Source: Planctomycetaceae bacterium | GTDB lineage: Bacteria > Planctomycetota > Planctomycetia > Pirellulales > Pirellulaceae | Length of the DNA: 56,240 bases | NCBI GenBank assembly: GCA_002724245.1 | Contig: PBOG01000019.1 | Location: 1-56,240, forward strand | Direction: 5' to 3' | The notes under the pieces: generated by a model | What the model was told of the DNA's origin: nothing | The model's input: only the letters and a program-made list of their open reading frames with translations | The model's database searches: none | Made by a program: the position numbers and the translations under genes | In this document: positions 1 to 56,240 of the stretch, in pieces | Layout of the letters: each line of letters starts with the position of its first letter | Position numbering within the stretch: position 1 is the stretch's first letter

Positions 1-150
1 ATTTTCGTTCCGCTCTCGATCGCCGGGCACCCCCAGACTCATCCCGCGGGCATCGATGCAATCCCAGCCAAAACGCGTGGCCCAATCGATGACTTGACCG
101 ATCCCCAGCGGATGACGCCAGGCGATCGAGCCGTAAAGTGCCAACTGCAT
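1..150 (-). CDS. Sugar phosphate isomerase/epimerase, N-terminal part (runs off the window)
   Basis: Only about 50 residues are present because the gene leaves the window at its left edge. Read on the minus strand from the ATG at 150-148, the protein begins MQLALYGSIAWRHPLG and continues with a segment containing VIDWATRFGWDCIDARGM. This resembles the first beta strand and helix of the xylose-isomerase-like TIM-barrel proteins (AP endonuclease family 2), which planctomycetes carry in many copies. Such proteins usually act on sugars or inositol derivatives; the substrate cannot be told from this fragment. A GTG two codons upstream (156-154) is an alternative start with a GGAGG some 11 bases before it. 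The gene is divergent from the leucine-rich-repeat gene. Confidence 0.55.
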   Translation of the reverse strand, partial: MQLALYGSIAWRHPLGIGQVIDWATRFGWDCIDARGMSLGVPGDRERNEN

Positions 151-401
151 CGCCACCGCTTCGACTCCCTCCGCAACCAGGGCTTTTCCCGCGCAGGGGT
201 GGAGTATAACTCCCTCCCTGCAGCGACGTCACCCGCCACCACGAGCGCCGCGCGGCCGCCAGCTCATCCGGCCAGCGTGTCCGGCCCGAACTTGCTTGCG
301 TCGATGTCCGAGTTGCGGGTAGAGTGGCAACAGAGTTCGTCTCGTCAAGACCACATGACCGAATGTGCCCCACTCGTCACGCATCACTGCAGGTAAACGG
401 T

Positions 402-1844
402 ATGCTGCCCCTCGTTCGCAACCAGTTCCGCAACGGCGTCGCCTGGACGCTCGTGCTGATGTGGTGCGTGATGCTCGCCGCACCGCACAACGTGGGCGCC
501 GCCAACGAGTCTCCCACCGCTACGGCTGAAATCAAAGCCTGGCTGGCGGCGCTCTCAGCGCGGGAGTTCTCCAAGCGTCAACAGGCAACCCGCAAACTTC
601 TGGCAGCCGGCCCACGCGCCATTTTCGCACTCCAATCCGCCGCCACATCTTCCCAAAGCGAAAGCCGCGCCCGCGCCGTCAGCATCCTGGAAGAACTTGC
701 CTTATCGACCGATCCCGAAACCTGGAAACCAGCCCAAGCAGCCCTCAGGGAACTGGCCTCTTCGTCCACGTCCAGTGCGCGCCGCGCCGCCTCTGTCCTG
801 GCAGAACTGGGAGACAAGCAAACCCGTCGAATGACACGAGCCATCCGGCGTCAGGGAGGCCGTGTTTACAAACTCCAGAACGACCGTTTGCGAATCGACC
901 TGAATGAGCAATGGGTGGGTGGAAACCGCGGAGTGCAGGCCCTCCCCAGATTGCCGGGCGTGATTTTCGTCTCCCTGGAACGTTCCAACGTCGGGGATCG
1001 TGGATTGGCCTGGCTCTCCTCGATGCAGAGTGTCCAACGACTTTTCCTGGGACGTTCGCGCGTCACTGGCGCCGGCCTGGTTCACCTGAAAGGGATGGCA
1101 GGCCTGACACACGTGTCCTTGCAGCATCAGGCGATCCGCGACGCAGATTTGAAACGCCTGTCGCAACTGCAGCAACTCGAATCACTAGGCCTCGACGATA
1201 CACGTATTACCGACGCTGGCCTGTCCCATTTGAAGTTTCCCCAATTGCGAGAACTCTGGCTCGACCGCACCACCGTCACTGCCGCCGGCCTGCAGAACCT
1301 AACCCAGCTCGCCAACCTGGAGAGCCTCCACCTCGTCGGTACAAGAGTCTACGGCGCGCAAGTCGCCGTCTTGAAACAATTTGAAATGCTCTCGACGCTC
1401 TGGCTGCGCGACACACCTGTCGATGCGGCAACGATCACCGCGCTGGCTGGCTGTACCGGCCTGACCAGCCTGGGACTGGATCGTACGTCAATTCGCGATG
1501 AACATCTGCCACCTCTGGAAAACCTGACCAATCTGGAAACACTCTGGATTTCCCAGACGGGAATCGGCGACCGGGCGCTCGTCCATCTCAAATCTTTAAC
1601 GAGTCTCAAGATCCTCCACTTGTCACAGACCGCGATCACGAACAACGGAATGAAGCACCTGGCGGCACACCCCGCTCTAAACTCACTCTACATCAACGAA
1701 ACCGAGATCGATGACGCGGGACTGGCCCAGCTAGTACAGTGTCCACAGTTGCGGCGTATTTATGCGAAATCAACGCGCGTTACCGCCCAGGGCGTCACGC
1801 AACTCCGTGGCAAGCTGCCAAAGTGCCGTGTCTACCTGAACTAG
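402..1844 (+). CDS. Exported leucine-rich-repeat protein
   Basis: 480 residues from the ATG at 402. The N-terminus has a signal-peptide-like hydrophobic segment (WTLVLMWCVMLAAP) followed by mature protein. Residues about 45-150 are helical and repeat-like (ATAEIKAWLAALS; SSSARRAASVLAELGD), resembling a HEAT-type region. From about residue 190 to the C-terminus come at least ten repeats of about 24 residues of the LRR type, for example LQQLESLGLDDTRITDAGL and TNLETLWISQTGIGDRAL. LRRs bind protein partners, so a periplasmic or cell-envelope binding role is inferred; no catalytic motif was seen. Non-ATG starts upstream would add residues before the signal peptide and are less likely. The stop codon overlaps the stop codon of the convergent kinase gene in the palindrome CTAG. 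Confidence 0.85.
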   Translation: MLPLVRNQFRNGVAWTLVLMWCVMLAAPHNVGAANESPTATAEIKAWLAALSAREFSKRQQATRKLLAAGPRAIFALQSAATSSQSESRARAVSILEELALSTDPETWKPAQAALRELASSSTSSARRAASVLAELGDKQTRRMTRAIRRQGGRVYKLQNDRLRIDLNEQWVGGNRGVQALPRLPGVIFVSLERSNVGDRGLAWLSSMQSVQRLFLGRSRVTGAGLVHLKGMAGLTHVSLQHQAIRDADLKRLSQLQQLESLGLDDTRITDAGLSHLKFPQLRELWLDRTTVTAAGLQNLTQLANLESLHLVGTRVYGAQVAVLKQFEMLSTLWLRDTPVDAATITALAGCTGLTSLGLDRTSIRDEHLPPLENLTNLETLWISQTGIGDRALVHLKSLTSLKILHLSQTAITNNGMKHLAAHPALNSLYINETEIDDAGLAQLVQCPQLRRIYAKSTRVTAQGVTQLRGKLPKCRVYLN

Positions 1845-3343
1845 CACGGCAACCTGTGTCCCAGCGCATCACGCGTCTTGTCAACAACCTCGCCTGCCGG
1901 GAACCGTGCAGCCCCAGCGATCGGTACGCTCACCGAGCCTAGTGTCGAAGACTGCGTATTACTGCCCGCGGGGCGTTCATTCGGTCGGCGACGCTGCTTC
2001 ACCGGTGGCGCCGCACCACCCTTTTTTTCCGGCGCCTCGCTTGTCGTCTTCATCCACATTGCCAACAACAACGCGACCAACACCAGCCCGGCGGCGAACC
2101 AGCTAACCCGTAACATTCGCTTGCCGGAACGCAAACGAGCGCGCCGCTGGTTGCGTACAGTACTCACACCAGATTCAGCAGACGCGGCCGAAGTTTGCGG
2201 CTCTGGCGGCTGGCTCAGGGAGCCCGCTGGCCCCGCAACCAAGGGAGGTGCCGCACTGGAACTAACTCGCCGGGACGGCGGAACAGGTACGTCATGGGGA
2301 TCGCCACCTCCGCGCAACCAGCCCCGTAATGCCTGCCCCGCAGCCGCAGCGGATGGATAGCGGTCTTGCGGCCGTTTCTGGATCATGCGCCAGCAGATAT
2401 CACTCAGCGACCGAGGACAATCAGGACGGTCTTGCTGAATCTCCGCCGGCATCAAGTCCTGGTGATTGATAATCCGCTGCGTCACACTCCCCTCAGTAAA
2501 AGGCGCATGGCCAGTGAGCAGAAAATAGAGCGTGCACCCAAGGCCATAAAGATCTGCGGGCGGCCCTGCGGCGTGACTGTCAATCGCTTGCTCCGGCGCC
2601 AAGTAATCCGCCGTCCCCATCACGGCCCCCTGATCTGCGTTGGTCAGCGAAGAGTCCGCGCTCTCGTCCGAAAAGCGGGCCAACCCCAGATCCAGAAGCT
2701 TGACAACGCCGCTTTCATCGAGCAATAGATTCGACGGCTTGATATCGCGGTGGACGACACCTGCCTGATGTGCGTACTCCAGCGCATCACAGGCGGCCAG
2801 CGTATACCGCGCGGCGTCCGGGAAATCGACCGGACCATTTCGCTTCACGACAGCCTGTAAATTCTCTCCCGGCACATATTCCATCACCAGATAATGCAAA
2901 TCACCATCGTGGTCGACATCATACGCCTGCACGATATTGGGGTGATCCAACTTGGCAATCGCCTCCGCCTCACGATAAAAGCGCGTCAGGTAGGTTGCCT
3001 CCTCGACCAGACGCCGCGGCAACACCTTGACGGCGCGCTGCTGTCGCATCAATTGGTGTTCGGCAAGATAGACACTACTCATACCACCAGTGCCAATAAG
3101 CGCCAGGATTTTGTACTTGCTGAGAAAAAATCCCTTGGCTTTCCCAGCGGCAAACTGCTCGCACTGCCAGCTGGTAAGAAGCCCAGCATCCTGCAAATAC
3201 TGCAGCACTACTGGCCCTTCTGCTGGAACTTTACCGCCCTGCGTCTGCCGGCAATCGGCAAGCGCCGACTCCAACTCGTCCGGCTCAATCAATTTGCTGC
3301 GCCGAACCAGATCAACCACGGTCGGGCCATCGGGATGTGCCAT
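1841..3343 (-). CDS. Membrane-anchored serine/threonine protein kinase
   Basis: 500 residues from the ATG at 3343. An N-terminal segment of about 75 residues (LVRRSKLIEPDELESAL, LLTSWQCEQFAAGKAKGFFL) is the lead-in common in planctomycete Hanks-type kinases. The kinase domain covers about residues 77-345: glycine loop GTGGMS (84-89), ATP lysine in AVKVL (K106), HRDIKPSN (198-205), metal-binding motif DLG (218-220, in place of DFG) and a substrate-anchor region containing APE (249-251). A proline- and serine-rich linker follows, then one transmembrane helix around residues 412-431 and a basic C-terminal tail, so the kinase domain is probably cytoplasmic with the tail outside. All catalytic residues are present. 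The substrate is unknown. A longer reading frame upstream lacks family support. Confidence 0.9.
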   Translation of the reverse strand: MAHPDGPTVVDLVRRSKLIEPDELESALADCRQTQGGKVPAEGPVVLQYLQDAGLLTSWQCEQFAAGKAKGFFLSKYKILALIGTGGMSSVYLAEHQLMRQQRAVKVLPRRLVEEATYLTRFYREAEAIAKLDHPNIVQAYDVDHDGDLHYLVMEYVPGENLQAVVKRNGPVDFPDAARYTLAACDALEYAHQAGVVHRDIKPSNLLLDESGVVKLLDLGLARFSDESADSSLTNADQGAVMGTADYLAPEQAIDSHAAGPPADLYGLGCTLYFLLTGHAPFTEGSVTQRIINHQDLMPAEIQQDRPDCPRSLSDICWRMIQKRPQDRYPSAAAAGQALRGWLRGGGDPHDVPVPPSRRVSSSAAPPLVAGPAGSLSQPPEPQTSAASAESGVSTVRNQRRARLRSGKRMLRVSWFAAGLVLVALLLAMWMKTTSEAPEKKGGAAPPVKQRRRPNERPAGSNTQSSTLGSVSVPIAGAARFPAGEVVDKTRDALGHRLPC

Positions 3344-3636
3344 AGCTGCCACACCAAAACTTCCGCAACAGGAGGCGACGGACCGCGCGGAAAACAAGGT
3401 CGCGCCGTGACAGGTTCGCCCCAAAGACATCAATTGCCTGCCGTGTCCTCCACTTGGACACAACGCGGTATTACCAACATACCACCGCCAGTCGACCTCG
3501 CAAAAGCCCACGTCAAAGACCAACGCACAGATCCCACGCCACCAGGCATGGCAGGACGGAATCACCCTCCGCCAATTGACGCGCCCGGGCCCGAAATGCA
3601 AAATCCCACTAATTGCACTCCCCGGACATCCACACC

Positions 3637-3933
3637 ATGGAAGCTCTCACGACGCCAACCATCTTGTATACGCGACACAACTGCCCTCTCTGTGACGAAG
3701 CCCATCGTATTCTGATGGAATTCGGACTACGACCCCAGTTGATCGATATCGATCAGGATGTTCAATGGCAAGAACGTTACACCAATTGTGTACCAGTAGT
3801 CTGGATCGATGGTAAAGAACGGTTTCGGGGCCGCGTCAATCGAGTTCTGCTTCAACGACTGCTTCTGCGGCGCAGCAACCAGGCTCGCCAACCTTCTATT
3901 TCCCCAGAGATTCGCGAGGACCAAGAGCCATGA
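3637..3933 (+). CDS. Glutaredoxin-like (DUF836-type) thiol-disulfide protein
   Basis: 98 residues from the ATG at 3637; a TTG at 3613 is an alternative start. The core is a compact thioredoxin fold: first strand TILYTRHNCPLCDEAHRIL with a CPLC redox pair, then the cis-proline loop CVPVVWIDGKERF. This is the pattern of the small glutaredoxin-like DUF836 family, which is thought to handle thiol-disulfide exchange; the substrate here is unknown. The C-terminus is basic (LLQRLLLRRS) and extends beyond the fold. Its TGA stop overlaps the next ATG as ATGA, so it is probably translationally coupled to the DUF1080 lipoprotein gene. Confidence 0.8.
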   Translation: MEALTTPTILYTRHNCPLCDEAHRILMEFGLRPQLIDIDQDVQWQERYTNCVPVVWIDGKERFRGRVNRVLLQRLLLRRSNQARQPSISPEIREDQEP

Positions 3934-5354
3934 CGACCAGACCGCAAACCGGCACAGGTCTTTCCCGACGACGTGTGGTACGAAGGATGCCCTGCTACGC
4001 CGCAGCGGCGAGCTCGTGGATGTCCTTCCGCAATCCGTTTCGACTGCGTCACCCGTTCGCTTTCACTCCACTTCTGCTGTGGGTAGTGGCCGGTTGTACC
4101 CCCTCCGACGTTCCCCCTGCCGTGACCGAAGAGACGGCAACAACCGCCCCCAGTGCAAACCTTGAATCAGGCGCCCAGGAGAAATCCGCCGCCAAGACCA
4201 AAAGCGAAATACCTGCGACGCTCCCGCCGGTAGCGGAATCCCCCAGCCCGCTCTCCGACGAAGACCTTGCGGATGGCTGGCTTTCGCTCTTTGACGGAGA
4301 GACGCTGTTTGGCTGGTCAGCCCATAGCGAGGTGAATTGGCGCGTCGAGCAAGGCGCCATTGTTGCCGACGAAGGTGCGGTCGGCCTGCTGTGCACGACA
4401 ACTCAGTTTGCCGACTTCCAGTTGCGAGTCGACTTCCTTCCAGAAGCCACGACCAACAGTGGTGTCTTTTTGCGTACCGCGCCAGTCATCACGAAAGACG
4501 ACGTGACCACCGAATGCTATGAATTAAACATCGCGCCAGCCGACAACCCGTTTCCGACAGGCAGTCTGGTAGGCCGAAAAAAAATCGACGGCGATTTCCA
4601 CCGTGCCCAGTGGCAAACATTTCTCGTTACCGCCCAAGGCGATCAGGTTGACATCCAGCTAGACGGAAAGCAGATCCTCAGCTACCAGGACAAAAAGCCG
4701 ATTCAACGCGGTCGCATCGGACTGCAGTTCAACTCAGGGCGTATTGCCTTTCGCAACGTCCAAATCAAACCGCTCGGATTACAGGCACTCTTTAACGGGA
4801 AAGACCTCTCGGGTTGGAAAGAATACCCGGACATGGCGACCCGGTTCTCTGTAGAGAACGAGGGTGTCCTGACTGCCCGCAACCAAAGCGAAGGGCGTGG
4901 CCAATTGGAAACCGAACAGACATACGGCGACTTCGTCCTGCAACTCGAAGCGATGACACATGCCCCGCATTTGAATTCAGGAATTTTCTTCCGTTGCATC
5001 CCGGGCGAAGTCATGAACGGTTATGAAAGCCAAATCCACTTCGGATTCGAGGCGGGAAACCGCCGTAAACCAGTCGATTGCGGCACTGGCGGCATCTTTC
5101 GTCGTCAGAACGCCCGTCTGGTCGTGGGTGACGACCAGACCTGGGTCCATCAGACGCTCATTGCCGATGGACCGCATATGGCTGCCTGGGTCAACGGCTA
5201 TCCGGTTAGTGACTGGACCGACGAGCGGGCGTCAGACCCCAACCCGCGACGAGGAAAACGGCTAGAACCTGGCACGCTCATGCTACAGGGCCACGACGCA
5301 ACAACCCACCTTTCCTTCCGCAACCTCAAAATCATGGAAATCCCGAAACGCTAA
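3930..5354 (+). CDS. Lipoprotein with two DUF1080 (3-keto-disaccharide hydrolase-type) domains
   Basis: 474 residues from the ATG at 3930, which overlaps the preceding stop (ATGA) and lies behind GAGG. A later ATG at 4020 would give a standard lipoprotein leader (MSFRNPFRLRHPFAFTPLLL, then WVVAGC with the lipobox Cys), so it is a serious alternative start. After a low-complexity linker there are two concanavalin-like jelly-roll domains. The first begins WLSLFDGETLFGW (about residues 114-288), the second LQALFNGKDLSGWKEYP (about 293-472). Both carry the NSGVF/NSGIFFR strand typical of DUF1080, a family now linked to 3-keto-glycoside hydrolysis and very abundant in planctomycetes. It probably acts on the outer face of a membrane. 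The activity is inferred from the family only. Confidence 0.85.
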   Translation: MTTRPQTGTGLSRRRVVRRMPCYAAAASSWMSFRNPFRLRHPFAFTPLLLWVVAGCTPSDVPPAVTEETATTAPSANLESGAQEKSAAKTKSEIPATLPPVAESPSPLSDEDLADGWLSLFDGETLFGWSAHSEVNWRVEQGAIVADEGAVGLLCTTTQFADFQLRVDFLPEATTNSGVFLRTAPVITKDDVTTECYELNIAPADNPFPTGSLVGRKKIDGDFHRAQWQTFLVTAQGDQVDIQLDGKQILSYQDKKPIQRGRIGLQFNSGRIAFRNVQIKPLGLQALFNGKDLSGWKEYPDMATRFSVENEGVLTARNQSEGRGQLETEQTYGDFVLQLEAMTHAPHLNSGIFFRCIPGEVMNGYESQIHFGFEAGNRRKPVDCGTGGIFRRQNARLVVGDDQTWVHQTLIADGPHMAAWVNGYPVSDWTDERASDPNPRRGKRLEPGTLMLQGHDATTHLSFRNLKIMEIPKR

Positions 5355-5554
5355 CAGCGGATCGCCTGACCGGTCTGGGCGTCTGACAGTTGAGGGACTA
5401 CAATCCGCGCCGCTCGCACACAAGCCTGTCGAGGCGCCTCTGATGACACCTGCACAACGGGTGCCCGGCCGCAGCGGCCAGAGTCTGGTTTCCATCCGCG
5501 ACCGATCGGACACCAGGCATTATTACCGAAATTGAGGAGAGGAAAGCGGACACT

Positions 5555-7270
5555 ATGAATGCCCCAGAACCGGATCGCTCACTGAATTTTGTCGAACAAA
5601 TTGTCCAGGCAGACCAGGAAACCAACAGGTGGGATGGTCGCGTCCATACACGTTTCCCACCTGAACCCAACGGTTATCTGCACATCGGTCACGCCAAATC
5701 CATTTGCCTCAACTTTGGCATCGCAGAGAAGTTCAACGGATCCTGCAACCTGCGTTTCGACGACACCAATCCGACCAAAGAAGAGGTCGAATTCGTCGAA
5801 TCGATCAAAGACGACATTCGCTGGCTAGGCTTTGACTGGCAAGATCGCGAGTACTTTGCCTCGGATTACTTTGAACAGCTCTATCAGTGGGCCTGCCAGT
5901 TGATTGGCGAGGGGCTCGCCTTCGTATGCGAACTAACACCAGATGAGATGCGTTCGCATCGTGGAACGCTGACTGAACCGGGTATTGCCAGCCCGTACCG
6001 TGACCGCCCCGCCGAGGAAAATCAGGAACTTTTTGCCCGCATGCGTGCAGGCGAGTTCCCTGACGGAAGCCGTACGCTGCGAGCCAAGATCGACATGGCG
6101 AACCCTAACCTGAATTTGCGGGATCCGGTGATGTACCGGATTCTGCACACTGAACATCACCGTACAGGCAATCAATGGTGTATTTATCCCACTTATGATT
6201 TTACGCACGGCCAATCCGATTCGATCGAAAACATCACGCACTCGATCTGTACACTCGAATTCGAAAACCATCGCCCGCTCTATGACTGGTACTGCCAGTC
6301 TCTGAAGATCTACCACCCGCAGCAAATTGAGTTTGCCCGGCTGAACCTCACCTACACCGTTCTAAGTAAACGTCGCCTCCTGGAGCTTGTTGCCCAGAAT
6401 CACGTTTCTGGATGGGACGATCCTCGCATGCCGACTCTCAGCGGACTGCGGCGACGCGGCTTCACCGCCGGTTCCATACGACAATTCTGTGATACGATCG
6501 GCATTGCCAAGGCGACCAGTACCATCGACGTAGGTGTACTGGAAAACAGCGTACGCGAAGATCTGAACAAAACCGCATCTCGGGTCATGGCGGTACAAAA
6601 ACCACTCAAGCTGGTACTGATCGACTACCCTGAAGATCAGGTCGAAATGCTTCAAGCGGTCAACAACCCGGAAGATCCCGAAGCGGGATCGAGAGACGTG
6701 CCTCTGTCGCGTGAGCTCTACATCGAGCGTGACGACTTCCATGAAAATCCACCTGGCAAATTCTTCCGCCTCAAACCGGGCGGTGAGGTCCGCTTGCGGT
6801 ACGCATACATCATCCGCTGTGAAAAAGTGATCAAGGATGACGATGGAAATATTGTCGAACTTCATTGCAGCCATGATGCCGACAGCCGCAGTGGCATGCC
6901 TGGTGCAGGACGGAGAGTCAAAGGTACGCTCCACTGGGTTTCGGCAAACCACTGTCTGCGCGCAGAAGTACGGCTCTACGACCGTCTGTTCCTGAAAGAA
7001 GATCCCAGCGACGTGGCAGAGGGTGAAAATTACCTCGACAACCTCAACCCCGAGTCACTACAAACACTGACCGACTGCCGGGTCGAACCAAGCCTGGCAG
7101 AGGCCCAACCCGGCGATCGATTCCAGTTCGAACGGCTGGGATACTATTCTGTGGATCGTGACTCACAGCCGGAACTTCTTGTTCTGAACCGCACCGTCTC
7201 GCTGCGTGATAGCTGGGCTAAACTCCAAAAAACTCAGCAACAAGGGAAAAAGAAGGCAAATTCTGGTTGA
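5555..7270 (+). CDS. glnS: Glutaminyl-tRNA synthetase
   Basis: 571 residues, close to the usual length of about 550-560. It charges tRNA-Gln with glutamine in the cytoplasm. Class I signatures are clear: [14 protein letters not shown] (HIGH motif, residues about 36-50), FDDTNP shortly after, and the KMSKS-equivalent VLSKRRL (about residue 270). The C-terminal half has the beta-barrel anticodon-binding regions (for example [20 protein letters not shown]). The ATG at 5555 follows a purine-rich GAGGAGAGGAAAG. Having GlnRS suggests direct glutaminylation rather than only the Glu-tRNA amidation route. The 200 bases before it hold no gene; TACAAT at 5399-5404 could be a -10 box. Confidence 0.96.
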
Positions 7271-7411
7271 GCTTGCCACGCCGTACCGGAACATTGACAA
7301 TAGTGAGTGGCGCGTTGTTTGACGGCGATTGTCTGTTTGCCGGCGCTGTCCAACGACGCCTTCGATCAAGTTCGGTTCAAGGTGACTCTCAACCCCTAAC
7401 ACGACATTGCC

Positions 7412-8845
7412 ATGCACGCTGCCACTCCTGGACATCCCGCAATTGCACGTCGGACCATGTTGCAGGCAGGTTCCATCGGCCTGCTGGGACTTGGTGACAA
7501 TCACGTTACTGCGTTACGCGACGCATCGGCGAATACGGGTGCTACGAGCCCAGCCGCCAGGTCTGTCATCTTCGTGTTCCTTTCGGGTGGTCTGACGCAA
7601 CACGACAGCTTTGACCCCAAACCTGATGCGCCTGCGGACATCCGCGGAGAATTCAAGAGCATCGCGACACAGACTCCAGGCCTAGCCATCTGTGAACATC
7701 TACCGCAGCTGGCCGCACGCAGTTCCCAGTGGAGCCTGATACGCTCGTTGACGACCCCCTACAACGGCCACTCACAAGGGCACATGTCGATTCTGTCGGG
7801 AAGAACCCCGCTGCCTCCTGGTTTCAACGGCAGCAAACCACAAGCCTCGGATTGGCCATCGATCGCCTCAGTTGCCAGCGACGCACTTTCCAGCAAGGGC
7901 AACAATCTACCACCGGCAGCAGTCCTTCCTGAGCGCCTGGTCCACCGTTCAGGTCGAGTCATCCCGGGACAGTTCGGTGGCATCATGGGATATCATCGTG
8001 ACCCCTGGTTCATCGAAGCCTCGCCTTTCAATGCCACTTCCTACGGTGCCTATCCCGACTACGAGTTCCATTTCGTCCGAGGAAGGGAACGCAACGAAAA
8101 GCTAAAATTCCAGGCCCCCAACCTCAATCTCCCGCAGGGGCTTAGCCGCAGCCGCCTGGGCAACCGTGACGCTCTGCGTAGACTGCTCTCGGCACAACGC
8201 CAGGAGCTTGACCAGTCTGCCAATACTGAGTCTTTCGACCGCTACCGGCAAGCCTCGATCGCGTTGCTTACCGATTCAAAAGTACATCATGCTTTTGATG
8301 TTCACAGTGCGAACAGCAGAGTACTTGATCGATATGGGAGAAACGCATTTGGCTGGTCACTGCTCATGGCGAGACGTCTCGTCGAAGTTGGCGTCAGCCT
8401 GGTTCAGGTGAATCTCGGAAACAATGAATCGTGGGACACACACGACAATAATTTCCCCTTGTTGCGTGACTGTCTGCTGCCTCCTACGGATCAGGCACTT
8501 TCGGCTTTGTTGGATGATCTCGCTGAACGCGGGCTGCTCGATTCCACACTGATCGTGATGTGTGGTGAAATGGGAAGGACGCCCAAGATCAACAAGAAAC
8601 TTCCTGGCCGTGATCACTGGGGTGCGGTGCAAACCGTTTTCCTGGCAGGGGGCGGGATCCCCGGTGGTCGGATTGTCGGAGCTTCCGACAAAGACGGGGC
8701 CTATCCGGCCGCAAGTCCACAGCAGCCAGAAAATCTAGCCGCCACGATCTACCGCTCGCTGGGAATCCCCTCGACTGCCGTCTGGCAAGACGAAGTCGAC
8801 CGGCCACATGCCATCTACCACGGGCAACCTGTTTCATTTTCCTGA
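7412..8845 (+). CDS. DUF1501 family protein (sulfatase-like fold), twin-arginine-type leader
   Basis: 477 residues. The leader contains AIARRTMLQAGSIGLLGLG, a twin-arginine-like export signal. The family hallmarks follow: SVIFVFLSGGLTQHDSFDPK (the metal-site strand of alkaline-phosphatase/sulfatase-like folds), GHSQGHMSILSGR, VNLGNNESWDTHDNNF, and MCGEMGRTPKINKKLPGRDHW. DUF1501 proteins are planctomycete-enriched, exported and of unknown activity, usually encoded just after a DUF1549/DUF1553 protein. Here the upstream neighbour is glnS and no such partner is adjacent, so this copy stands alone. Spacing to glnS is about 140 bases, so co-transcription is possible. Confidence 0.88.
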   Translation: MHAATPGHPAIARRTMLQAGSIGLLGLGDNHVTALRDASANTGATSPAARSVIFVFLSGGLTQHDSFDPKPDAPADIRGEFKSIATQTPGLAICEHLPQLAARSSQWSLIRSLTTPYNGHSQGHMSILSGRTPLPPGFNGSKPQASDWPSIASVASDALSSKGNNLPPAAVLPERLVHRSGRVIPGQFGGIMGYHRDPWFIEASPFNATSYGAYPDYEFHFVRGRERNEKLKFQAPNLNLPQGLSRSRLGNRDALRRLLSAQRQELDQSANTESFDRYRQASIALLTDSKVHHAFDVHSANSRVLDRYGRNAFGWSLLMARRLVEVGVSLVQVNLGNNESWDTHDNNFPLLRDCLLPPTDQALSALLDDLAERGLLDSTLIVMCGEMGRTPKINKKLPGRDHWGAVQTVFLAGGGIPGGRIVGASDKDGAYPAASPQQPENLAATIYRSLGIPSTAVWQDEVDRPHAIYHGQPVSFS

Positions 8846-8878
8846 CGACAAGCACGGCGAATCCGACCGGTTGCCACC

Positions 8879-11122
8879 TTACTGTCGACTGGCGCCATCT
8901 GCATCAGATCGCGCAGTGTGCTTGAACACCACCGTAGCCAATGGTGGCAGTGTGGCTCGAATCGTGTAACGACCGTTCGAGATCCGCTCTTCCATGGCCG
9001 GTAGTCCCGGGTGATTCCCGACGTTGCTCCCGCCGTAATAACGGGAATCCGTATTGAGTATTTCCCTGTACCAACCGAGTTGTGGCACGCCCACCTCGAA
9101 GTCCTCTCGCACGACCGGAGTAAAATTACAGCAAACGACCAGCTGCTCTCCGGGCTGGAGTCCGTTCCGCTGATAAATCAATACGCTTTGCTCACGATTG
9201 GAACAATCAATCCAATCAAATCCGGCTGCCTCATGGTCCATTTCATGGAGCGCCGGCTCCTGGCAATACATCTGGTTGAGGTCGGTAACCAGCGACTGTA
9301 TTCCTCGATGGGCTTCAGTCTGCAACAAATCCCAATCAAGCTCTGTCTCGTGATTCCACTCCTTCCAAACGGCAAATTCATTCCCCATGAATAGCAACTT
9401 TTTGCCCGGATGGGTCCACATATATGCATACAGCAATCTCAGATTGGCAAATTTCTGCCACACATCACCGGGCATCTGGTCGACAAGCGCTCCTTTGCCA
9501 TGAACGACTTCATCATGAGAAAACGGCAATGCAAACTTCTCACTGAATGAATACATCAAACTGAATGTAAGTTGGTCGTGATGAAATTGACGATGCACTG
9601 AATCGCGTCGCATATAACTCAGCGAGTCATTCATCCACCCCATATTCCACTTCAAACTGAAACCCAGCCCGCCGTTACAAGTCGGATGCGAAACACCTCT
9701 CCAGGAAGTTGATTCTTCCGCAATGGTCAATACGCCGGGAAAAGCTCCATGGATACGATCGTTACATTTCTGTAGCAGGGAAACAGCTTCCAGGTTCTCG
9801 CGTCCACCATCAGCGTTCGGCAACCATTCCCCGTCGGAGCGGCTGTAATCGCGGTACAACATGGAAGCGACGGCGTCCACGCGAAGGCCGTCGACGTGAA
9901 ATTTGTCAAACCAGAACAACGCGTTGGCCAGCAGGAAATTACGGACTTCATTACGCCCGTAATCAAAGATCAAAGTACCCCAATCCGGGTGTTCACCTAA
10001 TCGCGGATCTGGGTGTTCGTACAAGTTGGCTCCATCGAAGCGAGCCAACCCGTGATCGTCCCGTGGAAAATGGGCGGGCACCCAATCAAGAATCACTCCG
10101 ATCCCATGGCGATGGCAATAGTCGACAAAATACTGGAAGTCTTCCGGCGTGCCGTAACGCGATGTCACCGCATAATAGCCCACCGTCTGGTAACCCCAGC
10201 TTCCTGAGAATGGATGCTCACTGATCGGCAGCAGCTCGACGTGAGTGAAACTCAATCGCCGACAGTAATCGACCAGCTGGTGCGCCAGCTCTCGGTAGTT
10301 CAAAACCTCTGCTGTCGGCTCCGGACCACGCCGCCAACTCGCCAAATGGACCTCGTACACCGAAATGGGCCGCTCAACAGGATTCCGTCGTGCGCGACGG
10401 TCGATCCACTCTTGATCACTCCAGCGAAACTTCCCCAAGTCCGTAATTCGCGATGCCGTGCGCGGTGGAATCTCCGCTGCAAATCCAAACGGATCTGTCT
10501 TGTCTACCACCCTGCCATCGGCAGTCGTCACGCGAAATTTATAGAGCTGGCCCGCGCTGGCCGCAGGCACAAACAACTCCCAGATGCCGCTATCTGAGTG
10601 CTTCTGCAACATATGGCGGTGGCCGTGCCAGTCATTGAACTCACCAATCACTGCAACGCCAAACGCCTGGGGAGCCCATACCGCAAAATGGGTACCTAAG
10701 ACACCCTCAACACGGCACAATTGCGCTCCCAGCTTGTTATAAAGCTGCTCGTGATTACCCTCGGCAAACAGGTGCCTGTCGTAATCACTTAACAATGAGT
10801 CGAAAGCGTAGGGATCGTATAGTGTCGTTGTCGCTCCACCTCCATCGATACAACGCAACTGGTAACGGGGCCGCGCCTGACGCTCGGGCAAAGGGCAAAT
10901 GGCTTCAAACAGCCCTGCGGGATGAAGCTGTCGCATAGGTCGTGGTGGCTGCAACTGGGATTCGATCACCCAGGCTTGACGAGTGTCGGGCAAGAATGCC
11001 CGTACGGCGACCGCTCGTCGGCCATCATGCTCAACTTCGTGAGGTCCCAACACCGAGCGCGGGCAGTGGTGACTCCCTTCCACCAGGTCCCGAATATCCT
11101 TGAGCGTTAGAGCGGTTCGCAC
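8879..11122 (-). CDS. glgB: 1,4-alpha-glucan branching enzyme
   Basis: 747 residues, the usual size for GlgB. It makes alpha-1,6 branches in glycogen. Order of domains: an N1 domain, a CBM48 domain (HFAVWAPQAFGVAVIGEFND), the GH13 barrel and the C-terminal beta domain. Catalytic motifs visible: GVILDWVPAHFPRDDHGLAR, the nucleophile region GLRVDAVASMLYRDYSR, the acid/base region LTIAEESTSW and FSHDEVVHGKGAL. The start is a GTG at 11122 with GGAGGGG a few bases before it; no ATG occurs until inside the N1 domain. The start lies inside a short direct repeat (CGCACAGTCC at 11118-11127 and 11132-11141). No other glycogen genes are adjacent. Confidence 0.95.
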   Translation of the reverse strand: MRTALTLKDIRDLVEGSHHCPRSVLGPHEVEHDGRRAVAVRAFLPDTRQAWVIESQLQPPRPMRQLHPAGLFEAICPLPERQARPRYQLRCIDGGGATTTLYDPYAFDSLLSDYDRHLFAEGNHEQLYNKLGAQLCRVEGVLGTHFAVWAPQAFGVAVIGEFNDWHGHRHMLQKHSDSGIWELFVPAASAGQLYKFRVTTADGRVVDKTDPFGFAAEIPPRTASRITDLGKFRWSDQEWIDRRARRNPVERPISVYEVHLASWRRGPEPTAEVLNYRELAHQLVDYCRRLSFTHVELLPISEHPFSGSWGYQTVGYYAVTSRYGTPEDFQYFVDYCHRHGIGVILDWVPAHFPRDDHGLARFDGANLYEHPDPRLGEHPDWGTLIFDYGRNEVRNFLLANALFWFDKFHVDGLRVDAVASMLYRDYSRSDGEWLPNADGGRENLEAVSLLQKCNDRIHGAFPGVLTIAEESTSWRGVSHPTCNGGLGFSLKWNMGWMNDSLSYMRRDSVHRQFHHDQLTFSLMYSFSEKFALPFSHDEVVHGKGALVDQMPGDVWQKFANLRLLYAYMWTHPGKKLLFMGNEFAVWKEWNHETELDWDLLQTEAHRGIQSLVTDLNQMYCQEPALHEMDHEAAGFDWIDCSNREQSVLIYQRNGLQPGEQLVVCCNFTPVVREDFEVGVPQLGWYREILNTDSRYYGGSNVGNHPGLPAMEERISNGRYTIRATLPPLATVVFKHTARSDADGASRQ

Positions 11123-11563
11123 AGTCCCCTCCGCACAGTCCTGTCGGTACTACCAGGCCTGCTACCCTTTCGTAGCAAGTCAGCTCGAACCAGGTCGCTC
11201 GGTTCACAATGCCTGCGATCCATGCCATACACGTTGTCTGAAAGTTTGTTTCGCAAGCCGAAAGTTGTCGTGTATGCAGCACGGATCCATGTGCACACAC
11301 TGCCGCTACTTTCGTATTGTGGCGGCCAAGCGACGACTCGTAAAGGAGCAGCGCCGTTCCGTGCCCTGCAGACGGTTTGACACCCACAGGATTTGCTGGC
11401 TCGTCCAGCATGAAGACGAACACAAGGATCGCCAGCATCCCTCTGCACCACCCTGGCAACCGTTATAATTGGACGCTTGCCGTGAGTAATACTCTGCATC
11501 ACCCCTGCAGGAAAGCTGCTCCGCGACTTCCGCTTCCCACATCACTTGAATTCAGGAGATCAA
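11123..11563. other. Intergenic region without a convincing gene
   Basis: About 440 bases between the divergent glgB and DJ-1 genes. Open frames exist on both strands, including a cysteine-rich one on the plus strand, but none has a recognisable domain, a good ribosome-binding site or support from length. A perfect TATAAT lies at 11464-11469, about 95 bases before the DJ-1 start, without a clear -35 element. Confidence 0.5.
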
Positions 11564-12151
11564 ATGTCTGCCCGCAGGATCCTAATGCTTGTTGGGGATT
11601 ACGTTGAAGACTACGAAGTCATGGTGCCCTATCAGATTTTGTTGATGGTCGGCCACGATGTTCATGTCGTCTGTCCCGGAAAACAAGCTGGCGATTCAGT
11701 AATTACAGCAGTACACGACTTTGAGGGCGAGCAGACTTATAGCGAGAAACGAGGCCATCATTTTGTGCTCACCGCAACATTCGACGATGTCGACGCAGAA
11801 TCCTATGACGCCCTGGTTATTCCAGGTGGACGCGCTCCTGAATATTTACGACTTGATGCCACCGTGCTCGATATCGTAAAGCACTTTTCAGAAACGAATA
11901 AACCGATTGCCTCAATCTGTCACGGTGCGCAAATCCTGACGGCAGCGGGAATACTGGCCGGCCGCTCATGTAGCGCCTACCCCGCACTTCAACCCGAAGT
12001 CGAAACTGCAGGAGCGACCTATATTGCGGCCACCGCAGGTTTCGACAATGCCCACACGGATGGAAATCTGGTCACGGCACCCGCCTGGCCAGCCCATCCT
12101 GCATGGATGCGTGATTTTCTGGCAATATTGGGATCGCAAATCGAACCTTGA
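11564..12151 (+). CDS. DJ-1/PfpI family protein
   Basis: 195 residues from the ATG at 11564, preceded by TTCAGGAGATCAA with AGGAG at ideal spacing. The protein has the single-domain DJ-1/PfpI fold: first strand RILMLVGDYVEDYEVMVPYQ, with the conserved acidic residue, then YDALVIPGGRAPEYLRLD, and the nucleophile elbow IASICHGAQIL with its Cys. Members include glyoxalase III/deglycase-type and protease-like enzymes; which of these applies cannot be decided from sequence. A stress or damage-repair role is only an inference. Confidence 0.9.
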   Translation: MSARRILMLVGDYVEDYEVMVPYQILLMVGHDVHVVCPGKQAGDSVITAVHDFEGEQTYSEKRGHHFVLTATFDDVDAESYDALVIPGGRAPEYLRLDATVLDIVKHFSETNKPIASICHGAQILTAAGILAGRSCSAYPALQPEVETAGATYIAATAGFDNAHTDGNLVTAPAWPAHPAWMRDFLAILGSQIEP

Positions 12152-12266
12152 GTCGTTCTCACACCCGGTCCAGCAGACGAAAAACGCAAGTGAAAACGCG
12201 CTTGCCCCGAATCCGTCATCCCGTTAGTTTGCGAGTGCATTTTCCTGGCACACAGGGGCCTCTTTC

Positions 12267-13256
12267 GTGACATCTTCTCTTCCAACCAGCACAGATCGGG
12301 ATAACCCCACATCGGATCTGGCAACCAACTGCTGGTTTCTCGTCGGATCGACAGCTAGTGGGAAAACCGAGGTATCCCTATCCCTCGCAGAGAAAATTGG
12401 CGCAGAGATTATCTCGCTGGACTCGATGGCAGTTTATCGTGGCCTGGACATTGGAACCGCGAAACCATCACAAGAAGACCAACAACGGATCCCACACCAC
12501 CTGCTCGACCTGGTCGAACCCACAGTCGAATTCAATGTGACAGAATATGTCAACCTGGCCCACGAGAAAGTGTCAGATATCCGCTCACGGGGCCGGGAAG
12601 TGCTCTTCACCGGAGGCACTCCTCTCTACCTGAAATCGTTGCTGCGAGGCCTGCTCAGCGGGCCACCTGCCGACTGGGAATTTCGCAACCAGGTAGAGCA
12701 AGAGCTGCAGCAGGTCGGACTGGATGCCTTGCATGCCAGGTTGCATCAAGTCGATCCACTGACTGCCACCAGGTTGCATCGTCACGACAAGCGCCGTATT
12801 ATCCGCGCGCTCGAGTACTACAAGATCACCGGCCAACCTATCAGCCATCAACAAACGCAATTCGAAGAAGGCAGGCCTGCTGAACGATGCCGGGTATTTG
12901 TACTGGCGTGGCCACGTCCGCAACTTCACGAACGTATCAATTCGAGAGTAGAACGCATGTTTGCCGATGGATTGGTCGCTGAAACCAGCGACTTGCTAGC
13001 GCGCCACGGAAGTCTCAGCAGGACAGCGATGCAAGCGGTCGGCTACCGTGAGATCATCGCGTACCTGGAATCGACGTGCGATCTTCCTGAAACAATAGAA
13101 CGCTGCAAGGCCCGTACACGTCAATTTGCCCGAAGGCAAGAAACCTGGTTCCGCAGTCTCTCAGAATGCCGCTGGATCAATCAACAGACGGGAGAAACTC
13201 CGCTGCAAGTCGCTGAGCGTGTGTGCGCCGCTGCGGAAGCCTATCAAACTCATTAA
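12267..13256 (+). CDS. miaA: tRNA dimethylallyltransferase
   Basis: 329 residues; the usual length is about 300-320. It transfers the dimethylallyl group to A37 of tRNAs reading UNN codons. Signatures: P-loop GSTASGKTE (residues about 27-35), ISLDSMAVYRGLDIGTAKPS, and LFTGGTPLYLKSLLRGL; the C-terminus carries VGYREIIAYL and RTRQFARRQETWF, typical of MiaA. The start is GTG at 12267 behind AGGGG; no in-frame ATG exists before the P-loop, so the GTG is well supported. It is followed by the convergent rbsK with only 55 bases between stops. Confidence 0.95.
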   Translation: MTSSLPTSTDRDNPTSDLATNCWFLVGSTASGKTEVSLSLAEKIGAEIISLDSMAVYRGLDIGTAKPSQEDQQRIPHHLLDLVEPTVEFNVTEYVNLAHEKVSDIRSRGREVLFTGGTPLYLKSLLRGLLSGPPADWEFRNQVEQELQQVGLDALHARLHQVDPLTATRLHRHDKRRIIRALEYYKITGQPISHQQTQFEEGRPAERCRVFVLAWPRPQLHERINSRVERMFADGLVAETSDLLARHGSLSRTAMQAVGYREIIAYLESTCDLPETIERCKARTRQFARRQETWFRSLSECRWINQQTGETPLQVAERVCAAAEAYQTH

Positions 13257-13311
13257 GGAACACGGACACCTGCGCTGGCTCAGTGAACAGTACGGATTAC
13301 CCGATTCCGGG

Positions 13312-14244
13312 TCATAACTGCGCGACGCGTGTTTCGACCTCAATTCGTGACGGCAACGACGGCTGTGCGCCCGTCTTGGCCACGGAAAGCCCCGCGGTCG
13401 CGATTGCGTAGCGTACCGCCTCTGCCAGCCCTTTTTCGTCCGCCAGCCCCACCGCAAGCGCACCATTGAAAGCATCACCCGCGGCAGTGGTATCCACGAC
13501 ATCAGTGGCAATCGCAGGAAACCTTGTTAACGTACCGTCATACATCGCCGCACCACGCGCTCCCAGGGTAAATACGACGCGACCGACTCCTGCAGCACAG
13601 AGCGTTTTACCTGCCTCTGCCAAATCCCGGTCTCCGTCAATGCGACACCCTGTTAACATTTCAGCCTCGCCTAGATTCGGTGTCAAAACGTCAACATCTC
13701 GCAACAAAGGGTGCTCTGCCAATTCACGACTCGCCGGTGCGGGATTGAGAATCGTAGTCAAGTTCGCATCGCGAGCTCGCCGCAACGCCGCTGCTGCCGT
13801 TGCCCATGGTGATTCCAGGCACGTCAGAAAAACGCGTGCTATCTGAAACGCTTCGTCGGGAATTGCCGCGACATCGTCCGGCCGCAGACAATAGTTGGCT
13901 CCGGAGGCTACGCTGATGCAGTTCTCGCCTTCCTGATCGACCATAATCAAGGCAACTCCGGTCGCAGCATCTGGCACCACCTTGATGTAGTCCATCAACA
14001 AGTTCTCTCGTTCGAAGCCGATTAGCGATTGTCTGCCCAACGGATCGTCGCCTACCGCTGCGATGAGCGTCACCGCATCGCGACTTAGCCGGGCCGCCGC
14101 CACAGCCTGGTTCGCACCCTTCCCACCCGCAGCCTGAAAGAACTCTGCGCCAATTACAGTCTCGCCAGCCACAGGTAACCGTTTTCCATGAGCCACTAGG
14201 TCAACATTGACCGACCCTAGAACCAGAATGGACGAACAGGACAT
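13312..14244 (-). CDS. rbsK: Ribokinase
   Basis: 310 residues, normal for the PfkB family. It phosphorylates ribose to ribose 5-phosphate. Motifs: SILVLGSVNVDLVAHGKRLP at the N-terminus, the substrate-binding GGKGANQAVAAARL, and the ATP/anion-hole and catalytic base motif DTTAAGDAFNGALAVG near the C-terminus, with FTLGARGAAMY before it. The pattern is that of RbsK rather than fructokinase or adenosine kinase, although sugar specificity within PfkB proteins is easy to mispredict. There is no ribose transporter or rbsD nearby. It lies downstream of mnmE on the same strand with a 62-base gap. Confidence 0.88.
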   Translation of the reverse strand: MSCSSILVLGSVNVDLVAHGKRLPVAGETVIGAEFFQAAGGKGANQAVAAARLSRDAVTLIAAVGDDPLGRQSLIGFERENLLMDYIKVVPDAATGVALIMVDQEGENCISVASGANYCLRPDDVAAIPDEAFQIARVFLTCLESPWATAAAALRRARDANLTTILNPAPASRELAEHPLLRDVDVLTPNLGEAEMLTGCRIDGDRDLAEAGKTLCAAGVGRVVFTLGARGAAMYDGTLTRFPAIATDVVDTTAAGDAFNGALAVGLADEKGLAEAVRYAIATAGLSVAKTGAQPSLPSRIEVETRVAQL

Positions 14245-14306
14245 GGGTAAACCACTCTCAAGTTGAGGTTTGAAAAACGCACCACACCTGCGTCAACCGG
14301 CCTCAC

Positions 14307-15674
14307 TTACTTGCCAATGCAAAAACGGCTAAAGATTTGATCCAGAATATCATCCGTGTAAACCGCCCCGACAATCTGCCCAATCTCATCTAATGCAGCC
14401 CGTACTTCCACCGCAATCAGCTCTTCACCTGCCGCAGCAGCAACCCACGGTAACGCAGCCGAAATGCGTTCGGTAGCTCTGCGCAGAGAATCGCGACACC
14501 GCGCGGCGGTGCACGACACCACTTCGCCGCGCACTGCATTTCCCTGGGTGAGCCTTTCAGCAATTGCTGATTTCAGGGCAGCCAGCCCCAGACCGGTCTG
14601 GCTGCTGGTAACAATCGCACCAGCAATAGACGCCGCGGGGAACGTCACATCCGCCTTGGTCCGCACCACAAGTCTGGGGAGCGGAGAACGACCTGCCAAC
14701 TGCTCCTGCTCCCAGTCAGTTGGCTCTCGTGTCGCATCCAGGCAGAAAAGTTCCAGATGCGCATTACTCCATTGAGCTTGCATCGCAGTCTGAACACTCG
14801 CAACCAGCGAGTCCTGAATCTTTTCTTCGACCCCTGCTGTATCGATCAACTGAAAGGTTACGCCTTCGCATTGGATACGTTGTGCAAGGTAATCTCGAGT
14901 GGTTCCCGATGCATCAGAGACCAGCGCACTGCCGCCATCGGCCAGCGCATTAAACAAGCTACTTTTGCCTACGTTCGGCGCCCCACGCAGCACAACGCGC
15001 GGCGTACCAGCTCCTTGTCCGCGGTCTCGAAAGCGGACCTCCAGGTCAGTCAACTGCGTGCGAATCGACGTCAATTCAAGCTGCAAATGCTCCTGTTCAA
15101 TAAACTGAATATCTTCATCCACAAAATCCATACCCGCTTCAAGGTGTGCCAACAACTCCAGCAGGCGTTGTCGCAGGCCTTCGATCACACCGGATAATCC
15201 ACCCGCCGCCTGCTCCAAAGCAACACGCAACTCGGTCTGATTGGCCGCATCGATTACCCCCAGCACGGCTTCTGCCTGGGGAAGATCGAGTCGCCCTGCC
15301 AGAAAGGACCGCAAGGTAAATTCGCCAGGACGTGCCAATCTCGCACCCGCGTCACAGACGGCACGCAGAATAGCCCCGAGAACTGGCGGTGAACCAATCG
15401 TATGAATCTCGACGGTAGGCTGGCGGGAAAAACTGCGTTCGGTGGGCCAGACGAATAAATGCACCGGCACTTCGGAAATCGGAGGGGCTGTATGGACTTT
15501 CGCCGGAGATCTGTAACTGCCCTTTGAACGCCCTAACTGGGTGCGTGTTTCAGGCGAACAACAGCGGGCTACGCATGCCAGCGCCTCACGTCCGCTAACG
15601 CGTACAATGCCCCGCGCCGACGCGCCGGGAGCGGTGGCAATCGCCGCGACGGTGTCTTCCACATCTACACTCAT
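14307..15674 (-). CDS. mnmE: tRNA uridine-5-carboxymethylaminomethyl modification GTPase
   Basis: 455 residues, the standard length. With MnmG it modifies the wobble uridine of several tRNAs. The N-terminal formyl-THF-binding domain begins DTVAAIATAPGASARGIVRV; the G domain is inserted in the helical domain and shows GAPNVGKSSLFNAL, SDASGTTRDYL, DTAG and the base-recognition motif TKAD; the extreme C-terminus is FCIGK, with the functionally required Cys. It lies 35 bases after yidC on the same strand, a neighbourhood conserved in many bacteria, so the two are probably co-transcribed. Confidence 0.96.
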   Translation of the reverse strand: MSVDVEDTVAAIATAPGASARGIVRVSGREALACVARCCSPETRTQLGRSKGSYRSPAKVHTAPPISEVPVHLFVWPTERSFSRQPTVEIHTIGSPPVLGAILRAVCDAGARLARPGEFTLRSFLAGRLDLPQAEAVLGVIDAANQTELRVALEQAAGGLSGVIEGLRQRLLELLAHLEAGMDFVDEDIQFIEQEHLQLELTSIRTQLTDLEVRFRDRGQGAGTPRVVLRGAPNVGKSSLFNALADGGSALVSDASGTTRDYLAQRIQCEGVTFQLIDTAGVEEKIQDSLVASVQTAMQAQWSNAHLELFCLDATREPTDWEQEQLAGRSPLPRLVVRTKADVTFPAASIAGAIVTSSQTGLGLAALKSAIAERLTQGNAVRGEVVSCTAARCRDSLRRATERISAALPWVAAAAGEELIAVEVRAALDEIGQIVGAVYTDDILDQIFSRFCIGK

Positions 15675-15709
15675 CGGGGCCTCACACCCGAACCCTCACC
15701 GGGCCGGGG

Positions 15710-18172
15710 CTACTTGCGACGTTTTCGTTGGGATTTCCCCGGCTTGGGGCGTTTTCGCCTCGGCGCGGAACTGGCCGGATCCACAGCGGGAGTCAGAGTC
15801 CCTCCGCCGGCTACCGCGACGGAAACATTTGGCTTGGGAATCAACTTTCGTTCCGCAATTCCCCATAGACTCGAAGCAATAAAGTAGACACACAAACCGC
15901 TGGGCACCTTGAAGAACATGACACCCATGAAGACCATCATGTATTTCATGATCCGCTGCTGCATGCGTTGCTGGTCATCAGTCGGTGGTGGCGTAAACAT
16001 CTTCTGCTGAACAATAAAGAGCACAATGGTGACCATCGGCAGCAGATTGAAATAAGGCCCGAACCAGCCACCTTCGGCGGCGAACATATCTGGCACCCAA
16101 CCGGGAAAGGCGAACAACCGATCCGGTGCCGCCATGTCGGAGCACCAATCAATCCCGGGGATCAGGGGCTCTTGCCGTAATGCAATATCGACAGAAAGTG
16201 ATTTGTACAAACCGATAAAGACCGGCAACTGCAGGAACATCAGCAAACACCCCCCCATGGGGTTGTAATTATGTCTTTGGAACAATTCTCGCTGGGCCTG
16301 GCCACGTCTTTCGAGATTGTCCTTGTACTGCTCCGCAATCGCCTTCATTTCCGGAGCCAGTTCTTGCATCATGGCCGCATTCTTGGCCGCCATCCGACTG
16401 ACCGGGAACATACAACTACGTACGACGACCGTGAGCATGATCACTGCAATGCCGTAATTCACCATCGGTAAACTGGCAAACAAGTGCAGCAACCCGGAAA
16501 GAAAGCCGGCGATCTGGGAAAAAGGCGTGATGCCGTAGATGATCAACTGACTCAGACCGTAGGCGCTGAGCGCGTCCTGCCGTTTGGGGCCGGTAAACAA
16601 AGTGTACTTGCCTGTCACATTCCCACCAGCTGGAACCGTTACCACGGGAAATTGCAACTGGCAGGTCACATTCACCTTCTTTGGTTTCACTTGGGAGCCT
16701 TCGTAGGCGCTGACAGCGCGCGCCCGGGCCTTGGCAAGATTCAGACCTTGATCGGTGTCGCGACCAACCCACATGACAGCAAAATACTTGGTATCGACAC
16801 CTACATAGTCGACTTCTCCTGCCTGCGGCAATAACTCCAGCATGCTATCGGGGTCGCCTTCCTGTGTTGCCGAAAGGACTTCAGACGCGCCCAGTAGATT
16901 TGCATTTCCACCCGACAGCCTCCAGGCGACGTCGCGCGCGCCAGGGGTCGCAAACCAGGCGGTGTGGATCTTATAAGAATACCACCACCCTTCCAGCGGC
17001 AGTCCGTTGGCACCATCAAGCTCATAGCTGAGTGCCAACTCGTCAGGTCCCTGATTTCGTATTTCAATGTCGAAATCAATGTGATAGCCAAAGGCGCTGC
17101 GCCGATCCGTTTCCGTTGCTTCAGCAGCACTCGTTACAGGAGCATTCAGTTGGTAGCGTTTAATGATCTCCAGTGGCCCGGTCACACCAGCCACCTTGAG
17201 CGCCTCGGTGGTGAGTGCAAAGTGAAACTCTACGGTCATCCCAGACGCGTCGTTGCGTGACTCGACGCGCCAAACCCCTTCTCGCAGTGATGGGAGGCCA
17301 ACAATTTCATCCTCATCTCTTTTTCGTTTCAGCTTTCCAATACTGGTCAGCGAGAGCAGACACGACAAAGGACTCGTGGCTAGCACGTCGCCTGAGGACT
17401 GCACCAGCACTAATGGCCTGCGCGTAAGCGTTGCAGAAAACTTCAATGCGAGTGATTCACCATTCTCGTCAGACCGATTCACCGAAAACTCTGTCGACTG
17501 CCCCGGCTTCGTAGCCGCAAGCCATTCCCGAAACGCCTGAACATCTCCAAACTGCTGGCCATCCACGTCGGTGATCAGGTCGCCACTCTGTAAACCCGCA
17601 CTAACTTGCGAATCACTACTAACTGCCAAAGCGGCCGGGGTACCGCGTCCCACAACCTGCACGCGCAGGCCCCCCGCTTCGTCTTCCTGAAGCCCCAAAG
17701 GTCCCAGATATCCGCTGTCATCTACCAGAGACTGGTAACGAAATTCGCCGCTCGCCAGTCGCTCAGTCAACTCAATCCGTTCGATAGCGCCGCCACGACT
17801 ATTGAGAACGACCAGCATACGACTGCCCTGCTCGGCCGAACCCAACACCACAGGAACCGCATTTTGCGAACCTTCAACCGGCGCTGCCTGATCCGACGTC
17901 TGTGGAGCAGCTGGATCGGCTGTGGCACCCGAAATCTCCGTCGCGCGATCCTGTGCTGCCGCCGCGTCATCGGGTTGCTTGTCCGCCACCAACTCTGACT
18001 TCTTCTCGTCACCAATTTCACTGGCAGCCTCTCCCTGCTTCCCCTTCTCCAGCTCATCAGCGAGGGGACCCTGTGCAGGGGGTACAGGCGGTAGCAACTT
18101 CTCCTGTAACCAAGTCCACCCGAACACAACCAGGGCAGCACTCAAACCAAAAAGAACCAACCGTCTTTCCAC
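15710..18172 (-). CDS. yidC: Membrane protein insertase YidC, with a PDZ-like insert
   Basis: 820 residues, far longer than the roughly 550 of E. coli. It inserts and folds inner-membrane proteins. Order: first membrane helix (MERRLVLFGLSAALVVFGW), an acidic low-complexity stretch (about 35-100), a periplasmic region containing a PDZ-like segment at about 165-255 (GLQSGDLITDVDGQQFGDVQ), the large periplasmic beta domain, then the Oxa1 core from about residue 560 with VVVRSCMFPVSRMAAKNA (groove Arg), YNPMGGCLLMFLQLPVFIGL and VPSGLCVYFIASSLWGI. The tail is lysine/arginine-rich and could contact ribosomes. The ATG at 18172 puts the first helix at the N-terminus, as expected. mnmE follows directly. 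Confidence 0.95.
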   Translation of the reverse strand: MERRLVLFGLSAALVVFGWTWLQEKLLPPVPPAQGPLADELEKGKQGEAASEIGDEKKSELVADKQPDDAAAAQDRATEISGATADPAAPQTSDQAAPVEGSQNAVPVVLGSAEQGSRMLVVLNSRGGAIERIELTERLASGEFRYQSLVDDSGYLGPLGLQEDEAGGLRVQVVGRGTPAALAVSSDSQVSAGLQSGDLITDVDGQQFGDVQAFREWLAATKPGQSTEFSVNRSDENGESLALKFSATLTRRPLVLVQSSGDVLATSPLSCLLSLTSIGKLKRKRDEDEIVGLPSLREGVWRVESRNDASGMTVEFHFALTTEALKVAGVTGPLEIIKRYQLNAPVTSAAEATETDRRSAFGYHIDFDIEIRNQGPDELALSYELDGANGLPLEGWWYSYKIHTAWFATPGARDVAWRLSGGNANLLGASEVLSATQEGDPDSMLELLPQAGEVDYVGVDTKYFAVMWVGRDTDQGLNLAKARARAVSAYEGSQVKPKKVNVTCQLQFPVVTVPAGGNVTGKYTLFTGPKRQDALSAYGLSQLIIYGITPFSQIAGFLSGLLHLFASLPMVNYGIAVIMLTVVVRSCMFPVSRMAAKNAAMMQELAPEMKAIAEQYKDNLERRGQAQRELFQRHNYNPMGGCLLMFLQLPVFIGLYKSLSVDIALRQEPLIPGIDWCSDMAAPDRLFAFPGWVPDMFAAEGGWFGPYFNLLPMVTIVLFIVQQKMFTPPPTDDQQRMQQRIMKYMMVFMGVMFFKVPSGLCVYFIASSLWGIAERKLIPKPNVSVAVAGGGTLTPAVDPASSAPRRKRPKPGKSQRKRRK

Positions 18173-18271
18173 GATGTACCAATTCTTTCAAAAGAGGCGG
18201 CCACACTACCAGGTGACCACAGTGCAACAGGATCGGCAGAGCGATGCTTCACGGTCGGCAATCAACCGTTT

Positions 18272-19018
18272 TCAGCGCCCTGCGAGGAGTCGCTCCCCGA
18301 GCGAATCATCCAAATCTGGAATCCCGAAAATTTTGTTAGCCGTTTCCTGTTGAGGGTACTCGACACGATGAAATTCAACCTGCTGCTCTTCCAGCGTCAC
18401 GTAACAACTCCTCGGATCACCATCGCGAGGCTGACCAACACTGCCAACATTGACCATCACTTTGTCACTACTCAAACGATACCGGTTGTTAATATCTGGT
18501 GGGCTAAAGAACTCATTGCTATCGGTGAATACTCCGGGAACATGCGTATGCCCCTGAAAGCAATACTGTTGAATGAGCTGGAATACTCTGGTCATCTTCT
18601 GCGAGTTGTAAACATCTTCCGGAAAAATATATTCGTTCAACGGACTCCGTGCCGAACCATGGACAAACAAGAGATCACCTTCACGGTGATTTCGTTGCAG
18701 CTCACAAAGAAAATCCCAACGCCGTATACGCTGCTGTTCGCCTGTTTCAGCTTCTAACTGTTGTCGCGTCCAAAAAATCGCCCGTTCGGCGCCGCTACTG
18801 AACGCCTCAGGATCAAACAGGGCACCATGGTCATGGTTCCCCAGAATGCAGACCTTAAAATCCATTGCCACGTCCAGGCATTCACAGGGATTCGGCCCAT
18901 AACCGATCACATCACCTAGACAATAGATCTCGTCGACATCTCGCTTGGAGATGTCGTCTAGCACTGCCTGCAGCGCTTCCAGGTTGCCGTGAATATCACT
19001 GATGATCGCTCGCTTCAC
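18272..19018 (-). CDS. Metallophosphoesterase, YfcE/MJ0936-like (copy 1)
   Basis: 248 residues. Calcineurin-like metal sites are intact: [15 protein letters not shown] (D-x-H), [17 protein letters not shown] (GDxxGYG), ILGNHDHG (GNHD), LLFVHGSA and FQGHTHVPG, followed by [15 protein letters not shown]. This is the protein phosphatase/phosphodiesterase group often annotated as YfcE-like; the physiological substrate is unknown. The neighbouring gene at 19344-20099 is a clear paralogue with the same motif order, so this is a tandem duplication. It precedes yidC by about 100 bases on the same strand. Confidence 0.9.
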   Translation of the reverse strand: MKRAIISDIHGNLEALQAVLDDISKRDVDEIYCLGDVIGYGPNPCECLDVAMDFKVCILGNHDHGALFDPEAFSSGAERAIFWTRQQLEAETGEQQRIRRWDFLCELQRNHREGDLLFVHGSARSPLNEYIFPEDVYNSQKMTRVFQLIQQYCFQGHTHVPGVFTDSNEFFSPPDINNRYRLSSDKVMVNVGSVGQPRDGDPRSCYVTLEEQQVEFHRVEYPQQETANKIFGIPDLDDSLGERLLAGR

Positions 19019-19074
19019 AGCGTAACCCTTGACGCAATCTAGCGACCTCTAGCGTAACCCAGGGAGCAGCCAGT

Positions 19075-19311
19075 ATGTTGAACCGCATCAAACACACCCA
19101 CACGCAACGGCTTTCCAGAGCCGCAAACTCAAAGTCTAGGACGACTTACGACAACGGTCAAGCGGCCTCACTGGGCCCCGTTGCCGTCATGTACCAGCCA
19201 CTGCAGGCTGAAGTGTACCAGCCACTGCAGGCTGAAGTGATGTGTAGCGCGGACTCCACAATGCCTGAGGCCAATAAGCTGGTGGGCAAGGCCTGCAGCA
19301 CCCGGTCCTAG
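19075..19311 (+). CDS. Possible small protein (78 aa) with an internal duplicated octapeptide
   Basis: An open frame lies between the two metallophosphoesterase genes and opposite to them. It starts with ATG at 19075, some ten bases after AGGGAG, and encodes a Thr/Ser-rich product with no recognisable domain. A perfect 24-base tandem duplication gives two consecutive copies of YQPLQAEV. I cannot tell whether this is a gene; the in-frame repeat and fair ribosome-binding site argue for it, while the absence of any family resemblance argues against. If it is not a gene, the 19019-19343 interval is a non-coding spacer containing only the repeat. Confidence 0.28.
   Translation: MLNRIKHTHTQRLSRAANSKSRTTYDNGQAASLGPVAVMYQPLQAEVYQPLQAEVMCSADSTMPEANKLVGKACSTRS
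19190..19237. repeat. 24-base perfect tandem duplication
   Basis: Two adjacent identical copies, 19190-19213 and 19214-19237, each TGTACCAGCCACTGCAGGCT followed by GAAG. The third TG after the second copy begins to repeat again. The period is a multiple of three. Confidence 0.95.
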
Positions 19312-19343
19312 CGGACGGACATCGGCACTCGAAAATCCCTCAT

Positions 19344-20099
19344 TCAGCGTCCCGATTTCAAACGATCGCCGAGCATATTATCGAGTTGATCAACGCGGTA
19401 GATCTTGTTGGCAGTGGCCTCGAAATCATATTCAACGCGCCTGAAAATCAGGCGTTGCTCACTCTTATCAAGAATAACGTAGCTGCCACGCGGATCGCTG
19501 TCCCTGGGCTGGCCAACGGAACCCACATTGAACATTGCCTTGTCACCGGTCAGGACAACTTCGCCGCCGAGTTCATCCGGAGAACGAAAATCACCCTCGA
19601 GCGGAAACATGCCCGGAATATGCGTGTGCCCCTGGAAACAGTAGCCTTCAAATCGCGAAAACAAGCCCTCCATTTTCCGCAGGTTGTAGACATCCTCTGG
19701 AAACACATACTCGTTGGTTGGGTCGCGCGGTGAACCATGGACAAAAAGAAGATCGTCCACCTTGTGGGTTCTTGGCAATTCTCCCAGGAAGTCCCAACGT
19801 GCGTTAATTTGATCGCGAGCGCCGACCGCATCCAACTGGTCACGGGTCCAATAGATTGCCTGGAGGGCTACTGGATTGAAGCCTTCGGGATCAAAGAGCG
19901 CAGCTTGATCATGGTTGCCAAGAATCGTCAAAGAACAACTTCGCATCACAGTATCAAGACACTCGCAAGGGTTCGGCCCATATCCAATCACATCCCCCAG
20001 GCACCAAATGTCCTTGATACCTTGCTGACGGATATCTTCCAGAACGGCTCGCAACGCTTCCAGGTTGCCATGAATGTCGCTAATCAGCGCGAGCTTCAC
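19344..20099 (-). CDS. Metallophosphoesterase, YfcE/MJ0936-like (copy 2)
   Basis: 251 residues from a GTG at 20099, chosen because AAGGGAG sits seven bases before it and the protein then starts (M)[19 protein letters not shown], aligning with copy 1; a TTG at 20126 would add nine residues. The metal-binding motifs match copy 1: [57 protein letters not shown] and [13 protein letters not shown]. By eye well over half of the positions are shared with copy 1, so the two arose by duplication. The substrate is unknown. The 388 bases upstream contain no gene I can support. Confidence 0.9.
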
Positions 20100-20487
20100 G
20101 CCATACTCCCTTGTCTTTTCGATCAAACGAGGAACTCAACACAGTACTCCAGCGTACCGCATCTCCCGAACTCTCTCTGCCTCTCCGACGACCTCAACAC
20201 CGGTCCATCTCCGCCTGCCAAACTCGTCTCGATTTGAGCCCGGCGTCAACCTCACCCAGTGTACCAACCTGGGGCCGCGCGATTCAACGTGGGTTCTCGC
20301 CGCACCGCACGATCCCACCAGCAAAGAGCCAGCTAGTGCGTCATCCGATACCACCCGATGACCACTAACGGTATGCCGTCGATAGAGTGCTTTTGACTGA
20401 TGACATATTACTGATGACAACGTCGCAAAAGAACCGCACCCGCGCCGTCGATCCAGACCATGAGCCCGGCGGCCCGGAACATTGGTC
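20100..20487. other. Intergenic region, nothing supported
   Basis: Spacer between metallophosphoesterase copy 2 and groES. Overlapping open frames are present on both strands but they are compositionally simple, lack ribosome-binding sites and show no domain. No tRNA-like or clear hairpin structure was seen. Confidence 0.5.
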
Positions 20488-20772
20488 CTACTCAACCACG
20501 GCAAGTACGTCGTCCTCACATACTATGATCACTTCGTCGTCCATTAGCACTTCCGTCTTCCCGTTTCCATAAAACAGGACTCGATCCCCTTCCTGAACTT
20601 GTGGGCTAACACGCTCTCCGTTGGGGAGTCGACGCCCCTCACCGACCGACAAGACACGCCCCTGTTGCGTAAGTCCCTGGGCTGCCTCTGGCAGGAGAAT
20701 CCCGCCGGCAGAGGTCGGCTCTGCAGCAATTCGCTTCACGACCAGATTATCGCCCAATGGTTCGACTCGCAT
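20488..20772 (-). CDS. groES: Co-chaperonin GroES (Hsp10), not adjacent to groEL
   Basis: 94 residues, the standard length. It caps the GroEL folding chamber. Motifs: start MRVEPLGDNLVVKRI, mobile loop AEPTSAGGILLPEAA, GEGRRLPNGERV, and GDRVLFYGNGKTEVLMDDEV with the C-terminal strand. Normally groEL follows directly; here the next gene downstream on this strand is a metallophosphoesterase almost 400 bases away, and no groEL lies in the window. Planctomycetes commonly have several chaperonin loci, so this may be an extra copy. I did not find the CIRCE inverted repeat of HrcA regulation upstream. Confidence 0.93.
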   Translation of the reverse strand: MRVEPLGDNLVVKRIAAEPTSAGGILLPEAAQGLTQQGRVLSVGEGRRLPNGERVSPQVQEGDRVLFYGNGKTEVLMDDEVIIVCEDDVLAVVE

Positions 20773-21108
20773 TTGGCTCTTTATCCGTTACGAAGTCACC
20801 CTGCCACCCCAGCGGGGCGGCCTCAAACAAGTCGCAGATTCTCGCACGCGAATGGCACTCACACAAGTGGCGAAATTGGGCTGTTTTGGATTTCTCGCCC
20901 CCTCCGCTTCGCTGCCCAGCGGCCTACCGTTGACTGGGACCTGCCCCCCTGAAAAACCCTGCCAGAACAACTTCTACGACAACTCTGCCCTAGATCGTTA
21001 AGGAGAACTGACCGCGCATTCCGATAAACCGTACTATTGCCGCCCAAAATGCGTTCGGCGTTACCGCTGCGGCGATTGAATTTTCCTTGCCAAATGGTGG
21101 AATTTTCG
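20773..21108. other. Divergent intergenic region between groES and the coiled-coil gene
   Basis: About 336 bases with no supportable gene. It should hold the groES promoter on the minus strand and the coiled-coil gene promoter on the plus strand, but I could not assign clear -35/-10 pairs. Confidence 0.45.
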
Positions 21109-22344
21109 ATGAATGCTCGCCCGCAACAGCCGGACGCCACCAATCTCAATCCTGCCTGCGATTCCAACTCGGGCCACCGCTACGATGCGGCCCACTATTC
21201 CAGGGCCCCCTCACCAGATCATAACGTTACGCCGACGGCCCTTCCGGAAGTCGAGCTGCTGCAACGTCAGACGCAGCAACTTGAAACACACCTCAAACAG
21301 CGGCTCCACGAGCTGGACCGCCGCGAGGCACAAGTCCACGCATCGTGCGCACAACTGGAATCCGACTTGCGAATCGCCCGCATGTGGTGGCTGGATCATC
21401 AGTGTGAATTGCAAGAACACGAGCAATTTTCGTCAAAACACGTGAAACACTCCGTGGACGACAACACACAGCCCGCGGCAGTAACGCGCGCCACAAAACG
21501 ACCACTCGCTTCAGACGAACAACAGCGGACCGACCTGGAAACCCTCCGCATTAACCTCGGACTCGCCGAATCGCCTGTACCGACGACAAAACAAGGTCAC
21601 CCATCTCCACACAACACGGAGGCGAATCCGGGTGATATACATGAGACAACACTCCACACGGTGCTGGAAACCCTGAAACACAGTGCCAGTCGACTACATG
21701 CCGACCAGCGAACGCTCGCGCAAGAACGCGAGGCGTGGCAACAGGAACGCATGGATCAAGAAGCGGAACTGAAACACCGCGAACAGCAACTGGAGAAAAA
21801 AGTCACGCGTGCTGCACAACGACTACAGCAACGCCGAGCGCTACTTTCACGAATGAGCAAAACCGTAGCCGCCTGGGATGAACAAGCAGTGCAGCACCAT
21901 CGTGCATCACTAGAAGCCCGATGGGTGGCGGAACAACTCTACCACGATCTCCAAGCCACCGTGCCATCGGGTCAGCTCCGCGATAAACGTCAGGCGGCGC
22001 AGCGACGACTGGAACAGCACTACCACAATCGAGAAGCCGCCGCGCAACAGCGTCAGCTGGTATTGAACCAACAGACCGCACAGTTACATCGGCAACAGGC
22101 TGAACTGGCAAAACAGCGTGCAACCATACTGCAAGAGACTGAGAGCCAACGTCGGAAGATTGCGCAATTGACTGCACGGCTCGTGGAGCGGCAACGTCAA
22201 CTCGACCGACGTGAACAACTACTACGCCAGCAGCGTCAAACATGGCAAAACGAGCAGTACCAGCAACAGCAGGCGATCTACCAGCTACTGACGGAACGCG
22301 ATTACGTGCCAACGCCACCTGCAGCCGGCAGCCATAGTCAATAG
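21109..22344 (+). CDS. Long coiled-coil protein of unknown function
   Basis: 411 residues from the ATG at 21109, which has GGTGGA about eight bases upstream; in-frame ATGs at 21049 and 21094 are alternatives. The protein is very rich in Gln, Arg, Glu and Ala. Heptad-type coiled coil is evident at about residues 50-100 (ELLQRQTQQLETHLKQRL) and again from about 195 to 390 (LTARLVERQRQLDRREQLLR), with a low-complexity linker between. The pair of tryptophans in ARMWWLDHQCELQEHEQF marks the end of the first helix. It has no signal peptide, membrane segment or catalytic motif. A structural or scaffolding role is plausible, but I recognise no named family. Confidence 0.75.
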   Translation: MNARPQQPDATNLNPACDSNSGHRYDAAHYSRAPSPDHNVTPTALPEVELLQRQTQQLETHLKQRLHELDRREAQVHASCAQLESDLRIARMWWLDHQCELQEHEQFSSKHVKHSVDDNTQPAAVTRATKRPLASDEQQRTDLETLRINLGLAESPVPTTKQGHPSPHNTEANPGDIHETTLHTVLETLKHSASRLHADQRTLAQEREAWQQERMDQEAELKHREQQLEKKVTRAAQRLQQRRALLSRMSKTVAAWDEQAVQHHRASLEARWVAEQLYHDLQATVPSGQLRDKRQAAQRRLEQHYHNREAAAQQRQLVLNQQTAQLHRQQAELAKQRATILQETESQRRKIAQLTARLVERQRQLDRREQLLRQQRQTWQNEQYQQQQAIYQLLTERDYVPTPPAAGSHSQ

Positions 22345-22429
22345 ACCCAAAGTCATAGATTAATGCCTTGACTCTACGGCTCTCCATTCCTGGTCCATAG
22401 TGTGCCGACCAGCCAAACGGTCGGGCTTC

Positions 22430-22462
22430 ATATCGTCAAGATATCGTCCAGATATGACACCA
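22430..22462. repeat. Three 11-base phased repeats
   Basis: ATATCGTCAAG, ATATCGTCCAG and ATATGACACCA follow one another at 11-base spacing, the first two differing at one base. They lie about 85 bases upstream of the MoaD/ThiS-like gene, so they could be a regulator-binding site. Confidence 0.5.
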
Positions 22463-22543
22463 CGCGGCGCGGAAAACCGTCCCCCAGGCCCCGACAGCAC
22501 CCGTTTCTGCTAAGATGTGTTGCCCCTTTCAGATAATATGCCC

Positions 22544-22807
22544 ATGGCCACCATCTACATCCCACCTTCGTTACAAACGCTTACCGACGGACTCGAAAAA
22601 GTAGAACTCGAGGCCCTGCGGGTCAGTGATGCTGTCCAAGGCCTGGAACAGCGTTTTCCCGGCATTGAAAGTCGACTGTGCGAAGGAGACCAGCTGTCGC
22701 CGGGACTACAGGTATCTGTAGACGGATCGCTGCGTGGACTGGGACTGCTGTGCCGCCTCAACCAGGATAGTGAAGTCCATTTCCTCCCCGCCCTGGGCGG
22801 GGGATAA
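22544..22807 (+). CDS. MoaD/ThiS-family ubiquitin-like sulfur carrier
   Basis: 87 residues if translation starts at the ATG at 22544; the ATG at 22538 adds two residues. The beta-grasp pattern is visible: MATIYIPPSLQTLTDG at the start, an internal FPGIESRL helix, and the strand VHFLPALGGG at the very C-terminus, ending in the di-glycine tail that is thiocarboxylated in MoaD and ThiS. Such carriers deliver sulfur for molybdopterin, thiamine, cysteine or other products. Neither a MoeB/ThiF activating enzyme nor a MoaE partner is adjacent, so the pathway cannot be assigned. The gene ends 30 bases before the PLP enzyme gene on the same strand, suggesting co-transcription. Confidence 0.85.
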   Translation: MATIYIPPSLQTLTDGLEKVELEALRVSDAVQGLEQRFPGIESRLCEGDQLSPGLQVSVDGSLRGLGLLCRLNQDSEVHFLPALGGG

Positions 22808-22837
22808 CTCAATTTCTTTCCAACACGCGCTCACATC

Positions 22838-23938
22838 ATGAACTTACCCGCTCTGCAATCCGCGCCACATGACATTGACACACCTGCGCTCTGTGTTGAC
22901 TTGGATCGAATGGAAGCCAACATTGGCCACATGGTCGCTTGCTGCCGTCAACACAAGATTGACTGGCGTCCCCACTCCAAGTGCCACAAATCACCTGCTA
23001 TCGCACAGAAACTTGTGGCAGCAGGCGCCATCGGCGTAACCTGCGCAAAAGTCGGAGAAGCCGAGGTGATGGCTGCCGCTGGAGTGACTGACTTGCTCAT
23101 CGCGAACCAGATTGTCGGCGCACAAAAAGTCGCACGCCTTGTCGAATTGCGCCGCACAGCGGACCCAATCATCTGCTTCGACCATCTGGATCAAGCACGG
23201 CCTATCGGCGCAGCGATGCATGACGAGGGACTGGCTATCCGCGCACTGATCGAAGTCGACATCGGTATGCAACGTGCCGGAACACTCCCCGGTGAACCCA
23301 GCGTTCAACTCGCAACGGCACTCGCCGAACTACCTGGAATTCAATTCGCCGGCGTCATGGGATACGAGGGGCACTTGTTACGCGTAGCCGACCCGGCAGA
23401 AAAAGAAGAACGCATTCGCACCGACATAGGGACTCTGGTCAAGACAAAAGAGCTGGTGGAAAGCCACAACATTGAATGCCCGATCTGCTCCTGCGGGGGC
23501 ACTGGATCGTATGCTTATTCGGCGTCCCAGCCTGGCATTACTGAAATCCAGGCGGGTGGTGCAATCTTTATGGACGACTACTATCGCAAACAATGTCATG
23601 TCGAAGGTCTTGATTTCGCGCTCACGCTCATGGCAACCGTAGTCAGCCGCCCTGCCCCAGACCGAGCAATTATCGACGCTGGACGCAAGACGATGAATGC
23701 AGAACTCGAAATGCCGCGTGTAATTAGCCACACCGGCATCCAGGTTGAAGGGCTGTCTGCAGAACACGGCACGCTTCATCTAGAGCCCGAGGCGGCAGAC
23801 CTGGCAATCGGTGACCGCCTCGTACTGATGCCCGGATATTCTGACTTTACATGCGTACTCCACGATCGTTTCTTTGCTTTCCGCGACCAAAATCTGGAGG
23901 AAATCTGGCCCCTCGAAGGTCGCGGTAGACTGCAATAA
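22838..23938 (+). CDS. PLP enzyme of the DSD1/D-threonine aldolase family
   Basis: 366 residues, usual for the family (fold-type III, alanine-racemase-like barrel then a beta domain). The start DTPALCVDLDRMEANIGHM leads to the PLP lysine in WRPHSKCHKSPAIAQ (about residue 48). Later motifs include GVTCAKVGEAEVM, LIEVDIGMQRAG, and CSCGGTGSYAYS, which resembles the phosphate-binding loop. Characterised members are D-threonine aldolases and D-serine dehydratases that need a divalent metal held near the C-terminus by a His-x-Cys or His-x-Asp pair. In the equivalent stretch here I read MPGYSDFTCVLHDRFFAF, with Tyr where His is expected, so the metal site and reaction may differ. The substrate is uncertain. 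Confidence 0.85.
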   Translation: MNLPALQSAPHDIDTPALCVDLDRMEANIGHMVACCRQHKIDWRPHSKCHKSPAIAQKLVAAGAIGVTCAKVGEAEVMAAAGVTDLLIANQIVGAQKVARLVELRRTADPIICFDHLDQARPIGAAMHDEGLAIRALIEVDIGMQRAGTLPGEPSVQLATALAELPGIQFAGVMGYEGHLLRVADPAEKEERIRTDIGTLVKTKELVESHNIECPICSCGGTGSYAYSASQPGITEIQAGGAIFMDDYYRKQCHVEGLDFALTLMATVVSRPAPDRAIIDAGRKTMNAELEMPRVISHTGIQVEGLSAEHGTLHLEPEAADLAIGDRLVLMPGYSDFTCVLHDRFFAFRDQNLEEIWPLEGRGRLQ

Positions 23939-24037
23939 TCCAGGCCGTTCTTCGGCCTTCCACTAGCCCAGGAATTCTGCCACACTTCGCCACGCTAAGC
24001 GTTCGTCGCTCTCCTTTTCAAAAGGAATCGTGGCATC

Positions 24038-25822
24038 ATGTCGCGCAGATTCTGTCCTCTGCTGGTGGTCGTATTCTTCGTTGCTCTCAGTGGCGATGCG
24101 CCGGGCCAGATCCCGATTGAATCCGTGCCCGCCAAGGCCGATGCCACCCCGGCGGCCAAGTCTGAAAACACCGACCCGACGCTGGCCGCCGAATTGGCCT
24201 CACCGCGAGCTACTTTGCGTACTTTTCTGGAAGCCTGTCGCCAGGAGGATATGAAACGGGCGGCCTTAACGCTCGACATCTCCGAGATGCCCGGCAGTGA
24301 CGACGCCCGCGCGCTTGCCTCGCAGCGGATCGCCGCGAAACTTAATGAAATCCTCAGCCGACTCCTGGACGTAGATCTATCAAGCGTCCCGGATGATCCA
24401 GAACACCCACAGGCATACTCGCTGGTCGAAGGCCAGGACATTCCGGATGAAACCGATATTGCCGCACTCGCCGCGATCAAGATCAGCCGCATCCCTGCAG
24501 ACAAGTTATGGCGATTCAGTTCCGAAACCGTTGATCAAATTGACACGCTCCGTGAACAAGCCAAAGACCGCAAACCAGTCACACCTGGAAAAGCCGTGCA
24601 GTCAACCGACCTGGCAATCCGGTTGTCCGACCTGTTTCCCAACCTTCAGAACAAGACCCTGGTCCTGAAAGATTACCAGTGGATCTGCCTCGCCGTTCTG
24701 ATATTCCTCGGATTTCTAGCTGACATACTAGTGCGTTTGTTGCTGCGTCACCTGACGGTCGCCTGGTTCCGTTTCATGCGTAACGGCGAGCAACGGCAGG
24801 CAGAAAAACACGTCTGGCGCCCTCTTGGTTTACTTGCCCAAGCGCTCGTCTGGTACGGCGGCATCTGGCTCATCGATCTAAACCCATTAGTCCACTCCAT
24901 CTTCGGCTATGGTGTCAAAACACTGACTGTCGTGTCGGCGACATGGACGGCATTTCGACTGACCGACCTCCTCTCCGCCTACCTGGCACGGCGGGCGGCA
25001 GCGACTCCCACCCGCTTCGATGACTTGCTGGTGCAACTCCTCTCCAAGTCACTCAAAGCACTTTCCTTATGCGTGGGATTGATCCTGTTTTCACACGTCT
25101 TTGCCCTTGATCTCTGGGGCCTCATGGGCGGGCTCGGGATCGGCGGCCTCGCACTGGCCTTTGCCGCCAAAGACACGATCGGCAACTTCTTTGGTTCGCT
25201 CACCGTATTGGCAGACCGCCCCTTTGAAATTGGCGACTGGATCATCACCGAAGGTGTCGAAGGTTCTGTTGAAAACGTAGGGTTTCGCAGTACACGGCTG
25301 CGCACCTTCTATAACTCGGTGATCACTTTGCCCAACAGCCGTCTGACTACTGCGGTCGTTGACAACATGGGCCGACGACGGTTCCGGAGATTCAAAGAAA
25401 CGATCGGTATTCAATACGATTCATCTCCGGAACAGATGGAAGCGTTTTGCGAGGGGATTCGTGAACTGATTCGTCGCCATCCGTACACCCGCAAAGACTA
25501 CTATCACGTGTACTTCAACGGCTTCGGGGACAACGCCTTGAACATCCTCTTGTACTGCTTTGTTGAAACCCCCGACTGGGCAACCGAACTTCGCGAAAAA
25601 CATCGGTTGTTCCAGGACATTTCCCGGCTCGCTGCCAGCCTCGGCGTGTCCTTTGCATTCCCCACGCGTACAATTCACCTGGTGCAATCGGAAAACACCC
25701 CAACGGAGGCTCCGCAAATGGGTGATCCAATCGATGCGGGACGTCTACAAGGTGCAGAAATCGCCGGACCTCCAGCGACCGCAGAAACACGCCCGGGACC
25801 CGTTGTCTTTACCAATCCGTAG
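24038..25822 (+). CDS. Mechanosensitive ion channel, MscS family
   Basis: 594 residues, about twice the E. coli MscS. It has a signal-peptide-like start (CPLLVVVFFVALSGDAPGQ) and a periplasmic soluble domain to about residue 205. Several membrane helices follow (YQWICLAVLIFLGFLADILV, ALSLCVGLILFSHVFALDLW). The pore-lining helix is recognisable as GGLGIGGLALAFAAKDTIGN, followed by FFGSLTVLADRPFEIGDWI and the beta domain with LPNSRL. The C-terminal alpha/beta vestibule ends with an acidic and proline-rich tail. The channel would open on hypo-osmotic stress; the large periplasmic domain suggests added regulation. The ATG at 24038 is preceded by AAAGGA. Confidence 0.93.
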   Translation: MSRRFCPLLVVVFFVALSGDAPGQIPIESVPAKADATPAAKSENTDPTLAAELASPRATLRTFLEACRQEDMKRAALTLDISEMPGSDDARALASQRIAAKLNEILSRLLDVDLSSVPDDPEHPQAYSLVEGQDIPDETDIAALAAIKISRIPADKLWRFSSETVDQIDTLREQAKDRKPVTPGKAVQSTDLAIRLSDLFPNLQNKTLVLKDYQWICLAVLIFLGFLADILVRLLLRHLTVAWFRFMRNGEQRQAEKHVWRPLGLLAQALVWYGGIWLIDLNPLVHSIFGYGVKTLTVVSATWTAFRLTDLLSAYLARRAAATPTRFDDLLVQLLSKSLKALSLCVGLILFSHVFALDLWGLMGGLGIGGLALAFAAKDTIGNFFGSLTVLADRPFEIGDWIITEGVEGSVENVGFRSTRLRTFYNSVITLPNSRLTTAVVDNMGRRRFRRFKETIGIQYDSSPEQMEAFCEGIRELIRRHPYTRKDYYHVYFNGFGDNALNILLYCFVETPDWATELREKHRLFQDISRLAASLGVSFAFPTRTIHLVQSENTPTEAPQMGDPIDAGRLQGAEIAGPPATAETRPGPVVFTNP

Positions 25823-25972
25823 GCAACTGCTGCTGCGCCTGCCGGCAATTCAGTCGGCCCCCTTCCAAAACCAGGCGCTGTAAATCTAAAACGACTGGCG
25901 ACCGCGAGAAGGATTGCGGCAACTCGTCGAATTTCCGACTCTGCGGTAAACACGCGATAGGATATAATCCGA

Positions 25973-25978
25973 GTACGC
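25973..25978 (+). promoter_or_regulatory. Putative -10 box TATAAT upstream of the VWA gene
   Basis: A perfect TATAAT within GGATATAATCC, 50 bases before the VWA start codon. No good -35 hexamer is found at 16-18 bases, so it may need an activator or be accidental. Confidence 0.3.
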
Positions 25979-26027
25979 GCCGTAACCCAGTGGAATCCCG
26001 TTAAATCTGGCTCGCAGGAGTCCCAGC

Positions 26028-28106
26028 ATGACCGACGATGCTCCCCGCAGCGAGCAAGATCGTACCGATGCCGTCTCGGCGGAACTTCCCCGTTCAGAGG
26101 CAGGGCCAGGTACGGCCAACGAAGGCACCTCTGCAGAGCCAGACCAGGAAACATCCTCCACCGACAGCACGAGCCAGTCACCCGAGAACCTCACGGCATC
26201 CACAACTGAAAATGCTACTGAAACGCTGATCGAAATCGGCCCCAGTGGGATGCAAGAATTTGTGCAGCGGGGTGGTGCATTTGTTTTCTCGACCATCTTT
26301 CATCTGGTGGCCTTGCTTGTACTGGGGCTTTGCACCCTCAACACCGTTGTCCAGGAAGAAATCATTTCCCTGCTTTCTCCGGCGATTGAGGAGCAACCTG
26401 ACGACGTGCCGGTCGAACTGGAGTTGGAGCAAGACCTGCAAGCAGCCACTGAAGTTACCCAGGCAGTCTTCGACAGCGCAGTGGCCGCAGCCGCACAAAG
26501 CGGAGCTACCACGGGCGAAGCAAGTGAACCACAACTCGACCAACAACTACTGGAAGAATTCAGTTCGCCGCAGGTCAAAATCCAGCCACCCTCGCTTGGA
26601 CTTCCCAGCATGACCCGTGCTTTTGAGGCACTGCCTGAAGGCATTCTCGGCGACCCACGAATGGTTGTGGACAGTTATCAGCAGGCCATGGACCAGATCA
26701 CGCAGGAAATACTATGGATGCTCGAACGTGGGAACGTTCTCGTGGTCTGGTGTTTTGACCAATCGCAGAGCATGAAAGATGATCAACGTGAAATTCGTGA
26801 CCGAATCAACAAGGTTTACGCTGAACTGGGCCTTGTCGACCAGGCCAGCGGCAGTCATCTACTCACCGCGGTAACCAGCTTTGGAGCCGGATTTCAGATT
26901 CACACCACGGCCAACAACAAACCCAGACCAACGAGTAACCGCGCTGAAATCCGCGATGCAATCGATCTGGTTCCGGTCGATCCATCTGGGACAGAAAACA
27001 TGTGCGGAGCCGTGCGTCAGGCTATTGGTTTTCATCGTCCGATGGCAAGAAGACGCCAGATGATTCTGATCCTGGTCAGCGATGAGAGTGGCAATCCACA
27101 AAATAATGCCGCGCTGCTGGAAAATACCATTGCCGAAGCCCGGGCAGCCCGCTGTCGGGTCTACACCATGGGACGAGAAGCGGTGTTTGGCTATCCTTGG
27201 GCGCACATCCGTTACAAACATCCACAAACCAAACGCACCCACTGGCTGCGCGTCGATCGAGGGCCCGAAACCGCATTCGTTGAGCAACTTCAAACCAATG
27301 GATTCCACCGTCGACACGACGCCTTTTCCAGTGGCTTTGGCCCTTACGATCAAGCTCGGCTTTCCCGAGAAACAGGAGGTATTTTCTTCCTGTTGCCAAG
27401 CATCGAAGCTGATCTTGTGGGTGGTAAAGCAGGTAAACGTCGCTACAAACTCGACGCCATGCGTCCCTACCGCCCCGACTTGCGAGCGCGTCTTTCTGTG
27501 GTTTCCGATCGCAACAAGTACCCCCTGCGATCATTGATCTGGAAAGTTGTCAATGACCTTGATCCCACGAAAGCCCGCCAGGTCAATATGCCCGTTGACT
27601 TCCCGCTGGCAGCCGCTCAATTTCTGCCAGCCGCGAGAGCCGCACAAACCAAAGCGGCAACTTATATCAACTATCTGGGGACCGTCCAGAAAATGCTCGA
27701 GTCAGGAAAACTACTGCGTGAACAAGAGCCAGAGCCTCGCTGGCAGGCGAACTACGATTTAATTCTGGCTCAGATTGTCGCCTACCAGGCGAGAATGTAC
27801 GAGTATGGCGTCGCAATTGAACAATTCATCAAGACACCTAAGACTGCGGCGTTGACTCGACCGCCCAACCTGCGACTCGTCGATTGGAATATCACCACCA
27901 ACCACAACGTACGTACCGAGACCAGCAAGCCTTACATCAAGCGTTCTACCGCGTTGTTCAACCAGATCATTGCCGATCACCCCGGCACTCCCTGGGCAGC
28001 ACGGGCCCAGCAAGAATTAACAAGAGGGTTTGGAGTTGATCTGGTACCTGACTACGATCCACCTTACATTCAGGTGAGTAACCCCAAACCACTACCCAAA
28101 TTGTAG
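26028..28106 (+). CDS. Membrane-anchored von Willebrand factor A domain protein
   Basis: 692 residues. The N-terminal 80 residues are acidic and Ser/Thr-rich, then one transmembrane helix follows at about 84-104 (FVFSTIFHLVALLVLGLCTL), so the bulk probably faces the periplasm. The VWA domain begins at about residue 235 with the metal-ion-dependent adhesion site DQSQSM (D244, S246, S248) and continues with SGTENMCGAVRQAI and LILVSDESGNPQNN. The C-terminal part (HPGTPWAARAQQEL) looks like a tetratricopeptide-type element. VWA domains bind partner proteins; the partner is unknown. ATG 26028 follows GCAGGAGTCCCAGC. The stop is a TAG, in frame with the following gene. Confidence 0.85.
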   Translation: MTDDAPRSEQDRTDAVSAELPRSEAGPGTANEGTSAEPDQETSSTDSTSQSPENLTASTTENATETLIEIGPSGMQEFVQRGGAFVFSTIFHLVALLVLGLCTLNTVVQEEIISLLSPAIEEQPDDVPVELELEQDLQAATEVTQAVFDSAVAAAAQSGATTGEASEPQLDQQLLEEFSSPQVKIQPPSLGLPSMTRAFEALPEGILGDPRMVVDSYQQAMDQITQEILWMLERGNVLVVWCFDQSQSMKDDQREIRDRINKVYAELGLVDQASGSHLLTAVTSFGAGFQIHTTANNKPRPTSNRAEIRDAIDLVPVDPSGTENMCGAVRQAIGFHRPMARRRQMILILVSDESGNPQNNAALLENTIAEARAARCRVYTMGREAVFGYPWAHIRYKHPQTKRTHWLRVDRGPETAFVEQLQTNGFHRRHDAFSSGFGPYDQARLSRETGGIFFLLPSIEADLVGGKAGKRRYKLDAMRPYRPDLRARLSVVSDRNKYPLRSLIWKVVNDLDPTKARQVNMPVDFPLAAAQFLPAARAAQTKAATYINYLGTVQKMLESGKLLREQEPEPRWQANYDLILAQIVAYQARMYEYGVAIEQFIKTPKTAALTRPPNLRLVDWNITTNHNVRTETSKPYIKRSTALFNQIIADHPGTPWAARAQQELTRGFGVDLVPDYDPPYIQVSNPKPLPKL

Positions 28107-28142
28107 TCCCCCGAGGCGAAGTTACTTTACGATCCCAGTCCG

Positions 28143-29300
28143 TTGTTTGCAGGCAGTACCACAGTGCCCATTCGACACACACCGCGTACAGGCGAACAAA
28201 CTACGATTTCCAGCGGGTCAACGAACGATTCCCTGCAGCAGCGGCCTGGCAGTGGATTCTCGCGCCGAACTGCCCTGACCACCGCAACCGGCTGGGGAGC
28301 AAGCCTGCCATGGCTTTCAGGTTTTGCTGCGGCGAAACGCGACCCCGCCTGGAACAAGGCACTCGGCAAAGGACTCAACTGGGTCGCCAAGACACAGTCT
28401 AATCTGGGACATTGGACTTCAGGTAATCCTGGGCCCTACCCGACCGCAATGACCGCCTTGGCCGCCACGTCCCTGATTTGCGCCGGCGCGACGACAACAC
28501 AAGGGCCATTCGCCCGCAACATTCGCCGCGCCGTCGACTTTCTTGTGCAAAAGAAGGCACGCCCCAATGGCCTGATTGGCGACCCGTTAACAGATAACCG
28601 CTACACCTATGGCCATGGTTTTTCGATGCTCTTCTTGTCACAAGTACTGGGCGAAGAAGAGGACCGGGACCGGCGTAGTGAACTGATCGACGTACTCACG
28701 CGCGCCGTGGAATTCAGTGTGCGGGCACAAACCAAGTCCGGAGGCTGGGGCTACGTCAGCGCCAAGGACGGCAACAATTTCGACGAAGGATCGACAACGA
28801 TCACGCAAGTGCAAGGCCTCAGAGGTTGTCGTAACGCAGGGATCGCCGTACCGACAGAGGCCATCGAACAAGCCAAGAAGTACATCTATCGGTGCAAGAA
28901 CAAGGATGGCGGAATTTCCTACAGTTCTCGCAATCGCGGAAGTTCACGGCCGGCAATTACTGCTGCGGCCCTCGCGTCGCTTTACAATGCGGGTGACTAC
29001 GACAGCCCCCAACAAAAGCAGATGTATTCTTATTGCAAGAAAACACTACACAACATCAAATCCGGTTCTTCGAGGTCTTTCGGGCACTGGCACTACACCT
29101 ACCTCTACTATTCGCAGGTGGTATACCGACAAGGTGGTGCCGAGTGGATCCCGTTTCGAGACAACTTGTTCAAGAAAATCGTTCGCGAACAGAATGGCAA
29201 CGGCAGCTGGTCTGGCAACATCGGCCCTATCTACGTCACCGCCTGCAATCTGATCATGATGCAGCTGGATCAGGGATACCTGCCGATTTACCAGCGCTAG
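28143..29300 (+). CDS. Prenyltransferase/squalene-oxidase repeat protein with a twin-arginine-like leader
   Basis: Up to 385 residues. The alpha/alpha-toroid repeats are visible as Gly-rich units such as TYGHGFSMLFLSQVLGEE, AQTKSGGWGYVSAKDGNNF, CKNKDGGISYSSRNRG and REQNGNGSWSGNI. The catalytic acid motif of true squalene-hopene cyclases (DxDD) was not seen, so this is a repeat protein and probably not a cyclase. The leader SRRTALTTATGWGASLPW resembles a twin-arginine export signal. The start is uncertain: TTG at 28143 and GTG at 28164 (weak AGGCAG upstream) are the only reasonable choices and no ATG is available. The frame is continuous with the VWA gene except for its single TAG. Confidence 0.82.
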   Translation: MFAGSTTVPIRHTPRTGEQTTISSGSTNDSLQQRPGSGFSRRTALTTATGWGASLPWLSGFAAAKRDPAWNKALGKGLNWVAKTQSNLGHWTSGNPGPYPTAMTALAATSLICAGATTTQGPFARNIRRAVDFLVQKKARPNGLIGDPLTDNRYTYGHGFSMLFLSQVLGEEEDRDRRSELIDVLTRAVEFSVRAQTKSGGWGYVSAKDGNNFDEGSTTITQVQGLRGCRNAGIAVPTEAIEQAKKYIYRCKNKDGGISYSSRNRGSSRPAITAAALASLYNAGDYDSPQQKQMYSYCKKTLHNIKSGSSRSFGHWHYTYLYYSQVVYRQGGAEWIPFRDNLFKKIVREQNGNGSWSGNIGPIYVTACNLIMMQLDQGYLPIYQR

Positions 29301-29304
29301 TCAC

Positions 29305-30264
29305 TTATCTCCGGCCTTGCGTTGATACGCTATGCCACCCGGTATCCTCTGAGACCGGCGCCGCAGCCACCGGTTCGACAACTGCGATCGGCACCAGGTA
29401 GCTGGCTTTCGCAACCGCTGGTTGATCCCAGGCAATCAGCGCTGACCGTGCAGCTGACGTTCCCAACCGAGCAGTGTGACGGGGGTTCAACGGAACGGCA
29501 GGCCGACGGCGTGTCGCACTGGGAACGGTGCGATGCGCTGGATCAGGAATAGGCTGCAAGTTGATGTTTTGGTTTGGATCACGTCGCATCGGAGAGACGC
29601 GTGGAACCGCCGGCAAGGCCTGATTACGCTGTCGCTCAAGCAGAGGATTAACCTGTGGCTGTGGCTGAACGCCCGATCCCAGGGTCGGCGCACGGTCGGC
29701 AGCATTCGATTGTGGCGAAGGCACGGTTACCGCAGGGGCGGTGACTGCGGGCGCACCCAATGGAGGCATCGACGGTGTTGGCTGAAGAACTCCAGGCGCC
29801 ATTGTCAGTGCCGGCGCCGTACCCAGCAATGGATTTCCGGGCTGGAGGCCAACCGGTATCGCAGGAGCGCGGTTCGCAAGCGACACCGTCGAATAGACAG
29901 GCCGATAACTGGTTACCGGCACGCGTCGCTGCTGCCATTGGTAAGCCGTACAAGGCTGAAGTGTCGTCTTCATGGCGGAAGTCGTCGGGTCCATGGCGGT
30001 AACTGGCCGGTAATAGGTTACCGGCGCAGGAATCCACTGCGTCTGGTATCTGGTGCGTGGGACATAGCCGACAACAACCCGCTGCAAATTAAAGGGTCGT
30101 GCGACGGAATAAGCACTACCGTTGCCCTGTGGAAACAGGCGCGCCGCCACAGAAGATTCCGCAGGTTGCCCCGTCAACCAGTCCCAAAGACGGCAAGCTT
30201 CCGCACGGCCGGCAGGTAAACTGCCCAATAGCAAGGCGAGACAAAACAAGTGCTTTTTTCTCAT
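29305..30264 (-). CDS. Proline-rich exported protein with YRPV motifs
   Basis: 319 residues from the ATG at 30264; a TTG at 30276 is in frame but less likely. The signal peptide is clear (MRKKHLFCLALLLGSLPAGR, then AEACRLWDWLTG). Two Tyr-rich segments follow (YVPRTRYQTQWIPAPVTYYR, VPVTSYRPVYSTV). A long Pro/Ala/Val-rich low-complexity region makes up the rest. YxxYRPV-type proteins recur in planctomycete genomes but I know of no function; an envelope or structural role is a guess. It is convergent with the prenyltransferase-repeat gene, with stop codons only four bases apart. Confidence 0.75.
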   Translation of the reverse strand: MRKKHLFCLALLLGSLPAGRAEACRLWDWLTGQPAESSVAARLFPQGNGSAYSVARPFNLQRVVVGYVPRTRYQTQWIPAPVTYYRPVTAMDPTTSAMKTTLQPCTAYQWQQRRVPVTSYRPVYSTVSLANRAPAIPVGLQPGNPLLGTAPALTMAPGVLQPTPSMPPLGAPAVTAPAVTVPSPQSNAADRAPTLGSGVQPQPQVNPLLERQRNQALPAVPRVSPMRRDPNQNINLQPIPDPAHRTVPSATRRRPAVPLNPRHTARLGTSAARSALIAWDQPAVAKASYLVPIAVVEPVAAAPVSEDTGWHSVSTQGRR

Positions 30265-30605
30265 ACGAATGCCCAACCGTAAATGGATCAGGGGGTTACG
30301 TCGATATACAACCGCCTATTGGAGCCTAGTTCAAGCCCTGAGAAAACGATAGTCTCTGGTGCCCCGCGCCCTGCGGATCACCAGAAATACATGGGATCAC
30401 ACGGATTGGAGGAAACGTGAGGGCCAGGCCGATCGTACCCACAAAGCGATAAGTCCTTTGGCAGCCGACGTTTGATCGACGACAATGCCCCGCCCAAAGT
30501 ACGCCACGCGTATGGCAGCCTGATAGCCACCCCGGTACCTGAGCCCCTTGTCACAAACCTGCCACTCGAGCAGGCTCTCTCCGGCACATACGGCGGCAAC
30601 CGTTA
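30265..30605. other. Intergenic region with a minus-strand promoter and no supported gene
   Basis: About 340 bases between the proline-rich protein gene and the ATPase gene, both on the minus strand. Short open frames on both strands have no recognisable content. The likely promoter of the proline-rich protein is at 30305-30334. Confidence 0.45.
30305..30334 (-). promoter_or_regulatory. Putative sigma-70 promoter of the proline-rich protein gene
   Basis: On the minus strand TTGAAC (30334-30329) and TGTATA (30310-30305) are separated by 18 bases. The start codon lies about 40 bases further on at 30264. Confidence 0.38.
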
Positions 30606-31322
30606 TCAGGGCGCGGGAACCGTGCCGTCCACAGCCCTCCGTCGGCGGTGTTCAAACAGGTCATAGAGTGCAAACAACGTCTCACGTAAATTGCCTTCCT
30701 GACGGTAGTAGCAGTTTCGCACATCCTCTTCCAGAATCAGGTTCTCAGGACAGGACTGGAGCAAGCGTGAGACAATCTGCTGAACCCATGCCAGCGAAGC
30801 TTTTGTCCGCACCAGCCACGGCAACTGAACATCGCGGTGGCTGGTAACCAGTAAGCCGCAACCACGCCAGCCACACAACCACCGCAATACCCATTGTGCG
30901 AACCGTGGCAACTGTTCAAATCCGTCCACAATTAAACGAGTCCCACTGCGACGCGTTGCCGACAGAGCCTGCTGAAAACCCCGATGCCAGCCCTGTCTGT
31001 GCAATACCACTTTTACGACCGGCGCCGACCGTTGCAGCAACTGAATCTCTAATTGATTGACGAGCGTTGTTTTGCCAGATCCATGCGGCCCTACGATCTG
31101 TCCCCAACCCCGCTCAACTTCAAGTTGTCGCATTAGCTGGTTCAAACAAATACCCGGAAGCGGCTCAAAACATACGCGGCTGGGGTCAATCCAACGCACG
31201 GAAAAAGGATTACTGTCCGGCCAGCGCAATCCACCAGGCGTACCAATAGCCTGCACTGCAAATGAGGACTGTACATCCGGCGACGGCGAACACAACGAAC
31301 AAGCACACTGGAAGAATGTCAC
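30606..31322 (-). CDS. P-loop ATPase of the ExeA/AAA_22 type, last gene of the arrestin-like operon
   Basis: 238 residues starting with GTG at 31322, which overlaps the preceding stop as GTGA. Walker A is GPHGSGKTT (residues 78-86), Walker B is RLIVDGFEQL (129-138), and WRGCGLLVTSHRD (about 152-164) is in a sensor-like position. The C-terminal helices (LILEEDVRNCYYRQEGNLRE) resemble the lid region of STAND/AAA proteins. ATP binding is therefore expected; the motor or switch role and partner are not known. The N-terminal 60 residues contain CACSLC, a possible metal-binding cluster. Its tight overlap with the small arrestin-like gene suggests one complex. Confidence 0.8.
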   Translation of the reverse strand: MTFFQCACSLCSPSPDVQSSFAVQAIGTPGGLRWPDSNPFSVRWIDPSRVCFEPLPGICLNQLMRQLEVERGWGQIVGPHGSGKTTLVNQLEIQLLQRSAPVVKVVLHRQGWHRGFQQALSATRRSGTRLIVDGFEQLPRFAQWVLRWLCGWRGCGLLVTSHRDVQLPWLVRTKASLAWVQQIVSRLLQSCPENLILEEDVRNCYYRQEGNLRETLFALYDLFEHRRRRAVDGTVPAP

Positions 31323-31735
31323 TCGGTCACCTCGGCCTCATAAATCACAGGAGCATCCCCTAACTGAAACGGCACCTCCAGAAACGCGTCTCTTCCCCGA
31401 CCTAAAAAAATACGTACTCGTACACACCACCGGATTTTCACGAGGATTCCAGAATAGCTCAGAGGGGTTCTCGGCAGCGTCGTACGAAAATGCCGCATCG
31501 GCCGTAAATCACCCGTGTTCCGATCTGCGGCAACACGACGCTCGAAATAATGGATGCCGAGATCTTCATCACCCTTTCCCTCGGTGTACCACATCACCGA
31601 AGCTTCAACGGCACGCAAATCCGCCTGCTCCACAGCATCCACCTGGTATTCACAATCAAGCTCCTGGCCAGGCCAAAAAACACGGCCCTGCTCTTTGAGT
31701 CGAATGCTAATCAACGGGTCTAACATGCCGTTCAC
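31319..31735 (-). CDS. Small soluble arrestin-like beta-sandwich protein
   Basis: 138 residues from a GTG at 31735, whose first bases overlap the stop of the membrane gene as GTGA; its own stop overlaps the ATPase start in the same way. There is no signal peptide or membrane segment. The strand pattern (ISIRLKEQGRVFWPGQELDC, ADLRAVEASVMWYTEGKGDE, LSYSGILVKIRWCVRVRIFL) is that of an arrestin/SpoOM-type beta sandwich, and it resembles in layout the C-terminal region of the neighbouring membrane protein. The function is unknown; arrestin folds usually bind other proteins. The fold is an inference from pattern only. Confidence 0.7.
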   Translation of the reverse strand: MNGMLDPLISIRLKEQGRVFWPGQELDCEYQVDAVEQADLRAVEASVMWYTEGKGDEDLGIHYFERRVAADRNTGDLRPMRHFRTTLPRTPLSYSGILVKIRWCVRVRIFLGRGRDAFLEVPFQLGDAPVIYEAEVTE

Positions 31736-32766
31736 TCGCTCACCACAGGTGCAATCACCACTGGAAAACCTCGCTCAAATGACTGCCAACCCGTGCCCTG
31801 GCCGCGCACCATAAGCTTCCATTGTATGACGTTGTGCTGGCCCTGAAACGAGTGCATTGTCTTCTCTGAAATCTGTAGCGGGCAACGTTCTTCATAGGGC
31901 TGTTCACGACGGATCTGACAATCCTGCCCTCGATGAATCAACTCCTCGACGACGACGCGACGCTCTGTGCGGACGTCGGTACCCTGTCGATAAGTCACCT
32001 CTTCTTCACATACCAAAAGCACTTCCAGCGTCTGCAAATGCAACCGACCGCACTGCGACATGTAGACTTCATATGCGTCCCCCGGATGCAAGGGGTGATC
32101 GGAAATCTCTACGGTCGTAGGGCCGATCCCGCCGCGCATGCGCACCTGCCGAACAAAAAACACGCTCGCCCAGCCGGCCATGGCACCGAAAAAACTGGTC
32201 AACGCAATCAGGGCGATTTGCAGATTACCAGTTACCCACTCGCGAAACAGTACCAGCAACAACACAATCGCAATGCCATTACAAACCAGGCATAAGAAAC
32301 CCGTCGCCAGAAAGGCGAGCGTCTGAGTCTGAATGACTGGCAATCGATATCGCAGCTCGACACCGGGACTGTTGTTCAGTGACTTGTGATCTGGGACGCC
32401 AGGATGTTCACTGAGCGAGGGCAGCTCGTCATTGATCAGATCAATATCTGCAGCGCGCTTAACAAGTGCCGCCCGACGTTCCGTTGACGTCCCGGTCTGC
32501 AAAGCGGTGAGCACCAGCCCCCCACCACCAATCAGCAGAAACGAGGTAGAAATCAGCACCATCAACCAGAATTGAAATCCGACCGGTGGCTCGAGCAGCA
32601 CTGCTGATGGCGACTGGGTATACCTTATGAAGACGTAAACCTGAACGATCCCGCCTAGTAACAAAAGCAGTCCAAAAAAAGATGCTTCTCCAACACTGCC
32701 AGCCAACCTGGATCCCGTCCGGCGCCGCCCTCGCTTCTTCTGCCAAACTCGAAACCACCTCGACAC
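31732..32766 (-). CDS. Four-helix membrane protein with a C-terminal arrestin-like domain
   Basis: 344 residues from a GTG at 32766, chosen because AAAGGAGA lies about ten bases upstream; longer non-ATG starts add a Ser/Gly-rich segment without support. A basic N-terminus (RVWQKKRGRRR) is followed by hydrophobic segments at about 29-48, 64-88, 149-173 and 183-206. Between the second and third lies a soluble loop; after the fourth comes a soluble domain of about 135 residues with PGDAYEVYMSQCGRLHLQTL, LEVLLVCEEEVTYRQGTDV and IQWKLMVRGQGTGWQSFERG, which reads as an arrestin-like sandwich. It is the first gene of a three-gene operon. I know of no assigned function. Confidence 0.75.
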   Translation of the reverse strand: MSRWFRVWQKKRGRRRTGSRLAGSVGEASFFGLLLLLGGIVQVYVFIRYTQSPSAVLLEPPVGFQFWLMVLISTSFLLIGGGGLVLTALQTGTSTERRAALVKRAADIDLINDELPSLSEHPGVPDHKSLNNSPGVELRYRLPVIQTQTLAFLATGFLCLVCNGIAIVLLLVLFREWVTGNLQIALIALTSFFGAMAGWASVFFVRQVRMRGGIGPTTVEISDHPLHPGDAYEVYMSQCGRLHLQTLEVLLVCEEEVTYRQGTDVRTERRVVVEELIHRGQDCQIRREQPYEERCPLQISEKTMHSFQGQHNVIQWKLMVRGQGTGWQSFERGFPVVIAPVVSE

Positions 32767-33129
32767 GGAATTGCGTCTCCTTTGAAATCCACCGCTGCCA
32801 TGTTTCGTACCGCAACCAACCACAGTAACGCCAGGAGTCGGAATATACGCTGGCCTGCCCGGCCTGTGTCGCTCGTTTCCCGTATTTGCTGACGACACAC
32901 TTCCGCAGGCACTTCCCTGCCTGGCGAACGCCTGGACAGCAGGGCTCGAGAAAGCAGACAATCGGCTCTAATTCCAGAACAAGCCCCCTACTGTCACACG
33001 CTTCGTCGTTCTGAGCGTGTATCCTGGCCCGAATATGATGGTCACGCAAGCTGCCTGGATGTGGCCGCTTCGCCAACAGGTGGGTAGAATGTGCCGCTAA
33101 AGTTAGCCCCCGCACTGGAAGGGATCCGC
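32767..33129. other. Divergent intergenic region upstream of the arrestin-like operon
   Basis: About 360 bases between the GTG of the membrane protein gene and the ATG of the PQQ-like gene. It includes an in-frame upstream extension of the membrane gene that I consider non-coding. A TATGAT at 33034-33039 could be a -10 box for the plus-strand gene; no -35 partner is clear. Confidence 0.4.
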
Positions 33130-34407
33130 ATGACCTGTGCTCACAGAGGAACATCCACCCGTTTCCTGGCCTCACTACTCATCGCTTCTGCGATGTTCCC
33201 AACCTGCCTGCCCACCGCGGTTGGCGGGGACTGGCCACAGCTTCTCGGGCCCACTCGAAATGGCTCGGCAACCGATGAGAATTTATTGGAAACCTGGCCG
33301 GCAGCGGGCCCTCAGAAACTCTGGTCGGTATCACTGGGCCAAGGCTACGCCGGTCCGGTAGTCGCGGGCATCCGAGTCATCGCGTTTCATCGTGTCGGTA
33401 ACCAGGAGCAGCTGCTCTGTTGCCATCGGGACACCGGAAAAAAACTCTGGCAAACTAGTTTTCCAGCGAGATATGCCGGTGGCGTCAATCCAGACACTGG
33501 TCCACGTTGCACGCCAGTCATACACGCAAACCGAGTCTACGCATTCGGTGCTGCAGGCGTCATGCACTGTGTCACACTCGACACGGGAAAGGCCGTCTGG
33601 TCCCGTGATCTCTATGGAGACTATCGGGGAGATGAAGGCTATTTTGGCGCAGGGAGCAGCCCGATCGTTGCCGACAACAAGTTGCTGGTAAATCTTGGCG
33701 GACGGGACAACGCCGGCCTTGTTGCGCTCACCCTGGAAAGCGGCAAGACCGTCTGGCAAGTTACTGATGAACGCGCCAGTTACTCATCACCCACGGTCGT
33801 TCAAGTCAAGGGTAAAACCCACGTCGTCTTCGTAACACGGCTGAACACCATTTGTGTGTCAGCAGACAATGGAAAAACTGCGTTCCAGTTTCCCTTCGGT
33901 CGTCGCGGCCCCACGGTCAACGCAGCAACCCCACTCGTATTCAACGGCCACCTGTTCGTAAGCGCTGCATACGGTGTCGGCGCGCGTTTGACGCGAATTG
34001 CGAATGGTACCGCCACCGAGGTTTGGAGTAACGACACCTCGATGTCAAGCCAATATTCAACATGTGTATTTCATCGCCAATTTCTCTATGGGACACACGG
34101 TCGAGAAGATTTCAACAACGGAGAATTGCGCTGTATTGCCGCGCAAAACGGCCGCGTTCGCTGGTCGGTTCCCGGTTTCGGCGTCGCCAACGTACTGCTG
34201 TCAGAAGACCGACTGCTGGCACTGAATACAACCGGTCAACTCACCCTGGCTGCTGCGAACAGCAGCGAATACCAGAAAATCGCACAAGCGTCGGTAAGCC
34301 GTGGAACTACACGGGCCGTGCCAGCGCTTGCCCATGGCCTATTCCTGTTTCGAGCCAATACGCGTTCCAAAAGCGATCTGGTCGCACTGGTGGTCGGCAA
34401 ACGGTAA
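33130..34407 (+). CDS. Exported PQQ-like beta-propeller protein
   Basis: 425 residues from the ATG at 33130 behind GAAGGGATCCGC. A signal peptide is present (FLASLLIASAMFPTCLPTAV) followed by GGDWPQLLGPTRNGSATDE, the typical start of planctomycete PQQ_2 propellers. Blade motifs recur: TGKKLWQTSF, TGKAVWSRDLYGDYRGDEG, SGKTVWQVTDERASYSSPTV and NGRVRWSVPGFGVANVLLSE. Such propellers may act as binding scaffolds; no catalytic site was seen and PQQ binding is not implied. Location is probably periplasmic. It stands alone between spacers of about 360 and 270 bases. Confidence 0.88.
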   Translation: MTCAHRGTSTRFLASLLIASAMFPTCLPTAVGGDWPQLLGPTRNGSATDENLLETWPAAGPQKLWSVSLGQGYAGPVVAGIRVIAFHRVGNQEQLLCCHRDTGKKLWQTSFPARYAGGVNPDTGPRCTPVIHANRVYAFGAAGVMHCVTLDTGKAVWSRDLYGDYRGDEGYFGAGSSPIVADNKLLVNLGGRDNAGLVALTLESGKTVWQVTDERASYSSPTVVQVKGKTHVVFVTRLNTICVSADNGKTAFQFPFGRRGPTVNAATPLVFNGHLFVSAAYGVGARLTRIANGTATEVWSNDTSMSSQYSTCVFHRQFLYGTHGREDFNNGELRCIAAQNGRVRWSVPGFGVANVLLSEDRLLALNTTGQLTLAAANSSEYQKIAQASVSRGTTRAVPALAHGLFLFRANTRSKSDLVALVVGKR

Positions 34408-34487
34408 GCCGTACCCCCACCTCCACGGCACGACACAGAAGTCTCGTAAAGCAAACAGGCCCTGCGCACAGCCGTCTCGCCGGACTC

Positions 34488-34517
34488 TTGCGCAGAATCT
34501 CCGTTGCGCAGAATCTC
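34488..34517. repeat. 14-base direct repeat, two copies
   Basis: TTGCGCAGAATCTC occurs at 34488-34501 and again at 34504-34517, a 16-base period, in the spacer between the PQQ-like gene and the epimerase gene. Confidence 0.8.
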
Positions 34518-34681
34518 AGTGAAGGAACACAACAATCTTGCGACTGGCCGACAGAGGAGTCCATTTTCCTGGCACTGCACCGATCCATCTCTGGAGTATA
34601 GTAGAAAGTGAGCAGTCTACAGATCGCCGGCGAAACACCTCGTCTTTTGCAATTCTGTAGACCGAACCAGGAGCCCTCGGA

Positions 34682-35659
34682 TTGACTACACACTCACAGC
34701 GAATTCTGGTAACTGGCGGGGCTGGTTTTCTGGGGTCACATCTTTGTGAACGATTAGTCGAGGCCGGTCACGACGTGATTTGCCTGGACAATTTCTTCAC
34801 CAGCCAAAAAGCAAACGTCAGCCACTTACTCGACCAACCCAACTTCGAGTTGATTCGACACGACATCACCGTGCCAATCTGGCTGGAAGTTGACCAGATC
34901 TATAACCTCGCCTGTCCGGCAGCACCAGGACATTATCAATTCAATCCAATCAAGACGATCAAAACCTCACTCAGCGGAGCCATTAACGTCCTTGGCATGG
35001 CTAAACGCTGCGGCGCCAAAGTTCTCCAGGCATCAACCAGTGAAGTTTACGGCAACCCTACGATACACCCACAACCGGAATCCTATACGGGAAACGTCAA
35101 CCCAATTGGACCACGGGCGTGTTACGATGAGGGAAAGCGCGCCGCGGAAACACTATTCGCGGATTATCATCGCATGCACCGGACCAATGTCAGAATTGTG
35201 AGAATCTTCAATACCTATGGCCCTCGCATGCATCCATTTGATGGAAGGGTTGTATCCAACTTCATCCGTCAGGCTCTGTGCGGCGAAGACCTGACCCTAT
35301 TTGGTGACGGCTCACAGACACGTTCCTTCTGCTACCGAGATGACCTTATCGAAGGCATCATCCGCATGATGAACGCACCGGATGAGTTGATTGGACCGAT
35401 CAATCTTGGCAACCCTGGTGAGTTTTCGATGCTTCAGCTCGCGGAAGAAATCCTTGAGCTGACTGAATCTGACTCGCAAATCACCTACTCCCCGCTACCA
35501 CCGGATGATCCCCAGAAGCGCCAACCCGACATTACGCTTGCCCAGCAGCACCTGGACTGGCAACCGTCTATCCAATTAAGAGAAGGCCTGGAAGCGACAA
35601 TCCGCTGGTTTCGCTCGATCACATTTGAAGACTTCCGTCCGCCGACCCCCAATTATTGA
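34682..35659 (+). CDS. UDP-glucuronic acid decarboxylase (UDP-xylose synthase) / NAD-dependent epimerase
   Basis: 325 residues from a TTG at 34682 with AGGAG eight bases upstream; no ATG is available before the nucleotide-binding loop, so the TTG is well supported. The Rossmann motif is [16 protein letters not shown], followed by [35 protein letters not shown] and [10 protein letters not shown], and the catalytic pair YDEGK in [16 protein letters not shown]. This run is characteristic of UDP-glucuronate decarboxylases, which make UDP-xylose for cell-surface polysaccharide. A related epimerase or dehydratase is possible but less likely. It is separated by 270 bases from the preceding gene. Confidence 0.9.
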
Positions 35660-35773
35660 CCTCTCCTTGCCTGCGGTAGACCACGATCAAATTTCTCGAC
35701 ATGAGATCCAAGTGGACAGCCCGCCCTCTGTCGGCAACTCTGTGTACCAGCGCACTTGCGGTGCCTTGCTTTC

Positions 35774-36622
35774 ATGACCTATCTGCTACTGCATACATTT
35801 TTCAGTTCGCTATTTATCCTCTGGGTTCGCTGGGTGCAGCAGCGAGGTGACAAGGTACTAGTCATCGGCGCTGTGAATTACATCATCGCTGCGGTGATCG
35901 CCGTCGCCACCTGCGCAATCACTGCACAGCCCACCATGACTTTCAAAGCGATCGCGACTGGCGGCGCCAATGGTCTGTGCTACTTCGTAGCCTATTTTTT
36001 CCTGATCGCCGCCATCGCCTGGCAAGGCGCGGCGAATATTGCAGTGATCGGCAGGCTCTCCATCCTGTTACCCATTCTCGTGGGGATCGCTTTCTTCGGT
36101 GAACGTCCCGGAACAGCTCACCTGACAGGCATCCTCCTGGCCTGTGCCGCATTAATCGTGCTGGGCAAAGGTAGTTCTCCGCTACAGGACGCAAAACGCC
36201 CAGCTGCCGGTTACCTGGTTGTAACTGCCTTTTTCCTGATCGCCGGCAGTTCGCGCGTCATTCAGACGATGTTCAAACACCTCTGTGAGCCATCTGAGCA
36301 AACCGTCTTCCTGCTCTGCGCTTTCATGGTTGCCGGGCTCTCGGCATTCGGCCTGTTACTCTGGCGGCGCGAAGTACCAACTGGCAAAGAATGGCTACTC
36401 GGCGCGGGACTGGGCATCACCAATCTGCTGCAAACCTTGTTTATTCTGAAATCACTCGAATCACTACCCGGCTATGTGGTCTTCCCCGTGACTAGCGCTG
36501 GAAGCCTGTTATTGACCACGCTGGCCGCCGTCTGGTTCCTCAAGGAACGGCTCCGGTTCCACAGTTACGCGGCACTGGCGATCGCCATTGCCGCCTTGGC
36601 TTTACTGCAGCCCACTGCTTGA
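35774..36622 (+). CDS. EamA/DMT-family transporter
   Basis: 282 residues from the ATG at 35774; an upstream TTG at 35756 is possible. Nine or ten hydrophobic helices can be counted in two halves, each starting near a repeated EamA unit: the first with LSILLPILVGIAFFGERPG, the second with FPVTSAGSLLLTTLAAVWFL and KERLRFHSYAALAIAIAALA. Glu-Arg pairs (FGERPG, LKERL) after the fourth helix of each half are typical. The family exports or imports small metabolites; the substrate is unknown. Confidence 0.85.
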   Translation: MTYLLLHTFFSSLFILWVRWVQQRGDKVLVIGAVNYIIAAVIAVATCAITAQPTMTFKAIATGGANGLCYFVAYFFLIAAIAWQGAANIAVIGRLSILLPILVGIAFFGERPGTAHLTGILLACAALIVLGKGSSPLQDAKRPAAGYLVVTAFFLIAGSSRVIQTMFKHLCEPSEQTVFLLCAFMVAGLSAFGLLLWRREVPTGKEWLLGAGLGITNLLQTLFILKSLESLPGYVVFPVTSAGSLLLTTLAAVWFLKERLRFHSYAALAIAIAALALLQPTA

Positions 36623-36723
36623 AACCAGAGAGCGACACGTCCCTTCAAGGAGACTCGACAAGCTCGTGCTCACCCAGGGGTAGTTAGGGCCTGCGAATGT
36701 CACCACCCTGGCCAGCCACCCCA

Positions 36724-36748
36724 GTCTCAGCATATGTTGAGCTGAGAC
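36724..36748. promoter_or_regulatory. Perfect 8-base inverted repeat upstream of the PIG-L gene
   Basis: GTCTCAGC (36724-36731) and GCTGAGAC (36741-36748) are perfect complements separated by nine bases. The repeat ends 31 bases before the PIG-L start codon and has no T-run after it, so an operator is more likely than a terminator, though it could also close the upstream transporter transcript. Confidence 0.45.
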
Positions 36749-36779
36749 AGTTCCGCCTCTGACTGGGAAACCGTATTGC

Positions 36780-37607
36780 ATGACACTTGCCGACCCCCGA
36801 CTCTTGATCCTGGGAGCGCATCCCGACGACGCCGAGTTCCATGCTGGAGGTCTGGCAACCGTCTATCGATCACTAGGCTACCCGGTCAAGTTGATATCTG
36901 TCACCGATGGTGGAGCTGGCCATCATCAAAGGTCACGCGCTACGCTGATCGAAACTCGACGCGATGAGGCCGCTGCATCCGGTGAGATCATAGGTGCGCC
37001 GTATGTCACCTGGGACTTCCCAGACGGGCATCTCGTAAATTCTCTCGAATTACGAGACCGGATCATTCGAGAAATTCGCACCTATCAACCGGATCTGGTG
37101 CTGACTCACCGTGTCTGCGATTACCACCCAGACCATCGCGCTGTCGGGCAAGCCGTACAGGATGCATCCTATCTTGTTACAGTGCCACTCGTTGTCCCTG
37201 AGGTCGCGCACCTCTCAGCAGACCCGGTAGTAGCCTATATGGCGGACCTGTTCACACGACCTTACCCACTGCAGCCTGACGTCATTCTGGACATCGAACC
37301 ACTTCTACCTACGATCGTGAAGATGCTGGCCTGCCATCGCTCGCAAGTATTTGAGTTCTTGCCCTATAACCTGGGTAGTACTGTCGAGGTTCCTGACGAT
37401 GAAAACGACAAATTAGCATGGCTCACGGACTGGTTCACTGCACATATCCATCCCAGGGCCAGCCGCTTCCGGAATGCACTCGTCGAGCAGTACGGACCTT
37501 CACGGGGCGCCGCCATCCGGTGGGTCGAAGCGTTTGAAATCAGTGAATATGCCTCCGCGCTCGACAAGGAGGCCCGACAACGCCTATTCCCTATTCCCTC
37601 GGTCTGA
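36780..37607 (+). CDS. PIG-L/LmbE-type deacetylase
   Basis: 275 residues. The zinc-binding motif GAHPDDAEFHAGG is at about residues 12-24 and the second zinc/catalytic motif DYHPDHRAVGQA at about 114-125. SVTDGGAGHH and TRRDEAAASGEIIGAPYVTW are further family blocks. These enzymes remove N-acetyl groups from sugars such as GlcNAc conjugates; the substrate is not evident. The start at 36780 gives the family-typical N-terminus (MTLADPRLLILGAHPDD). Confidence 0.9.
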   Translation: MTLADPRLLILGAHPDDAEFHAGGLATVYRSLGYPVKLISVTDGGAGHHQRSRATLIETRRDEAAASGEIIGAPYVTWDFPDGHLVNSLELRDRIIREIRTYQPDLVLTHRVCDYHPDHRAVGQAVQDASYLVTVPLVVPEVAHLSADPVVAYMADLFTRPYPLQPDVILDIEPLLPTIVKMLACHRSQVFEFLPYNLGSTVEVPDDENDKLAWLTDWFTAHIHPRASRFRNALVEQYGPSRGAAIRWVEAFEISEYASALDKEARQRLFPIPSV

Positions 37608-37684
37608 CGTGATCAGACTGACCTGGATCACCGTCGCTCCAGGACAGCCTCCAGCGCGTCGGTCCGGTCGGGTATTTTCACGCG

Positions 37685-37713
37685 CTGACGCTCTGTCGGC
37701 CCCCTGCTACAAT
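37685..37713 (+). promoter_or_regulatory. Putative sigma-70 promoter upstream of rpe
   Basis: CTGACG (37685-37690) and TACAAT (37708-37713) are 17 bases apart. The rpe start is about 140 bases downstream. Confidence 0.35.
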
Positions 37714-37854
37714 GACAAACCCGCGTCGGCCCGGTGCAAGGCATTGGATTCGCTACCGCGACAGCCAACCCGAGGAGTGTGTACGGACTGCCACGCGAAA
37801 CATCAACGGCTGCTCTTTCGGGACGCCGTTTCCCTCGTTCATGGTGGACATCAA

Positions 37855-38559
37855 TTGGGCCAGCCACGCTTATCTTGTTCAGGCGTTCTCGCGCACCTGC
37901 GAGATGCCGTACCGGCGATTCTGCCCTCGCTACTCCAATGTGATTTCGGGAATCTCGCAGCGGAGGTTCGCCAACTAGAGACGGCCGGCGCCCCAGCGCT
38001 ACATCTCGATGTGATGGATGGCCATTTTGTGCCAAATCTAACCTATGGCATGCCACTGGTCGCAAGTCTGCGTAAAGTCACTGCCCTGCCGCTCGACGTA
38101 CATTTAATGATTTCCGATCCGGAACGCTACCTTGACGCATTCCACACAGCTGGTGCAGACCTGATCACCATTCACATCGAAGCGGTGCCAAAACCCACGA
38201 AAGTACTCGAGAAAATTCATCAACTTGGCATGGCCGCTGGTCTGGCCATCAACCCGGAAACAGCCGTATCCTCCATCGAACCCTACCTCGATTCGTGTGA
38301 CATGGTACTGGTTATGAGTGTTCGGCCGGGATTTGGTGGCCAAACATTCCAGGAAATCGCGTTGAGTAAACTAAAGCGACTTCGACAAATCGGCCCTGAA
38401 TCGTTATTGTTGGGCGTCGATGGAGGCATCAAGCAGGAAAACATTTCCAGCTGTGGTAAGGCGGGAGGTCAGCTATTCGTCGTGGGATCGGCTATTTTCG
38501 GAGAACCCGAATACGGCACCGTCATGCGACAATTTGAAGCCAGGGCGAGCTCCCCGTAA
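37855..38559 (+). CDS. rpe: Ribulose-phosphate 3-epimerase
   Basis: 234 residues from a TTG at 37855, chosen because GGTGGA lies about six bases upstream and the length then matches the family. It interconverts ribulose 5-phosphate and xylulose 5-phosphate in the pentose phosphate pathway. Motifs: [38 protein letters not shown] (metal-binding His and Asp), [32 protein letters not shown], and [14 protein letters not shown] with the second catalytic Asp. The N-terminal 20 residues before AVPAIL are an extension. The frame is open further upstream, but that part is not family-like. Confidence 0.93.
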
Positions 38560-38734
38560 GATCGGGAGTCAACTGCCACTGTTTAGTGCGGTTGACAACG
38601 CACGCCAACTCAACCACGCTGGACGTCTTGCCTCGACAAAACTCGTTCTTGGATGCAATGGTGAGCACAGTACACAGGAAACGCGTACGCCCATCTCGAG
38701 GAGCCCACGCGGCCGCGGCCGTGACGATCATTCC

Positions 38735-39547
38735 ATGAAGCGGCAGAAGCGAGGTGTCCCTGAAGGTCTTTGGCAACGTTGCCCTGGTTGCCAGAACGTG
38801 ATTTTCCGCAAGGAAGCGGAACGGCGGCTGAATATCTGTCCAGAATGTGAGCACCACTTTTACGTCTCCGCGCAAGAACGCATTCGACAGGTTCTCGATG
38901 AGGGCACATTTGAAGAATGGGACCAGGCCCTGGTGCCTACCGACCCCCTTGAATTCAAAGACCGCAAGAAACGCTACAGCGAACGGCTGCAAGCGGAACA
39001 ACTGCGCACAGGACTCTCCGACGCGGCCGTCACCGGTGCGGGTATGATTCGGGCCCGCCGGGTCGCATTCGGAGTCACAGATTCCGCCTTCATCATGGGC
39101 AGCATGGGATCGGTCGTCGGCGAACGGCTGACTCGTCTTATTGAACGTGCAGGCCGAGAGCAGCTACCCTTGATCATTATTAGCGGCAGTGGAGGTGGTG
39201 CCCGCATGCACGAGGGCATCCTGTCACTTATGCAAATGGCAAAGGTCTCCGCGGCACTGGCGCAATACGATCAACTGGGAGGGCTCTTCATTTCCGTACT
39301 GACGAACCCCACCATGGGCGGTGTCGCAGCCAGTTTTGCATCGCTCGGCGATCTCGTCCTGGCAGAACCCAAAGCCCTTATCGGGTTCGCCGGCCCACGT
39401 ACAATCAAGAATACAATCCACATTGAACTACCGAAGGGGTTTCAAACCAGTGAATTCCTGCTGGAACATGGTTTCGTCGATCGCATCGTTACCCGCCAGA
39501 GACTGAAAAGTGAAATTGCCCAACTAATCGACTACTGTGGCAAATAG
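38735..39547 (+). CDS. accD: Acetyl-CoA carboxylase carboxyltransferase subunit beta
   Basis: 270 residues from the ATG at 38735. It is one half of the carboxyltransferase that makes malonyl-CoA. The zinc ribbon is complete ([19 protein letters not shown] then CPEC), followed by the crotonase-like fold: [38 protein letters not shown] and [12 protein letters not shown]. The sequence ends soon after [17 protein letters not shown] as expected. No Shine-Dalgarno is obvious before the ATG. accA is not in the window. Confidence 0.95.
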
Positions 39548-39637
39548 ACGGACTTCACCATTAATCGGGTGTTGATTTCCAGGCCTAGGGCCCCTGTCAA
39601 CCGCGGTGAAATCATCACTTCTTCGGCCACGATGGTT

Positions 39638-39666
39638 TTCCGACAATGCCTTCAATTCGCTATAAT
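39638..39666 (+). promoter_or_regulatory. Putative promoter of the atypical kinase gene
   Basis: TTCCGA (39638-39643) and a perfect TATAAT (39661-39666) are 17 bases apart, 75 bases before the kinase ATG. The -35 match is weak. Confidence 0.38.
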
Positions 39667-39740
39667 GTTCAAATGGCATTGGACGACATGCGTCCCCCTG
39701 CCGTGGAACCCCTTCACTACCTCCAACGCAATCGTTTCGT

Positions 39741-40619
39741 ATGGGCGTCTTCCAAAAGCTCCAGACGGTTTTCAAGAGTAACCGAAAACTGGACATTCAT
39801 CAGCGTTTCGAACTCCTCAAAGAAGCCGTGTCGGGGACGATGTCCAACTTCTACATGGCCCGCGATCGAGAAACCGATCGCATAGTTGGCCTGAAAGTGG
39901 GTATCCGCGAGAAGGTAGATTTCTTTGAGAACCGGTTTAAGGGTCTCAACAAACCGCCAGAGGGACAGATTGCCCAAACTTTTGACCATCCCCGCATTGT
40001 CCAAACCTACGAATACGGGCGCACCTCTGACGACGTTCCCTTCATCGTCATGCAATATGTTCGCGGGTTTGGCATGCATATGATGCTGAACAATCATGAC
40101 CCGAACCTTGATGGTAACCAACTGGAACTCGTCCGGCAGATGGCCGAAGCCCTCAACATCGTCCACAAGGCAGGCTACATCCATCGAGATGTCTGTCCAC
40201 GTAACTTTATCTGTGCCGAAGATGGCAAAACACTCACGCTCATTGATTTCGGGCTAACGCTGCCCGCGACGAGCGAGTTCACGCGTCCCGGCAATCGCAC
40301 CGGAACGCCCCTCTACATGGCGCCAGAAGTTGTCCGGAGACGCGACACCGACAAACGTCTCGACATTTTTTCATTTGGGGTCACCGCGTTTCATCTCTGC
40401 ACCGGCGAGCTTCCATGGCCCGGCGGAGAAACTTCAGGGCTGGCCGCGATGTCACACGACACCGTTGAGCCAACCGACATCTTCAGCTTGCAGCCGGATA
40501 TGAATCCCAAACTGGCACGCGTGATTACACGCTGCATGGCACCCAACCGGGATAATCGCCCAATGGAATTCGATGCCATACTTCGAGAACTTCGGCCGCT
40601 CAAATCGTTCAACAAGTGA
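39741..40619 (+). CDS. Soluble serine/threonine-type protein kinase with an atypical catalytic loop
   Basis: 292 residues, a kinase domain with almost no extra sequence and no membrane segment. The ATP lysine is in GLKVG (K52), the catalytic loop is HRDVCPRN (148-155), the metal motif is DFG (169-171) and APE is present (194-196). Two features are unusual: the glycine loop is degenerate (AVSGTMSNFYMA) and the catalytic-loop Lys two residues after HRD, normal in Ser/Thr kinases, is Cys. The catalytic Asp, Asn and DFG Asp remain, so activity is possible. The substrate is unknown. Confidence 0.85.
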   Translation: MGVFQKLQTVFKSNRKLDIHQRFELLKEAVSGTMSNFYMARDRETDRIVGLKVGIREKVDFFENRFKGLNKPPEGQIAQTFDHPRIVQTYEYGRTSDDVPFIVMQYVRGFGMHMMLNNHDPNLDGNQLELVRQMAEALNIVHKAGYIHRDVCPRNFICAEDGKTLTLIDFGLTLPATSEFTRPGNRTGTPLYMAPEVVRRRDTDKRLDIFSFGVTAFHLCTGELPWPGGETSGLAAMSHDTVEPTDIFSLQPDMNPKLARVITRCMAPNRDNRPMEFDAILRELRPLKSFNK

Positions 40620-40628
40620 TTTCCGCGG

Positions 40629-40657
40629 TTGAAGCGACGGCGTTACGGCGCTATACT
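40629..40657 (+). promoter_or_regulatory. Putative strong sigma-70 promoter of the small basic protein gene
   Basis: TTGAAG (40629-40634) and TATACT (40652-40657) are separated by 17 bases, ending 38 bases before the start codon. This is one of the best promoter matches in the window. Confidence 0.55.
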
Positions 40658-40695
40658 GAGCATCTCAACAGCCCAATCTGGAAGGTCCCCAAACA

Positions 40696-40935
40696 ATGAC
40701 GCTCGACAAAAGTCTCAAAGTCCGTGCTGGCTTGGCACGCCAACGTAGTGTGCTGAAGCGTGTGGAGCGTCTCGAAAAACTAAAAGAATCGGACCGCTGG
40801 TCCGAAGGTGCAAGCGTCTTCGGTCTCCCCAAGGTTCGAGTCCAGAAACTCGTGCTGAAGAAGAAGAAGAAAGAAAAAGTGGTCGAAACCGAGGAAGGCC
40901 AGGAAGCACCAGCAGCCGGCGAAGACCAGTCCTGA
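40696..40935 (+). CDS. Small basic protein of the planctomycete/verrucomicrobial/chlamydial type (TIGR04137-like)
   Basis: 79 residues. The conserved core MTLDKSLKVRAGLARQRSVL, then RVERLEKLKESDRW and VFGLPKVRVQKLVLKKKKKE, matches my memory of the small basic protein family found across the Planctomycetes-Verrucomicrobia-Chlamydiae group. The lysine run is followed by an acidic Glu/Ala tail. Its function is not established; a nucleic-acid or ribosome association is a reasonable inference from charge and high conservation. It has its own good promoter and a purine-rich CTGGAAGG upstream. Confidence 0.85.
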   Translation: MTLDKSLKVRAGLARQRSVLKRVERLEKLKESDRWSEGASVFGLPKVRVQKLVLKKKKKEKVVETEEGQEAPAAGEDQS

Positions 40936-41138
40936 TTCTCGATTGCCAAGAGCTGAATCGCGTCCCTCGTGGAACCTCGGGTGCCTGGCGTTGACGGTTG
41001 TCCAGGCCTATCGCCCACCCTGACCGCCGTATTAATTGGGGTGGAGTGTCATTTGCGCCTGGCACCCTCGATGACCGTCGCCAGGCCTTGCCGGTCGATT
41101 TCCTCAACTGGAGCACCACGAATAAGGCGAACCTGGGC

Positions 41139-42410
41139 ATGCAAGTACACCTTGAATACGGCCGTGATGGCCTGAGTGTCGATCTTCCGGCCGACCGCGT
41201 CGTCCGCACTCTGGCATACAAGGACGCCGAACCGCTGGACGATCCGGCGCGTGCTTTACTCGCCACACTGCAGCACCCCATTTCCTCGCCCTCATTGGAA
41301 ACCCTTGCGCAGGAACGACAGGATGCATGCATCGTTATCTGCGATATCACACGCCCCGTCCCTAATCGCTTGATATTGACTGAATTGCTGGCGACACTCC
41401 ACCGTAGTGGTATTCCAGCAGAACGTGTGTTAATCCTGGTCGCAACCGGCCTGCACCGCCCCAGCACGACCGACGAAATCGTGGAGATGGTTGGTCCGGA
41501 AATCGCACGGCAGTACCGAATTGAAGACCACCATGGCCAGGTTCTTGAAGAACATACGCATCTAGGTGACAGTCCGCGCGGAGTACCGATCTGGATCGAC
41601 TCACGCTATTTACAAGCTGATCTGAAAATTACTGTCGGGCTGATTGAACCACACCTGATGGCTGGTTTCTCGGGTGGTCGCAAACTGATCTGCCCCGGTA
41701 TCGCTGCGTTGGAAACCGTGAAAGTCTGGCACGGTCCCGAATTTCTCGAACACCCCAAAGCTGACTGTGGCATTCTGGATGGAAATCCCGTCCACGAAGA
41801 GAACACCTGGATTGCGCGGCGCGCGGGATGCGACTTCATCGTGAACGTTGTCATGGACGACCAACGGCGACCGCTCAAATTTGTCTCCGGTGACATGGAA
41901 GCTGCATTTCTGGCCGGGGTTGATTTTGTGCGTAAAGTCGTTACTGACACGGTCGAGACTCCGGTTGATGTCGTCGTCACGAGCGGTGCCGGCTACCCAC
42001 TGGACACCACCTTCTATCAGTCCATCAAGGGCCTGACAGGAGCTTTGCCGATCGTCAAAGAGGGAGGAACGATCGTACTGGCCGCGAGTATGTCAGAAGG
42101 TATCGGCAGCCCGCAATTTGAACAGTTGTTTGACGAACACGACAGCCTGGAAAGTTTTGTCGAACGCATTCTGGGGCGCGACTATTTCAAGCTCGACCAA
42201 TGGCAACTTGAGGAACTCGCCAAAGTCCGCCGGAAAGTACGGGTCAAAGTGATCACGGACGGACTCACACCGGAGACCGTTAACCGGTTGTTTGTAGAAA
42301 GCGCTCCTAGCGTCGAAGAAGCGGTGGCCGACTCTCTGGTTGAATACGGTCCTGAGGCAACGTTGGCCGTTATTCCTAAGGGCCCGTACGTCCTCGCTCA
42401 GGTCGGTTAA
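41139..42410 (+). CDS. LarA-like nickel-pincer-dependent lactate racemase family protein
   Basis: 423 residues from the ATG at 41139, which matches the roughly 420 of LarA; upstream in-frame residues are not family-like. Family blocks: [45 protein letters not shown] with the cofactor-binding Lys, [20 protein letters not shown], and [20 protein letters not shown]. LarA racemises lactate or other 2-hydroxy acids and needs the cofactor made by LarB, LarC and LarE, none of which is in the window. Many homologues have different substrates, so the precise reaction is unknown. Confidence 0.88.
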
Positions 42411-42502
42411 TCGCCACGACGTTTGCTGCGCACCCCCAATGCGCACCATGTCGCCTCACCAGGTCACCGCAATTGCTCTAGGTGGCCAGCGTGACAGCTC
42501 CC

Positions 42503-42508
42503 TATAAT
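42503..42508 (+). promoter_or_regulatory. Putative -10 box TATAAT before the small exported protein
   Basis: A perfect TATAAT lies 25 bases before the start codon, followed by AGGAGG. No clear -35 element is present at the right distance. Confidence 0.3.
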
Positions 42509-42532
42509 GCCGCCTTCACCAGGAGGTTAACA

Positions 42533-43096
42533 ATGCGTGGCTTTGTGTGTGGGTTAGTCGTGAGCGTCTGTTTCATACTCGGCACCGGGCGGGCATGGCA
42601 CAGCCCCCTGCCCGCCACGCCGCCAGTGGTCGCCGCCCAACCGCAGAACAAGCCTGCAGATTCGACAGCAAAACCACCACGCGCACAGCCTCAAGCTGGC
42701 CTACAGCCACAAATGGCTCGTGAATTACTCGAATTAAGACGTCAGCTAGGCGATACCTGGCAATCAGGCCAGGAAGGCGACGCTGCGTTTCTCGAAGCAC
42801 TCAAGCAAGTGGCAAAGCAGGATATCGGGACAAAATCAGCAGATGCACTGCCCAGAAACATCGCCAGCCCTGATGTAAAGACACACGACCAGCTCTTCGA
42901 GATCTGCCAGAAACTCCTCAGGCTGACACAACAGCTGCGTAGGAATGGTCAAATCCAGGCAGCAAATCGCCTCGACGCGTTCGAGACATTGCTGCGTGGG
43001 GAAATACAATACTGGACTGCATTCCCGTCACGTGCGGAATCCGTCGATACCACCCTGACGCCTGCAGAGACACCACAAAGTGCGCCCACGCGTTGA
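42533..43096 (+). CDS. Small exported protein of unknown function
   Basis: 187 residues from the ATG at 42533, which is preceded by a perfect AGGAGG at good spacing; the frame extends further upstream without support. The signal peptide is FVCGLVVSVCFILGTGRAWH, followed by a Pro/Ala/Gln-rich stretch and then a helical region (MARELLELRRQLGDTWQSGQ; LFEICQKLLRLTQQLRRNGQ) that looks like short coiled coils. No known domain was recognised. It is convergent with the two-PDZ gene; the stops are only 24 bases apart. Confidence 0.7.
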   Translation: MRGFVCGLVVSVCFILGTGRAWHSPLPATPPVVAAQPQNKPADSTAKPPRAQPQAGLQPQMARELLELRRQLGDTWQSGQEGDAAFLEALKQVAKQDIGTKSADALPRNIASPDVKTHDQLFEICQKLLRLTQQLRRNGQIQAANRLDAFETLLRGEIQYWTAFPSRAESVDTTLTPAETPQSAPTR

Positions 43097-43120
43097 CCAT
43101 GGCCCGATAACAACTGGCCA

Positions 43121-44197
43121 TCAAGAATCAGCAGGCGAAGGCAACCGCTCTGGCGCCGGCCGGGATGAGCGACGCTCCGGAGCGACTTCCTGTAGTTGCC
43201 TTTCGACTTGTTGCAGCCGACGCTTCAAAGCACGCAACTCGATCATCAGTGCCTGCAGCTGAAGCTCGAGGGCTTCCGGGTCGGCGCGGCGCAAAGAATC
43301 CGTGACGGGCCTCCGGACGCCGGGTAAGACACCCCGTTGCTGCGGCAACTCCTCGCGGCCCGTGGCTGGCGCATCCATCCGCGCAACACCCCCAATCGGC
43401 GTTGGACGACGAATCGCTGGCCCCGGTAGCAAGACCACCTCCCTACGGACAAATTCCTGGCCAATCCGCCACATCAATTGCAGTGAATCTCCAGGTCGAC
43501 TCTGCTGTACCAACTGCTCCAAATCAGTAGCCCGTTGCAAATCCACACCATCCGCAGAAAGAATCACGGCATCAACTTTCAAGCCACATCGCTCCGCGGC
43601 GCTCCCCTTGCGGACTGCCGTCACCAGCACGCCTCGCTGTACGCCTCGCTTCTGCTTGCCACGTTCGGTCAGCGACTCAGCCGTAACGCCCAGCGTGGCA
43701 CGTGGCCGTTCACTCGTGACTGCCGGAGGTGGCGGTGGCACGGACTCCGGAACACCGGGGCCCTGACTTGCTGCCCCGCCGGCGCCAAGTCGTGGAGCCA
43801 ATGTCACGTCGACATCCAGTCGCTGGGCATCGCGTTTGATTTGCAGCTCGACACGGTCTCCAGCGGCTTTCGATTCCAACAAACTCGAAAGGCTATCGAG
43901 ATCGATGACAGGCCGCTGGCCGACTGCTAAAACAAGGTCATCGACTTTTATCCCAGCGCGATCAGCAGCACCACCTGGATGAACCAGTGTGACTCGGACT
44001 CCATGGCCCTGCTGGCCAAAGTCATCCGCGCGCAATCCGAGAAAACCACGAGATTTACCTACCGGGGTCACAATCGTCTCGCGCGTCCGCTGCTCCACTC
44101 TGTCAAGAAAAGACTGCGATACGGCGGGCCGGTCAAGTGTTAAACACGCCACGACAGCCAGTGCAGCGATCGACCGCGATGTCAAAGCGAATCGCAT
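43121..44197 (-). CDS. Exported protein with two PDZ domains and a C-terminal coiled coil
   Basis: 358 residues from the ATG at 44197, preceded by AAGGAG at ten bases; earlier in-frame residues do not look like a leader. After a signal peptide (SIAALAVVACLTLDRPAVSQ), PDZ 1 spans about residues 50-135 (GFLGLRADDF, AGIKVDDLVLAVGQRPVIDL) and PDZ 2 about 167-258 (GVLVTAVRKGSAAERCGLKV). A Pro-rich linker joins them. A coiled coil follows at about 307-339 (LELQLQALMIELRALKRRLQ). There is no protease domain, unlike HtrA. A protein-binding role in the envelope is inferred. Confidence 0.85.
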   Translation of the reverse strand: MRFALTSRSIAALAVVACLTLDRPAVSQSFLDRVEQRTRETIVTPVGKSRGFLGLRADDFGQQGHGVRVTLVHPGGAADRAGIKVDDLVLAVGQRPVIDLDSLSSLLESKAAGDRVELQIKRDAQRLDVDVTLAPRLGAGGAASQGPGVPESVPPPPPAVTSERPRATLGVTAESLTERGKQKRGVQRGVLVTAVRKGSAAERCGLKVDAVILSADGVDLQRATDLEQLVQQSRPGDSLQLMWRIGQEFVRREVVLLPGPAIRRPTPIGGVARMDAPATGREELPQQRGVLPGVRRPVTDSLRRADPEALELQLQALMIELRALKRRLQQVERQLQEVAPERRSSRPAPERLPSPADS

Positions 44198-44384
44198 TGG
44201 TGACAAACTCCTTGTACTGTAAATCTCAAGACGGCAGCCGAGTGGGCCCGCTACCCTGGCAAGATCGCTGTGCAACCCACCGAGCTTCCATTGACGAATT
44301 GTACGGTAGAAACTAACACCTTTGGAATATGGATGACTTGCGTGAATCCCCACAGAGCCCTCAGTTGAACATCGATTCCCCAAA

Positions 44385-45377
44385 ATGACATCTACTGTGT
44401 ACGCTGCCAGCGACTCATCGCTAAGAATTCAAACGGCAGACGAATCGTGGCGTGCGCAACTATTAACGGCGCTCCACAGGGAACCGAATGGTGGTCACGA
44501 GAGTAACGCCTCCCAGTTTCTTGAAGAGATCTCAACTCCCGCTATGTCGACGCGTTCCAGCCCGGACCTGCTTGTTGCCACCCGAGACGGTGAACACATC
44601 GTTGGCGCCGCGTGGTACCTGGTGCAACCCGGACGCGTAGGCATTGCAGGCTCTCTTTGGCTACCAACCCCAAACGCTCCGTCGGCAGCGGAACCAGGGA
44701 CGCAATTACTGGCGGTACAACAGGAAATGCTGGCCGCACGGGGGTGTCAGCTTATCCAATCCTGGTTACCGCAATCGACTGGGAAGGCAGCGCACCGCTT
44801 GCGACAAGCTGGCCTGCAACATGTGGCCGATGTGGATTGCCTGGTATCACTACCGCATCACTGGCCGCAGACGGAGCCTTCTCTTGAGAGCCGGCTTCAT
44901 TTCCTCAGCTGTCGATCCGCTCACCAAGAGCGGTTGAAAGCAGTGCTGTCCGCCACTTACACGGACACACTCGACTGCCCTGGCATCAATGCACTGCGGG
45001 ACATCGAAGATGTACTGGAAGGCTACCACGCCACGGGAAGTCCGCGTAAGGATGGATGGTGGATCTTGCAATTTGACGATCAAGATGTCGGCTGCCTACT
45101 GCTGGCAGATTTCCCTGGCACTCGGCAAATTGAATTAGTTTACCTGGGACTCATACCAAGCGCGCGCGGCAAAGGCTGGGGACGGATTCTGGTACGATAC
45201 GCGCAGTGGTTCACGTTCCAGGCAACCCGGGATCAACTCGTGCTGGCAGTCGACGCCAAAAACCACCCCGCTCGAACACTCTATTCAGACACAGGTTTCG
45301 TTGTCTGGAAGCAACGTTCCGTATTCATCAAACCTATGCCCCCCTTGCTACCTGCTCCTGAAAAAACTCCTGATTGA
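44385..45377 (+). CDS. GNAT-family acetyltransferase
   Basis: 330 residues. The C-terminal half contains the acetyl-CoA-binding strand and turn LVYLGLIPSARGKGWGRILV (about residues 252-271), followed by LVLAVDAKNHPARTLYSDTG, the usual closing strands of the fold. The N-terminal half (DLLVATRDGEHIVGAAWYLV, LARGCQ-like strands) reads as a degenerate second GNAT module, a tandem arrangement seen in mycothiol synthase and other double-GNAT proteins. The substrate is unknown. It is divergent from the PDZ gene across a spacer of about 190 bases. Confidence 0.82.
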   Translation: MTSTVYAASDSSLRIQTADESWRAQLLTALHREPNGGHESNASQFLEEISTPAMSTRSSPDLLVATRDGEHIVGAAWYLVQPGRVGIAGSLWLPTPNAPSAAEPGTQLLAVQQEMLAARGCQLIQSWLPQSTGKAAHRLRQAGLQHVADVDCLVSLPHHWPQTEPSLESRLHFLSCRSAHQERLKAVLSATYTDTLDCPGINALRDIEDVLEGYHATGSPRKDGWWILQFDDQDVGCLLLADFPGTRQIELVYLGLIPSARGKGWGRILVRYAQWFTFQATRDQLVLAVDAKNHPARTLYSDTGFVVWKQRSVFIKPMPPLLPAPEKTPD

Positions 45378-45492
45378 CATTGATGTCCAGCCAGGTCGTG
45401 ACGCGGCGTGGCAACAAATGCCCCTGTCCATCCCGGAAACACGGACGAACCGTCTCCACCAGTCTTAACCGATGCACCATGAGGGATTCTGA

Positions 45493-46521
45493 ATGAAAGC
45501 GCTGGTCAAACGGTACGCCAAGCCAGGTCTCTGGCTGGAAGATGTTCCAGAACCGGAAATCGGCATCAATGATGTGCTGATCAAGATTTCACAAACCGGA
45601 ATTTGCGGCACAGACGTACATATTCATCGATGGGACGACTGGGCTCGCAGCACGATCCCAGTCCCGCTGGTTGTAGGCCACGAGTTTGTCGGTGAAATCG
45701 TCGCAGTCGGTTCCAATGTCTCCGACTTCCATGCTGGAGAAATTGTCAGTGGCGAAGGGCATGTCGTCTGCGGTCGTTGCCGCAACTGCCTGGCTGGGCG
45801 CCGCCATCTTTGCGCTGACACCCAAGGGGTTGGCGTCAACCGCGCCGGGGCTTTCGCCGAATATCTGGTACTGCCCATGACCAATGTCTGGCACCACCAC
45901 GCGGACATTGATGCCGAAACTGCAACACTCTTCGATCCCTTTGGCAATGCCGTGCATACCGCGCTCTCCTTTCCCGTCCTTGGGGAAGACGTTCTGATCA
46001 CGGGCGCAGGCCCAATCGGCATTATGGCTGCGGCAGTCGCCAAGCACGCCGGTGCCCGTTATGTCGTAATCAGCGACATCAATCCTTATCGGCTGGAACT
46101 TGCCAAAACAATGGGGGCCACCGTTACGGTTGACGCCCGGTCCGAGTCGATTGGCGACATACAACAACAATTGGGTATGAAAGAGGGTTTTGACGTCGGC
46201 CTTGAAATGTCCGGCGACTCAACCGCATTTCGAGACATGCTGGCAAACATGTGCCATGGTGGAAAAATCGCCATGCTGGGGATCCCAGAAAAAGAAGTCG
46301 CCATCGATTGGAATGCAGTGGTCTTCAACATGTTGACGATCAAAGGTATCTATGGCCGGGAAATGTACGAAACCTGGTACAAAATGACGGCCATGCTCCA
46401 AACCGGACTCGAAATCCTGCCCGTAATAACCCACCGCTTCCACTACACGGAATTCGAAACCGCTTTTGAGACCATGATGTCAGGACAATCCGGGAAAATT
46501 CTACTCAGCTGGACAGATTAA
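45493..46521 (+). CDS. tdh: L-threonine 3-dehydrogenase
   Basis: 342 residues, the same length as E. coli Tdh. It oxidises L-threonine to 2-amino-3-ketobutyrate with NAD. It belongs to the zinc medium-chain dehydrogenases: catalytic zinc site [16 protein letters not shown] and GHEFVGEI, structural zinc cluster [15 protein letters not shown], and Rossmann loop [26 protein letters not shown] and [14 protein letters not shown] are specific Tdh signatures. No kbl (glycine C-acetyltransferase) partner is adjacent. Confidence 0.93.
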
Positions 46522-46608
46522 TCTCTCCCACAGCTGCCAGCAGCCAATGGATATTCCGGCAGCCAAAGATCCGCTAACGGTACGCGGCGAAGGAGCCACC
46601 AACCGGAT

Positions 46609-46638
46609 TTGTCACGCGAACAAAAGTTAGGCTAAAAT
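46609..46638 (+). promoter_or_regulatory. Putative sigma-70 promoter of the second DUF1501 gene
   Basis: TTGTCA (46609-46614) and TAAAAT (46633-46638) are 18 bases apart, each matching five of six consensus bases. The start codon lies 170 bases downstream, implying a 5' leader of about 160 bases. Confidence 0.45.
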
Positions 46639-46807
46639 GAACCAACGGTAGGGAGTGGCAGCAAGGTCTGCTCGTTTCCTGCAAGTCGCGTCCACACGCA
46701 CCTCGGACAAAGCAACAAACACAACAATTAACCGTGCCCAACGCGGGATTCGTACCAACCTGTGAGCCCTTTTTGGATTCCAGCCACTCAGCGACAGCAA
46801 ACCACAC

Positions 46808-48247
46808 ATGACACAACCAATCCCACAACTCCCCGTTTCTCGTCGTACCATGCTCCATCGAATGGGCGCTGGATTCGGTAGCCTCGGACTGGCTGGTGTT
46901 CTGCAAGGCGCCGATGCAACGAATCGGTCCCAGGCCCCTGCACTGGCGTCCGCCGCTTCCCCACTCGCTCCCAAACTGCCGCATTTTGCACCCAAAGCAA
47001 AACGTATCATCCAACTGTTTATGCCGGGTGGCCCGTCGCAGGTCGACACATTCGACTACAAACCGGAAATCAACCGTTATGGCGGTCAACGACCAACACT
47101 CGTAAATCGAAAGTCGCTACGCAATACCAAAGGCGGTCTCTTCCCGTCGCCTTTTGGATTTCAACGCTATGGAAAATGCGGTAAGTGGGTCAGCGACTTG
47201 TTTCCACGCGTGGGCCAGTGTGTCGATGAGCTTTGTTTCATCCACTCAATGCATACTGACATCCCGGAGCATGCGGGTGCGATCTTGATGATGAACCTCG
47301 GGCATTTACAGCCGAGTCGCCCCAGCATGGGTTCATGGCTGGTCTACGGGCTTGGTACTGAAAACCAGAACCTGCCTGGATTTGTTTCCATGTCGCCACG
47401 CGCTCAACCGCGTGGCAAGCTCGCCAACTGGGGAAACAGCTTCCTTCCGGGGGCCTACGCTGGCTGTTACGTGAATATCGCCAGCATGCACCCTCAACGA
47501 GTCATGTCAGATCTGCAAAACCCAAATCTGTCCCGCTCCGCACAGAGAAAACAAGCAGACCTGCTAACACGCCTAAATCAACTTGACCTACAGCGGCAAG
47601 AGCGTGACCAGACACTGGAATCAAGTATCCAGGCAATGGAAATGGCGTTCCGTATGCAGTTCGCTGTACCGGATACATTCGACCTTAGTCGAGAAACCAA
47701 AAGTACTCTGGATATGTATGGGACCAGCGAATACGCCAAAGGCTGTCTGCTTGCGCGGCGTCTGATCGAACGCGGTGTCCGTGCCGTTCAGCTATCCCAC
47801 TCGATCGATGGCTACGATATCGCCTGGGATACCGGTCACAACGACATCGCAGGCGGCCACAAACGTCTGGCGGATGCCTGCGACCAAGGAATTGCCGCGT
47901 TGCTCACCGATCTTAAACAACGCGGGTTGCTCGATGAGACGCTGGTCTTGTGGGGAGGAGAATTTGGACGAGCCCCCACTTCCGAAGGCCAAAAAGGGCG
48001 TGACCATGATCACTACGGTTTCACGGTCTGGATGGCCGGTGGCGGAGTCAAACCCGGTTTCAGCTATGGCGCCACCGATGTATTTGGGCTGACTGCCGTC
48101 GAAAATCGAGCCCACGTCCACGACCTCCATGCGACCATCCTGCACCTCATGGGCTTGGACCACGAACGTCTGACCTACCGATACTCGGGACGAGATTTCC
48201 GCTTGACCGACGTACACGGCCAGGTAATTCAGGACGTTCTGCTGTAA
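46808..48247 (+). CDS. DUF1501 family protein, second copy
   Basis: 479 residues. It has a twin-arginine-like leader (VSRRTMLHRMGAGFGSLGLA) and the DUF1501 blocks IIQLFMPGGPSQVDTFDYKP, HSMHTDIPEHAGAILMMNLG, RPSMGSWLVYGLG and LVLWGGEFGRAPTSEGQKGR. The architecture is the same as that of the third copy at the right edge. Unlike the standard arrangement, the upstream gene is tdh and no DUF1549/DUF1553 partner is adjacent. The start is ATG 46808; no strong Shine-Dalgarno is visible. The enzymatic activity of the family is unknown. Confidence 0.9.
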   Translation: MTQPIPQLPVSRRTMLHRMGAGFGSLGLAGVLQGADATNRSQAPALASAASPLAPKLPHFAPKAKRIIQLFMPGGPSQVDTFDYKPEINRYGGQRPTLVNRKSLRNTKGGLFPSPFGFQRYGKCGKWVSDLFPRVGQCVDELCFIHSMHTDIPEHAGAILMMNLGHLQPSRPSMGSWLVYGLGTENQNLPGFVSMSPRAQPRGKLANWGNSFLPGAYAGCYVNIASMHPQRVMSDLQNPNLSRSAQRKQADLLTRLNQLDLQRQERDQTLESSIQAMEMAFRMQFAVPDTFDLSRETKSTLDMYGTSEYAKGCLLARRLIERGVRAVQLSHSIDGYDIAWDTGHNDIAGGHKRLADACDQGIAALLTDLKQRGLLDETLVLWGGEFGRAPTSEGQKGRDHDHYGFTVWMAGGGVKPGFSYGATDVFGLTAVENRAHVHDLHATILHLMGLDHERLTYRYSGRDFRLTDVHGQVIQDVLL

Positions 48248-48336
48248 AATTGCAACTCGGCAACGGCCGTGGTTCCGGCAGTGCATACCAGGCGAAAGTC
48301 CTGGCTGGATGAACACCAGCAGGGACCCCGGATCAC

Positions 48337-48365
48337 TTGTCGCGGCACTGCGCATTTGCTATGTT
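48337..48365 (+). promoter_or_regulatory. Putative promoter of rpsA
   Basis: TTGTCG (48337-48342) and TATGTT (48360-48365) are 17 bases apart. The start codon is about 145 bases further on, so the transcript would have a leader long enough for feedback control by S1. Confidence 0.35.
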
Positions 48366-48509
48366 TGCACGGTTCTCGTCGGGTCTTTTGCGCCTGCTAT
48401 TGGAGCGGCAGCTCGACGTGACGCCAGTTCCTCTTTTTTGTCGCGACGCCCTCGGTCTTCGTGATCGTCGTCGACTTGGAGCCTTGTTCAGCAAGGCATA
48501 TCAACACCC

Positions 48510-50429
48510 ATGGTCAATCGGAACCTCATTCGCAGCCTGGAAAACGACGCAGAACTTGAAGCCGCCTTTGAAGAAGCCACAGTTGGCGTCGAGGAGGCCA
48601 TCGAGCAACATGTCGAAGCTGAACGAAGCTTCGAACTCAACAGCATCATCGACGGGCGAATCATCCGCATCGATGACGATTCGGCTCTCGTTGACGTCGG
48701 ATTCAAGAGTGAGGGAACCATCCCACTGAACGAGTGGGATCCCCATGAAGACCCACCAGAAGTCGGTCAGAATGTGCAAGTTCTGATCGAAGAGATGGAA
48801 GACGAACTCGGCCGTGCGGACGACCCCTACGGCATGGTTTCGCTCAGCAAACGCAAGGCCGACAAAATCCGTGAGTGGCAACGTGTCATGTCAACGGTCA
48901 ATGAAGGCCAAGTCATCACTGGAATGGTCAAGCGCAAGATCAAGGGTGGACTGCTGGTTGACATCGGCGTGAATGTTTTCCTGCCTGCCAGTCAGGTCGA
49001 TATCCGTCGGCCACATGACATCGGCGATTACATCGACCGCTATGTGCAGTGCGAAGTATTGAAAATCGATGAAGCGCGTCGCAATATTGTTGTCAGTCGA
49101 CGTTCCTTGATCGAAAAGCAACGCGAAGAAGACCGCGAACGGCTGCTCACTGAACTGGAAACCGGTCAACGGCGTAAGGGCATTGTCAAGAACATCGCCG
49201 AGTTTGGTGCGTTTGTCGATCTCGGTGGCATCGACGGTTTGTTACATATCACCGATATGAGCTGGGAACGGATCGGACATCCATCCGAAATGGTATCGAT
49301 CGACCAGGAAATCGAAGTCAAGATTCTCAATGTCGATCGAGAAAAACAAAAAATTGCACTCGGCCTCAAACAACAACAAGCCAACCCTTGGGAAAATGTT
49401 GCCGAGAAATATCCGGTCGACTCCCGCCAGCGCGGTGTCGTAGTCAACGTCATGAGCTACGGTGCTTTTGTCAAACTAGAGCCCGGGATTGAAGGCCTCG
49501 TACACATCAGCGAGATGTCCTGGACGCGACGCGTCAACCACCCCAGTGAACTCGTAGAAATCGACGACGAAATTGATGTCGTCATTCTGTCTGTTGACCA
49601 GGAAGGGCAGCAACTCTCTCTCGGAATGAAACAGACTACAGAGAATCCCTGGGACAAAGTTGCCGAACGTTATCCTGCCGACGCGATTGTCGAGGGAAAA
49701 GTTCGCAACCTTACCAACTACGGGGCATTTGTGGAGTTGGAAGAAGGCATTGATGGCCTGCTGCACGTCTCAGATATGTCATGGACGCGCAAAATCAGCC
49801 ATCCCAATGAAATGCTGGAAAAAGACCAACAGCTCAAGTGCAAGGTATTATCCGTAGACCGTGAACGCCGTCGCATCGCGCTGGGCCTGAAACAATTAGA
49901 TGATGATCCCTGGTCGCACGACATTCCGAATAAATATCAGCCCGGCCAGATTGTAAATGGCTCTGTAACAAAGATCACTAATTTTGGTGTCTTTGTCGGG
50001 CTCGAAGATGGACTCGAGGGCTTGCTCCATATTTCCGAACTGGCTGACTTCAAGGTAGAAAACCCTGAAGAAGTCGTGAATGTCGGTGATGCGATCGAAG
50101 TCAAGGTACTGCGTGTCGATACCGAAGATCGCAAAATCGGGCTGTCACGGAAACGCGTCGAATGGTCGGAAGAAGAGGAACAAGCTGCCGACAAGGCGGC
50201 GGCTGCTGAAACAGAAGCGGTACCCGCCAGCACTTCCCAGGTACCACTGAAAGGCGGACTTGGGTCGTCCGGTCCATTGATCCAGCCCGCAGAACCTGCT
50301 GCGGAAGAACCTGCTGCGGAAGAACCTGCTGCGGAAGAACCTGCTGCGGAAGAAGAAGGGCTCGCTGACGTACTCGACGATGTAGATTCTCCGGACTCCG
50401 CAGAAGCGAGCGAAGGCGAGGAAAAGTAA
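48510..50429 (+). CDS. rpsA: 30S ribosomal protein S1
   Basis: 639 residues; E. coli S1 has 557. It helps the 30S subunit bind and unwind mRNA. Six S1 (OB-fold) repeats can be counted, with the usual pattern in the later ones, for example KGIVKNIAEFGAFVDLGGID, GVVVNVMSYGAFVKLEPG and GKVRNLTNYGAFVELEEG; the sixth begins NGSVTKITNFGVFVGLED. The first two repeats are divergent and acidic, as in typical S1. The extra length is an acidic C-terminal tail with four AAEEP repeats. The ATG at 48510 is preceded by GCAAGGCAT. Confidence 0.93.
   Translation: MVNRNLIRSLENDAELEAAFEEATVGVEEAIEQHVEAERSFELNSIIDGRIIRIDDDSALVDVGFKSEGTIPLNEWDPHEDPPEVGQNVQVLIEEMEDELGRADDPYGMVSLSKRKADKIREWQRVMSTVNEGQVITGMVKRKIKGGLLVDIGVNVFLPASQVDIRRPHDIGDYIDRYVQCEVLKIDEARRNIVVSRRSLIEKQREEDRERLLTELETGQRRKGIVKNIAEFGAFVDLGGIDGLLHITDMSWERIGHPSEMVSIDQEIEVKILNVDREKQKIALGLKQQQANPWENVAEKYPVDSRQRGVVVNVMSYGAFVKLEPGIEGLVHISEMSWTRRVNHPSELVEIDDEIDVVILSVDQEGQQLSLGMKQTTENPWDKVAERYPADAIVEGKVRNLTNYGAFVELEEGIDGLLHVSDMSWTRKISHPNEMLEKDQQLKCKVLSVDRERRRIALGLKQLDDDPWSHDIPNKYQPGQIVNGSVTKITNFGVFVGLEDGLEGLLHISELADFKVENPEEVVNVGDAIEVKVLRVDTEDRKIGLSRKRVEWSEEEEQAADKAAAAETEAVPASTSQVPLKGGLGSSGPLIQPAEPAAEEPAAEEPAAEEPAAEEEGLADVLDDVDSPDSAEASEGEEK
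50295..50354 (+). repeat. Four perfect tandem copies of a 15-base unit in rpsA
   Basis: CCTGCTGCGGAAGAA is repeated at 50295, 50310, 50325 and 50340. It encodes PAAEE in frame in the acidic tail of S1. Copy number is likely to vary between strains by slippage. Confidence 0.95.
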
Positions 50430-50557
50430 CGCCAACAGAGCGTGAAAGCCAACGGTGAGCATGCCGGTACACCGAATGCCTCTGCGGCGCGGTGACATGT
50501 GTCACGACGAGTCGTTTGTTGACAGCTAATCTGTCTGCGCCGATGGTGCGGCCGCGC

Positions 50558-50584
50558 ACCTGGGTACAATCCGTGCCCCCAGGT
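50558..50584. terminator. Possible hairpin 1 after rpsA
   Basis: ACCTGGG (50558-50564) pairs with CCCAGGT (50578-50584) around a 13-base loop. No T-run follows, so intrinsic termination is uncertain. Confidence 0.28.
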
Positions 50585-50608
50585 AAATGCGCATCTTCCC
50601 TGCACCCG

Positions 50609-50629
50609 GTCCGCCCCCTCTAGGCGGAC
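50609..50629. terminator. Possible hairpin 2 after rpsA
   Basis: GTCCGCC (50609-50615) pairs with GGCGGAC (50623-50629) around a seven-base loop. No T-run follows. Together with hairpin 1 it could end rpsA transcription or structure the leader of the sigma factor mRNA. Confidence 0.3.
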
Positions 50630-50773
50630 TGTGCCGCAGTTCCGTTAACTCTGTCAGGCTGCGCACATCTGTCGCATCAGGTAAAGCAGCGCGACCAATA
50701 GAGATTACTGCAGGCACGCGTCGATAACGTGAAAGCTCCTTTGCGCAGGAATCCATGTCTAAGGTAAAACCTA

Positions 50774-51688
50774 ATGATCGACAGCACCGCAACCGCAACA
50801 CGACGTACCCCCCGACACGACGAAGCGAATGCAGCATCACAGACAAATCGAGGCGTGCAGACACCCCTGGAAATTTATCTTCGTGAAATTAATGAGACAC
50901 CGTTACTCAACGCTCAAGATGAACGTGATCTGGCGAAAAGTATTGCCCAAGGAGATGCTCGGGCCAGGGACCACATGGTCCGTGCTAATCTGCGTCTCGT
51001 TGTTAATATTGCCCGTGGCTACACCGGAAAAGGCCTCACTCTGCAAGATTTGATTGAAGAGGGAAATCTCGGATTACTACGCGCAGTCGAAGGCTTCGAC
51101 CCAGAAGTCGGCACGCGATTCAGCACCTATGCCAGCTACTGGATCAAACAGTCAATCAAGCGGGCTTTGATCAACTCCGCCAAAACGATCCGTATCCCTG
51201 CCTACATGGTCGAACTGCTCTCTAAATGGCGCCGGGCCAACGCACGTCTCAAAGAGGAACTAGGGCGCACACCAACTGCCGAAGAAATTGCGCGCATCCT
51301 CGGCCTGCCCAAGAAGAAACTCCCAATCATCAAGAAAGCCATCCATGTCTACACGTCACCACCTCAAACTGACCAGGCTGATTCTGGATGGTCATTAGGT
51401 GAAATCGTCATGGATGACCGCGTGCGCAATCCGGAAGAGGAGCTACTGGAAACCGATGCGTTACGGACCGCGCTGGAGTTGCTAGCGGAATTGGATGAAC
51501 GCGAATCCACCGTGTTGAAAATGCGTTTCGGTTTGGAAAACCTGGAAACCCACACGCTCAAAGAGATCGGCGAGGAGCTGGACCTGACCCGCGAACGGGT
51601 GCGACAAATCGAAACCGAGGCGCTCGCGAAACTAGCGCAAGGTCTCGAAGACCCGCGGGATCGTCTGCTATCGAACTTCCGCCGATAA
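50774..51688 (+). CDS. RNA polymerase sigma-70 family factor, primary-type
   Basis: 304 residues, short because region 1.1 is missing. Region 1.2 (TPLEIYLREINETPLLNAQD), region 2 (RDHMVRANLRLVVNIARGYT, DLIEEGNLGLLRAVEGFDPE and TRFSTYASYWIKQSIKRALI), region 3, and region 4 (STVLKMRFGLENLETHTLKE, ending EIGEELDLTRERVRQIE) are all present and canonical. This matches RpoD/RpoS-type factors rather than extracytoplasmic ones. It could be an alternative primary-like factor for growth or stress; I cannot say which. ATG 50774 is preceded by a weak AAGG. Confidence 0.9.
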   Translation: MIDSTATATRRTPRHDEANAASQTNRGVQTPLEIYLREINETPLLNAQDERDLAKSIAQGDARARDHMVRANLRLVVNIARGYTGKGLTLQDLIEEGNLGLLRAVEGFDPEVGTRFSTYASYWIKQSIKRALINSAKTIRIPAYMVELLSKWRRANARLKEELGRTPTAEEIARILGLPKKKLPIIKKAIHVYTSPPQTDQADSGWSLGEIVMDDRVRNPEEELLETDALRTALELLAELDERESTVLKMRFGLENLETHTLKEIGEELDLTRERVRQIETEALAKLAQGLEDPRDRLLSNFRR

Positions 51689-51719
51689 GTCGCATTCCTG
51701 CCAACCCACACCCGCGCCA

Positions 51720-51799
51720 ACGCGACACAACGCGTGATTTCCTGGGAGACTGCAGCACATCTCCCAGCCTGCGTGTCGCGTCCCGGGCTGGCGGGACGC
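51720..51799. other. Set of nested and mutually exclusive hairpins
   Basis: ACGCGACAC (51720-51728) is complementary to GTGTCGCGT (51773-51781) and encloses CTGGGAGA (51742-51749) paired with TCTCCCAG (51760-51767). GCGTCCCG (51778-51785) pairs with CGGGACGC (51792-51799) and shares bases 51778-51781 with the outer stem, so the two cannot form together. It lies about 30 bases after the sigma factor gene and 160 bases before the cytochrome-type gene, so a terminator/antiterminator or structured leader is possible. Confidence 0.4.
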
Positions 51800-51962
51800 T
51801 CCAATACGTGGCAGGTTCACAGGCGATCACTTAGAATGCTAGCCAGATAACCCGCAGAGGTTCAGCTGCACAGGTCTATACCTGTACCTGGTCTCCGAAC
51901 CTGTGGTCTCGTGCTGTTCCAGTCAACCGCCAACCTTCCTGCCCCGGTTTCATCCAGTGAAC

Positions 51963-54900
51963 ATGATGCGCCTTCCACAGCTGACTACGATAGTTTGCTT
52001 CGCCGCCTTCCTGATCGCAGCGCCACGTCCTCTCACCGCAACCCAGAACAAGCTCCCCCCTCCCGCACAGCGCAAAGTCAACTTTGCCAACGATGTCCTG
52101 CCACTGCTGCAAAAAAACTGCTATTCGTGTCACGGCCAGGACGAACAATCCGGAGGCTTGCGACTCGACCAACGGCAGGCCGCCTTCCGCGGCGGCGACA
52201 GCGGAACGGCAATCTTACCTGGGAAAAGCGCCCAGAGTACTTTAATACGGCTCGTAGCCGGATTAGACAAAACGATCGGATTGATGCCTCCGGATGGAGA
52301 AGGCAAGCCCCTGACACGCACAGAGATCGGGATACTTCGCGCCTGGATTGACCAAGGGGCAAGCTGGCCAATGACCTTCGATCCCCAACAGGCCGCCCGC
52401 GCCCACTGGTCCTTTCAACCGATCCGCCGGCCTCCTCTGCCACAAACAGGCAGCACTGACTGGATTCAAAACCCTGTCGATATGTTTATCCTGTCCCGCC
52501 TGCAAAAGGAACAACTGACGCCATCCGCGCCAGCCCGGAAGGAACTACTGATAAAACGACTTTATCTCGACCTGCTGGGACTGTTGCCTTCACCAAACCA
52601 ACTGCAGCGTTTTCTCAACGACACTCGCCCCGGATCCTATCGTCGCCTCGTCTCTCGTGTGCTGAACTCACCGCATTACGGTGAGCGTTGGGGTCGCCAT
52701 TGGCTCGACCTCGCGCGCTACGCCGACAGTGACGGCTATGAAAAAGACCGTCCGCGGCCGCATGCCTGGCGGTATCGTCACTGGGTAATCCGCGCTTTGA
52801 ACCAGGACATACCATTCGACCGCTTTAGCATCCAGCAAATTGCTGGTGACATGCTTGCAAATGCGACAACCGGGGCACAGGTCGCAAGTGGATTCCATCG
52901 CAATACACTACACAACACTGAGGGTGGTACCGACCGTGAAGAAGACCGCGTCAAAAAGACTGTCGACCGAACGAACACCTTAGGCACAATCTGGCTCGGT
53001 TTGACCGTTGGATGTGCACAATGCCACTCACACAAATACGATCCTCTTTCCCACCGAGAATACTACTCGCTCTATGGTTTTCTCAACCAGATCGAAGAAC
53101 AAGACATCGCAGCCCCGCTACCTGTCGAAGCCGATCGACACGCGGAAAACAAAGCACGCTTTGACCAGGCACACCAACCATTAGTCGCTGCGGTAACGGC
53201 GTACGAACAGCAGCGTTTGCCGGCAGCACAGCTTGCCTGGGAATCAAAGGCGCTGCAAACCGGTTTCAGCTGGAATCCTCTGCAACTGATCTCGACCGAT
53301 TCCAAGCATGGGGCGCAATTCAAGAAACAATCTGACGGAAGCGTACTGGCAACCGGGAACAACCGGGTTTCCGATGTCTATACAATTGAAGCTACCAGTA
53401 CACTCAATCGTATTACAGCCATTCGGCTGGAAGTACTTCCCGACAAAAGCCTCCCAAAGAATGGTCCCGGTCGCGCAGAAAATGGAAACTTTGTCCTCAC
53501 CACGTTCCGTGTAGACGCTACTTCAAAAGACGCAGCATCCGAATCCTCTGCCTACAAACTTCGTGACGCCCGCGCAGACTTTTCACAGAAGGAATGGGAT
53601 GTCAGTCTGGCGATAAACGACGACGTCCAGGACGGGTGGGCAGTCAGTCCCCAAATCGGAAAACGACACGTCGCCGTATTCCGTTTTGCCGAACCTATTG
53701 AGGCAAAGAGTCCGGTCCATTTGAGAATCACCCTCGATCAGTCCTATACGCAAACTTCCTCTCATAACATTGGTCGCTTTCGCCTCTCCGTAACTGACCA
53801 TACCGGGCCATTACAACTTGAGGGACTGACCGGTGCGCTCGTTGCCGCATTGAAAGTCACCGACGAAAATCGAAATCCCCAACAACGTGACTTGCTCGCA
53901 AAATACTACCAATCGATCGATCCCACACTAGCCGCATTACAACGCAAGGTCGAGGCACATACGAAACAGGCACCACCAGCTCCTTCCACCAAAGCACAAA
54001 GTGTGCGAGAACGCTCCAAAGCAAGAGTCGTACGAGTCCATTTGCGTGGCAACTTCTTGACGCCAGGCGACACTGTACCGATCAACACGCCACAAGTATT
54101 GCCACCAATTGCTACCCGATCGGACAAGCCTGACCGCCTCGACCTGGCACATTGGTTGTTCTCGCCAACCAACCCGCTGCCCGCGCGCGTTACCGTCAAC
54201 CGAATCTGGCAACGCTATTTCGGCCGTGGCCTGGTAGAGACCACTGACGACTTCGGATTACAAGGTGAAAAACCATCGCACCCTGAACTACTTGACTGGC
54301 TGGCGAGTGAATTGCAATCCAGCCAATGGCAACTCAAACACATCCATCGTTTGATTGTGACTTCGGCCACGTATCGTCAATCCGCCGCAAATCGCCGGGA
54401 TTTGTGGGAAAAAGATCCTGAAAACCGACTGTTAGCTCGTCAATCGCGGCGCCGTGTGGAAGCCGAAATTGTACGGGACCTGACGCTCGCCGCGAGCGGC
54501 CTCCTCGACACACGTATTGGAGGTGCCAGTGTCAAACCGTCACAACCTTCGAAACATGCCGGCCTGACTTACTCCAATAGCGCGAAATGGCAAACGAGCG
54601 CTGGTGGCAATCGTTACCGCAGAGGCTTGTACACCTTTTTCCAGCGTACCTCACCCTTTCCAATGTTGATGACCTTCGACGCTCCCGACTCGACCAGCTG
54701 CACCGCGCGGCGGTCAAACAGTAACACACCTCTGCAAGCATTAACCCTATGGAATGATGCGGTCTTTTTCGAATGCGCACAGCAGCTCGCTCGACGCATC
54801 GTTGATGAAGTTCCCCGCGTGCTTAACGAGACGCCGCTTAGAGATCGTATCCAATATGGTTTTCAACTTTGCCTGACTCGTTCCCCTACAGCGGCAGAAC

Positions 54901-55082
54901 AATCCGCCGTCACCAAACTGTTCGATCAACAGCAGGAACTCTGCCAGCAAGATCCGGTCGCCGCAAAAGCACTTCTTGGCTCTACCCCAGTTTCCCCAGG
55001 CACGACAACCGAAGAACTGGCAGCCTGGGTACTTGTGGCACGTACATTACTCAATCTTGATGAATTCATCACCAAGGAATAG
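51963..55082 (+). CDS. Cytochrome-type DUF1549/DUF1553 protein (PSCyt1 family)
   Basis: 1039 residues from the ATG at 51963; the next ATG at 51966 is equivalent. A signal peptide ([20 protein letters not shown]) is followed by a cytochrome c-like domain with a heme motif [21 protein letters not shown]1549 covers about residues 155-380 and carries a second CxxCH ([14 protein letters not shown]). A variable beta-rich region follows (about 450-650). DUF1553 lies near the end ([40 protein letters not shown]). The family is exported, multi-domain and planctomycete-specific; heme binding and substrate oxidation are inferred. The partner DUF1501 gene starts 70 bases after the stop. Confidence 0.93.
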
Positions 55083-55152
55083 TTGCCAGAACTTGATGCC
55101 AGCTGTGGTTATCTCCCGTTCAGAACCCTGCTGGTAATGGAGAACAACAAAC

Positions 55153-56240
55153 ATGCCATTACCCGCTGCAATCCGCGATGCGCGGCGTGAGTTTTTTACG
55201 ACCTCAGCAGCCGGCTTGGGCGGACTTGCCTTGACATCGATGTTGGCTGAAGAACAGCTGCTTAGCGCCGAGTCCAGCACCATCGATAAGAGTCGTCTGG
55301 ATGTAAGGCCACCGCACTTTGCGCCTCGTGCGAAGCGCTGCATCCTGATTTTTCTGGCGGGTGCTCCCAGTCATGTGGACCTCTACGATCCGAAACCCGT
55401 ATTACAGCAACGCCATGGGCAACAACCACCTAAATCGCTGACTGACACCGTGCGATTTGCATTTATCAAGAAAGACAGCGCCATACTGATGGGCAGCCCC
55501 CGAAAGTTCCCAAAGCGTGGGGAGTCTGCGATGCCCTGGTGCGACCTGATGCCGAGACTCGGGTCCTGCGTAGACGACATTGCCCTGATTCGTTCGATGC
55601 ATACGGACGCGTTTAATCACCACCCTGCTCAACTTATGATGACCACAGGGGTGCCACGTTTTGGCCGACCAAGCCTGGGATCCTGGTTAACTTACGGCCT
55701 GGGCTCCGATTCACGGAATCTTCCTGGCTACGTTGTTTTGCCGGTAGGACGGGGTAGTAGCGGGGGCGTCTCTAATTGGACAAGCGGTTTCCTGCCTAGC
55801 AGCTACGAAGGTGTCGTCTTCCGCAGCCAGGGAGAACCGGTCTTGAACCTGAATAATCCCCCGGGCGTCTCGCGAAAAATGCAGGAACTGGGATTGGGTG
55901 CGATTACAACACTTAACCAGCAACGCTACCAGCTGTTACGTGATCCCGAAATTGCCAGCCGTATCAGTTCATATGAACTGGCGTTTCGGATGCAAGCTGC
56001 CGCACCACAATTGATCGACCTCTCAAGCGAGTCCCAGGAAACACTGAATGCGTACGGTGTGACTCGTCCAGAACCCAAAAAACACAATTTTCGCGGAGGA
56101 GGGCCGCACGTCTACCAGCAATTTGCAACGAACTGCCTGCTGGCCCGTCGCCTTGTCGAACAAGGCACTCGATGTGTCACTATTATGCACGCCTCGTGGG
56201 ATCACCACAGCAACTTAACCGACGAGATCTCCTACAATGC
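55153..56240 (+). CDS. DUF1501 family protein, third copy (incomplete at the right edge)
   Basis: About 362 residues are present and the gene runs off the window. The leader DARREFFTTSAAGLGGLALT is a twin-arginine-like signal. It is followed by CILIFLAGAPSHVDLYDPKP (metal-site strand), RSMHTDAFNHHPAQLMMTTG, GRPSLGSWLTYGLGSDSRNL, and LARRLVEQGTRCVTIMHASW before the cut. The stop is outside the window. It directly follows the DUF1549/DUF1553 gene on the same strand, the arrangement normally seen for this pair, so the two probably act together in the periplasm. GGAG precedes the ATG. Confidence 0.9.
   Translation, partial: MPLPAAIRDARREFFTTSAAGLGGLALTSMLAEEQLLSAESSTIDKSRLDVRPPHFAPRAKRCILIFLAGAPSHVDLYDPKPVLQQRHGQQPPKSLTDTVRFAFIKKDSAILMGSPRKFPKRGESAMPWCDLMPRLGSCVDDIALIRSMHTDAFNHHPAQLMMTTGVPRFGRPSLGSWLTYGLGSDSRNLPGYVVLPVGRGSSGGVSNWTSGFLPSSYEGVVFRSQGEPVLNLNNPPGVSRKMQELGLGAITTLNQQRYQLLRDPEIASRISSYELAFRMQAAAPQLIDLSSESQETLNAYGVTRPEPKKHNFRGGGPHVYQQFATNCLLARRLVEQGTRCVTIMHASWDHHSNLTDEISYN

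Follow-up and report, generated by a model that had tools for sequence, protein, structure and literature searches.

A conserved planctomycete operon predicted to encode a split, membrane-anchored arrestin-like pair and an AAA+-like ATPase

The window, that is the whole stretch of 56,240 nucleotides analysed here, is contig PBOG01000019.1 (positions 1–56,240; assembly GCA_002724245.1) of a Planctomycetaceae bacterium (Planctomycetota; Planctomycetia; Pirellulales; Pirellulaceae), and the family, order, class and phylum referred to in all counts are those of this organism. Three consecutive genes on its minus strand are designated M, S and A. M (31,732–32,766) encodes a predicted membrane protein of 344 residues with four transmembrane (TM) helices and a C-terminal arrestin-like lobe, S (31,319–31,735) a predicted single arrestin-like lobe of 138 residues without a TM helix, and A (30,606–31,322) a predicted AAA+-like P-loop ATPase of 238 residues. 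The two 4-base GTGA overlaps by which the preliminary description joined the three genes are present in the sequence, at 31,732–31,735 (M/S) and 31,319–31,322 (S/A). The GTG start of M at 32,766 sits inside a longer open frame in the ORF list, and AGGAG is found 10 nt upstream of it. The start of S may be the ATG at 31,726 instead of the overlapping start, because S in the related locus L003 (loci are numbered with L, genomes with G) has no earlier start available; the first possible start there is the ATG matching 31,726, which leaves M and S without an overlap. A scan for promoters and terminators around the operon gave no clear excess, with 2 and 5 sites where shuffled sequence averaged 1.7 and 4.4.

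Beyond A, on the same strand, is a fourth gene, Y (29,305–30,276; likely start ATG 30,264), encoding a Tyr/Pro-rich, apparently exported protein. On the other side, a PQQ beta-propeller gene (33,091–34,407, plus strand; PF13360, 82 bits) runs divergently from the operon. This gene is a frequent upstream neighbour: of 40 loci with M, 17 have it, 16 times divergent and once in the same direction, and the divergent arrangement is kept in other families too; we do not claim it as a component. Elsewhere in the window (18,272–20,126) a tandem pair of similar metallophosphoesterase-like genes was seen, both of which carry a particular string of 11 protein letters in their translations.

Comparison with locus L002 gave dN/dS values of 0.074 for M, 0.069 for S, 0.212 for A and 0.177 for Y, and comparison with L003 gave 0.078 for M and 0.230 for Y, the ratio being computable there for these two and not for S and A. 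Purifying selection on the three operon genes therefore argues against a chance pattern of open frames, and M, S and A are real, conserved genes. None of the window proteins M, S, A and Y scored above the Pfam cut-off of any family, and M, S and Y gave no NCBIfam match; matches to Holin, EMP70, CcmH, T2SS-I and GPCR-like models, with E values of at least 0.05, were taken as chance.

The Walker motifs of A, described as intact in the preliminary description, are present and conserved across a family alignment of 52 sequences. Walker A (GPHGSGKTT, residues 78–86; 31,065–31,091, minus strand) has G81, G83 and K84 invariant, and Walker B (LIVDGFEQL, residues 130–138; 30,909–30,935, minus strand) has D133 invariant and E136 in at least 90% of the sequences. 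The alignment also displays a conserved NPF start, a TxH and a GNLRE. We read the TSH of A at residues 160–162 (30,837–30,845, minus strand), with H162 invariant, as sensor-1-like, and GNLRE at residues 210–214 (30,681–30,695, minus strand), with R213 invariant, as sensor-2-like. A is thus a predicted AAA+-like P-loop ATPase. The earlier assignment to an ExeA type was not supported: the label is not specific, because the best Pfam match, AAA_22, reaches 23.5 bits against a cut-off of 27, and relatives of A match AAA_16, NACHT, STAND and Hda models about equally well. A shares its Walker motifs, sensor-like positions and GNLRE with AAA+/STAND ATPases (AAA_22, AAA_16, NACHT, Hda) and differs from them in being small, without extra domains and below every curated cut-off among the Pfam matches listed; its one NCBIfam match, to mobB, is also below cut-off. 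In three genomes of one genus (L145, L147 and L148) a lone A lies directly behind a gene of the metallo-beta-lactamase fold, with a 4-base overlap between the two in L145 and L147, where Walker B is without its usual E (LDGAGLL and LDSAGLL).

The structure of S was predicted with AF2 from three sequences, giving seven strands at moderate confidence (pLDDT 59.4). All 14 matches of this model at E ≤ 0.001 in a Foldseek search of the PDB belong to the arrestin clan, among them ARRDC3, Spo0M (5cl2), beta-arrestin and the N-domain of TXNIP/VDUP-1. Unrelated beta-sandwiches were weaker, with GH3 enzymes and a carbohydrate-binding module from E 3e-3. By VIA, S superposed on the TXNIP N-domain (4gej_B) with a Z of 10.1 and an rmsd of 3.4 over 121 aligned residues, and on Vps26 with a Z of about 10; SoxYZ (Z 8.6) and dextranase (Z 8.1) were the best unrelated rows. 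Within a model of moderate confidence, these comparisons show the predicted fold of S to be arrestin-like, as the preliminary description had proposed, and a predicted fold of another kind, which it had named as refuting, was not the outcome for S.

At the level of family models, the window S reached neither the Arrestin_N nor the Arrestin_C gathering score in Pfam and had no arrestin match. Likewise, none of nine scanned S proteins from loci in which M, S and A are separate genes (type I) reached a Pfam arrestin cut-off, the best being Arrestin_C at 16.9 against 27.7 bits. A profile built from type I S proteins only placed TXNIP on top among PDB sequences, yet only at E 0.22. The same profile picked up the S-lobe of eight fused proteins with domain E values of 6e-5 to 2e-12, in a small ORF set.

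These fusions define a second architecture (type II), in which A is followed by one gene encoding an S-lobe, a TM segment or hairpin, an M-lobe and a tail. It was found with A adjoining in eight loci (L153–L158, L160 and L181), the gap being 780 nt in L155, and part of the 5′ end of the long L160 ORF is probably untranslated. In three further loci (L163, L180 and L183) a fusion is present but no clear A lies nearby. The reverse order, M then S in a single reading frame, occurs in L046, L159, L161, L162 and L177. That the lobes are fused in either order is an argument for their acting together.

The S-then-M fusions also connect the family to named arrestin models. All four that were scanned passed the Arrestin_N cut-off (L153, 46.3 bits; L155, 51.9; L157, 55.6; L181, 65.3), two passed that of Arrestin_C (L153, 36.4 bits; L181, 32.0) and three that of Spo0M (L153, L155 and L157), and these fused relatives lend the arrestin-like reading of S support beyond the fold match. 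The two M-then-S fusions scanned passed no arrestin cut-off, with Arrestin_N at 18.4 against 24.9 bits in L161 and no match in L159. A two-lobed protein of 316 residues (L164:5275–6225) passes both the Arrestin_N and the Arrestin_C cut-offs, and its genome (G322) has an M-S-A operon too. In genome G006 a split type I operon (L067) and a type II A with a fused arrestin gene (L160) lie a few kb apart.

For M, the AF2 model is of low confidence (pLDDT 48.9) and shows a short N-terminal helix and four long ones, followed by strands. The helices (22–51, 61–114, 143–179 and 182–211) would form two TM hairpins across residues 22–211 (32,134–32,703, minus strand), and residues 217–340 (31,747–32,118, minus strand) a beta lobe. 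A Foldseek search with this poor model gave no match at E ≤ 0.001; TXNIP and ARRDC3 were among the top rows. A profile of M, searched against the second lobe of eight fusions, matched seven of them at E 3e-7 to 2e-18 and that of L160 at E 0.0019. At the level of sequence profiles, the C-terminal lobe of M is thus shown to be homologous to the second lobe of the arrestin-domain fusions. The four membrane helices and the C-terminal lobe of the preliminary description are supported by the low-confidence model and by this homology. Aligned directly by hhalign, S and M gave a probability of 4.6%, though with an E value of 0.0087.

The non-membrane segments of M, as chosen by us, contain in order 9, 0, 7, 0 and 3 K+R and 0, 1, 8, 1 and 0 D+E, so that the loop between TM2 and TM3 has seven basic residues, yet eight acidic ones as well. 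An N-in/C-in topology, with charge bias as its one line of support, would place the lobe of M in the cytoplasm, on the same side as S and A. Matches to DUF3592 (PF12158) were obtained in 21 of 53 M family members at E values up to 1 (best 1.6e-6), and two relatives passed its cut-off of 25.3 bits (M of L167, 52.8; L159, 28.3). The window M had no DUF3592 match in the Pfam scan and did not reach the gathering score, because its lineage has just a short TM1–TM2 loop at the place of DUF3592. Some M relatives thus resemble DUF3592 proteins in carrying this domain between TM1 and TM2, whereas the arrestin-like lobe of M is additional.

The distribution of the three genes was examined at several depths. 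Single-sequence searches matched M in 95 of 100 genomes of its own family, S in 163 of 196 genomes of the order and A in 54 of 198 genomes of the class. A profile survey of the class then used one set of 119 genomes of at least 95% completeness, with thresholds of 1e-3 (S), 1e-6 (M), 1e-8 (A) and 1e-5 (Y) and at most 37, 18, 26 and 46 candidates, respectively, scored per genome; with such differing thresholds and limited candidates, absences in the survey are possibly false, and two A genes were indeed recovered locally (L155 and L158). M was found in 43 genomes, S in the identical 43 and A in 38, with A in none of the 76 genomes outside the M-S set (Fisher p 5e-26, a guide only because the genomes are related). 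Five of the 43 M-S genomes are without A at threshold. Two of these (G031 and G337) have the divergent A by a fused gene at L155 and L158, which would bring A to 40 of 43, and in the other three (G343, G358 and G363) no A was seen in the stretches retrieved.

M and S lie within 500 bases of each other or are fused in 42 of 43 genomes; in the exception, G131, they are on separate contigs, M off the contig edge and S 81 bases from one. In 33 of 38 genomes no more than 1 kb separates S and A. The preliminary description had treated rare adjacency in a survey as evidence against its proposal, and these counts show the genes to be regular neighbours. Where S and A are apart, A is on another contig (G140, G292 and G301) or 5 Mb away (G273), and these four genomes keep a strong A away from M-S; in the fifth exception, G276, A is weak (E 1.2e-9) and possibly no orthologue. 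G059, G086, G036 and G023 also yielded lone A genes. M, S and A co-occur and are retained together.

At the depth of the phylum, M turned up in 20 of 148 genomes, 13 of them outside the class. In nine of the 13 loci (L171–L179) the order M, S, A is kept, with M interrupted in L173 and M and S fused in L177; the others are a type II locus (L181), the fusions of L180 and L183 without A nearby, and an M-like match alone (L182). Two scans of viral contigs with the S and M profiles returned no relative. Overall, the earlier picture is mostly supported, in the predicted fold of S, the helices and C-terminal lobe of M, the motifs of A and the clustering; its ExeA-type assignment is not, and the lobe fusions, the fourth linked gene and conservation past the class are additions to it.

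We give an even chance to the proposal that the operon specifies an arrestin-type adaptor of two lobes, split between genes and anchored in the membrane, together with an AAA+-like ATPase of its own. M would hold one arrestin-like lobe at the cytoplasmic face of the membrane, and S, as the second lobe, would dock on it to complete a bilobed adaptor; in some relatives a single fused chain takes the place of the two. This adaptor would bind a membrane or envelope client, and A would spend ATP on loading, stripping or remodelling the complex of adaptor and client. Y, apparently exported, would be the best candidate for the client, or for a downstream effector, in Pirellulales-type genomes. The physical M-S-A complex, the ATP-driven step and the identity of the client are what we infer.

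The neighbours of A bear on two other readings. They were counted in 92 loci fetched around M, S or A, 69 of which have A and some of which share a genome (L067 and L160); such a set controls for position within some 5–8 kb only, and loci from L092 onwards were covered in part. Gene X matched eight times, always after A, seven times within 150 bp and twice at lone-A loci; a histidine kinase matched six times, always after A and once at a lone-A locus, and STAS was found in four loci (in L069, STAS at 41.3 bits and HisKA_3 at 29.5 bits). Varying sets of X, STAS and/or a HisKA_3-type kinase follow A in L066–L069, L071, L094, L098 and L134–L136, and in L134–L136 the set is 3′ of A even with A away from M-S. 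It is possible, if doubtful, that the arrestin pair serves at the membrane as a scaffold sensing envelope state and that A is an NTP-dependent switch to a histidine kinase/STAS pathway, in which, with the same reserve, ATP hydrolysis would time signalling and do no mechanical work. The recurrence of these genes behind A in one locus group, lone-A loci included, favours such a switch, as do weak matches of A homologues to STAND/NACHT NTPase models; however, the neighbours are few among the 92 loci, none is at the window, and most loci have M-S-A without X, STAS or kinase.

Y is linked to A by position. Its profile gave 19 matches in the 92 loci, every one starting within about 1 kb after A and 18 on the same strand, and Y adjoins the lone A of L150 on its 3′ side. 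In the class survey Y was found in 28 of 119 genomes and lies no more than 1.5 kb from A in 19 of these; five of the others are elsewhere in M-S genomes and four in genomes without M-S-A. The protein has a core of YxPxT...PVTxYRP...YTxYR. It also has an N-terminus that we read as signal-like and, by eye, a recurring C-terminal end, and it is single-copy in its own genome. These last three features, with the proximity to A, would suit a device in which M-S-A delivers exported Y to the wall or outer membrane of the planctomycete, or anchors it there. We nevertheless regard this as unlikely, since Y matched nothing in Pfam or NCBIfam, 19 of the 43 M-S genomes are without a Y match (24 have one at threshold), and no Y match was found in the seven M-S-A genomes outside the order (G273, G292, G296, G301, G322, G341 and G421). 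PMC8567305 names YTV wall proteins; a link of Y to these is only a lead. Both the signalling and the Y-assembly readings could overlap with the adaptor-ATPase model.

That unrelated housekeeping genes merely share a transcription unit without forming a complex is highly improbable: neighbourhoods here can be stable, and the divergent PQQ gene is conserved too, but lobe fusions in two orders, the A-first gene order and retention of A apart from M-S would not be expected. A role in defence was dropped, as M, S and two fusions had no PADLOC match and S is so widespread in the order; A gave only weak P-loop matches in PADLOC (best E 0.00025).

The adaptor-ATPase model can be set beside systems already described. 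Bacterial and archaeal Spo0M (PF07070) belongs to the arrestin clan, according to PMC2515105. The S model matches its structure and three fusions pass its cut-off; the window M and S had no PF07070 match in Pfam. Spo0M is a soluble single chain, whereas the M-S pair is divided between two genes, would have one of its lobes anchored in the membrane and is inherited along with an AAA+-like ATPase. The TXNIP/ARRDC alpha-arrestins and the retromer subunit Vps26 are alike in the superposition of S, and the type II fusions, with an N-lobe and then a second lobe, follow the order of eukaryotic arrestins. We know of no TM hairpin between the lobes, nor of an AAA+ partner gene, in eukaryotic alpha-arrestins or Vps26, and at M-S-A there is no evidence of ubiquitin, clathrin or vesicle traffic. 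MoxR AAA+ ATPases have vWA/DUF58 membrane partners, and they offer an analogy, a small AAA+ protein whose partner has a TM hairpin and a binding domain; the M-S-A partner, by contrast, is arrestin-like and not vWA, and no MoxR model was among the 25 Pfam matches listed for A.

The preliminary description knew of no described system with this gene set. Literature searches, with preprints and most subscription papers outside their scope, likewise found, among the papers listed and by title and opening of the abstract, no such M-S-A system or bacterial membrane arrestin, and nothing joining DUF3592 with arrestin or describing bacterial operons of an arrestin-like protein with an AAA ATPase. We tentatively suggest that the operon may represent an undescribed kind of machine across the phylum, in which an arrestin adaptor of two lobes, either split or fused and anchored in the membrane, is coupled to its own AAA+ ATPase for sorting or remodelling proteins of the envelope. 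If true, this would be a prokaryotic counterpart, in logic, to the arrestin/Vps26 cargo adaptors, with no claim of common ancestry. A conserved membrane arrestin with a co-inherited ATPase offers a testable route to the role of bacterial arrestin folds. Moreover, planctomycetes are noted for their invaginated membranes (PMC8567305), and M-S-A may bear on the organisation of their unusual envelope.
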